Assembly (NCBI GenBank): GCA_025354405.1
Contig: JANXMY010000160.1
Location: 1 to 46,740, forward strand
Source of the DNA: Armatimonadota bacterium
GTDB lineage: Bacteria > Armatimonadota > Armatimonadia > Armatimonadales > Capsulimonadaceae
Length of the DNA stretch: 46,740 nucleotides
Reading direction: 5' to 3'
Part shown: in pieces, positions 1-46,740 of the stretch
Position numbering within the stretch: the first letter of the stretch is position 1
Layout: every line of letters starts with the position of its first letter
The notes under the pieces: model-generated
The model's input: only the letters and a program-made list of their open reading frames with translations
What the model was told of the DNA's origin: nothing
Databases searched by the model: none
Program-made: the position numbers and the translations under genes

Positions 1-1208
1 AACGCCACCGACCCAGGGCCTCGTCCTCACCGTCGGCGCGGAGCATGTCCCGCTCCCTCCAGGCACTGAAATGCCCGCCGCCGAGGCGTCGCTCGCAGAC
101 ATCGCCATGGCCTTCGGCGAGCGCACCGATACCTTCGGCAGATGTGGACGCTTTGCTTCTTGCCATGCAGAAGCTAAGTCTGAACGAGCTATGGCTGGAC
201 ATCTTTTCGGGCGGGACAGCCTATCTGCCGAATTCGCGTTTGTCATCGAAATCTATCTCGCCCGGTACGGACATTCTGGCGGAGGCTTTGACCAAAGTGC
301 AGGGAACTGGGATCGCGGTGTACGCCGATATGAATTTGCTGCACTGGGACGGGGCTACCCCGGACTCGGCTCGCGACCTGACCATTCTTGGGGAGACAAA
401 CGCTGAGTTAGCCATCCATCACCATGAGCGCGACCCCAAGCCGCAATATGACGACATGACTATGAAGGAGATCGTGTTCACCGTGCCGCCGCTCGTGGTC
501 AGCCCTGCTGCAACTCGGGTACGGGCTGATTTGAGCGAGATCGTGCGCCTGGCGGCCGGCCACTCCGGGCTGGCGGGTTTTGTCTGGGAAGATGCGGAAG
601 ACGATACCGATCTTGGGTACACGCCCGACATGCGTCTGGCTTTTCTCCGTACGGCGCACGCTGATCCGCTGGACCTTGTCCCAAAGAGTTACTCCCGAGC
701 AGATCTCAGCCTGCCGACATTCGACGACGAGGCAGTGGAAACAAAGCTGGCAGAGCAGTGGGCCGAAGCACATCCGAGCGCACTTGTCACACTGCTCAAG
801 CAGATGCGGCAGTCAATTTCGTCGCAAACTGCCGCTCTCCCAATTTTCATGGAGCAGAGTGCCGTACACACACACTGGTTCTCCAGCTGGGACGACCCGA
901 AATCTCTACCGCCGCCCCTCCGCCCATCGCTGGAAAGCCATACCTATCAAGCCCCGGAGGCGATCGCGGCGGCAGCACGGACGCAAGGCAAGTCAGTGCT
1001 CCTCTATGAGGGAATCGAAAACGACGGCGACACGGACATTCTGGCGCGGTCCCTCAAAGCCGATCTGGGCGACGGCAAGTGGGATGGCTACGTGCTAGAC
1101 TTCAAGCGCGAGGAAGTTACGCAGGGCAAGTACCCGCTGGATTCCCTGGTCCGGGCAGTGAATTTATCCCTGCAAAAGCACGCCGGAATTACCGATACTA
1201 AACACTAG
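1..1208 (+). CDS. TIM-barrel glycoside-hydrolase-like protein, 5' partial, apparent frameshift near 134
   Basis: The gene runs in from before the window and ends at a TAG. From about 138 the protein reads naturally in one frame (ADVDALLLAMQKLSL, then NELWLDIFSGG, later KWDGYVLDF), which resembles the repeating strand-helix pattern of a TIM-barrel hydrolase. Upstream of about 130 that frame turns into a Pro/Arg/Ser-rich string, while the preceding frame reads a sensible peptide (LVLTVGAEHVPLPPGTEMP) to about 134. One extra base around 131-140, in ACCTTCGG, would explain this. An ATG at 45 in the downstream frame would avoid the shift but gives an implausible N-terminus. No catalytic residue can be assigned, so substrate is unknown. 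It is 14 bases upstream of cheD and could be co-transcribed. Confidence 0.6.
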   Translation, partial: RHRPRASSSPSARSMSRSLQALKCPPPRRRSQTSPWPSASAPIPSADVDALLLAMQKLSLNELWLDIFSGGTAYLPNSRLSSKSISPGTDILAEALTKVQGTGIAVYADMNLLHWDGATPDSARDLTILGETNAELAIHHHERDPKPQYDDMTMKEIVFTVPPLVVSPAATRVRADLSEIVRLAAGHSGLAGFVWEDAEDDTDLGYTPDMRLAFLRTAHADPLDLVPKSYSRADLSLPTFDDEAVETKLAEQWAEAHPSALVTLLKQMRQSISSQTAALPIFMEQSAVHTHWFSSWDDPKSLPPPLRPSLESHTYQAPEAIAAAARTQGKSVLLYEGIENDGDTDILARSLKADLGDGKWDGYVLDFKREEVTQGKYPLDSLVRAVNLSLQKHAGITDTKH

Positions 1209-1222
1209 AGGCAACGAGATCC

Positions 1223-1828
1223 ATGGCGGCGATACTGGTGGAAATGGGAGAAACCGGGGCGACAAAAGAGTCGGACACACAGCTGCAGGCCGGAGGGCTG
1301 GGAGCGTGTGTCGGTCTTTGCCTGTATGAGGCGGGTGTACGCGCCGCCGTACTGGTGCATATCGTCCTGCCAAAGACCCTTACCCCTTCGTCCTTTGCGG
1401 GACGCATGCCGCATACGCCCTCCCCTGGCAAATGCGCAGATACGGCGATCCCCCACGCCCTCGCCGAAATACAGAAGCTGGGTGGGCAGATTTCGAGAGT
1501 TGAGGCCGCGATTGTTGGCGGGGCCCATATTTTCACCGGCGGAGCGACGGATAACGCCCCCATCTCACGCCTTGAAATCGGACAGCGTAACATCCTTGCG
1601 ATCAAGGAAGCCCTGCTCCGCGAAGGTATTCCTCTGACTGCCGAGGAAACCGGCGGACAGGGGGGACGCACCGTTTCTCTGGATGCCGCGACCGGGGGTG
1701 TCTGGGTACGCCCAGTCGGCCTGACAGATCGGCTTCTGGTGACCCTCGGACGAGTCAGTGGACCACAGCCAGCGAAAGCAAAATTACAAACACCGATTTT
1801 GGAAGGAGCGCTGGCATATGGACTCTGA
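1223..1828 (+). CDS. cheD: chemoreceptor glutamine deamidase CheD
   Basis: CheD converts specific glutamines of methyl-accepting chemotaxis proteins to glutamate and, in many bacteria, interacts with CheC or CheY. The 201-residue protein has the family core: GLGACVGLCLY with the expected catalytic Cys29, and VHIVLP with His46. The 17-residue Cys-His spacing matches characterised CheD. A later PGKCADTAIP segment and AAIVGGAHIF are also typical. The length is slightly above the usual 160-200. No receptor, CheA or CheC gene is in the window, so it is an orphan here. Its end overlaps the next gene by 11 bases, which suggests translational coupling with the HDOD protein. Confidence 0.9.
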   Translation: MAAILVEMGETGATKESDTQLQAGGLGACVGLCLYEAGVRAAVLVHIVLPKTLTPSSFAGRMPHTPSPGKCADTAIPHALAEIQKLGGQISRVEAAIVGGAHIFTGGATDNAPISRLEIGQRNILAIKEALLREGIPLTAEETGGQGGRTVSLDAATGGVWVRPVGLTDRLLVTLGRVSGPQPAKAKLQTPILEGALAYGL

Positions 1829-2675
1829 CCAAACAGCCACCAAACGTCTGGATAATCTGATTCGTCAGGTGCAGGATCTCCCTTCCCTCCCAATTGCGGT
1901 CACCCGCGTGATGCAGCTCACCAACGACCCGAAGGCGGGACTCTCCGATGTCGCGCATGCGCTGGCCTCAGATCAAGGCCTTGCGGCACGGGTACTCAAG
2001 CTGGCGAACTCTGCCTATTATGGCTCCAGCCGCAGAATTGGGACTGTCTCGGAAGCGGTGGTCATTCTGGGGATGCGCACCACACGTAACTTGACCCTCG
2101 CCACCAGTTGTCAGGATATGCTGGAGCGTGAAGTGCAGGGCTACTTCCTGCCGCGTGGCGCTCTCTGGCGGCATTCCCTGGCCTGCGCCGCCGCCACGCA
2201 AAACTTGGCCCGGCGGGCACACTTCCGGGGTACGGAAGAGGCATTTGTCGCGGGCCTGCTGCACGACATTGGCAAAGTGGTCATGAGCGCCTATCTCAAG
2301 GCTGAGTTCGCACAAGTGCTGACCCGTGTTGCCAAAAGCAGGTTGACCTTCAGTGACGCCGAGCGTGAAGTCCTAGGATTTGACGATGCTGAGGTCGGCG
2401 CACGGCTCCTAGAGCGCTGGAATCTCCCCGCATCTCTGGTCACAGCGGTACGGTATCATCATGCTCCATCGCAAGCCCCGGAGAGTCCACTAGCCGCACT
2501 GGTGCATATCGCCGATACGATCTGCCTCACTCTGGGAATCGGTCTCGGCGTCGACGGCATGGCCTATACGCTGGACCCAAATGCTCTGGCGATACTCCAT
2601 CTGACAGAAGACGATTTCGAGGAGGTCGCCAGCCAGACCTGTGACACACTTTCCGAGGCTGGATCGATGTTTTAA
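1818..2675 (+). CDS. HDOD domain signalling protein
   Basis: The 285-residue protein is a single HDOD domain, the HD-related domain found in bacterial signalling proteins that often sit beside chemotaxis or second-messenger genes. It begins with LPSLPIAVTRVMQL, continues with DQGLAARVLKLANSAYYG and VVILGMRTTRNLTL, and has an HD-type motif LLHDIGK followed by YHHAP. Whether this copy keeps phosphohydrolase activity cannot be told. The ATG at 1818 is chosen because GGAAGGAG lies 8-15 bases upstream and the protein then begins just before the domain; an upstream ATG at 1758 would add 20 residues inside cheD. It overlaps cheD by 11 bases. Confidence 0.88.
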   Translation: MDSDQTATKRLDNLIRQVQDLPSLPIAVTRVMQLTNDPKAGLSDVAHALASDQGLAARVLKLANSAYYGSSRRIGTVSEAVVILGMRTTRNLTLATSCQDMLEREVQGYFLPRGALWRHSLACAAATQNLARRAHFRGTEEAFVAGLLHDIGKVVMSAYLKAEFAQVLTRVAKSRLTFSDAEREVLGFDDAEVGARLLERWNLPASLVTAVRYHHAPSQAPESPLAALVHIADTICLTLGIGLGVDGMAYTLDPNALAILHLTEDDFEEVASQTCDTLSEAGSMF

Positions 2676-2714
2676 ATAAATATTTAGAATAGGCCCAAAA
2701 AGCGTAATATCGGG

Positions 2715-2720
2715 TATACT
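2715..2720 (+). promoter_or_regulatory. Promoter -10 (TATACT) of the RRM gene
   Basis: TATACT is preceded by CGGG, giving the ten-mer CGGGTATACT that also occurs at 12837-12846 and 16361-16370. No convincing -35 is visible at 17 bases, so recognition may depend on the extended -10. The predicted transcript start near 2727 gives a leader of about 165 bases. Confidence 0.55.
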
Positions 2721-2890
2721 GCCCTCAGCACCGGGGACTCCCCCGGCAATCTTCTCTCTGGCATCGTCTGATCCCTCCTGCGATTTCCTCGGCTCCTTCG
2801 GCTTACTTCCGTCGCGCCTCCCGAACTCTCCAGTCCTGGCCTCACGCTTTGCGGAAGGAAGCTCTCACTCGAAAGGAGCCATTTACTACT
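2721..2890 (+). promoter_or_regulatory. Long 5' leader of the RRM gene with a 5' hairpin
   Basis: The leader between the promoter and the ATG at 2891 starts with a perfect 6-bp hairpin (CCGGGG 2731-2736, loop ACTC, CCCCGG 2741-2746), followed by about 100 bases rich in C and T. It ends with the ribosome binding site GAAAGGAG (2871-2878). Long leaders are known for cold-inducible RNA-binding protein and cold-shock genes; regulation of this one by temperature or by its own product is inference. Confidence 0.45.
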
Positions 2891-3247
2891 ATGGCAACCA
2901 AATTGTATGTCGGAAATCTGAGCTATCAGACCACCGACCAGGACCTCTCCAAGATGTTCGCTGAAGCTGGCACCGTCGTCAGCGCCCAGGTCATCACCGA
3001 CCGCGAAACCGGCCAGGCTCGCGGCTTCGGCTTCGTCGAAATGTCCAGCCCCGCGGAAGCGGAAGCGGCCATCTCGGCCATCAACGGACGCAATGTCGAC
3101 GGCCGCGCGCTCGTCGTCAATGAGTCCAAACCCCGCGAAGGCGGCGGTGGTGGCGGCAGCCGTGGCGGTGGTGGTTACGGCGGTGGCGGTGGAAGCCGCG
3201 GCGGCGGTGGCGGCTACGGCGGCGGTGGTGGCGGCAGCCGCTACTAA
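2891..3247 (+). CDS. Glycine-rich RRM RNA-binding protein
   Basis: A single RNA recognition motif followed by a Gly/Arg/Tyr tail, 118 residues in all. RNP2 is LYVGNL (residues 5-10) and RNP1 is RGFGFVEM (44-51), both with the aromatic residues used for RNA stacking. The tail from about residue 82 is repeats of GGGG with SRGG and GYGG, like the cyanobacterial Rbp proteins and similar proteins in other diderm phyla, where they are linked to cold stress and mRNA localisation. The start at 2891 is preferred over 2849 because of the strong GAAAGGAG 12 bases upstream and because the RRM begins at once. It is monocistronic, between its own promoter and the terminator at 3291-3330. Confidence 0.93.
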   Translation: MATKLYVGNLSYQTTDQDLSKMFAEAGTVVSAQVITDRETGQARGFGFVEMSSPAEAEAAISAINGRNVDGRALVVNESKPREGGGGGGSRGGGGYGGGGGSRGGGGGYGGGGGGSRY

Positions 3248-3290
3248 TCGCACTTCATTCGGTTCTTAACGAGCTGGATGAACACGCATG

Positions 3291-3330
3291 AAAAAGCCCC
3301 TTCGAGACACTTGTCTCGAAGGGGCTTTTT
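3291..3330. terminator. Bidirectional intrinsic terminator
   Basis: A perfect 18-bp stem (AAAAAGCCCCTTCGAGAC, 3291-3308, pairing with 3313-3330) with an ACTT loop. It is A-rich on one side and ends in five T on the other, so it can work on both strands. It lies between the convergent RRM and aldo/keto reductase genes and should serve both. Confidence 0.93.
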
Positions 3331-3339
3331 CTTCGCTGC

Positions 3340-4317
<978 letters not shown>

Positions 4318-4345
4318 GAATAGTTCTTTCAGAGCGAATATTGAT

Positions 4346-4828
4346 TTAGCTCGCCGCAAGGAGCTGGACATCGAATACCAGAGTGGAATTTGCCGGAATA
4401 TTGGTCTTCGAGGCAGATCCATATCCGAGAGCAGCCGGGATCACCAGGCGGCGCTGCCCGCCAACCTTCATGGTGGATACACCTTCGTCGAATCCGGCGA
4501 TTACCTGCCCGACCCCGACAGGGAAAAGCAGCGGGTTGCCTGCGGCGGAAGCATCAAATTGTGTGCCGTCCAGCAAAGTCCCCACATACTGCACCGAGAC
4601 CGTCCGACCCTTGGTTGGGGAGACGCCGCTGCCAACCGTCGTGTCATAGTACTGCAGTCCAGACGCAGTCGTTGTAAGTGGGACGACTTTCCCGTTAATC
4701 GTCGTCGTCGTAGATGTTGTCGTAGGATTCGTCAGTGTGTTGCTGCTGGAGCCACTGCCGCCGCAGCCCGTGAGAGTCGAAAGCAAAACACCGCCGAGCA
4801 GTGCGCTGGAAATAAATCGGTTCATCAA
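4346..4828 (-). CDS. FKBP-type peptidyl-prolyl isomerase, lipoprotein
   Basis: A 160-residue lipoprotein with one FKBP domain, which catalyses cis-trans isomerisation of proline bonds in exported proteins. The N-terminus is a lipoprotein signal ending in LTGC, so Cys21 or so would be lipidated, followed by a Ser/Thr/Asn-rich linker. The FKBP core has [38 protein letters not shown] and IPAALGYG, including the aromatic and acidic residues of the active pocket. Two adjacent ATG codons could start it. It is the second copy of a tandem pair with the gene at 4860-5399; the two share domain and linker layout, which points to local duplication followed by divergence. Confidence 0.92.
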
Positions 4829-4859
4829 TTACCTCAGAAGTCTTTTGGAATTTGCCGGG

Positions 4860-5399
4860 TTATTTAACCGCGACCAGCTCGATATCGAACACCAGAGTGG
4901 CATCTGCCGGGATCATCGGTGTCGGAGGATTGGCCCCGTACGCCAGCGCACCAGGCACGATCAGCCTTCGCTTGCCGCCGACTTTCATCGTCGGGACACC
5001 TTCATCCCAGCCTTTAATGACCTGCCCAACTCCGATGGGGAAATCGATTGGGGTGCCGCCGTGATCGTAAGAGGAGTCAAACTTCGTGCCATCCAGTAGG
5101 GTGCCGGTATACTGCACGGAGACTGTCTGTCCAACCTTGGGGCTTGGCCCTGCCCCGAGCTTCATATCGTAATACTTCAGGCCTGAAGGCGTTGATTTCA
5201 GCGGGACTGTCTTGCCGTCGATGACTGTCGTGCTCGGCATCGACGTGTTATCGGCAGCCGTTGTCGGGGCAGATGTTGTCGGGGCGGTGACAGTCTGGGC
5301 CGGCGGGCCTTGAATAGCATCAGTGTTTTTCTTTTCACAGCCAGCGGTGACTGTGATCAGAGCTCCGGCGAGGGCAAGTGCGGAAAAAGTCAGCTTCAT
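4860..5399 (-). CDS. FKBP-type peptidyl-prolyl isomerase, lipoprotein
   Basis: The first of two tandem FKBP lipoproteins, 179 residues. The signal ends in VTAGC, followed by a charged patch (EKKNTD) and a long Pro/Thr/Ala linker that would hold the catalytic domain away from the membrane. The domain has VSVQYTGTLLDGTKFDSS, GVGQVIKGWDEG with the Trp that forms the floor of the FKBP pocket, and ALAYGANPP. It is 31 bases upstream of the second copy; both probably act as periplasmic or surface folding helpers. A TACAAT box at 5438-5443 on the same strand is the likely promoter. Confidence 0.92.
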   Translation of the reverse strand: MKLTFSALALAGALITVTAGCEKKNTDAIQGPPAQTVTAPTTSAPTTAADNTSMPSTTVIDGKTVPLKSTPSGLKYYDMKLGAGPSPKVGQTVSVQYTGTLLDGTKFDSSYDHGGTPIDFPIGVGQVIKGWDEGVPTMKVGGKRRLIVPGALAYGANPPTPMIPADATLVFDIELVAVK

Positions 5400-5437
5400 C
5401 GTGTCAGTTTCTCCTGAAGAATGGTAAGGTATCAGCT

Positions 5438-5443
5438 ATTGTA
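5438..5443 (-). promoter_or_regulatory. Candidate -10 (TACAAT) for the FKBP genes
   Basis: TACAAT on the minus strand, preceded by AGG, lies about 40 bases upstream of the start of the first FKBP gene. The -35 is unclear. It would drive the two FKBP genes and perhaps the aldo/keto reductase. Confidence 0.35.
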
Positions 5444-5459
5444 CCTGATTCATGGCGAT

Positions 5460-5487
5460 GCCGGGGCAGCAGACGCTGCGCCCCGGC
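5460..5487. other. GC-rich hairpin downstream of the stress-protein gene
   Basis: GCCGGGGC (5460-5467) pairs with GCCCCGGC (5480-5487), and the inner AGC/GCT adds three pairs. It lies just past the stop of the minus-strand gene at 5513. There is no T run on either strand, so it may stabilise a 3' end rather than terminate by itself. Confidence 0.35.
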
Positions 5488-5512
5488 ACCCCACCCCCTC
5501 AAAAACCACTCT

Positions 5513-6016
5513 TTATAGATCTACTTTTTCGTTCAGAGCTGGTTCAGCCGGATTGCCCGACGTTACCCTTTTGATAAAGCTGAGCGCGTGGGAGACGACA
5601 CTCGACGGCGTGTCCCAGTACTCACCTTGGTCAGGGTTGATTTTCAGGAGTGCGATATCCGGCTCGTCAAGGCCTTTAGGAAACCAGGCTTTTAGCTCCG
5701 GCTTCCAGAGTTCTTCCAGCTTGGCCCGGTCACGCACCAACTCCGCGCGGCCGGAGAGCGAGACATAAGTTTGGCTCCTCGGGTTAGAAAAAGCCACATT
5801 CACATAAGGCTTGTTTTCTATCTCGTGGACTTTTGGTGTGCTTGCATAGGTAAAAAACCAGACATCGCCGTCGAAGTCGACCTGCTTGTTCGTAGACATC
5901 GGACGAGAATGCAGGCGGCCTTCGGCATCCGTCGTCGTCAGCATTCCGAATTCTATGTCTTTGATCAGAGCAACGATTTTAGCAACTGCCTCTTGATGCG
6001 TAGCATGATCGGTCAT
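5513..6016 (-). CDS. Pyridoxamine 5'-phosphate oxidase-fold protein (general stress protein 26 type)
   Basis: A 167-residue split-barrel protein of the pyridoxamine oxidase-like superfamily, which binds flavins. The sequence follows the general stress protein 26 pattern: IEFGMLTTTDAEGRLHSRPMS, VWFFTYASTPKVHEI, and YVSLSGRAELVRD near the middle, ending with a segment around EYWDTPSS. Such proteins are usually small cytoplasmic FMN or FAD binders linked to stress; an enzymatic role is not established. The start has GGAGAGG upstream in the region shared with the divergent hydrolase gene. It appears to be a single-gene unit. Confidence 0.88.
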   Translation of the reverse strand: MTDHATHQEAVAKIVALIKDIEFGMLTTTDAEGRLHSRPMSTNKQVDFDGDVWFFTYASTPKVHEIENKPYVNVAFSNPRSQTYVSLSGRAELVRDRAKLEELWKPELKAWFPKGLDEPDIALLKINPDQGEYWDTPSSVVSHALSFIKRVTSGNPAEPALNEKVDL

Positions 6017-6023
6017 TTTTGGG

Positions 6024-6029
6024 TATATC
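6024..6029 (+). promoter_or_regulatory. Candidate -10 (GGG-TATATC) for the exported hydrolase
   Basis: TATATC preceded by TTTTTGGG resembles the GGGTATA signature seen at other starts in the window. It lies 39 bases before the ATG at 6069, within the 52-base divergent spacer. Confidence 0.35.
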
Positions 6030-6068
6030 CTCTCCAGCGTTCGTTACGCACATTTACCCAAAAGAGGC

Positions 6069-7358
6069 ATGACAATTAACAGATATCTACTCCGCATCGC
6101 TGCAGCCTGCGCCGTGACCACCCTAGTTTTTCTCCTGCGTCCAGTATGGGCCGATGCACCGGCAATTCCGAAGACGCCGACCACGGCAGTGGATCCGGCA
6201 TTTTATGATTATGATGCGGCGGCTCCGATCAATGCAGTCGAAAAGCCCTACACACTGGATGCCACCGGTGTCAAAGTTTCACTCGTGACCTACCCCAGTG
6301 TGGTATCAACACCCTATGCAGTCAATAACAAGGTCACAGCCTACCTCTTTCTGCCGACCGGGCCTGGCCCTCATCCGGCGATGGTCGTGCTGCACGAGTG
6401 GAACGCCGGCTCGACCAAAGGCGGCTTTCTGCTTTGCCGGGCCATTGCCAAGGCCGGTGTCGCAGCTCTGTTCGTCACGGAGCCGTTCAGCCTAAGCCGC
6501 AAGCCGAAAACGGAGAATCGGGAGGATGCCGAGATACTCTCCGGAAATGTCCCGCATATGGTCGGTGCTCTGCGCCAGGCTGTCCTTGATGCGCGTCGAG
6601 GGCTGGATTATCTGGCGCAACGGCCCGATATCGATCCGGCGCGGCTCGGAGTGAGCGGTATCAGCCTAGGGGGAGTTCTGAGCGGTGTGGTCGCCGGAGT
6701 AGACCAACGCGTCAAGGTAATTTTGACTCTGGTTGGTGGAGCGGACTTCGCCCGGGGCTTCTGGAACGGCCTGCTCACCCGCCGTTACCGGAATGAAATA
6801 CTCCGCAGCGGTTACACGTATGAAACCTACCAAGCGGCCATGGCTCCCATCGACGCCGCGTACTGGCTCCCGCAAAGACACTTTAACCCGGAAGATGCGT
6901 TGATGATCAATGGACGCTATGATCTTGTCATCCTGCCGAATGAAGCCAAGGCCCTGGCACAGGACCTGGGCGGGACAGATATAGTCTGGACCAATACCGG
7001 CCACTACGGCCCGATGTTCCGGGTCAGCGAAGCGGCAGATCTCGGCGTGCTGTTTCTTCGCGCCCGTTTCTTCGGCGAGACATCGGCATTCAAGCGGCCC
7101 GACACAATCCCATCACGCACAATCAAGCTCGGTCTTCTTCTCGGCGGACACGAAGGCCTCAGCCCGGTGATCGCCACACCCCTGATCAATTTCGACCGCG
7201 CAGGCCGCTACACCCTCGATGGTCAGCTGACTCTGCACGGGCTGTCGATTGCCCCTTCGGTGCGATTGGGACTTGTGACATCCCTTGGGGTAGAGTTCCC
7301 TCTGCTGCACGGCCGGTCGAGACCAAAACCCTTCGTGCTATTCAGCCTGACACTGTAA
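6069..7358 (+). CDS. Exported alpha/beta hydrolase (dienelactone hydrolase-like) with a C-terminal extension
   Basis: A 429-residue protein with a signal peptide (hydrophobic stretch after RYLLRI, cleavage probably after ADA near residue 30). The alpha/beta hydrolase core has LPTGPGPHPAMVVLHEW, the nucleophile elbow GISLGG (Ser near residue 200), an acidic residue in INGRYDLV and a His in NTGHYG, so a full catalytic triad can be proposed. Dienelactone-hydrolase and acetyl-xylan-esterase-like enzymes share this layout; the substrate is unknown. About 80 residues follow the core, predicted to be strand-rich and ending in FVLFSLTL, which a plain hydrolase would not have. The start has AAGAGG upstream. 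The 3' end overlaps the convergent small membrane gene by 21 bases. Confidence 0.82.
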   Translation: MTINRYLLRIAAACAVTTLVFLLRPVWADAPAIPKTPTTAVDPAFYDYDAAAPINAVEKPYTLDATGVKVSLVTYPSVVSTPYAVNNKVTAYLFLPTGPGPHPAMVVLHEWNAGSTKGGFLLCRAIAKAGVAALFVTEPFSLSRKPKTENREDAEILSGNVPHMVGALRQAVLDARRGLDYLAQRPDIDPARLGVSGISLGGVLSGVVAGVDQRVKVILTLVGGADFARGFWNGLLTRRYRNEILRSGYTYETYQAAMAPIDAAYWLPQRHFNPEDALMINGRYDLVILPNEAKALAQDLGGTDIVWTNTGHYGPMFRVSEAADLGVLFLRARFFGETSAFKRPDTIPSRTIKLGLLLGGHEGLSPVIATPLINFDRAGRYTLDGQLTLHGLSIAPSVRLGLVTSLGVEFPLLHGRSRPKPFVLFSLTL

Positions 7359-7661
7359 ACGGCGCCGAATTTCTCTCCAGGCATGGGTACCGCCGACACT
7401 CGCAAAGACTGCTGCTGCGGCATAGGCCCAGAGAGGAAGGCCGCGGCCAAATACAAAGATATAAGCATAGGGAAGAAACCAGAAGAAAAGAGCCAGAAAG
7501 ATCACCCCTAACACCGGCTTCTTCGCACGGACACGCACTACCAGCCAGGCCACTGTGCCCCAGAACAGCGGATGATGCACCAGATACAGGACGGCGAACA
7601 TCCAGGGATTTACTCCATGTGCCGTTCCCAGTTCCATGATGTGCTGCCAAAATACGTGCAT
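7338..7661 (-). CDS. Small membrane protein of unknown function
   Basis: A 107-residue protein with three likely membrane helices: around residues 20-42 (WMFAVLYLVHHPLFWGTVAWL), 49-72 (GVIFLALFFWFLPYAYIFVF) and 75-92 (GLPLWAYAAAAVFASVGG). It ends in a basic tail. I do not recognise the family with certainty; similar small proteins with a VNPWxFAVLY opening exist in several phyla with no known role. It starts 6 bases after the preceding gene ends, so it is probably in that operon. Confidence 0.65.
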   Translation of the reverse strand: MHVFWQHIMELGTAHGVNPWMFAVLYLVHHPLFWGTVAWLVVRVRAKKPVLGVIFLALFFWFLPYAYIFVFGRGLPLWAYAAAAVFASVGGTHAWREIRRRLQCQAE

Positions 7662-7667
7662 AAAAAC

Positions 7668-8396
7668 CTAGTCAAAGGGTATGACGGGGGGCGGCAGAAG
7701 TTTCCCTGCGCATTGGGAGGCTGCGAAATACTCACTGATCGCTATTCCCGTAGTCGGGAAATACTGGTCGGGAAGAGGGAATAAACTGCGCTCAATTATT
7801 AGAGGAACTGAGCGGGAAATTACGCAGAGAGCCAGCGTATCAGCCACTTGCGAGCACTCCGCATCAGATATAAAGGCAATATGCTTTACCAGTGACAGCG
7901 ACAAACCGTAATGCACAAGAACTTCCAGGCTGGGAAAGTGTTTGGTCTCTGCCTGCTCTTTCAGTAAACTTGACTTTTCGTGCGGATCAGTAATGGGGAG
8001 ATACGCGGAGCGGCTCCGCCAGGCTTTCGTGTTGTACGGGAGTAAAGCGACTTCGGGCAATCCCAGAACCGCTTCCCGGTCAAACACAAACAAGGCATGT
8101 GGATAGCCTTTTACCAGCTTATCCCGCAGGAGCGGCGTGTCCGGACGCAGGGCAAGATGTACCCAGTCCGCCAGGCCAAGACTTCGGTCACGGCGGACAG
8201 CTCCGGCCCGCGGCGCGATTCCTTCGGCTGCCAGCACGCTCTTAGCAAAAAGCGCCTCGCGGCTGAGTATCAGCGGCACATAGTGAAGAGGGGCGGCATG
8301 GTAAAGAGATTGCTGCAAGGTCGGGTTTATCCATCTGTCCAGCTGTTCGAGCGGTGACGAGCAGTCAAAAACGCAGAGACACATTTCGGATCCCAC
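7668..8396 (-). CDS. Unknown protein, possible DarT-like ADP-ribosyltransferase fold
   Basis: A 242-residue soluble protein. I cannot assign it firmly. Its N-terminal half has SLYHAAPLHYVPLIL, then RRDRSLGLADWVHLAL and PHALFVFDREAV. That order (Tyr-His plus helix at the start, a double Arg before a DxV segment, then a strand with the end of the domain) is like DUF4433/DarT-type NAD-using toxins, which ADP-ribosylate DNA. The Glu expected for catalysis cannot be identified by eye and no DarG-like macrodomain antitoxin is next to it. The start overlaps the upstream gene by 70 bases; the only other in-frame ATG is four codons later, so the overlap seems real. The small membrane protein follows 6 bases downstream. 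Confidence 0.6.
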   Translation of the reverse strand: MGSEMCLCVFDCSSPLEQLDRWINPTLQQSLYHAAPLHYVPLILSREALFAKSVLAAEGIAPRAGAVRRDRSLGLADWVHLALRPDTPLLRDKLVKGYPHALFVFDREAVLGLPEVALLPYNTKAWRSRSAYLPITDPHEKSSLLKEQAETKHFPSLEVLVHYGLSLSLVKHIAFISDAECSQVADTLALCVISRSVPLIIERSLFPLPDQYFPTTGIAISEYFAASQCAGKLLPPPVIPFD

Positions 8397-11107
8397 TGCT
8401 TGCCGTCATCCGCGCCGAGGATCGCCAGCGCGGTTTCTTCCGACATTCCCTTGCGGTAGGGACGATCTGAGGTCATCGCACTGAAGGCATCGGCGACCGC
8501 CATGACCCTTGCCATCAAAGGTATTTCCTCTTCTTTAAGACCAAAAGGATACCCTTTTCCATCCCACCGCTCATGGTGATGCTGTATGCCATCCAGCGTC
8601 TCCTCAAATCCTGGAACCGCACCAACCATGATCGCCCCCATCATTGGATGCTGTTTGAGCGCACCAAATTCCTCCGGCGTCAAGGTCCCAGGCTTGCGGA
8701 GGACGCGGTCGGGGACGCCAATTTTGCCGACGTCGTGCAGAAGGGCAGCAAGCAGCATCTGGTTTCGAGCTTTCTCTTCCAAGCCCAGCTCATGCGCGAT
8801 CTGAAAACTATAAGCCATGACATCTTCCGAGTGACGACGCGTGTAACGGTCTTTATTGTCCACTGCGGTCACCAGTGCATTCAGCATCGCAAAGTCAGCC
8901 GGTGCGCACGAGAGATGAGTCCGCAGATGCTCAGTCAGTTCTCCCATCCCCGAGCCACCATTTTTGACACGAACCAGCCGCGTGTCGGCGACGGCCAAAG
9001 CTTCAAGGCGCCCGGGGCCATCCTCGGGATATACGGCAATTCCAATGGAAATGGTAAGCGGAATAATAGATTGATATCCAGGCGGGCAGTAGCCGATGCC
9101 GCTTAGCGCGGCCACCAGATGATCTGCCTGCCGGACCGCAGCTTCCGCATCCAAACCCGGCATAAGAAGCGCAAACTCATCACCGCCGAAGCGCCCCAGA
9201 ATATCCTCCGGTCGACAGACAGCCAGCAGAGCTGCCGTCACCTGCTTCAATACATCATCCCCTACAGTATGACCGTAAGCGTCGTTGAAGAATTTGAAGT
9301 TGTCGAGATCCATCATCGCGATCGCGACAGTGGAGGAGACCGTTTGGGCCGCGTGAGCCTCCACCTCAAAGCGCTTGTGAAAAGCTCGATGATTTAGCAG
9401 TCCCGTAAGCGGATCGCGATCCGCTCGCTCAACCGCCTCCGCCAGTAAATGCTTAGTCTGCTGGAGAAGCCTCTCAGTTACCGCTTCCATTTCCTTGCGT
9501 TCGGTGACGTTGTTAGCAACCACCAAACGTGCCTCCTGATCACTGAACTGAAGTGCGTGCGAGTGTATCTCGACCCAAATCTTCGTGCCGTCTTTGTACA
9601 TATGGCACCAAGGGCCGGTGACTTGCGTCGATGCAGGAGGGAAGGTGAGGCTTTGCATCAGCGCAGCAAAGTCATCGGCAGGACAAATATCGGCGAGGGT
9701 CATCTTCAGAAACTCCTCGTGCGAATATCCATACCGCTCCGTTGCGGTGTCATTTACCGCGAGAAACGCGAGTGTGCCGATGTCATAAACCCACATTGGC
9801 TGGGGATTTGCCTGGAAAAGTAGGCGATACTTTTCTGCGCTTTGTTTTAATGCCTCAGCAGCCTCCCGTCGCTCGGTGATATCACGACTGATACCGATCA
9901 ACCCAACGACAGCGCCGTCCGCGCTGGTCAGCGGTGTTTTCGTCGTACTTACCCAGCGACGATTGCCCTCAGTGTCTTGAATTGGCTCTTCCCGGTTGCG
10001 CAAAGTCTGCCCGCTTTGAATGACGACCTGATCGTCCGCCTCATACAATGTCGCCAGCTCAGAAGGCCACAGGTCCCAGGACGTCTTTCCAATTATTTCA
10101 CTTGTTTGCCGATTGACAAGACGTCGATGGGCCCCGTTATCAAGCAGAAACTGCCCATTCCGGTCCTTCACATAGATGCTGTCCGGGAGACAATCAATCA
10201 AGGAACGCAGAAGGGCCTGCTCCTCGTTCAGCACAGCTTCCGTTTGTTTACGAAGGGTAATATCCCGGGAGCAGCAAACGATGCGGTACAGCTCTCCATC
10301 CGCGCCATAAACGCAGGTCGCCGTCGTTTCCAGCCAGAGAAACGAACCGTCTTTGCGAAGCCGCCGCCATTCCAAGCGTGTGTTGTTTGCATCGATCTTC
10401 TCCCAGTTTTGACATGGGACGTACACTCGATCCAGATCATCTGGATGTATGGTCGAGCGTGGATCGCACTCGAGGCTTTCCTCTACAGTAAAACCGGTGA
10501 GGCGAAAAATGGAGGGTGTCACGTAAAGAAATCGACCCGTGGCATCGTGCAGACTAACTACGTCTGCCATCGAATCGGTGAGAAGGCGGTAACGATCCTG
10601 CGTCTGCTGAAGAGCTTCTAAAACATGGTGGTGAAGCGTCACATCACGCAGAGTTATCAGCCAGCGATACCCACCCGCTTGAATTTGTAACAGCGGCACG
10701 ATATCCAAGAGGAAACCGCGCGGCTGACCATCCTGAAGCCCTGTCAGCGGCTCACTGCGGAGCGGCAGACCGGCGGCCAGGGACGCGTTAAAATGAGCCA
10801 CGAGTGCCGGATCGTTGAGAACTTGAGTAAATATCGGAAGCGATTGCTGCAAATTCAGTCCGCGAACGGTCTTCCCGAGCCCAGACCGAACCAAGGCCGG
10901 ATTAATGTAAGCGAGACGGAAGCTCGAAAGATTTGGCGTTTCTGATTCAAACAAAAGAATCAAGTCGCGACTTTGTGTGAGCGAGGCCTCAATCAGTGAG
11001 GCCTGAATCTCCTGATCAGCAGGCAGCAGGGCGGCGGACGTAACCGAAAGAGAGGAGCGGGGAGTGGTTTCGACCGAGGCAGTTTCGGAGGGTACTTCTC
11101 TATGCAT
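8327..11107 (-). CDS. Multi-PAS sensor with GGDEF and HD-GYP domains
   Basis: A 926-residue signalling protein. A PAS-like region at about 30-160 is followed by three clear PAS/PAC modules (about 170-290, 295-415 and 425-545), joined by helices. A GGDEF diguanylate cyclase domain follows (DPLTGLLNHRAF, GRFGGDEFALL near residue 640). The C-terminus is an HD-GYP phosphodiesterase (LLHDVGKIGVPD near 785, HHHERWDGKGYP near 845). The GGDEF and HD-GYP signature residues are both intact, so it could make and degrade cyclic-di-GMP, switched by the PAS input. No membrane segment is visible, so it should be cytoplasmic. It begins 42 bases after the ABC-F gene ends, and is likely in one operon with it. 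Confidence 0.93.
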   Translation of the reverse strand: MHREVPSETASVETTPRSSLSVTSAALLPADQEIQASLIEASLTQSRDLILLFESETPNLSSFRLAYINPALVRSGLGKTVRGLNLQQSLPIFTQVLNDPALVAHFNASLAAGLPLRSEPLTGLQDGQPRGFLLDIVPLLQIQAGGYRWLITLRDVTLHHHVLEALQQTQDRYRLLTDSMADVVSLHDATGRFLYVTPSIFRLTGFTVEESLECDPRSTIHPDDLDRVYVPCQNWEKIDANNTRLEWRRLRKDGSFLWLETTATCVYGADGELYRIVCCSRDITLRKQTEAVLNEEQALLRSLIDCLPDSIYVKDRNGQFLLDNGAHRRLVNRQTSEIIGKTSWDLWPSELATLYEADDQVVIQSGQTLRNREEPIQDTEGNRRWVSTTKTPLTSADGAVVGLIGISRDITERREAAEALKQSAEKYRLLFQANPQPMWVYDIGTLAFLAVNDTATERYGYSHEEFLKMTLADICPADDFAALMQSLTFPPASTQVTGPWCHMYKDGTKIWVEIHSHALQFSDQEARLVVANNVTERKEMEAVTERLLQQTKHLLAEAVERADRDPLTGLLNHRAFHKRFEVEAHAAQTVSSTVAIAMMDLDNFKFFNDAYGHTVGDDVLKQVTAALLAVCRPEDILGRFGGDEFALLMPGLDAEAAVRQADHLVAALSGIGYCPPGYQSIIPLTISIGIAVYPEDGPGRLEALAVADTRLVRVKNGGSGMGELTEHLRTHLSCAPADFAMLNALVTAVDNKDRYTRRHSEDVMAYSFQIAHELGLEEKARNQMLLAALLHDVGKIGVPDRVLRKPGTLTPEEFGALKQHPMMGAIMVGAVPGFEETLDGIQHHHERWDGKGYPFGLKEEEIPLMARVMAVADAFSAMTSDRPYRKGMSEETALAILGADDGKQWDPKCVSAFLTARHRSNSWTDG

Positions 11108-11149
11108 AGTTTATCGGAACTTCTTGACGATGCAACTTTTGAATGTGGC

Positions 11150-12760
11150 TTACCACTTGCTTTTTTTTGCGACTTCTGGCAAAGGATAGGCTTCCAGGTA
11201 CTCATCATAGGTACCCCGGAAATCGAGCAGACCTTCTGGCAGGAAAGAGAAGATGCGGGTCGCGACCTCCGAAATCAGGTCCCGGTCGTGAGAGACAACG
11301 AACGCGGTTCCGGCAAACTGGCTGAGCCCTTCCGCCAGTGCGGAGACGGCTTCTAGATCCAGGTGATTCGTCGGCTCGTCGAAGATAAGCACGGGGTTCT
11401 TTTCGAGCATCAGCTTTGCCATCAAAAGGCGAGCGGCTTCTCCGCCTGAGAGTGCGACTGTAGATTTCAGACTTTCGTCGCCCTTGAAGAGCATCTGGCC
11501 GAGTAGGCCGCGCACGAACTGCTGGCCCTGCGCCTCTTCGTCAAAGGTCGTCAGCCATTCCAGCGCGGTAACACCGCCGGGAATTTCCGTGCGATAATCT
11601 TGTGGATAGTAGCCCCACTCCATGCCCGTGCCCCATTTAACCGTTCCTGCATCAGGGGTCAGGTCCCCGACGAGGCAGCGGATCAATGTTGTTTTACCGG
11701 CCCCGTTCGGACCAATAATCGCCACCTTTTCGCCGCGCGTTACTTCAAGGTTCAGATCTTTAAGCACAGATCGTCCATCGAAGCCTTGTGAGAGGCCCGT
11801 GACGGTGACCACTTCGCGGCCCGAAGGCTTCTTTTGTTCAAATCGAATATAGGGCCGGGCAATGTTCGATTTCTTCATCTCCGTCGGTGCCAGCCGAACC
11901 ATCTCTTTGCGGCGAGATTGCACCTGCGAGGAACGCTGCCCGGCGGCGAAACGAGAGACAAATTCCTGAAGCTGGGCGATTTTTTTGGATTTGTCTTTGT
12001 TGTCGCTCTCGATGCGTGTCCGGGCCTGCATCTTGTGCTCAACCATGTCGTCATACGAGCCGGGATAGTTGATGATCGTATCGTAGTCGATATCGGCAAC
12101 ATGGGTACAGACCGCGTTCAAAAAGTGGCGATCGTGCGAGATCACAATCAATGTCCCTTTGTAGTCCAGCAGAAACTCCTCCAGCCAGTGGATTGTCTCC
12201 AGATCCATGTAGTTCGTCGGTTCGTCCAGAAGCAGCGCTTCCGAGCCGCCGAACAGGGCCTGGGCAAGAAGTACACGAAACTTGTAATCGTTTGGCAGGG
12301 TTGCCATCAGATCGGAGTGCTGCTCATCAGGGATCCCGATCCCGCGCAGGATGGTCGCGGCTTCGATCTCTGCGACATAGCCGTTTTCATCGGCAATCAG
12401 CGATTCCAGCTCGCCTAGCCGGTCCATCATGGCATCCGAAAATTCTTCCGCCTCACAGAGTTTGTTACGCTCCGCCAGTGCTTCCCAGAGAGCCGGGTTG
12501 CCCATCATTACGGTGTCTAGAATCCGCTTATCGTCGAACGCATTCTGATCCTGTCGGAGCACTCCGACTTTGCGCGGGCGGCTGATCGTTCCCCGGTTAG
12601 ACGGTTCGATATCGCCCGTCAATATCTTCATAAAGGTGGATTTGCCCGCGCCGTTTGGGCCGGTGAGGCCATAACGGTTCCCTGGTATGAATTTGACAGA
12701 GACTTGATCAAAGAGGGTACGTGTGCCGTACGACTTGCTGACTTCCTGAACGGTGATCAT
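11150..12760 (-). CDS. ybiT: ABC-F family ATPase (YbiT-like)
   Basis: A 536-residue ABC-F protein with two ATPase domains and no membrane segment; such proteins act on the ribosome. Walker A motifs are GPNGAGKS (34-41) and GPNGAGKT (about 350). The second domain has LSGGE; the first lacks a canonical LSGGQ and has FRVLLAQALF instead, as in YbiT. Between the domains is the charged linker typical of the family, followed by ARPYIRFEQ, also a YbiT trait. Both Walker B regions read LLLDEPTN or IFDEPTN. The start has AGGAAG upstream and a TATAAT box 36 bases before it. It heads the operon with the cyclic-di-GMP protein. YbiT rather than Uup or EttA is my assignment from the pattern. Confidence 0.92.
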   Translation of the reverse strand: MITVQEVSKSYGTRTLFDQVSVKFIPGNRYGLTGPNGAGKSTFMKILTGDIEPSNRGTISRPRKVGVLRQDQNAFDDKRILDTVMMGNPALWEALAERNKLCEAEEFSDAMMDRLGELESLIADENGYVAEIEAATILRGIGIPDEQHSDLMATLPNDYKFRVLLAQALFGGSEALLLDEPTNYMDLETIHWLEEFLLDYKGTLIVISHDRHFLNAVCTHVADIDYDTIINYPGSYDDMVEHKMQARTRIESDNKDKSKKIAQLQEFVSRFAAGQRSSQVQSRRKEMVRLAPTEMKKSNIARPYIRFEQKKPSGREVVTVTGLSQGFDGRSVLKDLNLEVTRGEKVAIIGPNGAGKTTLIRCLVGDLTPDAGTVKWGTGMEWGYYPQDYRTEIPGGVTALEWLTTFDEEAQGQQFVRGLLGQMLFKGDESLKSTVALSGGEAARLLMAKLMLEKNPVLIFDEPTNHLDLEAVSALAEGLSQFAGTAFVVSHDRDLISEVATRIFSFLPEGLLDFRGTYDEYLEAYPLPEVAKKSKW

Positions 12761-12795
12761 GGACGAGAACTTCCTGTAAATGAGAGGTACTTTGT

Positions 12796-12801
12796 ATTAT
12801 A
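12796..12801 (-). promoter_or_regulatory. Promoter -10 (TATAAT) of the ABC-F operon
   Basis: A perfect TATAAT preceded by TGG on the minus strand. It would start transcription about 30 bases before the ABC-F ATG. It lies back to back with the plus-strand box at 12841. Confidence 0.5.
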
Positions 12802-12840
12802 CCATGCTTATCCTTCGCTTTTGCCACGGTTTCTGTCGGG

Positions 12841-12846
12841 TATACT
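12841..12846 (+). promoter_or_regulatory. Promoter -10 (TATACT), probably leaderless
   Basis: CGGGTATACT ends only 7 bases before the ATG at 12854, so transcription would begin at or next to the start codon. No ribosome binding site is seen before that ATG. This supports a leaderless mRNA for the phosphoesterase. Confidence 0.6.
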
Positions 12847-12853
12847 ACTGACT

Positions 12854-13534
12854 ATGCGACGAATCTGGGCACTGGCCGATACGCACCTCTCATTTGCCAA
12901 GCCGAAACCGATGGATATTTTCGGGGAACATTGGCGCGATCATCCGGCAAAAATCGAAGCGGCTTGCCGCGCAGTCATCGAGCCAAATGACCTTCTGCTC
13001 ATCCCAGGAGACCTTTCCTGGGCGCTGCGGCGGGCAGGCGCCGAACCCGATCTCGCCTGGCTAGCCGCCCTGCCCGGGATCAAGGTCCTCTGCAAAGGCA
13101 ACCATGACTACTGGTGGGATTCCGACAAGTCTTTAGACTATCCCGGCCTGCATGACACCCCCTACATCTCCGACGACGGACAGGTCGGCGTTGCCGGCAC
13201 CCGCGGCTGGGAGCTGCCTGAACCAGGCTGCACGGAACTGAAAAAAGCGCAGTGCGAAAAGATCATCGCCCGGGAAGTCGTACGCCTGTCAAAGCGGCTC
13301 GATGCGATCGCCGACTGCCCCGTGAAGATCGCTCTCATCCATTACCCGCCGCTTGACGTCTTTGCCCCGCTCCTCAAAGTGCATGGGGTACAAACTTTGC
13401 TTTACGGGCACCTTCACCTAAACGGCAAAGACTACCCTCTTCCGGAAAAGTGGCAGGGAATTCGCGCTCTGTGCGTCGCCGCCGACCGCTTGAATTTCGC
13501 ACCGCGCCTGGTCGCTTCTGTTTTGATAATTTGA
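12854..13534 (+). CDS. Metallophosphoesterase (COG1768-type)
   Basis: A 226-residue calcineurin-like phosphoesterase with two-metal active site motifs in order: ADTH (Asp9, His11), GDLSWAL, GNHDYWW, HYPP and GHLHLNG. The WALxxAG and KGNHDYWW spacing matches the COG1768 predicted phosphohydrolases; their substrate is not known. It is cytoplasmic with no signal peptide. The ATG at 12854 is chosen because the family starts MxxIWALADxHL; a longer reading from 12704 would run through the ABC-F promoter. The -10 box just upstream points to a leaderless transcript. Confidence 0.88.
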   Translation: MRRIWALADTHLSFAKPKPMDIFGEHWRDHPAKIEAACRAVIEPNDLLLIPGDLSWALRRAGAEPDLAWLAALPGIKVLCKGNHDYWWDSDKSLDYPGLHDTPYISDDGQVGVAGTRGWELPEPGCTELKKAQCEKIIAREVVRLSKRLDAIADCPVKIALIHYPPLDVFAPLLKVHGVQTLLYGHLHLNGKDYPLPEKWQGIRALCVAADRLNFAPRLVASVLII

Positions 13535-13557
13535 CTCATTCCCATTGATAACTTGGG

Positions 13558-13563
13558 TATAAT
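13558..13563 (+). promoter_or_regulatory. Promoter -10 (TATAAT) of floA
   Basis: TATAAT preceded by TTGGG, close to the GGGTATA signature. A TTGACT at 13531-13536 is 21 bases upstream, longer than the usual spacing. The leader to the ATG at 13587 holds AGGAGA. Confidence 0.55.
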
Positions 13564-13586
13564 ACTAGGTACTAGGAGACTCTTCC

Positions 13587-14603
13587 ATGCCTGCGTTTGT
13601 CCCCATTCTCATTGTAGTTGTCGTCGCAATTGTCGCGATCGCGTTATTCCTTCAGTATGTTCCCATCGGCCTGATGATTACGGCCATCTCGGCCGGAGTC
13701 ACCGGTGTCAACCCCGGCAGCCTTGTTGGAATGCGGCTGCGGCGCGTCCCACAGGACCGGGTGATTCTGCCGCTGATCGCAGCTGTCAAAGCAGGCGTCG
13801 ACGTTAACTTGAATCAGCTCGAAACCCACTTTCTGGCCGGCGGCAATGTCGACCGCGTGGTGCAGGCCCTCATCAGTGCGCACCGGGCGCAGATTCCTCT
13901 CCCCTTCGAGCGTGCAGCGGCAATCGACCTGGCCGGGCGAAACGTTCTGGAAGCGGTGCAGATGTCGGTGAACCCGAAAGTTATCGAGACGCCGAACGTG
14001 GCAGGTGTCGCGAAGAACGGGGTCGAAATGCGGGCATTTGCCCGGGTTACCGTGCGGGCCAACATCGAACAGTTCGTCGGCGGCGCCGGGGAGCAGACAG
14101 TGCTGGCGCGAGTCGGTGAAGGTATCGTGACCACGATCGGCTCGGCCGCGACCCATCTGGAAGTCATGGAAAAGCCGGACGCTATCTCCAAGACCGTGCT
14201 GGCCAAGGGGCTGGATGCGGGAACAGCCTTTGAGATTCTTTCTATCGACATCGCCGATGTCGTGGTCGGTCAGAATATCGGTGCGCGTCTCCAGGCAGAC
14301 CAGGCCGAAGCAGACAAAAAAGTCGCCCAGGCGAAAGCCGAAGAGCGCCGATCAATGGCCGTCGCCCGCGAGCAGGAAATGAAGGCATACACCCAGGAAA
14401 TGCAGGCAAAAGTTGTCGAAGCCCAGGCCCAGGTTCCACTGGCTCTCGCCGAAGCCCTGCGCGGCGGCAACCTTGGTGCGATGGAGTATTACAACCTCCG
14501 CAACCTGCAGGCCGACACCGCCATGCGCTCCGGCATCAGCCGTGCCACGGGCGGCCGCGACGAAGATGGCGGAACCGGCGGCCCAGCCTCCCCGGCAGTG
14601 TAG
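13587..14603 (+). CDS. floA: Flotillin-like protein FloA
   Basis: A 338-residue SPFH-domain protein of the FloA (YqfA) family, which scaffolds functional membrane microdomains. An N-terminal membrane anchor at about residues 5-25 is followed by [16 protein letters not shown] and the long SPFH domain with [29 protein letters not shown] charged coiled-coil region rich in Ala, Glu and Lys ([19 protein letters not shown]) comes next and drives oligomerisation. The C-terminal [11 protein letters not shown] tail is low complexity. It has a good ribosome binding site (AGGAGA) and its own promoter. It is followed by the repeat cluster, so it is probably a single-gene unit. Confidence 0.95.
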
Positions 14604-14676
14604 CGGTATCGAAGATGCTTCAAACTTGGCACAAACGCCCACTTTGAAACAACAAAGCACCACACGTAGGGCTACC

Positions 14677-14718
14677 GGAACCCACCCCGCAGCAAGCTGC
14701 GACCCTCCCGAAACGGGA
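14677..14718 (+). repeat. 42-bp palindromic repeat, forward copy
   Basis: This 42-base unit (starts GGAACCCACCCCGCAGCAAG) is repeated exactly in inverse orientation at 14821-14862. Within each unit there are two small hairpins: GCAGC-AA-GCTGC and TCCCG-AAA-CGGGA. The 14604-14944 stretch holds no credible gene and consists mainly of these repeats. They look like REP-type dispersed elements; whether they recur elsewhere in the genome cannot be seen here. Confidence 0.85.
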
Positions 14719-14820
14719 AGGTGAGCGGGAAGGCCGTCGCAAAGTTTATCTTCTTGACGGTACCTGGTCGAAGAGCTTCACGTCCCGATGTTAAACACTT
14801 TGTCCTCTTCCCGTCCACCC

Positions 14821-14862
14821 TCCCGTTTCGGGAGGGTCGCAGCTTGCTGCGGGGTGGGTTCC
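14821..14862 (-). repeat. 42-bp palindromic repeat, inverse copy
   Basis: Exact reverse complement of the copy at 14677-14718, with 102 bases between them. If both are transcribed they could form a very long hairpin at the 3' end of the floA transcript. Confidence 0.85.
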
Positions 14863-14876
14863 AAGTACTTGCTGCG

Positions 14877-14908
14877 GGGAGGGTCGCAGCTTGCTGCGGG
14901 GTGAGTTC
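14877..14908 (-). repeat. Partial third copy of the repeat
   Basis: About 32 bases matching the inverse copy, with one G-to-A change near the end (GGGGTGAGTTC instead of GGGGTGGGTTC). It begins 14 bases after the full copy and lacks the outer hairpin. Confidence 0.75.
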
Positions 14909-14944
14909 GGATAACCCTGCTTCACATTACTCAGTAATTAAATT

Positions 14945-15388
14945 ATGGGCCATATTGAGCTTATTATCCTTGCGTTCGCCATTTTGACCTGGATCGTCCG
15001 GACGATCATCAAATTCGCCAAATGGAGCGTCAATCAGGTCAAAACAGTTGGCGTTGCTCCCTCGCCGATCCAGCAGGCGATCGCGGATTCCGAGCGGCTG
15101 CTAGCGGCACAAGCCGCGGTGCGCCTTGCCCCGGCTCCTCAATACCGACAGCCCACTGCAGGTGGCCCTGCCGTGAATCGGGAGACCTCTTTTCAAGACT
15201 TTGATCGGTCGGAGCAGGAGCTGTTCCAAGCCGAGCCATTGGCCTTGGATACCCTTCAAACCGTCACAACGCCGCCACCCGACGAACCTCCCTTCCGCCT
15301 GTTCGAGAATGCAGACGACCTCGTCCGTGCAGTCATACTACAGGAAGTTCTTGGCCCGCCACTTTCGCGGCGCCCTGCCTCTCAATAG
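14945..15388 (+). CDS. Hypothetical protein with one N-terminal membrane helix
   Basis: A 147-residue protein of unknown function. A single helix at about residues 4-22 (IELIILAFAILTWIVRTII) is followed by a basic patch and a long Pro/Ala/Gln-rich, probably disordered region. The last 25 residues form a compact motif (DDLVRAVILQEVLGPPLSRR) that looks like a short conserved helix and a binding tail, similar to tails of other small hypotheticals. It would be anchored in the inner membrane with the tail in the cytoplasm. No clear ribosome binding site; the ATG is within 40 bases of the last repeat. Confidence 0.6.
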   Translation: MGHIELIILAFAILTWIVRTIIKFAKWSVNQVKTVGVAPSPIQQAIADSERLLAAQAAVRLAPAPQYRQPTAGGPAVNRETSFQDFDRSEQELFQAEPLALDTLQTVTTPPPDEPPFRLFENADDLVRAVILQEVLGPPLSRRPASQ

Positions 15389-15654
15389 ATTGTCTTTTCT
15401 ACACAAATCCCTCCCAATTTCTTTTTGTAACCGCATCGTAACCTATTAGTAGACTGTAACGATATTCGTTGCGAAATACTAAAGTGCGACTGCCGCACGG
15501 GTAAATTCAGGAAATCTCACTTTTTATTCGTAAATATACGTGTTTAAAGTCATAGCAAGAAAACCCGGTAGATTCGCGTGAAGCGATGAAGCGTAATGTC
15601 GGTATACTGATCATTGTAAGCGAGGAGCCAATTAGAAAGGCAGTTATTTAACCC
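15389..15654 (+). other. AT-rich intergenic region with promoter of the Crp/Fnr gene
   Basis: This 266-base stretch is notably richer in A and T than its surroundings and has no plausible gene. It contains a small hairpin (GTGCG 15484-15488 with CGCAC 15494-15498) and the TATACT box at 15603. I see no clear Crp- or Fnr-type palindrome. Confidence 0.6.
15603..15608 (+). promoter_or_regulatory. Candidate -10 (TATACT) of the Crp/Fnr gene
   Basis: GTCGGTATACT is one base short of the CGGGTATACT signature. The leader to the TTG at 15655 would be about 40 bases. Confidence 0.45.
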
Positions 15655-16359
15655 TTGAATTCATTATTATCCTACTTTCAGCAGGTTCCGATGCTCGCGG
15701 CTCTTCCTGAGGAAGTGCTCAAAAGGCTGGAGCGGACCGCAGAACAGCGTCAGTATCGCCGCCGTCAGATCGTTCACTTTGCCGACCAGCCGGGTGACTA
15801 TGTTTACCTCCTCTGCACCGGACGAGTTAAGATCGCGCGTGTCTCGGACCAGGGGCGCGAGCTGACACTGTACTTGCTGGAAGATGGTGCCCTCTTTGGC
15901 GAGACGGGGCTGCTAACCCCCAATGAACCCTATGACCTGATGGCAGAAACTCTGGAAGACTCTCTGATCTGCGCATTTCGCCGCTCCGATATTCTGGCTG
16001 CCATCCAGGAATCGATCCCGGCGATGGATGCCCTTCTGAGACTAGTCAGTGAGCGGCGTCTTCAAGCGGAAAACCAGGTCGCTGACCTGGTCTTTCTAGA
16101 AGTGCCGAAACGTCTTGCTAAACTGCTGCTGCGCCTGCATGATGCCCCAAACGGTCGCACAGGCCGCAATGGACAGATGCTGCGCGTCAAGTTAACACAT
16201 CAGGAGCTGGCGAACATTATCGGCAGCACTCGTGAGACAACGACGCTTGTTTTGAACGACTTTAAGCGTCAGGGTCTGATTGAGTTTTTAGGCCGCAAGA
16301 TTGTCATTCTCAGCCGGATCGGGCTTGGGAAGCTGGTGTCAGGCGATTTTTCGGCGTGA
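15655..16359 (+). CDS. Crp/Fnr family transcriptional regulator
   Basis: A 234-residue regulator with a cyclic-nucleotide-binding-type beta barrel (LPEEVLKRLERT to about residue 115, including PGDYVYLLCTGRVKI and GALFGETGLL) and a C-terminal winged helix (LTHQELANIIGSTRETTTLVLNDFKRQGLI, about 180-210). The recognition helix GSTRETTT is typical. No N-terminal Cys cluster is present, so it is not an iron-sulfur Fnr; the effector is unknown. The start appears to be a TTG, because an in-frame stop lies two codons upstream and the family begins just here; an ATG at 15691 would trim part of the domain. It ends 21 bases before the phosphatase start. Confidence 0.88.
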   Translation: MNSLLSYFQQVPMLAALPEEVLKRLERTAEQRQYRRRQIVHFADQPGDYVYLLCTGRVKIARVSDQGRELTLYLLEDGALFGETGLLTPNEPYDLMAETLEDSLICAFRRSDILAAIQESIPAMDALLRLVSERRLQAENQVADLVFLEVPKRLAKLLLRLHDAPNGRTGRNGQMLRVKLTHQELANIIGSTRETTTLVLNDFKRQGLIEFLGRKIVILSRIGLGKLVSGDFSA

Positions 16360-16364
16360 ACGGG

Positions 16365-16370
16365 TATACT
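16365..16370 (+). promoter_or_regulatory. Promoter -10 (TATACT), probably leaderless
   Basis: The exact ten-mer CGGGTATACT, ending 9 bases before the ATG at 16380 and 6 before a GTG at 16377. No ribosome binding site fits between, so the phosphatase mRNA may be leaderless, independent of the Crp/Fnr gene. Confidence 0.55.
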
Positions 16371-16379
16371 AAAGACGTG

Positions 16380-17036
16380 ATGGAGATTTTTTTGGTTCGA
16401 CACGGTCAGTCCGAGGCCAATGCAGGACTGACCGATTTTTTGGATAGCCCATTGACTCCTCTGGGACAGGAACAGGCTCGTCTGACCGGAAACGCGCTTC
16501 TGAGGCTCGGTCTGACAAATGCCTATGTCTCGCCTCTGCGGAGGACACTGGAAACGATCCAGCCTTTCTGCAAACTCAGCGGCCTGCAGGCGGAAGTGAA
16601 TGCGGATGTATGCGAATACTTCAATGCTGCGCATCCCGTTTACCACGCGTTCCCCGGGCTGTCCCCAGCGCAGATCAGCAACGAATTCCCGCAGACATTT
16701 TTTGGGGAGACGTTCCCCTGTGGTGAAGCCTGGTGGCCGCAGGTGCTGGAGAACGACGCGATTATTTATGCTCGGTGCGTTCGAGTACGCGACACGCTTC
16801 TTTCGCATTTCACAGCTTCCTCGGAGAAGATACTTATTGTCTCACATGCAGAGACAGTTGGGCGACTGACGGAGGCGTTTTTGCGTATCCCCCCAAACCC
16901 AATCGATCCACCCTGGTCAGACAACTGTGCGATCACGCATCTTCGCATGACAAATATTGTCGAGGCCCCTGCGGAGCTGCTATCACAAAACGACACGGCT
17001 CATCTTGCCGGATTGGTTACTCATGCGACTGGATAA
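16380..17036 (+). CDS. Histidine phosphatase family protein
   Basis: A 218-residue member of the phosphoglycerate-mutase-like histidine phosphatases. The phosphohistidine motif LVRHGQSEANAG is at residues 5-16, LTPLGQEQARLTG follows, and the second catalytic His is in VSHAETVGRL. Phe/Tyr-rich inserts in the middle suggest a broad-specificity phosphatase rather than a glycolytic mutase; the substrate is unknown. The start is ATG 16380, or the GTG one codon earlier. It overlaps the tlyA start by 14 bases, so the two are translationally coupled. Confidence 0.86.
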   Translation: MEIFLVRHGQSEANAGLTDFLDSPLTPLGQEQARLTGNALLRLGLTNAYVSPLRRTLETIQPFCKLSGLQAEVNADVCEYFNAAHPVYHAFPGLSPAQISNEFPQTFFGETFPCGEAWWPQVLENDAIIYARCVRVRDTLLSHFTASSEKILIVSHAETVGRLTEAFLRIPPNPIDPPWSDNCAITHLRMTNIVEAPAELLSQNDTAHLAGLVTHATG

Positions 17037-17772
17037 AGTACTTGTAATGCGCGGGCTTTGCCGCAGCCGGGCCGAAGCCCAGGAAATGATCGATGCCGGA
17101 GCCGTGACTGTCAATGGCCGCGTTGCGAGCAAGCCGAGCGAGGAAGTGGGCGAAGGTGCCCTCGTTTCTCTGAAAGAAGTGGGGCCACGCTGGGTCTCAC
17201 GCGGGGCGATCAAGCTGGAAGCCGCACTGGAGCAATTTGGTCTGGACGTCAGCAATCGTCTGGCCCTGGATGTTGGCGCCTCAACTGGCGGCTTCACCGA
17301 ATGTCTGCTGCGGCGCGGAGTATCGACCGTTCATGCCATCGATGTCGGACATGGACAGATGGCAGCCGAGCTGGTCGCGGACCGGCGTGTCATCCAGCGT
17401 GAAGGCGTGAATGCCCGCGCTCTTGTCCCCGCAGACTTCCCGCACCGGTTCGGCATCATCGTCGCCGACCTTTCTTTCATCTCACTCACACTGGTTTTGC
17501 CAGCATTGATACCGCTCCTCAGTGAGGAAGGCGACCTCGTTTGCCTCGTCAAACCACAATTTGAAGTTGGAGCCGGCAATCTCAATAAAGGCGGCATCGT
17601 GCAGAACGCTTCGGCACGGGAGGAAGCGTTGACCCGGGTTCTCTCCGCCGCATCCGCTTGCGGACTGACGGAAAAAGCGCGAATGACCAGCCCAATTGCA
17701 GGCGGGGAAGGCAATATCGAATTTCTGGTCTGGCTGGTTCCGGCAGGAAGAACAGCGCTGGGCGCCGAATAA
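17023..17772 (+). CDS. tlyA: TlyA family rRNA (cytidine-2'-O)-methyltransferase
   Basis: A 249-residue protein with an N-terminal S4 RNA-binding domain (MRLDKVLVMRGLCRSRAEAQEMI, GAVTVNG) and a C-terminal FtsJ-type methyltransferase (LALDVGASTGGFTECLL binding SAM, VADLSFISL, LVKPQFEVG). TlyA methylates the 2'-O of cytidines in 16S and 23S rRNA in mycobacteria and affects sensitivity to capreomycin-type drugs; it is annotated as a haemolysin in older records. The ATG at 17023 is chosen because the S4 domain starts there; a longer form from 16957 would lie within the phosphatase gene. It is 6 bases upstream of the cytidine deaminase gene. Confidence 0.93.
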   Translation: MRLDKVLVMRGLCRSRAEAQEMIDAGAVTVNGRVASKPSEEVGEGALVSLKEVGPRWVSRGAIKLEAALEQFGLDVSNRLALDVGASTGGFTECLLRRGVSTVHAIDVGHGQMAAELVADRRVIQREGVNARALVPADFPHRFGIIVADLSFISLTLVLPALIPLLSEEGDLVCLVKPQFEVGAGNLNKGGIVQNASAREEALTRVLSAASACGLTEKARMTSPIAGGEGNIEFLVWLVPAGRTALGAE

Positions 17773-17778
17773 ACGCCC

Positions 17779-18219
17779 ATGACGGATTTTACACAGCAAG
17801 AAGCTAGCTATCGTGAGCTTGCAAACTCTTTCCGTGAGGAGCTGCTGACGGCAGCGCGGGAAGCCCAGATTTCTGCCTATGCCCCCTATTCGAATTTCTC
17901 AGTAGGCGCAGCGGTACTTTTGAGCGACGGCACTATCTACCGGGGCTGTAATATTGAGAACGCGTCATTTGGACTGACGATCTGTGCAGAACGTGTGGCA
18001 CTTTTCCATGCAATCAGTGATGGACGGATCGATATCGCTGCCGTTGCTGTGGTGACATCCGCCCCAAAGCTCTGCAAACCGTGCGGTGCTTGCCGGCAGG
18101 TAATCGCCGAGTTCTCTCAAGCAGGCAACCCTATCGCCGTTCTTTCCGCTTCCCTATCCGGAGAAACTTCTTTGGAAACGATTTTGGACTTGCTGCCGGA
18201 TACTTTTACACTGCTCTAA
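17779..18219 (+). CDS. cdd: Cytidine deaminase
   Basis: A 146-residue enzyme that hydrolyses cytidine and deoxycytidine to uridine in pyrimidine salvage. It has YAPYSNFSVGAA at the start of the core, GCNIENASFG, then CAERVA with the zinc Cys and catalytic Glu, and PCGACRQ with the other two zinc Cys. This is the short, tetrameric form. It sits in an operon with tlyA. It ends in a 4-base overlap with the convergent peptidase gene, so the two have no room for a separate terminator. Confidence 0.95.
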   Translation: MTDFTQQEASYRELANSFREELLTAAREAQISAYAPYSNFSVGAAVLLSDGTIYRGCNIENASFGLTICAERVALFHAISDGRIDIAAVAVVTSAPKLCKPCGACRQVIAEFSQAGNPIAVLSASLSGETSLETILDLLPDTFTLL

Positions 18220-18995
18220 AGAGAAGTCTGGTCTTCGAGCGCCGCAAAAAGCGCGAACAGGGCAGTGATGTGCATGGCGGCGCTCCGCTCAAACGTCTCC
18301 AAATAAGGTGCTTCCAGCGGAAAAGCCCGCGGAACTCCTTGGGCCATTCCCCACTCCGCCAGTGTTCGGCCTGGAACACGCCGCTGAAACTCTGCCAGCT
18401 CTTCCAAGCTCGGGGCAAATAGCCCACCCTCACCCCGATAGCCTCCAAAAAATGGCTCCGCTTCGATAGGGTAGCCACGTTTTGCCAAGATTTCCAGTAT
18501 CGCTTGCCCCACCGAAGCTTGTCCCTCCTGCCGAAGCTCAAACAGATAATAGCCAGGAGCATGTGAGTCGGTATGCAGCTCAACAATTGCAGATGCGGAC
18601 TGGAGATCGAGTAAGTGGCGAATGGCGGCGCTTTCCTGGGTCAAATCGGCATGAAACTGCCGATTGATATCCTGTCCGGCCCGATTACTGCGTGTCTGGT
18701 CCGCGAAACCGCTGGGGTTAATACAAGGGATTACCACCAGCCGATGATGCAGCAGGGGAACCGCGCCCTCCGCCAGTATTTCCAGCAGGCGCAGAGCCGC
18801 TTCGATTCCCCCCGGTTCATCCCCGTGGACTCCGGCCTGTATGATTATTGACGGAAGTTCTGATTTTCCCCACTCGAACACCCACAGCGGAAAGCGAGTG
18901 TTTCCATAGATAACTTCGGTAAATACTTTTCCCTCAAGGTACGAGCTTTGAGCAATATTGGCGATTCGCGTTTCCAGGGATTCAGCAGTTAACAT
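18216..18995 (-). CDS. M14-type zinc carboxypeptidase / aspartoacylase-like protein
   Basis: A 259-residue metallohydrolase of the M14/succinylglutamate-desuccinylase fold. Zinc ligands are His57 and Glu60 (GVHGDEPGG) and a later His in VELHTDSHAPG. The substrate-site motif NPSGFADQTRSN...DINRQF has the Arg residues that bind a carboxylate. No signal peptide is visible, so it should act in the cytoplasm, perhaps on peptidoglycan peptides or N-acyl amino acids; the exact reaction is unknown. It begins about 35 bases downstream of nothing else on this strand (the TonB gene ends at 19030), so it could be last in that operon. Confidence 0.85.
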   Translation of the reverse strand: MLTAESLETRIANIAQSSYLEGKVFTEVIYGNTRFPLWVFEWGKSELPSIIIQAGVHGDEPGGIEAALRLLEILAEGAVPLLHHRLVVIPCINPSGFADQTRSNRAGQDINRQFHADLTQESAAIRHLLDLQSASAIVELHTDSHAPGYYLFELRQEGQASVGQAILEILAKRGYPIEAEPFFGGYRGEGGLFAPSLEELAEFQRRVPGRTLAEWGMAQGVPRAFPLEAPYLETFERSAAMHITALFALFAALEDQTSL

Positions 18996-19029
18996 TGGTC
19001 AGCCCCTCACTGAGTTGAGTTTACCAGAC

Positions 19030-19809
19030 TTACGCTCCCACGTCAAACTCGACTTTCAGCCTAAGGTAACTCTCTACCGGTTCTCCATCGCGCGTCGCCG
19101 GGCGAAACTTCCAGCGGCGGGCCGCATCCAGGGCCAGGGCGTCCAGTGTCGAGTTTCCAGTTCCCGAGACTGTCTTGACAGTTGCGGTGCCATCTGTATG
19201 TATCGTAAACACTCCTTCAAATATTGAATTAAGTTCAGAACCGCGCAGATCTTCTGGGATCTCCGGGTGCGGCTGTGCCAGGGGCACGGCTGCCTGCAGT
19301 GTCGGAAGGTGCGCAATAGGCATTGGAGCAGGAACGGGTTTCGGAGCCGGTGGAGTCGGCTCTGGCACCGGAGCAGCTGGCGGGGCAATCACGGGAGTTG
19401 GTGGCGGACTGGTCAGGGGAGCGACCGGAGGCGTAATTGGCCCAGTTTGTGTCCCGGTGATGCCAGCATCCCCTGCCCCACCAATTGCGCCTGCCGACGG
19501 CCCAGCTGCAACCACGCGTACTGGAGGTGGTCCGGAAGGGGTGCGGCGGGCGACAGACGTATGGGCGGCAGCTTTGCGTCCTGCCGAGTGCGGTTTTGCA
19601 GCTATCTTCTTCGGAGTTTTCTTTGGCACCGGCGGCTTTTTCTCGGCAGGAGGCAATTTGACCAGCTCCACCTGTGTCAGCGACCTTTTGCCGCCGGCAC
19701 TTTTGAATACCCCGAACTGAGCCAAAATCGGCAGCAGAATCGCATTGATTAACAGGGCAATGCCGATCATTTTCGGAAGCAGTGTGTTTTTCTTGCGTCG
19801 TCGGCTCAT
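19030..19809 (-). CDS. tonB: TonB energy transducer
   Basis: A 259-residue TonB-type protein. A basic N-terminus is followed by a membrane helix (about residues 12-31), a long Pro-rich periplasmic spanner with Lys and Ala (APVPEPTPPAPKPVPAP) and a C-terminal TonB domain from about residue 185 (IFEGVFTIHTDGTATVK, LDALALDAARRWKFRPA, RDGEPVESYLRLKVEF). It passes energy from ExbB/ExbD to the receptor encoded in the same operon. It follows exbD by 9 bases and is last in the transport cluster. Confidence 0.92.
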   Translation of the reverse strand: MSRRRKKNTLLPKMIGIALLINAILLPILAQFGVFKSAGGKRSLTQVELVKLPPAEKKPPVPKKTPKKIAAKPHSAGRKAAAHTSVARRTPSGPPPVRVVAAGPSAGAIGGAGDAGITGTQTGPITPPVAPLTSPPPTPVIAPPAAPVPEPTPPAPKPVPAPMPIAHLPTLQAAVPLAQPHPEIPEDLRGSELNSIFEGVFTIHTDGTATVKTVSGTGNSTLDALALDAARRWKFRPATRDGEPVESYLRLKVEFDVGA

Positions 19810-19818
19810 GTTTTTTTC

Positions 19819-20220
19819 CTAAGATGCGGTCGCAAAGGCAAAGCGCTCGGCACCGGCTTTGCCTGCATTGTCCATCACACTGATCAGTGTCCCATGCAGG
19901 GAGTTCTTATCTGCATTGATCACAATTAGCGTTCCCGGCCCGATCCCCAGCGCCTTCAAATCCGCCGTCTCTTCCGCCAGCGTAATCGGCTTCGTATTCA
20001 GATGCAGCGCTCCGGCTGCGTCAATCGTAATCGTGACGTTCTGCGCCGAGTGCTTCTGCCCAGTACTAGCTTTTGGCAGATTGACCGGCAGACCATTTTG
20101 AACGGCGAGCGCAAGGCTGGCGACGATAAAGAACATCAGCAGAAACATCATGGTATCGATCATCGGGATGATGATGATCTCGGCCTCTTCCGGCTGACGC
20201 CGGGCGCGTACTTTCATCAT
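19819..20220 (-). CDS. exbD: Biopolymer transport protein ExbD
   Basis: A 133-residue proton-channel subunit that works with ExbB to energise TonB. A cytoplasmic basic start is followed by one membrane helix (IIPMIDTMMFLLMFFIVASL, with the essential Asp in PMIDT) and a periplasmic domain with VTITIDAAGALHLNTKPI and LIVINADKNSLHGTLISVMD. Two adjacent ATG codons could start it. The gene is 3 bases after exbB and 9 before tonB, so the three are tightly co-expressed. Confidence 0.93.
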   Translation of the reverse strand: MMKVRARRQPEEAEIIIIPMIDTMMFLLMFFIVASLALAVQNGLPVNLPKASTGQKHSAQNVTITIDAAGALHLNTKPITLAEETADLKALGIGPGTLIVINADKNSLHGTLISVMDNAGKAGAERFAFATAS

Positions 20221-20223
20221 AGA

Positions 20224-20847
20224 CTAAGCCACTCTTCCTGTCAGAAAGTTCGTCAGTTCCGACCCGTAGTATTCGATGTCTTCGACGAAGCGCTTGACCA
20301 GGTTGCCGAAATAGTTGTGAAAGATCAGTCCAATCACGGCGATGCTGATACCTGTCGCTGTCGAGATGAGCGCTTCGCTGACACCTCCCATGACAGCGGT
20401 AGGCGACGACAGCCCGGAGCGGGCAACTTCTTTGAACGAAGCGATCATGCCGGCGATTGTTCCCAGAAGCCCCAGCAGCGGCGCGATCGTGATAATCGTC
20501 CGCAGACCAGGCAGGTAGTTTTCGAGTGACGGGATTTCATTCGCGGCCTCCTGCGACATGGCCATATCGATCGCCTCCGGGGAACGATCGGCGTTCTTCA
20601 AGCCCCGTGCAAAGATGCGGGAATAGGGAGTCTTGGCATCTTCCATGAGCCGCGATGCGGCCGCACCGTGGTCGCCGACTTTGTAAGTAGCTTTGATCTC
20701 CTCAAGCAGTTCTTCCGGGTCGATCGCCGTCGCCTTGCGGAACGTAAACGCACGCTCGAGGATGATCCCGATCGCCAGGACCGAGCAGAGGATGAGCGGG
20801 TACATCATAAATCCGCCCTGATGCAGATAAGTCACAAATGCGTCCAT
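20224..20847 (-). CDS. exbB: Biopolymer transport protein ExbB (MotA/TolQ/ExbB family)
   Basis: A 207-residue inner-membrane protein with three helices: about 12-32 (GGFMMYPLILCSVLAIGIIL), 115-135 (LRTIITIAPLLGLLGTIAGMI) and 155-175 (EALISTATGISIAVIGLIFH). Family residues include the ERAFTFR segment after the first helix and APLLGLLGTIAGM in the second. The ATG at 20847 is chosen because GGAGAATTT lies just upstream and the helix starts soon after; a longer reading would enter the receptor gene. It is 22 bases downstream of the receptor. Confidence 0.93.
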   Translation of the reverse strand: MDAFVTYLHQGGFMMYPLILCSVLAIGIILERAFTFRKATAIDPEELLEEIKATYKVGDHGAAASRLMEDAKTPYSRIFARGLKNADRSPEAIDMAMSQEAANEIPSLENYLPGLRTIITIAPLLGLLGTIAGMIASFKEVARSGLSSPTAVMGGVSEALISTATGISIAVIGLIFHNYFGNLVKRFVEDIEYYGSELTNFLTGRVA

Positions 20848-20869
20848 AGTTGAAATTCTCCAGAAGTTT

Positions 20870-22927
20870 CTAAAAGTTTTGTGTCCACTTGATGCCCAGT
20901 GTCCGGCCCTGACCCCATTCGCGGTCAGAAAACTGGCTGGCTTGTTTGATGACATAGCCGTGGTTGAGTAGATTAAATGCTGACAGCGCAAGCTGGCCCT
21001 GGCCAATCTTCGTCGCCACCTGCAGGTTGATGATGAAATGCGCGGGCACGCGGTAAAAGTTCGGCAGGCCGGCATCGCTTTGCCCATAAGGGAAGCCAGA
21101 GCCGTACTCGCCGTCGAGGTTGATGCTCTGACCGCGTTTTTGGTAGGCCAGTCCCAGCGAGGCCGTATGGGTCTGGTCGTGGTCGTCGTAAAAATATCCT
21201 GGAGGGGCGCCCTGCGGGATGATGCCGCCGGTGAAGTCTCCCGCCGCTCGTGCCCAGGAACGGGCGTAGTTGGCGTAGAACGAAAGATTGCGTGTCAGCG
21301 CCCCATCGACGGCGAATTCCAGGCCGCGCACATAGCCTTTCTGGACATTGAACGGCTCCCGAATCTGGGTGCCGCCAAGAATATTTTCGTCGATGACGTC
21401 CTGCTCAGTTTTGTAATAGGCACTCAGACTGGTCGTGATGCCGCCGTTGTCATGCTGATATCCGATTTCATAAAAGTTGTCCCGCTCAGGCTTGAAAGGG
21501 ACCGCATTCGGGTCGAGGCGCCGAATGTCTTCAATCGGGGCTGGCTGGAACAGGCGGTTGTAGTATGCATGGACTTTATCACGCTTGTCGAGGGTGTACG
21601 TGAGGTTAAGTCGGGGGGAGACCTGTGAAGTCGTTGCGTCAGTTTTGTGCTGATCATAACGGACCCCGTAATTGACTAAGAAACGCCCTGGCGTCCAGTC
21701 GTCCTGTAGATAGGCGGATTTATCGCCGCCGGAGAGATCGTGGCTGTCAACAATCGTCTGCACTGAAGTTGTCACCCCATCGCCGCCGTCCACAGTGTTC
21801 AGCAGTTTGAAATGCTCGCCGCCTGTGACGGTGCTGAGGTCGAAACCATAACCAACTTTGTGCTGCCCGCCGATTTTGCGGCTGGCATCTGTTCGCAGCC
21901 CGATGTAGTTTGCTGTGCGATCCTCGGCCGCCGAGGTAGGCAGATTGGCCGGAACGGTGCCGTCGAGGCTGGCCGCCGAAGCTCCCGCCAGATCGTGCAC
22001 GGGGTCACCGAAATATCGCAGTCGTGACTGATGGCTGTACAAAGCCACAATCAGATTTTCCGGGCCGCGGTCATGCCGCCAGATCAGATTAGCAAAGTCG
22101 CCGTCTTCGCGCTGCGTGACATCACGGCCGAGTGCCTGCTGGGTCTCATCGTTTGGAAACTGCAGAAAAGCGTCCGTGCGCGCGGTATCCAGAACCAGGC
22201 GATCATGGGCACCCATATTGAGGTCAAACTTACCGAAGACGACCGAGTCTCGCCCGGAGTCATGCAGCGGTGTTTGTGTGACGGGATCCAGACGCCTCTG
22301 ACTGAAAGTTCGCAGCCCGGAGACAAAGTAGGAAAACTGCGGAACACCGCCACCGACCTGGATCGCGCTGTCGGCAATTCCGTACTGCGACACGAGCTGC
22401 TGCGCGAAACCGCTGGGAGGTCCAGCTTTGCCTGCCCGTGCCGTGACATCAAACACCGCTGCCAGATTCTTGCCATACTGGGCCGGGAAGCCGCCGGTGA
22501 GAACGCGCAGCGTCTCAATATTCTTCGGATCGATCAAGTCGCTGAAAGACCCGGAGACGGACTCCGGCAGCGGTGCTCCGTCCAGATAGTACGTATATTG
22601 CCCGTGCGAGCCTCGGATATGAAACTCGCCGCTTGGAGCCGCCGCCGCCCCGGCGATGGTGGACGTGATTAAGTGAGAAAAGTCCTGATTCGTCTTAGAA
22701 TCCGAGGGACTCAAATGAATTACCTGTGCTCCGGCGACCGTACGCGGAACCAGGACTAAGAGATGCGCTCCCACATGAATGACGATGATCGGTGCAGTTT
22801 TCGGGTCGAATATGCTGCCGTTTGGCACACTCACCGGCAAGATGGGCGGTGACTGGGAATGCACAGCGTTTGGCACCCCTGCCAGAGAGGCAGCCAGGGC
22901 AAGCGCAGAGCACTTTTGTCGAGACAT
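20870..22927 (-). CDS. TonB-dependent outer-membrane receptor
   Basis: A 685-residue TonB-dependent receptor. A signal peptide ends near HSQSPP (residue 25-28). The plug domain follows (SGEFHIRGSHGQYTYYLDGAPLPES, IETLRVLTGGFPAQYG), then about 500 residues of alternating beta strands ending in GRTLGIKWTQNF, with the C-terminal Phe needed for barrel insertion. Its substrate is not predictable from sequence. The start at 22927 is chosen because GGGAAATTCC precedes it and a clear signal peptide results; a longer reading would swallow the preceding small gene. It is followed at once by exbB, exbD and tonB, making a self-contained uptake system. Confidence 0.92.
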   Translation of the reverse strand: MSRQKCSALALAASLAGVPNAVHSQSPPILPVSVPNGSIFDPKTAPIIVIHVGAHLLVLVPRTVAGAQVIHLSPSDSKTNQDFSHLITSTIAGAAAAPSGEFHIRGSHGQYTYYLDGAPLPESVSGSFSDLIDPKNIETLRVLTGGFPAQYGKNLAAVFDVTARAGKAGPPSGFAQQLVSQYGIADSAIQVGGGVPQFSYFVSGLRTFSQRRLDPVTQTPLHDSGRDSVVFGKFDLNMGAHDRLVLDTARTDAFLQFPNDETQQALGRDVTQREDGDFANLIWRHDRGPENLIVALYSHQSRLRYFGDPVHDLAGASAASLDGTVPANLPTSAAEDRTANYIGLRTDASRKIGGQHKVGYGFDLSTVTGGEHFKLLNTVDGGDGVTTSVQTIVDSHDLSGGDKSAYLQDDWTPGRFLVNYGVRYDQHKTDATTSQVSPRLNLTYTLDKRDKVHAYYNRLFQPAPIEDIRRLDPNAVPFKPERDNFYEIGYQHDNGGITTSLSAYYKTEQDVIDENILGGTQIREPFNVQKGYVRGLEFAVDGALTRNLSFYANYARSWARAAGDFTGGIIPQGAPPGYFYDDHDQTHTASLGLAYQKRGQSINLDGEYGSGFPYGQSDAGLPNFYRVPAHFIINLQVATKIGQGQLALSAFNLLNHGYVIKQASQFSDREWGQGRTLGIKWTQNF

Positions 22928-22965
22928 GGAATTTCCCTTCTCAATAAAACAGATAAAATGGATAA

Positions 22966-23340
22966 CTAAGCAGAGTGGGAAGCAGGAGGAGCACGGGGAG
23001 ATCGCAGGTGAAGAAGTTGGCGAAAGGTAATTGGGACAACGGTCTTTGAGAGCGGCTGCAAAATAAAGAATGGGGTTGGGACGGGGCAGAAAGTCACGCT
23101 CCCCGATTGCAGGCCCTGAGACCACGCGCAGGCCGCACACTGATCGGCGGGAACTGCAGCGACCGACCACTGCGGCACACTTGCCAGTGCTGACGCAACA
23201 CTGTGCGCGGATGCAGCACTGGGCGCATCCGCATCGGTGTGATGCAGCGCGACTCCGGTTCCCATCCAAAGGCAGATGGTGAGGAGAATCCAGGCCGTCG
23301 CACGATGCGCTGTAGCTGCGGAAAAGTGAAAGCGATTCAT
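22966..23340 (-). CDS. Small exported Cys-containing protein (DUF2946-like)
   Basis: A 124-residue protein with a hydrophobic signal or anchor (ATAWILLTICLWMGTGVAL), then a His/Asp-rich patch (LHHTDADAPS) and a CAACAW motif with another Cys further on. The tail is basic and Pro-rich (LRSPRAPP). The layout is like small DUF2946-type proteins next to metal-related and TonB-dependent genes, but I cannot name the family with certainty. It is 38 bases upstream of the receptor gene and probably the first gene of that operon. A metal-binding or sensing role for the His and Cys residues is only a guess. Confidence 0.62.
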   Translation of the reverse strand: MNRFHFSAATAHRATAWILLTICLWMGTGVALHHTDADAPSAASAHSVASALASVPQWSVAAVPADQCAACAWSQGLQSGSVTFCPVPTPFFILQPLSKTVVPITFRQLLHLRSPRAPPASHSA

Positions 23341-23350
23341 TTGCGTTCGT

Positions 23351-23356
23351 ATTGTA
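23351..23356 (-). promoter_or_regulatory. Candidate -10 (TACAAT) of the TonB transport operon
   Basis: TACAAT preceded by GG ends 10 bases upstream of the ATG at 23340, leaving no space for a normal ribosome binding site; transcription would start about four bases before the ATG. Confidence 0.4.
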
Positions 23357-23462
23357 CCATGACGTCAACGAAAACTGTTGCTCCATAAGTTCCCGCAGGA
23401 AGGAGAATGCGTGCTTAACGTTGAAATGGCAGGACAAACCCCAGAGGAGATACCCCCGACCA

Positions 23463-24449
23463 ATGAAGATTGGAATTTTTACGGCTCTGTTCCATGACAG
23501 GCCATTTGAGGAAGCACTCGACATCATCGCCGCCGCCGGCATTCAGGCTGTCGAGCTAGGCGCGGGGGCTTACCCAGGCAGCCGCCACCTGGACGATTTC
23601 GGCGGAGTCGAAACCCTGATCAAAGACGCCGGTGCGCGGCAGAAGCTGCGAAAGGCGATCGAGAGCCGCGGCTTAACCCTCGACTCCCTCTCGGTTCACG
23701 GCAACGCTCTGCATCCCGACAAAGCCATCGCCGAGGACCACCACAACGTCTTCCAGAACGCCGTGCTGCTGGCCGAAAAGCTGGACCTCACCGTGGTCAA
23801 CGGCTTCTCCGGCTGCCCCGGCGACGGTCCGCGTGCCAAGAACCCGAACTGGGTCACCTGCCCCTGGCCCGATGAGTACCGCGACATACTTGACTACCAG
23901 TGGAAGAAAGTTGCCATCCCTTACTGGAAGAAGCAGAATAAATTCCTGAAAGACCATCGAGTCAAGTTCGCCATCGAAGCCCATCCCGGCTTCCTCGTCT
24001 ACAATCCCGAAACGATCCTGCGGCTGCGCAATGCCGCCGGCAGCCAGATCGGTGCAAACTTCGACCCCTCCCACTTCTGGTGGCAGGGCATAGACCCAAT
24101 CACCGCCGTCCGTGCTCTGGGAGCCGCCGGGGCCATTTTCCACGTTCACGCGAAAGATACCCGTATCGATCCGCTGAATTCTGCCGTCAATGGCAACCTC
24201 GACACAAAGTCCTACGCCGATATTCTAGGCCGCTCCTGGTCCTTCCGCGCCGTCGGCTATGGCCATTCGCTGACCTGGTGGAAAGATTTCATCTCCAATC
24301 TGCGCATGATCGGCTACGACGACGTCCTTTCCATCGAGCATGAAGACGGCCTGATGTCTGCACCCGAAGGCCTGAAGAAAGCGATGGAGACTCTGCAAGC
24401 TTCCATCATTTCCGAACAGCCCGGCGCGATGTTCTGGGCGAAAGAGTAA
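23463..24449 (+). CDS. Sugar phosphate isomerase/epimerase-type TIM barrel
   Basis: A 328-residue protein of the xylose isomerase-like / AP endonuclease 2 TIM-barrel superfamily. It opens with MKIGIFTALFHDRPFEEALDI, then AAAGIQAVELGAG, and has candidate metal-binding residues in FAIEAHPGF (Glu), NFDPSHFWWQG (Asp, His), IFHVHAKDT (His, Asp) and LSIEHED (Glu). In sugar-using bacteria, such proteins isomerise or epimerise carbohydrates. The substrate is unknown. The ATG at 23463 is chosen because the barrel starts there and GAGGAG is 15 bases upstream; an upstream in-frame start adds a non-family leader. It is divergent from the TonB operon. Confidence 0.88.
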   Translation: MKIGIFTALFHDRPFEEALDIIAAAGIQAVELGAGAYPGSRHLDDFGGVETLIKDAGARQKLRKAIESRGLTLDSLSVHGNALHPDKAIAEDHHNVFQNAVLLAEKLDLTVVNGFSGCPGDGPRAKNPNWVTCPWPDEYRDILDYQWKKVAIPYWKKQNKFLKDHRVKFAIEAHPGFLVYNPETILRLRNAAGSQIGANFDPSHFWWQGIDPITAVRALGAAGAIFHVHAKDTRIDPLNSAVNGNLDTKSYADILGRSWSFRAVGYGHSLTWWKDFISNLRMIGYDDVLSIEHEDGLMSAPEGLKKAMETLQASIISEQPGAMFWAKE

Positions 24450-24452
24450 ATC

Positions 24453-24474
24453 CCGCACGGTATTAACCGTGCGG
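24453..24474. terminator. Hairpin between convergent genes
   Basis: A perfect 9-bp stem (CCGCACGGT, loop ATTA, ACCGTGCGG) just after the isomerase stop and overlapping the stop of the convergent prepilin gene. There is no T run, so it is a weak terminator candidate for both genes. Confidence 0.5.
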
Positions 24475-25257
24475 ATCACCTGGCAAAGCCTGGTACTGAC
24501 CAAAGCATTCCTGGTCGGTGTCAGGCTTTGTCGTTTTTTCGTACTGCTCCCATTTGACGTGCCCATCGGCAAATAAATAGTTTGCACCGCCTCGATGGCG
24601 GGTCGCCGCCGGTGCAAACAGATTGTCCACGGCTCCGTTTCCACTGACACAGGCCGGAAGGGCGACGTTGTAAGTTTCGCCGAGCCACGGATGGATGTGG
24701 ACATCGCAGAACGTTTGGCTGCGCTCGGCTACATAGATGGTATTGGCAGGCTGATTCACGGAGGCATTCGACAGGCCGAAGAGAAAATAAGCATTCAATA
24801 GATAGGATGTAATCCCAGGAGAAGGTGCCGTAGTGGTACATGCCGCTCCCAGTGCTGCCCCGTTGGGGTCATTGTCATCCGGGCAGACAAAAAGCCGCTG
24901 CGATAAGCTGGCTGTGTCCGCTACATTTCCTACCGCCACATAGGGCATGATCTTTTCGAAGGGCGAGCCGTAGTCAGGCGACTCCAGGCTGCCGTCGTAG
25001 TCCCCCGCTGGAGCGACTCCCTGGGCTGGATTCGCACAGGCCGGATGTTCCTGTGGGTACAGGTCATCGCTGTCCTGAAGATATTGAAGGAGGGCGACGC
25101 CGATCTGTTTCATATTGCTCTGACAGGCGGCGCGGCGGGCATTCTCCCGAGCGGATTGGAAGACAGGAAATAAAATCGCCGTCAGCACCGCGATGATGGC
25201 GATGACGACAAGAAGCTCAATCAGCGTAAAGCCGCTGATTCGTGGTGTTCGGGACAT
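24463..25257 (-). CDS. DUF1559 prepilin-like protein (H-X9-DG)
   Basis: A 264-residue pseudopilin. The class III signal is [22 protein letters not shown], cleaved after the Gly by prepilin peptidase, followed by the [14 protein letters not shown] segment. The C-terminus has the H-X9-DG motif as [18 protein letters not shown]1559 proteins are numerous in Planctomycetota and Armatimonadota, and their role beyond pilus-like assembly is unknown. The ATG at 25257 gives a short basic N-terminus before the Gly. It is 37 bases after the small Cys-rich gene at 25295-25708 and is likely co-transcribed with it. Confidence 0.93.
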
Positions 25258-25294
25258 AGTTGTTCTCCAAATGATGCGATTGACCGAGCAAACA

Positions 25295-25708
25295 TCAGAG
25301 GAAACACGGGGGGCGGATTGGGGGGGGATCACGTAGCGACGCTGCCGAGAATTTTATACACTCTAGACGTTCAGCGTTCAAAGCAGGCGGAACGAATACG
25401 GAAGATTCAGGCATCACGAAAGATGCCACAAAGAAGAAGGCGGCGGAAGGCGGTGTAGTTTCATCGCAGCGAGCGCGGCAGATCGTCCGTTCGGTAAGAG
25501 CCTTATTCGCGTGGCAGCAGCAATGGATGCCGCTATTGTGTTCGGCTAAGCACATCGCACATTTGGGAAAGGATTGAATTCTAGTCGTCAGAGCAGTGCT
25601 GCAGAGTGCCATTTGAGCCGAGCCGCAAAGAAGTATGGCGCTCCACGCCACTGCCAGGAGCAACGAAAATAGTCGGGAGATGGGGTGTTGATAACAGAAA
25701 TCGTACAT
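25295..25708 (-). CDS. Small exported cysteine-rich protein
   Basis: A 138-residue protein from the ATG at 25708. The start is a signal peptide ([20 protein letters not shown]), followed by a Cys/His-rich region with [14 protein letters not shown] and two further Cys (ICRARC). The Cys clusters could bind a metal or form disulfides. I do not recognise the family. The tail ([13 protein letters not shown]) resembles the end of the small protein at 22966-23340. A longer reading from 25894 adds 62 residues with no signal character. It precedes the DUF1559 gene by 37 bases, and may be an accessory protein to it. Confidence 0.55.
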
Positions 25709-26039
25709 AGTTCTGCCAAAGTGGCCTTCGGGCGTGTTAATCAATAACTGTAGACGCGCCGCGAGTTCTCGGGAATATTTTGCAGTCCAGCTTGCGTCGA
25801 TGAGTTCCACATCCAGCATATCACGTAGGTGAATCTGCCCTTTTGTGCGAAATGCAGTCAACTTGATTTGTATAGGAGCGTTAAGAGATAACACACGATA
25901 GCGCAGCAGAGACTCAGAGTGGGAGACATAAAATCAGCGCGGCGAATAAGAATATCTACGTCCTGCGTATTTCGACGGGCAGATATCATCCTGTCCAGAA
26001 TCGCTTCACCATCCGTTAGCAACAATAAGACAGTTTACC
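25709..26039. other. Intergenic stretch without a convincing gene
   Basis: About 330 bases between the small Cys-rich gene and the LD-carboxypeptidase stop. The part up to 25894 is open in frame with the small gene and could be an N-terminal extension; the rest is AT-richer and shows no coding signal, hairpin or clear promoter. Confidence 0.5.
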
Positions 26040-26951
26040 CTAAATCACTGCCGCTTCCAACAGCGTGAGCGTTCCGTCTTCGGCATCCAGCCGGGCACGT
26101 ATCCTGAGCGGCAGGGCGTAGTTTTGCGGGACGTGACCGAAAGGAAATCCCAGAACGGCGGGCTTGCCATACGGCTCGAGAGCTTCTGCCCAGACCTGAC
26201 GCATCGGCAGGGTTTTTGAGTCGTCGGCATTCGCGGCTTCTCCAACGATGAACCCAGCGGCACCTCGTAAAAGCCCTGCTTCATCGAGATGGGCCAAATA
26301 CCGCTCGACCCGGTGCGGAGCTTCATCAATATCTTCGAGCAGCAGCAGCTTACCAGTAGTGTCGAGCTGATAGGGGGTTCCCAGGGTCGCGCAGACCAGC
26401 GACAAGCAGCCGCCGCAGAGTTCTCCTTTGGCAACCCCAGGAACCAGCGTTTCCGAGGCGCGGCCCGGTACGGTTCCGGCAGGCTCCGTGGACTGCAAAA
26501 GTCGAAGCTGCCAGTGAAGAAGAGTCGCGGGAAGCTTTCCCAGTTCGAAAACTAGCGGCCCATGCAGAGCCACGGTCTGAAGCCGCTGGGTGAGTGGTAT
26601 CAGGAGAGAAGTAGTGTCGGAGTAGCCGATGACCATTTTCGGGGGCAAAAGGGCCAGTGCATCCCAGTTGAGGAGAGGCCAGAGGCGCAGCGCGGAGGAG
26701 CCGCCCCGGGCGCACCAAAGGACATCAATGGCCGGGTCTGCGTAGAAATCAGTGAAGTCGGCTGCCCGACTGGCATCGCTCCCAGCCCGGTGACCGTCGA
26801 GATCGCGGGCATGAGGAGCGACAATGACGCGAAAGCCCTGCGCCTCCAGAGCAGCTATTCCTGAGGAGAGCAATTCTTCCTCGACGGGGCTGGAAGGATT
26901 GATGATGCCGAGGGTTCCGCCCGGCGGCAAGGCGTTCGGCCTGCGTCTCAA
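26040..26951 (-). CDS. ldcA: Muramoyltetrapeptide LD-carboxypeptidase (S66 family)
   Basis: A 303-residue S66 serine peptidase, which removes the terminal D-Ala from cell-wall tetrapeptides. It has LPPGGTLGIINPSSPV at the start, WCARGGSSALRLWPLL with the oxyanion loop, the nucleophile in VIGYSDTT, and the C-terminal catalytic Glu/His region around LLLLEDIDEAPHRVERYL and GHVPQN. The best start is a TTG at 26951: its TTGA overlaps the cysE stop by 4 bases, and a GGGGGA stretch lies just upstream. An ATG at 27005 would add 18 residues inside cysE with no family similarity. It is coupled to cysE. Confidence 0.88.
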   Translation of the reverse strand: MRRRPNALPPGGTLGIINPSSPVEEELLSSGIAALEAQGFRVIVAPHARDLDGHRAGSDASRAADFTDFYADPAIDVLWCARGGSSALRLWPLLNWDALALLPPKMVIGYSDTTSLLIPLTQRLQTVALHGPLVFELGKLPATLLHWQLRLLQSTEPAGTVPGRASETLVPGVAKGELCGGCLSLVCATLGTPYQLDTTGKLLLLEDIDEAPHRVERYLAHLDEAGLLRGAAGFIVGEAANADDSKTLPMRQVWAEALEPYGKPAVLGFPFGHVPQNYALPLRIRARLDAEDGTLTLLEAAVI

Positions 26952-27742
26952 ATTCCCCCACCCGAGAGATTTTCTTCCGGACAGGGGATCCAGTGATCGG
27001 CACACATCTCGTCAAAGATTTCCGAAAGCGGTTTTTCCGGAATCTTGTCCCAAACGGTATCGAGGGCACGCAGCAGCCGGTCCGGATGCTGCTCTTCTTC
27101 GACGAGGGCGAGGCGGCACTTGACGGCTTCGATCTCTTTCAGAGCGCGGCGGATGATCTCCCCCATCGGGTCGGCATTGCCAAGCGCCTGGTCCATGACC
27201 TGGGCAGTCGTGCGCTGCGAAATATGCAGGCCGTCCTGCACGAGTATTCGTCCCGGAACTCCCACGACACTGGTATTCGACGGAACATCATGCGTAACCA
27301 CGGCATTGGCACCGATCCGCGCCCCTTCCCCCACCGTGATATTGCCCAGAACTTTTGCTCCCATACCCAGCAGGACATTGTTGCAGACAGTCGGGTGGCG
27401 CTTTGTTTTTTCCAGTGACGTTCCGCCGAGAGTGACCTGGTGGTACATTAAAACGTCGTCGCCCACGATCGCCGTCTCCCCGATCACGATGCCTGCCCCG
27501 TGGTCCATAAAGAAGCGGCGGCCGATGGTCGCACCAGGATGGATCTCAATGTTCGTTAGAAAACGGCTCCACTGGGACACCACGCGGGCGGGGAAGAACC
27601 AATCGCGCTGATACAGGCGGTGCGCAATGCGATGATGAAAGAGTGCCCAAAACCCGGCGTAAGTCAACACCTCGGCGAGCGAGCGTGCGGCCGGGTCTTT
27701 CCGCAGAATTGTTTGTATGTCTTCGCGTAGATGCTGAAACAC
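26948..27742 (-). CDS. cysE: Serine O-acetyltransferase
   Basis: A 264-residue enzyme that acetylates L-serine to O-acetylserine in cysteine synthesis. An N-terminal helical part (FQHLREDIQTILRKDPAARS) is followed by the left-handed beta-helix of hexapeptide repeats. Catalytic and substrate residues are in IHPGATIGRRFFMDHGAGIVIGE, MYHQVTLGGT and the NTSVVGVPGR end. About 75 residues follow the helix, a somewhat long tail. The gene is divergent from the TetR gene, and its TGA overlaps the TTG of the LD-carboxypeptidase gene. Linking cysteine synthesis to cell-wall turnover is likely incidental. Confidence 0.94.
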   Translation of the reverse strand: MFQHLREDIQTILRKDPAARSLAEVLTYAGFWALFHHRIAHRLYQRDWFFPARVVSQWSRFLTNIEIHPGATIGRRFFMDHGAGIVIGETAIVGDDVLMYHQVTLGGTSLEKTKRHPTVCNNVLLGMGAKVLGNITVGEGARIGANAVVTHDVPSNTSVVGVPGRILVQDGLHISQRTTAQVMDQALGNADPMGEIIRRALKEIEAVKCRLALVEEEQHPDRLLRALDTVWDKIPEKPLSEIFDEMCADHWIPCPEENLSGGGI

Positions 27743-27809
27743 AAGTTAGTCTCCACTCTCTAGTATGACGTACTAATCGAATTTTTGTCTCCTTCGGTTC
27801 CCCAAAAGC

Positions 27810-27838
27810 TTGACTTTCCCCCTATGAGCCGGTATGAT
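27810..27838 (+). promoter_or_regulatory. Promoter of the TetR gene
   Basis: A well-formed pair: TTGACT (27810-27815), 17 bases, TATGAT (27833-27838). The transcript would start near 27845, inside the operator that follows. Confidence 0.75.
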
Positions 27839-27839
27839 G

Positions 27840-27871
27840 GTGAATAATTAATCGTTTCGTTCATTATTCAC
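27840..27871. promoter_or_regulatory. Candidate TetR operator (inverted repeat)
   Basis: GTGAATAAT (27840-27848) and ATTATTCAC (27863-27871) form perfect inverted arms separated by 14 bases. It overlaps the expected transcript start of the TetR gene and ends 6 bases before its ATG. This is the classic place for autorepression. Confidence 0.7.
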
Positions 27872-27877
27872 ACTATC

Positions 27878-28495
27878 ATGCTACAGGACATTACTAAACA
27901 AGACGCACGGGGAATAATTTTGGATGCCGCAGAGCGCCAGCTGGCACACTACGGCTTTACCAAGATGACTATGAGTGATTTGGCGGAGGAGGCAGGAGTC
28001 GGGGTGGGAACGATCTACCTGCACTTCACTGGAAAAGCTGAAGTCGCGATCGCCGTTGTGGAGCGAAGCAATCAGCGCGTCGTCGAGCAGTTGGAGGCAG
28101 AAGCCCTAAACCCGCATGCCGTCGAAGACCGGCTGAAAGCGATACTGCTAAAGCGAATTCTGCTGCGCTTCGAGATCGTACGCCGCCGCAGCCACCAGAT
28201 GGACGAAGTCCGAGCACTGATTCGCCAGCAGAAAGTGATCAGGCCGACCTATTTGCGCTGGTTTGAAGTCGAAACAAAAATTGTTGCTAAAGTTCTCCAA
28301 GAGGGGAAGCGTTTGGGCGTGTTTGATTTCGATGATGCCATTTCCACAGCCCAGACAGTTCTCTGGTCCATGGACTCATTGATGCCGCGCAACCTGAAAC
28401 CGCATGATTTCGAGTCGCCGGACGAAGTGCGAAACAAAGCGGAGCGCCTTGCCGCTTTTGCCCTGCGCAGCCTGCGCCCGCTTGACAAGCACTAA
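27878..28495 (+). CDS. TetR/AcrR family transcriptional repressor
   Basis: A 205-residue regulator with the TetR DNA-binding domain: ILDAAERQLAHYGFTKMTMSDLAEEAGVGVGTIYLHFTGKAE (helix-turn-helix about residues 30-55). The C-terminal ligand domain is longer and helical; its inducer is unknown but is probably a substrate of the adjacent pumps. The ATG at 27878 starts 40 bases after a consensus promoter and directly after the operator. It is first in the efflux operon, though a second promoter inside its 3' end drives the following genes. Confidence 0.93.
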   Translation: MLQDITKQDARGIILDAAERQLAHYGFTKMTMSDLAEEAGVGVGTIYLHFTGKAEVAIAVVERSNQRVVEQLEAEALNPHAVEDRLKAILLKRILLRFEIVRRRSHQMDEVRALIRQQKVIRPTYLRWFEVETKIVAKVLQEGKRLGVFDFDDAISTAQTVLWSMDSLMPRNLKPHDFESPDEVRNKAERLAAFALRSLRPLDKH

Positions 28496-28511
28496 ATCTG
28501 GATTGTATAAT
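28482..28511 (+). promoter_or_regulatory. Promoter of the efflux genes
   Basis: TTGACA (28482-28487), 18 bases, TATAAT (28506-28511), both consensus. The -35 lies within the last codons of the TetR gene. The leader to the AbrB-like ATG at 28581 is about 63 bases. No copy of the TetR operator arms is visible here. Confidence 0.8.
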
Positions 28512-28580
28512 AAGTGTGTAATGTGTGATTTGCATGATTTTACTGCAAGTGTGTTTCGTAAGCGTGGGAACGGGGAAACA

Positions 28581-28874
28581 ATGAGCAAGACCGATGATAA
28601 AGATTTCTGCTTCAAAGACCATTTTTACGGTGCCGCTACGGTTGGAGAACGTGGACAGATCGTCATTCCAGCCGAGGCACGTAAAAAGTACGGAATCGAA
28701 AGCGGAGATAAAATCCTCATTATGGGTGCCCCCCATGAAAAAGGCCTGATGCTGGTGAAGATAGACGCCATGCGTGAATTTATGCACACACTGCTGGCTG
28801 ATTTGCAGCAGCTGGACCGAGAAATTCAGAACGACGAAAAATCAGATACAAAAGCGGAGGAAACAGCCTCTTGA
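28581..28874 (+). CDS. AbrB/SpoVT-type DNA-binding protein
   Basis: A 97-residue protein with an AbrB/MazE-type swapped-hairpin DNA-binding domain: AATVGERGQIVIPAEARKKYGI then SGDKILIMG and GLMLVKID. The C-terminal half is a charged helix (HTLLADLQQLDREIQ) that may mediate oligomerisation. In this operon position it is likely a second regulator of the efflux genes rather than an antitoxin; no toxin follows it. The ATG at 28581 has GGGGAAA upstream; a longer reading enters the promoter. Its TGA overlaps the TTG of the tolC-like gene by 4 bases. Confidence 0.87.
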   Translation: MSKTDDKDFCFKDHFYGAATVGERGQIVIPAEARKKYGIESGDKILIMGAPHEKGLMLVKIDAMREFMHTLLADLQQLDREIQNDEKSDTKAEETAS

Positions 28875-30715
28875 CACGCTCGAACCAGATCGCAACTAAG
28901 CTGCTGGCAGCTTGCCTTGCAGTGGCAGGCTTGTTCTCCCTTTCGACAGCAAGCCTTTTGGCACAAACAGCCACGCCTTCGCCGGCACTCCCTGCAGAAC
29001 GCGCCTATACACTGGATCAGATACTCAGTCTGGCACTCGATGCGAATTCCGCGGTGCGGCTTGCCCGTGAGAAAGTCATCAAATCCCAGCAGCTAATTTT
29101 CGAGGCTAACGCTGCCGGCCTGCCGCAGGTTCGCGTGGATATCGTCGACACCTACTCTAGCAGCAAGGGGTATGGCACAGCCGCAGGCGGTGGAAACTCG
29201 ACTGGGACCCTGCCAGGCGGCGGCCAGATTCCAGTGATTATCGATACAGGTGGGGGTAATACCGGGGCAGTCACCAGCAGTGGTGGTGGTGGAACCGCCA
29301 CCGGGGCCGGGTCCAGCTCCTTTAGCAGCCCCGGGACGAACTCGGTCGGCGGCGGCGGGACAAGCAGCGGTTCAGGTATTACAAACTCGATTCCAACCAA
29401 CTCGACACTTGGGACCGGGGGAACAACCGGAACGGGCGGCGCAGCGGGCACCGGCGCAACGGAAATCGGGGGGCTATACGGCACGACTGGACCAACGGCA
29501 AATCCAGGGGGTGGAACGACCGCGGCACCCCATATCCACACCAGCGAACTTAGTCCCACGGATTTACCGCCGATCATGCAAAGCTACAACACGGCCACAA
29601 ACCCGGCCGCCATCTCCAGCGTCCCTGCAGTACCCCATGACACGTCCACCGGCACCGGGACGGGTACTCAGCCTGGGAACGGGTCACTCAACACTGGATC
29701 GGGCGGCTACCACAACAACTACAGTGGACGCATTAGCATTACACAGGGCATCGATCTCTTCAAGCTCGTCCCGGCGGCCCAGGAAGTCGAGAACTTTACC
29801 CGGGACTTCTACATCACAGACTTGATTCGAGTTCAAAACGAGACGGCTCTTTCGGTCAAGAATCTCTTCTTTACGGTACTGCGCAATCAAGCCCAAGTCG
29901 GTGTATATCAGCAGCAGATAACAGCAGACACCGAAAGCGTCCGTGTCACACAGGCGCGGGTGACGGCGGGTGCTGCCGCGCAGTACGATCTCCTTACGGC
30001 ACAGACGACCCTATCGAATGCCCAGCAGCAGCTCAGCTCCTCCCGCAACACTCTGGCCCTGGCTGTGGTTAATCTGAACAATCTTATTGGAATCGCACCC
30101 TCCACCCGGATCACGCTCAGTGAACCGCAAGCCCCACCACTGGACCAAAAATTCGATGCGGATCGGTTAACCCAAAGCGCTTTTCGATTCCGCCCGGAGA
30201 TCAAGCAGTCCGAGAACAACGTCCTTATTGCCCGGCGGCTGATTAAGCTTGCCGGCTCCAGCCTCCTGCCTTCTTTTAGCATCGTTGGGACGGGAAACTA
30301 CAATGGTCATGTCGCAAGTGGCTCAAACAGCACAATGAGTCTCTCCGCCGTACTGGGCATCCCATTGTACGATGGCGGAGCGACCCGGGCTAAAGTCACC
30401 GAGGCGCAGTCTGACCTGCGCTCACAGCAGATCACCCGAGATCAGCTACGCCAGAACGTCTCTGTTGAAATTCTGCAGGCACTCTCCAATATCAATGATG
30501 CCCAGACCCGTGCGGCTTCCGCAACCGTAGGCGCGGCACAGGCGCAGGAAGCGCTGCGCCTGGCGAATGTCCGTTACCAGAACGGCATCGGAACCATTCT
30601 TGATGTCGTCAATGCAGACGCACAGCTTTCCCAGGCGCGAACGAATTCTCTGAATGCGCAGTATGATTATCAGACATCCCTCGCCCAGTTAACACGCGGC
30701 ATCGGTGGACGCTAA
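28871..30715 (+). CDS. TolC family outer-membrane efflux protein with a large Gly/Ser/Thr insertion
   Basis: A 614-residue TolC-type channel, longer than the usual 420-500. A signal peptide ends near LLAQTATP. The first helical repeat begins at DQILSLALDANSAVRLAREK; the second is at EALRLANVRYQNGIGTILDVVNADAQLSQA. Between strands at about residues 96-285 there is a run of Gly, Ser, Thr and Pro with few charges, where a short beta strand and surface loop are normally found. The frame stays open through it. The start is a TTG whose TTGA overlaps the AbrB-like stop. It forms the outer part of the tripartite pump encoded by the next genes. Confidence 0.93.
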   Translation: MTRSNQIATKLLAACLAVAGLFSLSTASLLAQTATPSPALPAERAYTLDQILSLALDANSAVRLAREKVIKSQQLIFEANAAGLPQVRVDIVDTYSSSKGYGTAAGGGNSTGTLPGGGQIPVIIDTGGGNTGAVTSSGGGGTATGAGSSSFSSPGTNSVGGGGTSSGSGITNSIPTNSTLGTGGTTGTGGAAGTGATEIGGLYGTTGPTANPGGGTTAAPHIHTSELSPTDLPPIMQSYNTATNPAAISSVPAVPHDTSTGTGTGTQPGNGSLNTGSGGYHNNYSGRISITQGIDLFKLVPAAQEVENFTRDFYITDLIRVQNETALSVKNLFFTVLRNQAQVGVYQQQITADTESVRVTQARVTAGAAAQYDLLTAQTTLSNAQQQLSSSRNTLALAVVNLNNLIGIAPSTRITLSEPQAPPLDQKFDADRLTQSAFRFRPEIKQSENNVLIARRLIKLAGSSLLPSFSIVGTGNYNGHVASGSNSTMSLSAVLGIPLYDGGATRAKVTEAQSDLRSQQITRDQLRQNVSVEILQALSNINDAQTRAASATVGAAQAQEALRLANVRYQNGIGTILDVVNADAQLSQARTNSLNAQYDYQTSLAQLTRGIGGR

Positions 30716-30726
30716 AGGACCGAAGC

Positions 30727-32349
30727 TTGAACAGAATGAGACTAAGTATGACTACGAAATATGTGACTGTGGTGCTGGCAGGGTTGTCCCTGGGTATCTT
30801 GATGGCAGGATGTGCGCCTAAAAAAGATGCCAAGAAGGAACCAGGCATCGGAGATCCCGGCGGGAGCGTCGCCGTACAGGTTGCGACAGTGAAGGCCGGT
30901 ACCATCTCCCGTACAGTTTCCGTCACCGGCAATACGCAGGCGCTCTCCGATGTCCAGATTTCGGCGCGGGCCGCAGGCCGGGTCACAGCGGTCAACTTCC
31001 GGGAGGGCCAGGTTGTAAGGATCGGCCAGATCGTCGTTCAGCAGGACAGCACCGATCTCCAGGCGAATGTCCGGCAGGCTCAGGCAAACATCGCCCAGGC
31101 CGAAGCAAATGTAGCCTCGGCACGAGCCAAGCTTTCCCAGTCGAAAACCAACTATACAATTCAGATACAAACGGCTACGTCAGCGGTCGCACAGGCTCGG
31201 GCTCAGGTGGCGGCGTCCAAACAGAACTATTTGAAAGTCAAAGGCGGCTCCCGCCCGCAGCAGGTGCTGGAAGCAAAAAACCAGGTGCTGCTTTCCAAAG
31301 CCAATTTAGATAATGCCCAGACGATCTTGACACGTAACAAGAGTCTGTACGCTCAAGGTGCCATCGCGAAAGCCGATCTGGACACGGCGCAGACGACGTA
31401 CGATGTACAGTACCAGACTTATCAGAATCAGAAAGTAGCCCTTTCTCTCACAATCGAAGGAAATCAACAAGAAGACGTTTCCGGGGCTTTGGCCCAGCTT
31501 CAGCAGCAGCAGGCCAACCTCGGCACAGCAATTGCAAATCAGCAGAATATTCAGGTGCGCCGCGACGATATTGCCGCGGCGCAGGCCGCCGTCACGCAGG
31601 CGTTGGCTGCCGTCCGCACCTCACAGGCGACACTGGCATTTAATCAGCAGCAGGTCGCAAACAGCTTTTTACGCTCACCGATTGATGGCATCGTCGCCGC
31701 TCGGGAGGTGGAGCCAGGACAGGTGGCTTCGCCGGGAACTAACCTGATGCGCATCGTCGGCTTGGGCTCTGTCTACTACGAGCCTACCATCTCGGAGACG
31801 GAATTTGCCAGCACTGCCGTCGGTAATCCCGTGACTGTGCAGGTAGATGCTCTGCCGGGCAAAACGTTCAACGGCACTGTAAGCGCAGTCTATCCGGCAG
31901 CCAGCCCGACAAACCGCGTCTTCACTCTGCGAGTAACAGTCTCCAACCCGCAGAACCAGCTGCGCCCGGGGATGTTCGCTCGGGGCAGCATCATCACGAA
32001 GGTTGCTCGCAACGTTCCCATCGTTCCGGCCTCAGCCCTGGTCCCTCTGGCTTCGACACAAGGGTTCCAGCCGAATGTCAGCAGTAATGAGCCAATTGCT
32101 TCCGGGACGCAGACCTTGCCACAGCAAGTCGTCGTCGTCGGCCCCAATCACACGGCCCAGCCAAGAGCAGTCACGATCGGAATCCAAAACCAACAGCAGG
32201 CAGAGATCACCAGTGGGCTGAAGTCCGGCGAACAGATCGTCATCGTCGGCCAGCAGGGCTTGAAGTCGGGTGACAAGCTTGCTATCGAAGATCAAAACGG
32301 CAACTTCACCGGACGTTCCAAAGCACAGAGTGCTTCTTCTGCTCCGTAA
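30727..32349 (+). CDS. Efflux membrane-fusion (periplasmic adaptor) lipoprotein
   Basis: A 540-residue HlyD/AcrA-type adaptor. The N-terminal signal ends in LMAGC, so it is lipidated. The order is barrel-sandwich half (VSVTGNTQALSDVQISARAAGRV), a very long coiled coil of about 220 residues with many Gln and Ala (ANVRQAQANIAQAEANV to FNQQQV), the second half (SFLRSPIDGIVAAREVEPG) and a beta barrel with VNPVTVQVDALPG-like sequence and LRPGMFARGSI. The start is a TTG with AAAGGA 7 bases before it; an ATG three codons on is possible. It links the RND pump to the TolC protein. Confidence 0.92.
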   Translation: MNRMRLSMTTKYVTVVLAGLSLGILMAGCAPKKDAKKEPGIGDPGGSVAVQVATVKAGTISRTVSVTGNTQALSDVQISARAAGRVTAVNFREGQVVRIGQIVVQQDSTDLQANVRQAQANIAQAEANVASARAKLSQSKTNYTIQIQTATSAVAQARAQVAASKQNYLKVKGGSRPQQVLEAKNQVLLSKANLDNAQTILTRNKSLYAQGAIAKADLDTAQTTYDVQYQTYQNQKVALSLTIEGNQQEDVSGALAQLQQQQANLGTAIANQQNIQVRRDDIAAAQAAVTQALAAVRTSQATLAFNQQQVANSFLRSPIDGIVAAREVEPGQVASPGTNLMRIVGLGSVYYEPTISETEFASTAVGNPVTVQVDALPGKTFNGTVSAVYPAASPTNRVFTLRVTVSNPQNQLRPGMFARGSIITKVARNVPIVPASALVPLASTQGFQPNVSSNEPIASGTQTLPQQVVVVGPNHTAQPRAVTIGIQNQQQAEITSGLKSGEQIVIVGQQGLKSGDKLAIEDQNGNFTGRSKAQSASSAP

Positions 32350-32363
32350 GAGACTATATCACA

Positions 32364-32684
32364 ATGCAATGGGTATTTCTTGGTCTGTCCATTCTGCTGG
32401 AGGTAGTGGGGACAGTCCTTCTGAAGCTGTCACACGGCTTCACGCGCCCCCTGCCGTCAGTGGGAATGGGACTGGCATATATCGCCAGCATCACCATCTT
32501 CAATTTCGCGGTGAAGTCGATACCGATGGGCCTGGCGTACGCGATCTGGGCCAGTGCTGGAACCGCGTCGATCGCGCTGATCAGCTTCGTTTTCTTTGGA
32601 GAGATCGTGACGACGATTAAAATCGTCAGCCTTTGCCTGATCATCGCCGGATGTGTCGGACTAAATTTGGCGAGTGGACATTGA
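32364..32684 (+). CDS. Small multidrug resistance (SMR) family transporter
   Basis: A 106-residue, four-helix SMR protein that works as a dimer driven by protons. Glu13 in the first helix (GLSILLEVVGTVLLKLS) is the essential proton and substrate site; PMGLAYAIWASAGTASIAL is typical of helix 3 and 4 (EmrE or Gdx-like). Whether it exports cationic drugs or guanidinium cannot be told. It sits between the adaptor and RND genes of a tripartite operon, 14 bases after the adaptor. That is an unusual location for an SMR gene. Confidence 0.92.
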   Translation: MQWVFLGLSILLEVVGTVLLKLSHGFTRPLPSVGMGLAYIASITIFNFAVKSIPMGLAYAIWASAGTASIALISFVFFGEIVTTIKIVSLCLIIAGCVGLNLASGH

Positions 32685-32805
32685 AATTTGAGTGCCAGTT
32701 CAGATGCGGTTCTCTTTGACACTCCGCGCCTGATGACTTCTTCGAATGATTTAGCAACGATTTAACCTCGAAGTGACGAGCGAGGGAGTAGACAGGATAT
32801 AACCT

Positions 32806-35800
32806 ATGGGTGTCACACGGCTGGCGATCACTCGCCCTATTGCAATTTTGATGGTCGTCGCAGCATTTCTCGTGCTGGGGCTCGTCAGCTATCTTCGGCT
32901 GCCGGCGGAGCTGAATCCGAAAGTGGATTTCCCCGTCGTTTCCGTCAATACAACCTACGCTGGGACAAACCCGCAGGAAATGGAGACGCTGATCACGAAG
33001 CCGATCGAGGACTCCATCAGTGGTGTCAGTGGCTTGAAGCAGATCGACTCCACGTCCCAATCCGGCGTTTCCGTCGTGCGCTGTACGTTCTTCTTTGGCA
33101 CGAATCTGGACACGGCGGCGGCGGATGTGCGTCAGAAGGTGGATGCCGTTCGCAAGCGGCTTCCGACCAATGCCGACAGCCCCAGTGTCGCGAAGCAGGA
33201 TAATGCCTCTCAGCCGGTCATGTACATTGCCATGAAAGGCAACCGCAGCCCGCGAGAACTGCGCGTTCTTGCGGATAACATCGTTTCCGAGCGGCTGCAG
33301 CAGGCCCCGGATGTCAGCGCAGTAAATGTCACCGGCGGCGAGCAGCGCGAGATTCGCGTTTCTGTAAAGAGTGACCGACTGACCGCGTATGGTATCACAA
33401 TCGGTCAGCTTGCCGCGGCGATCAATAATGCGAACCAAAACGTTTCTGCGGGTTATATCCAGACCAGCACAAGCTATTCTTCCATCCGGTTCCTGGGCGA
33501 ATTTGCGACAGTGAATGAGCTCAAGGATCTACGGATTGTCCTTCCCGGCAGCGGAACGACCAGCCTCGCCAGCGGTGCAACGGCTCCGAACGGCCCTAGC
33601 GGCGGCGGCGCAAATACCAGCCGCTCCGTGCGCCTCGCTGATATCGCCGATGTCAGCGACACGACGGTCGAAAAAACCGTGGAAAGTACGCTTGACGGTC
33701 AGGACTCCGTCACGCTGACCATCCAGAAGACCAGTGATGGCAACACACTCAAAGCAACCGACGGCGTACAGCAGCAGCTGAAGGCCGTCAAGCAATTTCT
33801 CCCCAAAGATGTAGGTTTCGTCGTCACGCGAGACGACTCGACAAACGTTCGGGATAACCTGAAAGATGTCGTCATCTCGCTGTGCCTCGGCGCGCTGCTG
33901 GCGACATTGATCGTCTATCTGTTTCTGCACAACTTTCGGGCCACCATCATCGTCGCTATCGCCATCCCAGTCTGCGTCATTTCCACGTTCCTGCCGATTG
34001 CCGCGTTCGGCTTTACGCTGAACTCGCTGACGCTGCTCGGCCTCTCGCTCGCCATCGGCATTTTGATCGACGACTCAATCGTCGTCATTGAAAATATCTC
34101 TCGTCACCTCAGCCTCGGGCAGGAACCCGCCGAGGCTGCACTTACGGGTCGAAGCGAAATCGGCCTCGCGGCGCTGACTCTCACCACCGTTGACCTGGTC
34201 GTTTTCATCCCCATCGCCTTCATGGGCGGTATCATCGGGGAGTTCTTCCGCAGCTTCGGTGTCTCGATTTCCGTGGCCGTTCTCATCTCACTGTTCGTCT
34301 CATTCACACTGACCCCCATGCTGGCGTCACGCTGGTTCAAGAAGGGGGAAACGCTCGAGAGCACCGGGGAAGGGCGACGTGGATTTTCGGCCGCATTTGA
34401 TCGGGGTTATCACAAGTTTGAGAATTCTTACAGGAATATGCTGCGGTTGTTTCTGAAGAACCCATGGACTGTGGTGATAGGTGGCAATCTTCTTCTGATT
34501 TTGACTTTCGTTTACCTGACAGTTTCCGGCCAGGGGGCTGCCGCGTTTACAACGGCTCTGAAGCTGAGCGAGATTATTCTTGTGCTTGGGCTGCTTGTGG
34601 CTTTTTGGAAACCCGCGACAGCGTTTCTCGCAAATACCGTTCTCTACCCGCTCCAAGCCCGCTTTGGGGATCGGAAAAATCGCGACGATAGGTCGCTGAC
34701 ACGACGGATGCGGGCCGCACCAGGCAATATCTCCCGGGAGGCCCTCGTCGTGACTGCGCTTGCGATCGCCGCGACCTTTGCCGTGTCGCTCGCTGGGGGT
34801 TATTTCGGCAAGTCGCTGGGCTTCCGCTTTGCACCGGGGCAGGACCAGAACCTCGTCTCTGTCAGTGTTCAGGCCAATGCCGGGACTTCACTGGAGCTGA
34901 CCAAAGGGATAACCGATGAGATTGAGCGGCGTATTCGGGCGGATGATTCGCTGAAGGGCGATGTCAAATATCTTCAAACTGTCGTCGGACGTAACTCGTC
35001 CGGCGGTCAGGGAGCGGGCGACACCGGGACGCAGTACGCGCAGATTCAGGTTTCACTCTTTGACCGCGCGGCTCCCTTCGATAAGCTCTCAGGCTTCTTC
35101 AGCCGACTAACCGGGCATCACGGGGCTGAGCCGCTGCGCGACGAGGCCGACGCCGATGTCGCGAAGAAGATTCGGGCACTGGTCAAAACTATTCCCGGCA
35201 ACGGCAGCAGCTTGAAGATTCAAGCCTCTGAAGTCAATGGATTTGGCGGCGGTGGTGCACCACTCCAGATCAACATGGTTGGCACAGATTTCCCACAACT
35301 GCTTGCCGCGGCCGCTAAGGTTCAGTCGGTGGTGGACAATACGCCAGGCACCTACGGCAGCGATCTGTCCTTCAAAGCCAGCCAGCCGGAGGTCCAGGTT
35401 CGTCTGGACCGGGTGCGGGCGGCCGAATACGGGCTGAATGTCACGGATGTGGCCACGACGATTGCGACCGCTCTGCAGGGGGATATCACCGCCAAGTACC
35501 GCGACCCAATCGACTCAAACCAATACAATATCAATATCATTCTGGCAAAAGCGGAACGCAACAGTGTCTACAATGTCGGCAATATTCCCGTTGGCTACCA
35601 GAACGGCAACCCGATCCCGCTCGGCGATGTCGCCAATATCAGCCTCGGGGCAGGCCCAACTCGCGTTGACCGCTTGAACCGCTTGCGGCAGGTGAACGTG
35701 ACGGCGTACCTGACCCCGGGAACGCAGATCAATAACGTCCGGTTCAAAGTTGACCCTCAGCTCACAAAGCTTGCCAAGCAGGGCCAGCTGGGCCAGGTCA

Positions 35801-36525
35801 ACTATACCTGGGGCGGGGAGGCACAGACCTCCGCAGATGAGTTCCCATATCTGATCCAGGCGATCCTGCTGGGGATTATTCTCTCGTATATGCTGATGGC
35901 GGCCCTGTTCGACAATATGCTGTATCCACTGTCGATCATGCTGACACTGCCGCAGGCCTGGGTCGGCGGATTGATCGCACTTCTGGTCACGGGAACGCCT
36001 TTCTCTCTGATTACGGCCATCGGCATCATCATGCTAAACGGCATCGCGACAAAAAATGCTATCCTGATGGTGGACTATACGAATACGCTGCGGCGGCGCG
36101 GATACAAGCGCATCGATGCCATTCTGGAAGCGGCCCCTACCCGCCTCCGGCCGGTACTGATGACGTCCCTCGCGATCGTCTTTGCCACTCTCCCCACTGC
36201 CGCCGCCCTGGGGCGAGGCGCGGGCTTCCGACAGCCACTGGGTATCACGGTGGTCGGCGGGGTGATTGTTTCCACCTTCCTGACCCTGCTCGTCATTCCA
36301 AGCGTCTATTTGCTGTTTGACAACTTTGCGCTCTGGCTAGGGCGAATCTTCCATCCCAGACATAACTCCGGTGATGACAATCCCGCAGGTGGCGCCGCCG
36401 GCAGACAAAATGGTATCAATGGGACGAACGGGTACATGAATCACCAGATCAATGGACAGACAAATGGGCAAAATGGGGAGATAAATCTGCCGGTTCGGGA
36501 GCGCGAAACCGAAGCGTTAGATTAA
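32806..36525 (+). CDS. RND family efflux pump with extra membrane segments
   Basis: A 1239-residue inner-membrane pump, about 200 longer than typical. It begins MGVTRLAITRPIAILMVVAAFLVLG, the first helix, and has the proton-relay Asp pair in helix 4 (GILIDDSIVVIEN, about 422-423). The normal seventh helix region (about 550-670) holds LKNPWTVVIGGNLLLILTFVYL, then a second hydrophobic segment (EIILVLGLLVAFW) and a third (LVVTALAIAATFAVSLAGG) before SLGFRFAPGQDQ. The final tail is repeated Asn-Gly (INGQTNGQNG). A Gly-rich loop is also inserted in the porter domain near 250-275. The ATG has AGGA 8 bases upstream. It is the last gene of the operon. Confidence 0.93.
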   Translation: MGVTRLAITRPIAILMVVAAFLVLGLVSYLRLPAELNPKVDFPVVSVNTTYAGTNPQEMETLITKPIEDSISGVSGLKQIDSTSQSGVSVVRCTFFFGTNLDTAAADVRQKVDAVRKRLPTNADSPSVAKQDNASQPVMYIAMKGNRSPRELRVLADNIVSERLQQAPDVSAVNVTGGEQREIRVSVKSDRLTAYGITIGQLAAAINNANQNVSAGYIQTSTSYSSIRFLGEFATVNELKDLRIVLPGSGTTSLASGATAPNGPSGGGANTSRSVRLADIADVSDTTVEKTVESTLDGQDSVTLTIQKTSDGNTLKATDGVQQQLKAVKQFLPKDVGFVVTRDDSTNVRDNLKDVVISLCLGALLATLIVYLFLHNFRATIIVAIAIPVCVISTFLPIAAFGFTLNSLTLLGLSLAIGILIDDSIVVIENISRHLSLGQEPAEAALTGRSEIGLAALTLTTVDLVVFIPIAFMGGIIGEFFRSFGVSISVAVLISLFVSFTLTPMLASRWFKKGETLESTGEGRRGFSAAFDRGYHKFENSYRNMLRLFLKNPWTVVIGGNLLLILTFVYLTVSGQGAAAFTTALKLSEIILVLGLLVAFWKPATAFLANTVLYPLQARFGDRKNRDDRSLTRRMRAAPGNISREALVVTALAIAATFAVSLAGGYFGKSLGFRFAPGQDQNLVSVSVQANAGTSLELTKGITDEIERRIRADDSLKGDVKYLQTVVGRNSSGGQGAGDTGTQYAQIQVSLFDRAAPFDKLSGFFSRLTGHHGAEPLRDEADADVAKKIRALVKTIPGNGSSLKIQASEVNGFGGGGAPLQINMVGTDFPQLLAAAAKVQSVVDNTPGTYGSDLSFKASQPEVQVRLDRVRAAEYGLNVTDVATTIATALQGDITAKYRDPIDSNQYNINIILAKAERNSVYNVGNIPVGYQNGNPIPLGDVANISLGAGPTRVDRLNRLRQVNVTAYLTPGTQINNVRFKVDPQLTKLAKQGQLGQVNYTWGGEAQTSADEFPYLIQAILLGIILSYMLMAALFDNMLYPLSIMLTLPQAWVGGLIALLVTGTPFSLITAIGIIMLNGIATKNAILMVDYTNTLRRRGYKRIDAILEAAPTRLRPVLMTSLAIVFATLPTAAALGRGAGFRQPLGITVVGGVIVSTFLTLLVIPSVYLLFDNFALWLGRIFHPRHNSGDDNPAGGAAGRQNGINGTNGYMNHQINGQTNGQNGEINLPVRERETEALD

Positions 36526-36546
36526 GGCAGGGATGTCAGAGAGGGG

Positions 36547-36569
36547 GCAGGGGCAGGCCCTGCTCCTGC
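36547..36569. other. Hairpin between convergent genes
   Basis: GCAGGGGCAG (36547-36556) can pair with CTGCTCCTGC (36560-36569), nine pairs plus one G-T wobble. It lies in the 70-base gap between the RND stop and the rsgA stop. No T run is present, so it is a weak terminator candidate. Confidence 0.35.
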
Positions 36570-36595
36570 GGAAATAAGAGTGCGATCAGCCCTCC

Positions 36596-37552
36596 TCAGC
36601 TCATGCTCAAGTAGCTGTCATAGCGGCGACGGTCAATCTCCTCCGCCTCAACCGCCGCCCGGACCGCGCAGCTCAGCTCCGTATGATGGCGGCAGTCGGC
36701 GAAGCGGCACTCTCCCAAATACGGCGCGAACTCCGGGAAGCACAGAGGAATATCCGCTTTGTCCACCTCCCAGAAGTCCACCTGACGCAGCCCCGGCGTA
36801 TCGGCGACCCAGCCGCTCCCGGTCAGCGGCAGCAGCTCAGCAGTCGTGGTGGTATGACGCCCCGAGAAATCAGCATTGCTGATCTCCCCGGTCTTGAGCT
36901 GCAAGCCAGGCTGAACCGCGTTCAGCAGACTGCTTTTCCCGACACCCGACGGCCCGGCGACGGCGGAGATTCGGCCCTGCATCGCCGCGCACAACTCTTC
37001 AATCCCCTGCCCCGTCTTTGCGCAGGTCCAAAAGATCGAGTAGCCGATCTTTTCGTATACCCCCACCCCGAACTCAAGCTCAGCCCGATCTTCCTCCAAG
37101 AGGCGATCGACTTTGTTCAGCACGATGCGCGGTGTGATTTCTGCGGCCTCGGTCAGCACGAGAAAGCGGTCTAACAGCCGAAAATCAGGTTTGGGAGACG
37201 CCGCGGCGAAGACCACAAAGACCTGATCCAAATTTGCAACCAGTGTATGCTGACCGCGCCCGGAGGGCGAGTGACGCGAAAGCTGGGAATGACGCGGCAG
37301 AATCTCTTCGATGATCGATTCCGATGGCTCAAAGCGCACCCGGTCTCCCACTGTCAGCGGGTCCGTCGTGCGGCGCTTCTTCGCCGAGTCCACCCGCCGG
37401 GGCCGGCTACCCGAAGTAGAAAAGACCAGCTCTTTCTTTAAGTTCCCACGCAGTTTGCAGACGACCTCCGGCCCTCCGTCAACGGGCTGGACGTAGTAAT
37501 TCCCGCTATGAGTGCGGAAGACGGTACCATCGATCAGGGGTTCATTGGGCAA
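36596..37552 (-). CDS. rsgA: Ribosome small-subunit GTPase RsgA
   Basis: A 318-residue circularly permuted GTPase that tests the maturing 30S subunit. An OB-fold region comes first (VQPVDGGPEVVCKLRG), then the permuted GTPase domain: NKVD before the P-loop AGPSGVGKSSLLN, and DTPGLRQ. The C-terminal zinc site is GECRFADCRHHTELSCAV, with three Cys and a His. The start is a TTG at 37552: an in-frame TGA lies two codons upstream and GGAGAG lies 8 bases upstream. That ribosome site is inside the end of the TOPRIM-like gene, which overlaps rsgA by 11 bases. Confidence 0.94.
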   Translation of the reverse strand: MPNEPLIDGTVFRTHSGNYYVQPVDGGPEVVCKLRGNLKKELVFSTSGSRPRRVDSAKKRRTTDPLTVGDRVRFEPSESIIEEILPRHSQLSRHSPSGRGQHTLVANLDQVFVVFAAASPKPDFRLLDRFLVLTEAAEITPRIVLNKVDRLLEEDRAELEFGVGVYEKIGYSIFWTCAKTGQGIEELCAAMQGRISAVAGPSGVGKSSLLNAVQPGLQLKTGEISNADFSGRHTTTTAELLPLTGSGWVADTPGLRQVDFWEVDKADIPLCFPEFAPYLGECRFADCRHHTELSCAVRAAVEAEEIDRRRYDSYLSMS

Positions 37553-38173
37553 GCGTCACACTCTCCTCTAAGGAACGGACAAAAGTATTCAAGCTCGGGT
37601 TGTACTTGTACAATTCCATGAGCTTTTTGTGCCTTGAATACGGCTCGGAGACAATCCGATAATAGTCAGGCTGCTTATTTTTCGCGTCAATTGAAAACGA
37701 TTTTTGTTTGATCAGTGCTCGGTTCAGCATTTCCAGACAATGCTTCGTCTTGGTTTTCTTGTCTTCGGTGTAAAGCAGTGGCAGCAGCCAGCATTCTGTC
37801 GATTGTACGGCAATGGCAAAAAGAATTCGCGGTCTGTATTTTTCATAAAATTCTAAACCGATGCGCTGCGCCAAGAAAATTCGTTGCCCTCTTCGTCTCT
37901 GCCGCTGACTTGGTAGTCATGGCACACATCGGTATCGATTTGCACGACTATGAAATCGTTAAATTGAAGCGCATCTTTGAAACGATCACTCGAGCAATAC
38001 TCAAGCACTTTGTGCCAATTTCCGGGACTTACTGTTCGGTTTAAGTCCGTCTCATCCCGCAACGGCTGTAATGGATTGATGTCAATCTCGACAGTACCAG
38101 CGAAACCGAGCAGAATATTCTCGATAACGATTTGGTCAGTAATTCCTTCGGTGACTAGAGCAAAACTTGGCAT
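37542..38173 (-). pseudogene. TOPRIM-like nuclease gene, frameshifted near 37876-37879
   Basis: The ATG at 38173 overlaps the repaired stop of the ATPase gene (TAATG). The first 100 residues have a TOPRIM-like opening ([12 protein letters not shown], Glu9 and Asp13) and an Asp-x-Asp in VVQIDTDV (Asp80, Asp82). The frame then stops at 37853 after EFSWRSASV. The natural continuation, LAQRIGLEFYEKYRPRI and then CWLLPLLY, is in another frame ending at 37542. One extra A in the run at 37876-37879 (T in the gene) joins the frames and would give about 213 residues. The second part ends with YSRHKKLMELYKYNPSL. The gene is likely broken, or the base is a sequencing loss. Confidence 0.72.
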
Positions 38174-39347
38174 TAGAAGTTTCTTGGTAGACCTCCCAGA
38201 TAGCCGCGCAAAATGCTTCCGAAAGCGGAACAGGTGCCTGTCCTTCGGCGGCATCCGGTTTGAATATTCTTTTGACCTTTGTGTGCCCCATCTTATTTCG
38301 GGAGACGACAAATAATCGCTGCTCATCGTCATTCAAATTAAGGCCATCCAAGATCGCCGGATTATGCGTAGTGACAATCGCTTGTTTGTCGTGTGCTTTT
38401 GCCAGAGTAGCTAATTCTATTAGGAGCCGACTGCACAATTTAGGATTTAAAGAGGCGTCGATGTTGTCGATTGCAAAGAACGACGGCGTTTCGCGGCTGA
38501 TGAACAGCGTAAAGTAGAACAGTAGAAATAGAAAACCTTCGTTCGCGCTCTTCTGAGTGAAATACGAGAGGCTTTCGTCAAGATATCTGTCCTTGATGTT
38601 GATACTACGCTCACCGAATGGTAGGTTGGATGCGATATTAAAGTCGCCAAACCAGTCCAATAGCATTAGTTCTTTTTTGATTTCTGCTAGACTATTCATA
38701 TTCTCATCGAAGGAGAGATATGTGAGCAGCTTGAATAGACCCTCACCTTTGATGCCAAGCGGTTGGATTTGTGCTTCTGTCTCAAATGTCCTTAGAGCGG
38801 AGTTTTCTGGCGAATATATCAAAAAGTTCTGCAACTCTAGTGGTGGAAGCAATTTTCCAAAGTGAGGTTCTAGTTTATCCCATTGCTCATCAGAAACTGG
38901 TGTAATTTTATTTTCTCTTTGAGTCTTTTTCAGCGCGACTAACATCTCGTCAGTATTTCTCCAAGGTCTTTCGCCAAGATTCTGCCAAGACGAGTAAGGA
39001 GAATTCTTTGTATTCTGTAAAACGCACTGGAATTCTTTTGGCTCGTTTGAGTCCTGCTCCGCATCTGCCGACTTACTGTCAGCGACTGAAATCGTGATAT
39101 CATCCGTAACATCCTGAGCGTCGAATGCGGAACGCATGAAGCGGGCATCATCGGCAACACGGATGCCGCGCGATGATAAGAACTCATGGTCAAGTTTATC
39201 GGCGGCGGCGGCTGAACACAGCGCGACCGCCTCTAAGATATTGCTTTTCCCGCACCCGTTTTCGCCGATCAAAACAGTGACTCTGCCTAGTTTAAAATCC
39301 AGCTCTTTGATAGACTTATAGTTTCTGATTGAAACCTGGCTGATCAT
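38136..39347 (-). CDS. AAA ATPase (OLD/AAA15-like) with an altered C-terminus
   Basis: A 403-residue ABC/SMC-type ATPase like those in OLD-type systems. Walker A is GENGCGKS (28-35). Walker B is [12 protein letters not shown], and the switch region is [12 protein letters not shown]. The ATG at 39347 overlaps the nadE stop (ATGA) and has GGAG upstream. Near the end, [13 protein letters not shown] replaces the expected pattern; adding one T to TTTT (38210-38213 as A on the plus strand) would instead read [17 protein letters not shown] followed by TAA at 38175-38173. That stop shares one base with the ATG of the TOPRIM gene, as expected for a coupled pair. As it stands, about 30 C-terminal residues are altered. 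Its partner is the TOPRIM-like gene. Confidence 0.85.
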
Positions 39348-41356
39348 GGCACATTCTCCTCTAACTCTTGGAGCCACACTGTCGCTTCAGAATCGCTCGG
39401 GGCACGCCAGTCGCCGCGGGGGGAGAGGGAGCCGCCGGAGCCGATTTTGGGGCCGTTTGGCATGGCGGAGCGCTTGAACTGGCTGGTTTGGAAGAAGCGA
39501 AACAGGAAGACCCCAAGCCACTTTTTGATGGTCGCCAGATCGTACTTGTCGCCCCAGGCGCAGTGGGCCAGATACGCCACTTTGCTCGGGCGAAACCCGT
39601 AACGAGTCGTGTAATAGATGTGAAAGTCCTGAAGCTCGTAAGGACCGATCTTTTCCTGTGTGCTTTGAATTCCCCCCCCTTCGATGCCCGGTGTATGTGG
39701 CACCAGTTCCGGGGAGATCTCGGTGTCGAGGATAGCTTGCAGCAAAGCTCCGACTTTGCCGTCGAACTGCTCCGAAGCGATGACCCAGCGCAGGAGATAT
39801 TGGATCAAGGTTTTGGGTACGGATGCATTGACATTATAGTGTGACATCTGGTCGCCGACCCCATATGTCGCCCAGCCCAGAGCCATTTCGCTGAGGTCCC
39901 CGGTACCTAAGACTAATGCATTGTTGTAGTTCGCCAGCCGGAAAAGGTGCGAGGTGCGCTCCCCGGCCTGAACATTTTCAAATGTGATGTCATAAAGAGG
40001 CTCCCCGTTCTTGCCGAACGGATGATTGATATCGCGCAGCATTTGGAGGCAGGAAGGGCGGATATCGATTTCGGTGGAAGTGACACCCAAAGCATCCATG
40101 AGTGCCAGGGCGTTTGCTTTCGTGCCGTCGCTGGTGGCGAAACCGGGCATGGTATAACCCAGAATATTGGTGCGCGGCAGGCCGAGCCGGTCCATCGTCC
40201 GCGCGGCAACGATCATGGCCTGGGTCGAATCGAGGCCGCCGGAGACACCAATGACGATATTGGGGATCCCCGTACTCGCCAGCCGCTTCATCAGCCCGTG
40301 GACCTGGATATTATAGGCTTCGTAGCAGTGCGCATCCCGTTCCTTCAAGTCGCTGGGCACATAGGGGAAGTCCTCAAGTGGACGCAGCAATGCGGCGGCG
40401 GGGAGTGTCGGGATTTCGTACTCATACGAAATTCGACGAATGGCGCGGACCTGTTCGCGGTAGTCCCCACGTGTATCCTGGAAGCTCGTCAGCCGCATAC
40501 GTTCCTGAGCCAGACGCTCCAGATCGATGTCGGCGGTGATGATCTGCTCTTCACTTGCAAAACGAGACGCTTCAGCCAGCATTTCGTTGTTTTCGTAAAT
40601 GAGGGCATGACCATCCCACGCGAGATCGGTGGTCGACTCTCCCGGTCCGGCGGCGGAGTAAAGATAGGCGGCGACACATCGGCCAGATTGCGTGGCGCAA
40701 AGCGTTTTCCGGTACTCCGCTTTGCCGATTGTGATGTTGCTGGCAGAGAGGTTTGCTAGAACCGAGGCCCCGGCCAGGGCGGCAAAGGTGCTGGGGGGGA
40801 TGGGTGTCCAGACATCCTCGCAGATTTCAGTGTGCAGCACAAAGCCGGGGATGTTCACGGCATCGTAAATCAAGTCATTTCCGAAAGGAATACGCTCTCC
40901 GAACAGCGTGACTTCGGAAACAATCGCGTCACGGCCGGATGTAAACTGCCGTTTCTCGTAAAACTCGCGGTAGTTCGGCAGATAAGTCTTCGGCGTAATT
41001 CCGAGAATGCGCCCCTGATAAATCGCGATGGCGCAGTTAAACAAGGCCCCATCGAAGCGCAGCGGTGCCCCGACCAGCAGCACCGGGCTAAGGTCGAGGC
41101 TGGCTTTGACCAGACTGCCAAGTGCGGCGAGAGTCGCTTCCAGCAGGGCATCCTGATGAAACAGGTCTTCGTTCGAATACGCCGAGAGGCCAAGCTCCGG
41201 GAACAGCGCGACGGCTGCCCCCATTGTGGAAGCCTGCTTCGCCAGGCTCAATGTTTGCGCCGTGTTGAATTCCGGGTCGGCAACGCGCAGCCTCGGAATA
41301 CAAACACAGGCCCGGATAAAGCCGTGCGCGTACGGAGAGTAAAACGAAGGAATCAT
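39344..41356 (-). CDS. nadE: Glutamine-dependent NAD(+) synthetase
   Basis: A 670-residue enzyme that amidates NaAD to NAD using glutamine. The N-terminal nitrilase domain has Glu in [10 protein letters not shown], Lys in [13 protein letters not shown] and the catalytic Cys in HTEICEDVW. The C-terminal synthetase has the ATP loop GVSGGLDST and a region with [12 protein letters not shown]. The start at 41356 is chosen because it lies 6 bases after a TATAAC box with a TTGACT 17 bases before it, which suggests a leaderless transcript; a start at 41401 would be inside the promoter. Its stop overlaps the ATPase ATG. Confidence 0.95.
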
Positions 41357-41362
41357 ACCTCT

Positions 41363-41391
41363 GTTATAGCCGATGGCGTGGGAGAAGTCAA
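41363..41391 (-). promoter_or_regulatory. Promoter of nadE, leaderless
   Basis: TTGACT (41391-41386), 17 bases, TATAAC (41368-41363), on the minus strand within the end of the phosphoglucomutase gene and its spacer. The expected start is at the nadE ATG (41356), and no ribosome binding site fits. Confidence 0.7.
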
Positions 41392-41393
41392 GT

Positions 41394-43046
<1,653 letters not shown>

Positions 43047-43076
43047 AGTTCATTTTCCATTAAGCAAGTAAAAGGT

Positions 43077-45617
43077 TTATTTGAAGAGAAAGGGCTTTTG
43101 AGCGCGGATATCCCGCGACGATGCTCCGATTTCAACGGTATAGCGGCCACTGTTCGATTTCCAATGACCCAGGGCGGTGTCATAATAGGCGATCGCGCTT
43201 TCATCGAGATGGAAGAGAAGCTGCTTTTTTTCGCCGGGACGTAAGGAGACGCGCTGGAAACCCTTCAATTCCCGTATCGGCCGGTCGATTTTCGGAGCCA
43301 TGTCGCGAGTGTAGAGCTGTACGACTTCGTCCCCCGCACGTTTGCCCGTGTTTTGCACCGAGACACGGATGATGATCGGCTGGCCTCGCTTCATAGCTTG
43401 TGGAACCTGAAGTGCGGAATAGGCGAAAGTCGTGTAGGACAAACCGTAGCCAAAGGGGAAGAGAGGAGCAATTTTTTGCTTATCAAAATGCCGGTACCCG
43501 ACATAAATTCCTTCGGCATACTTGATCGTTTCCGCCGAACCGGGATAATTGCCGAAATCGCTGTAGTCTTCCCGCCGCTCCGCCAGTGTGTCGGTCAGCT
43601 TACCGGACGGATTGATATCCCCAAACAAGATATCGGCGATGGCATTTCCAGCTTCTTCCCCTGAATACCAGCTTTCCAGGACAGCTGGTACCTGTTTCAG
43701 CCACGAGTTCATCAGAATCGGAGTGCCATTCGCCAGAACTACCACGGTGTTCTTATTGACCGCCGCAACCGCCTGGATCAGCGCATTCTGCTTGCCAGGC
43801 AGCAACAAATCTGCGGGATCCATTTCCTCTCCCTCGAAACTGTTCGAGAGCCCCACGACGATGACCACCGCGTCGGCGTTCTTAGCGGCGGCCAAAGCCT
43901 CCGGGAAGACGGAGTTTTGCGTCCCGGGAAGCATCCAGCCAAGAGAACAACCCGCCCCGCCGGTACCCTGATACTGCTCCACCCGAATTTTGTACGACTG
44001 GCCTGCAGTCAGCATCATATGGGCGGTCTTTGGTGTTCCCATACCATGGTCGGACCAATAGTCGATTACGATCTTATCATCGAGAAACAGACGGCTCCCA
44101 TCATCGCTGTCCAGCTGAAGGACATAATCCCCCGTTACCGGCGCTTTCAAGAAACCGGTCCAACGGGTCGAGAAGTTCTCGCGGGAGAGTGAGGGGGCTG
44201 GTGCAGTTGTGTTCCAGTCAAACGCGATCTGTGGGTCAATCCGAGTGAGTGCCGGAGTACCGGAGAGGTCTGCTTTAGCAAAATACTCCCCCCGCAGTCC
44301 AGTCTCGCCGGGCTTGGCACCCGGCGGCGTGAAAGCGGACGCAGGAATAGGGTTGGTTGTGTCGCCCCCCATGGGAGTTCCTTCGACATAATTCACTGCG
44401 ATTTTCCCGGCAGCTTTCTTTTTGATTCCATCAAGCACGCTGACAGTATAGAACGGAGCCACGTCCGCACTCCAGCGTCCTCCGAGAAGGCTCACAGCGG
44501 CATTTGGCCCAATGACAGCGATGGTCTTGATTTTGGCCCGGTTCAGTGGCAGAAGGTTGCCGCGATTTTTCAGGAGCACAATTCCCTGCTGCGCGATTCG
44601 TCTTGCCAAGGCCTGATGTGCAGGGCTGTTGACTACAGAGGCATTTGCGGGGATGGGACCGTCGAGCAAGTGTGTTCGCACCATTGTCCTGATGATACGG
44701 CGCACTTTATCGTCGATCACAGACTGCTTGACCGTGCCGTTTTTCAAAGCGATCTGCAAATTGCCCGGACTGAAGAACTGCGGACTTGGCATCTCGATAT
44801 CATTGCCGGCATTCGCAGCGTCCGCCGTGTCGTGCACAGAACCCCAGTCGGAGATCACCAGACCATCGAAACCCCAGGATTTCTTCAGCGTGTCCGTCAG
44901 CAGGAAATGACTCGACGCCGCCCAGGGTCCGTTGACCCGGCCCAGCGCATCCATCAGGCACCAGACATGCCCCTCCACGACGGCGGCCTTGAATGGCATT
45001 AAATAGATCTCGTGCAATGTACGCGGGCTCACAACTACGTTAAATGAATGCCGACCGGTCTCTTGATCGTTGCACACATAGTGCTTGACACAAGCGGCGA
45101 CACCCTGGGCCTGCATGCCTTTGACATAGGCGACACCCATTCGCGCGGTCAAGAATGGATCCTCGCTGAAGCTTTCAAAATCTCGCCCTCCCTGCGGAGT
45201 GCGGTGAATATTCAGATCCGGCCCGTAGACGACCTGACGGTTCTTCGCAAGTGCTTCCTGCCCTAGCGCTGCACCCTCCTGCTCGGCCAGCGCCGTATTC
45301 CAGGTAGAAGCTAGCGTGACCCCCATCGGAAACACCGTCGCCGGGCCGTTTTTCACACCATTCGGGCCATCGGAGGTCCAGAGGGGAAGAACGCCCAGGC
45401 GCGGGATCGGCAATGTCTTCAGGCGATCAGCATCCCCGGCTTCCAGCGCCAGAAGGCTCAATTTTTCCGGCAGCGTCATGCGGCTCAAAAGATCGGAGAT
45501 GCGCGCTTCGGTGGGCGCTTTCGGATTGGTATAGAGTGGCGCGAGAGGGAGGGCGGCAAGACTTCCCGCAGTCAAAAATAGAAGCGCGGCACACAGGCCA
45601 ATACGAGGAAGAAACAT
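43077..45617 (-). CDS. Glycoside hydrolase family 3 beta-glucosidase with PA14 domain
   Basis: An 846-residue exported enzyme. A signal peptide ends near AALPLAP. The family 3 TIM barrel has LPIPRLGVLPLWTSDGPNGV and the nucleophile Asp in GLVISDWGS. The second domain begins about 315 (IVLLKNRGNLLPL) and contains an inserted PA14 domain at about residues 410-540 (GLRGEYFAKADLSG, WTGFLKAPVTGDYVLQLDSDDGSRLFLDD), which binds sugars. The end is a fibronectin-III-like domain. The start at 45617 gives the signal peptide; a longer frame starts earlier with no family similarity. It probably releases glucose from beta-linked oligosaccharides outside the cytoplasm. Confidence 0.94.
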   Translation of the reverse strand: MFLPRIGLCAALLFLTAGSLAALPLAPLYTNPKAPTEARISDLLSRMTLPEKLSLLALEAGDADRLKTLPIPRLGVLPLWTSDGPNGVKNGPATVFPMGVTLASTWNTALAEQEGAALGQEALAKNRQVVYGPDLNIHRTPQGGRDFESFSEDPFLTARMGVAYVKGMQAQGVAACVKHYVCNDQETGRHSFNVVVSPRTLHEIYLMPFKAAVVEGHVWCLMDALGRVNGPWAASSHFLLTDTLKKSWGFDGLVISDWGSVHDTADAANAGNDIEMPSPQFFSPGNLQIALKNGTVKQSVIDDKVRRIIRTMVRTHLLDGPIPANASVVNSPAHQALARRIAQQGIVLLKNRGNLLPLNRAKIKTIAVIGPNAAVSLLGGRWSADVAPFYTVSVLDGIKKKAAGKIAVNYVEGTPMGGDTTNPIPASAFTPPGAKPGETGLRGEYFAKADLSGTPALTRIDPQIAFDWNTTAPAPSLSRENFSTRWTGFLKAPVTGDYVLQLDSDDGSRLFLDDKIVIDYWSDHGMGTPKTAHMMLTAGQSYKIRVEQYQGTGGAGCSLGWMLPGTQNSVFPEALAAAKNADAVVIVVGLSNSFEGEEMDPADLLLPGKQNALIQAVAAVNKNTVVVLANGTPILMNSWLKQVPAVLESWYSGEEAGNAIADILFGDINPSGKLTDTLAERREDYSDFGNYPGSAETIKYAEGIYVGYRHFDKQKIAPLFPFGYGLSYTTFAYSALQVPQAMKRGQPIIIRVSVQNTGKRAGDEVVQLYTRDMAPKIDRPIRELKGFQRVSLRPGEKKQLLFHLDESAIAYYDTALGHWKSNSGRYTVEIGASSRDIRAQKPFLFK

Positions 45618-45692
45618 AGTGATACTTTGGTCAGGACCACCCTGGATTCCTCCTGTGTGATGGAGTACGGGCAAATTTGCCCCGAAGTGAGC

Positions 45693-46355
45693 CTATTCCG
45701 GATCGGCGGCCAGTGTGAAGTGCGTAAACAATCCATTGGGCCCAGTCTGAGCTAGATACTCGAGCTTGACACTCTTTACGTGATCGTCACAGTACAAGAC
45801 GCTGATTGTTCCGTTATGGCGCTCCGAAAGATGCTGCATCGTGCGCGGCTCAGGCGCGGTAATCGGTGGAATGCCTTGAAAGGGACTGAGGCCCTGTGTA
45901 AAAAAGAATTCAAACCCATCCGGCCGTGCAGTCAGCGGACCGGTGCTGTCAGATATCCAAAAGGTAGTTGAGGGAGCCTCCATCATAGACAACGTAACAG
46001 TCTTGCCATTGTCTAAGATCGACATGCTAGTATAAATCCCTGGATCGCTGAAGTAAGCCGCACTGCAAGTGTACCCGCCCATGTTGTTTACGTCACCCGG
46101 AATATAATGAGTATTTCGCTTGTCCGGACAGTCAAATATGCCCGTGCTCTTAGCGTATGGTTGAGATAGGTCCATCCAGCGCTGCGTACCGGGATAGACA
46201 GCCGATCCAAGCCAGTGGGGCATGACGGATTCGTCGTAATCCTGCATATACTGCGTAATAGCTAGCCCAATTTGTTTGAGATTCGATTGGCAACTGGCGC
46301 GTCGTGCATTCTCGCGAACTTTCTGGAAAACTGGGAATAAAATCGCGGCTTTTTG
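45693..46355 (-). pseudogene. DUF1559 prepilin-like gene, 5'-truncated
   Basis: The reading frame begins in the middle of a prepilin, at [20 protein letters not shown], immediately after an in-frame TGA (46358-46356). The class III signal helix with [14 protein letters not shown] is missing, so the protein could not be processed or inserted. The rest is a normal DUF1559 sequence (SNLKQIGLAITQYMQDYDES) of about 220 residues. The C-terminal H-X9-DG motif is present as H-X9-DD, a change of its last residue. A start at the Met 46247 would give an orphan fragment. The break is next to the endonuclease III stop, which points to a deletion. Confidence 0.78.
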
Positions 46356-46357
46356 TC

Positions 46358-46380
46358 AAGCGGGATTACCCCCGCTTTTT
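46358..46380 (+). terminator. Terminator-like hairpin at the truncation point
   Basis: AAGCGGG (46358-46364), loop ATTACC, CCCGCTT (46371-46377), and T on to 46380. As written it works only on the plus strand, where no gene ends. On the minus strand, the T run after it is missing, so it may be the endonuclease III terminator cut off by the rearrangement. Confidence 0.5.
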
Positions 46381-46740
46381 CGCCTTTACCTCTTGACCAT
46401 ACTCACACCAATCTTTGACGGGGCAGCGGCGGCATACCGGTGTCGTCGGCAGACAAATTGCACGGCCATGCTGCAAAAACAGGCGATTGCTGCCTGCCCA
46501 GAGGCCGCGAGGCATGATTTTTTCTAAAGCCTATTCCGTCTGGTCCGGCGTTTTCGTCGTTGTCCACCCAAGCCGATTGGTGATTCGATGGCAATGCATA
46601 TCGACGCAGATCGCTTCCTTGCGGAAAGCGTAGATCCGGACACAATTTGCCGTCTTGCGCCCCACCCCAGGCAGGCTCAGGAGCGCGTCCAAATCCTCCG
46701 GGACCTGCCCTTCATATTTTTCCACGAGAATGCCGGCAAG
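46366..46740 (-). pseudogene. nth: Endonuclease III, 5' partial, with in-frame amber stop at 46531-46533
   Basis: The window edge cuts the 5' end. The helix-hairpin-helix [12 protein letters not shown] with the catalytic Lys and [14 protein letters not shown] with the catalytic Asp are intact. The frame hits TAG after KTPDQTE and then continues in the same frame: ALEKIMPRGLW, LFLQHGRAICLP and the iron-sulfur cluster C-X6-C-X2-C-X5-C, ending at a TAA (46368-46366). Family sequence favours Glu at the TAG position, so GAG to TAG is the simplest change. Elsewhere TAG ends normal genes, so it is not recoded. The truncated product would lack the cluster. Confidence 0.82.

Follow-up and report, generated by a model that had tools for sequence, protein, structure and literature searches.

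An SMR transporter gene inside a tripartite RND pump operon of Armatimonadota and its possible role in two-step export

The window, a stretch of 46,740 nucleotides from an Armatimonadota bacterium of the family Capsulimonadaceae (assembly GCA_025354405.1, contig JANXMY010000160.1), carries an EmrE-like SMR transporter gene between the adaptor and the permease genes of a tripartite RND pump. The most likely function of this operon would be two-step export, in which the SMR protein delivers substrates to the periplasm and the RND complex moves them outwards, and we give this reading a probability of about 0.5. Both protein families as well as the cooperation model are already known; the operon linkage in one genus, probably repeated in a cousin, is apparently new. 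By title and beginning of the abstract, no report that places an SMR gene within an RND operon was found in the open-access literature, and a term search of the SMR review PMC9574504 gave no hit for "TolC" in its main text. A natural operon with SMR and RND genes, together with SMR-free sister operons as controls, would provide a compact system to separate supply from removal.

Organization of the pump cluster

The genes of the cluster follow each other on the plus strand in the order TetR, AbrB-like, outer-membrane channel, adaptor, SMR and RND (Table 1), and with a PF02321 channel, a PF16576/TIGR01730 adaptor and a PF00873 permease the tripartite set is complete. The initial annotation had placed an SMR gene encoding Glu13 between the adaptor and RND genes and 14 bases from the adaptor. 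Both statements were borne out, the first by the profile matches of the three genes (PF00893, TIGR01730 and PF00873) and the second by the adaptor stop codon, which ends at 32349. The distance from the SMR stop codon to the RND start is 121 bases. A pattern scan revealed no terminator-like site on the plus strand between adaptor and RND; the terminator-like sites of the region (5 observed, 5.1 in shuffles) are pattern matches only.

Judging from its position, the TetR gene likely regulates the cluster. Promoter-like sites were observed four times in the region compared with a mean of 2.2 in shuffled sequences, so that the sigma-70-like site before the AbrB-like gene is to be read as a sequence match only. 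The start codon of the AbrB-like gene was set by comparison with the congener G001, and an AbrB match was present in 10 of the 15 compared relative loci.

Table 1. Features of the pump cluster in the window
Feature	Position	Strand	Evidence and remarks
TetR-family regulator	27878..28495	+	PF00440 57.5 bits
Promoter-like TTGACA-18-TATAAT	28482..28511	+	12/12 consensus positions; overlaps TetR end, upstream of AbrB-like gene
AbrB/MazE-like small protein	28581..28874	+	PF04014 30.2 bits; TIGR01439 38 bits; first operon gene
TolC-like outer-membrane channel	28871..30715	+	PF02321 170 bits; start overlaps AbrB stop
Periplasmic adaptor of RND pump	30727..32349	+	TIGR01730 RND_mfp 211.1 bits (cut-off 94.9); PF16576 109.3 bits
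SMR transporter, EmrE-like by residues, Glu13	32364..32684	+	PF00893 90.8 bits (cut-off 23.7; model positions 1-93 of 93); 106 aa; ATG start
RND permease	32806..36525	+	PF00873 791.8 bits; 1239 aa

The SMR protein resembles EmrE and has an altered hinge

Apart from the SMR gene, the window genome (96% complete) has no PF00893 match. Of the four transmembrane helices that are usual for SMR proteins of about 105 aa, a simple hydropathy scan of the 106 amino acids resolved the first and the last, with overlapping peaks in the middle. Glu13 lies in helix 1, in a column that holds Glu in 163 of 165 aligned SMR proteins. Comparison with solved relatives revealed EmrE as the closest (75 bits; Gdx-Clo 59.6 bits). 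The likeness to EmrE comprises the length, Glu13 (corresponding to Glu14 in EmrE), Tyr39, Tyr59, Trp62, the second Gly of the hinge, Gly16 and Asn101. At the last two positions Gdx-Clo has Trp and Lys; these marks for Qac versus Gdx were picked by us from the alignment as positions at which EmrE and Gdx-Clo differ. By its residues, the SMR protein thus resembles EmrE (Qac) more closely than the guanidinium exporters. The NCBIfam subtype models all remained below their cut-offs, with SugE on top (83.2 of 126 bits), followed by EbrB (80.1 of 160 bits) and the EmrE family (77 of 162 bits), and the drug-exporter subtype is therefore not firm: the protein resembles a Qac transporter rather than being assigned as one. 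The gene also differs from the EmrE/Qac subtype by its location in an RND operon.

Two residues set the protein apart from EmrE, namely Ser64 (Gly65 in EmrE) and Ser9 (Ala10 in EmrE). The GxG hinge of helix 3 is not intact, as it reads S64-A65-G66 in the window and S-V-G in G001. Position 64 is occupied by Gly in 160 of the 165 aligned proteins and by Ser in three (window, G001 and L274); with the first Gly missing in 5 of 165, the hinge was treated as usual and not as family-defining. Position 9 holds Ala in 157 of 165 proteins and Ser in seven, including both the window and G001. In EmrE, alternating access is governed by the hinge region (PMC6599891). A Ser at the near-invariant Gly64 could change or reduce transport by the SMR protein.

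The slot of the SMR gene is conserved in a congener

Among 61 genomes (the window genome and 60 relatives), a close SMR protein was found in G001 alone (86% identity; next best 46%). In this genome, the one congener compared, the gene occupies the same slot between adaptor and RND. Between the window and G001 the SMR genes gave a dN of 0.085-0.089 and a dS of 0.72-0.95, with a dN/dS of about 0.1. This dS is near that of the RND gene (0.90-1.01) and under that of the channel and adaptor genes (1.03-1.79). The shared slot and the dN/dS between the two species indicate that the SMR gene is older than their split and under constraint. The gap between SMR and RND in G001 measures 646 bases and holds toxin-antitoxin-like ORFs (L099 9338-9926), one for a BrnT-like toxin (PF04365, 61.1 bits) and a second without Pfam match. 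The G001 stretch (L099) contains no TetR match, nor is there such an ORF between CysE and AbrB (around 5109), both of which are kept.

The SMR gene is probably a genus-level addition to an older pump operon

All 19 genomes of the order, among them the window genome, have an adaptor relative (E up to 1e-20). Besides G001 and G015, 14 adaptor loci from 12 genomes were examined, and no SMR match was found in them; among the 15 loci that were compared with each other (14 genomes; L155 left out), an SMR gene was present in two (G001 and G015). For G009, G012, G013 and G016 the adaptor loci stood outside this comparison, and these four genomes gave no PF00893 match.

Absence of the SMR gene from this position in all relatives, which according to the initial annotation would speak against its reading, was not observed, since G001 has the gene. 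It is, however, lacking at the adaptor-RND junction of four members of the family (G002, G003, G004 and G005). The locus of a further member, G006, ends inside the adaptor and its junction lies beyond. No PF00893 match was obtained in the five genomes G002-G006, of which G006 is 69% and G003 87% complete. The neighbours CysE, LdcA or RsgA link the loci of G002, G003, G004 and G006 to the window locus; the G005 stretch has none of these three. An ancestral SMR gene in the operon is not supported by the SMR-free junctions and the lack of PF00893 matches in these family members. The four junctions point instead to an SMR gene added at the level of the genus, outside the ancestral pump, and most simply this would be an insertion in the genus ancestor into an older operon of AbrB, channel, adaptor and RND genes. 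Since the four SMR-free relatives keep the pump, the RND pump needs no SMR protein. The nearest SMR relatives (50-53% identity, among the matches listed) belong to the group of L019, a Zetaproteobacteria record, and the best one of the own phylum outside the genus reaches 46%.

A second SMR gene in a related operon of a sister family

In G015, which belongs to a sister family of the same order, the genes are arranged on one strand as TetR-SMR-AbrB-channel-adaptor-RND, with a 4-base overlap between the end of TetR and the start of SMR. Compared with the window, identity amounts to 57% for AbrB, 42% for the channel and 35-38% for the adaptor, whereas the RND permease aligns in two pieces with 36% and 30%. 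G011 has two RND genes in tandem; the one in front resembles the G015 permease, and the one behind it is closer to the permease of the window. Because AbrB, channel and adaptor match and the RND permease differs, this is probably, though not certainly, the same operon as in the window. As a separate observation, the tandem permeases of G011 (L147 4061-10853) lie behind one adaptor, and their identity to the window permease is 48% for the second and 37% for the first.

The SMR protein of G015 carries Gly in the hinge, as is usual, and shares 40% identity with that of the window; the SMR tree does not place the two as nearest relatives. This tree was obtained from 165 rows and 104 columns by a quick search with no bootstrap, and 75 of its 162 inner branches are open. 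Rows were chosen from 231 distinct domains, those shorter than 90 aa being dropped and EmrE and Gdx-Clo added; of the 75 genome_contigs loci (mostly Streptomyces) every twelfth was kept. The window and G001 were paired with an SH-aLRT of 100. Among larger sets, only one with support contains the window or G015; it is a group of 67 rows shared by both, so that a separate origin of the G015 SMR gene is likely, not proven. Its sequence and position suggest that an SMR gene was probably recruited a second time into the same operon. Alternatively, the gene could have arrived as a TetR-SMR pair that landed there. In G018, the genus mate of G015, the contig ends just upstream of AbrB.

Linkage of SMR and RND genes is rare elsewhere

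The initial annotation had proposed a survey of the gene neighbourhoods of SMR homologs; this survey revealed operon linkage in G001 and G015 and rarity elsewhere. In the own phylum, an RND, adaptor or channel match lay within 6 kb of 4 of 34 SMR copies (window excluded), in an operon in G001 and G015 and nearby in G157 and G158. The 34 copies represent all places above 60 bits and one weak match (G022), with other weak matches left out. Linkage between SMR and RND genes was seldom seen in the SMR copies sampled from two other groups, namely 1 of 70 in the group of L019 (G941, among the matches listed) and 0 of 50 in the group of L029 (from 77 places listed). The genome_contigs loci, for the most part from Streptomyces and with L019 and L029 counted again, gave 0 of 80. 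These counts apply within the sensitivity of the profiles, flanks of just 1.5 kb for 60 loci and picks made by similarity to the window SMR protein. The channel and adaptor profiles were built from the order of the window and are weak outside it: in G941 the channel was missed and the adaptor barely caught (22 bits), whereas RND was caught at 462 bits. The survey thus leans mainly on the RND profile, with sensitivity gauged in G941.

G157 and G158 were rejected as further cases, as their SMR genes lie past the channel gene at a distance of about 1.1-1.2 kb. An ORF on the opposite strand intervenes in G157, whose SMR protein is Gdx-like (Gdx-Clo 93.3 bits, EmrE 33.8 bits). The G941 locus has the order channel (PF02321 112.8 bits), adaptor, RND (PF00873 762.8 bits) and SMR. 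Its adaptor is probable, as it was found by our own profile and has no Pfam match. The SMR gene (L250:8990-9328) follows about 250 bases downstream of RND on the same strand, and G941 was retained as a possible third case of linkage, without being classed as an operon. G032 has two SMR genes side by side that likely form a pair (L103 7707-8613, the same region as L006); in one of them Gly takes the place of the essential Glu.

Proposed function of the operon and alternative explanations

In the proposed mechanism, an EmrE-like SMR gene would have entered the adaptor-RND junction in the genus ancestor and been kept under purifying selection. Co-transcribed with the pump, the SMR protein would act as a proton-driven antiporter carrying lipophilic cations from the cytoplasm to the periplasm or the outer leaflet, and the complex of RND, adaptor and channel would take up these cations and expel them. 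The operon would thus make both export steps together, and direct contact between SMR and RND need not be assumed. Two-step export is favoured by the common strand, the 14-base gap and the lack of a plus-strand terminator-like site between adaptor and RND. It is further favoured by the conservation of the slot in G001, the dN/dS value and the single PF00893 match in the genome, by the probable recruitment in G015 and the rarity of linkage elsewhere, as well as by the EmrE-like Glu13, Tyr39, Tyr59, Trp62 and second hinge Gly. On the RND side, the 121-base gap (and the longer one in G001) makes tight coupling weaker.

In E. coli, the genes of single-component exporters and those of AcrAB-TolC are unlinked, in contrast to the operon-like cluster of the window. 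A further argument for two-step export comes from published cooperation in this species: single-component exporters including EmrE are argued to feed the periplasm for AcrAB-TolC, with direct contact posed as an open question (PMC4822809). EmrE, MdfA and MdtM with AcrAB-TolC share with the window the proposed logic of single-component supply to the periplasm and tripartite expulsion (PMC4822809); that system was studied by mutants, whereas the one in the window is proposed from its genes. The two-step pairing suggested in the initial annotation agrees with this work and with the probable recruitment in G015. Against it stands a known E. coli case, in which the MFS gene mdtD (iceT) lies within the mdtABC operon, is not required for the drug resistance conferred by this operon (PMC4462101) and has been linked to the efflux of iron-citrate (PMC4462101, PMC4107485). 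The likeness to the window consists in a single-component transporter gene within an RND operon; the differences are the MFS type of MdtD, its dispensability and the link to iron-citrate. This case indicates that operon membership is no proof that a transporter serves the pump.

A tentative but serious alternative is therefore that only regulation is shared, the SMR protein being co-induced with the pump and acting on its own substrates as an independent resistance or metabolite exporter that passes nothing to RND. The mdtD precedent and the SMR-free relatives that retain the pump fit such an exporter, and the top score of the SugE model would suit another substrate. These points, together with Ser64, count against two-step export. 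What speaks against shared regulation alone is that two lineages probably took an SMR gene into the same operon, and lipophilic cations are common substrates of both SMR and RND drug pumps.

Less probable, and in our view unlikely, is a chance insertion, in which an SMR gene obtained by horizontal transfer would have settled in a junction that tolerates insertions and been retained for a benefit of its own. Change at this junction is seen from the BrnT-like and the further ORF right behind the SMR gene in G001, and the nearest SMR proteins among the matches listed are found in the group of L019 rather than in the own phylum. The common strand, the 14-base spacing, the retention since the two species diverged, with a dS near that of RND, and the probable second case in G015 argue against it. 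Equally doubtful is the far-reaching variant of a dedicated two-stage module, in which two lineages of the same order would have made an SMR protein a genetic part of their tripartite RND pump, with a helix-3 hinge that was altered in one lineage and may be tuned for direct hand-over to the permease. That the SMR protein has lost or changed ordinary drug transport through Ser64 and Ser9 and serves the RND pump in the membrane as an accessory subunit is very improbable: the rarity of both residues and the importance of the hinge in EmrE would suit it, but the other catalytic residues are EmrE-like, L274 with the third Ser64 has no RND match in its stretch, and no RND pump is known to us to have an SMR protein as an accessory subunit.

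Further features of the pump and its surroundings

As in AcrB-type tripartite RND pumps, the cluster combines a channel, an adaptor and an ACR_tran permease; it differs from them by the AbrB-like first gene and by a permease with two extra hydrophobic segments. At residues about 555-660 of the permease, hydropathy revealed three hydrophobic segments compared with one in the relatives from G002, G003 and G004; a similar triplet is present in those from G007 and G008. The roughly 100 extra residues probably form two extra helices. In its first half, the channel (28871-30715) contains a long stretch rich in Gly, Ser and Thr, and the matches of most relatives start only past this stretch. Near RsgA, on the minus strand of the window (37853-39377), an ATPase-like ORF of 413 aa lies together with a smaller ORF and resembles, by eye only, an OLD-type or a defence-like pair.
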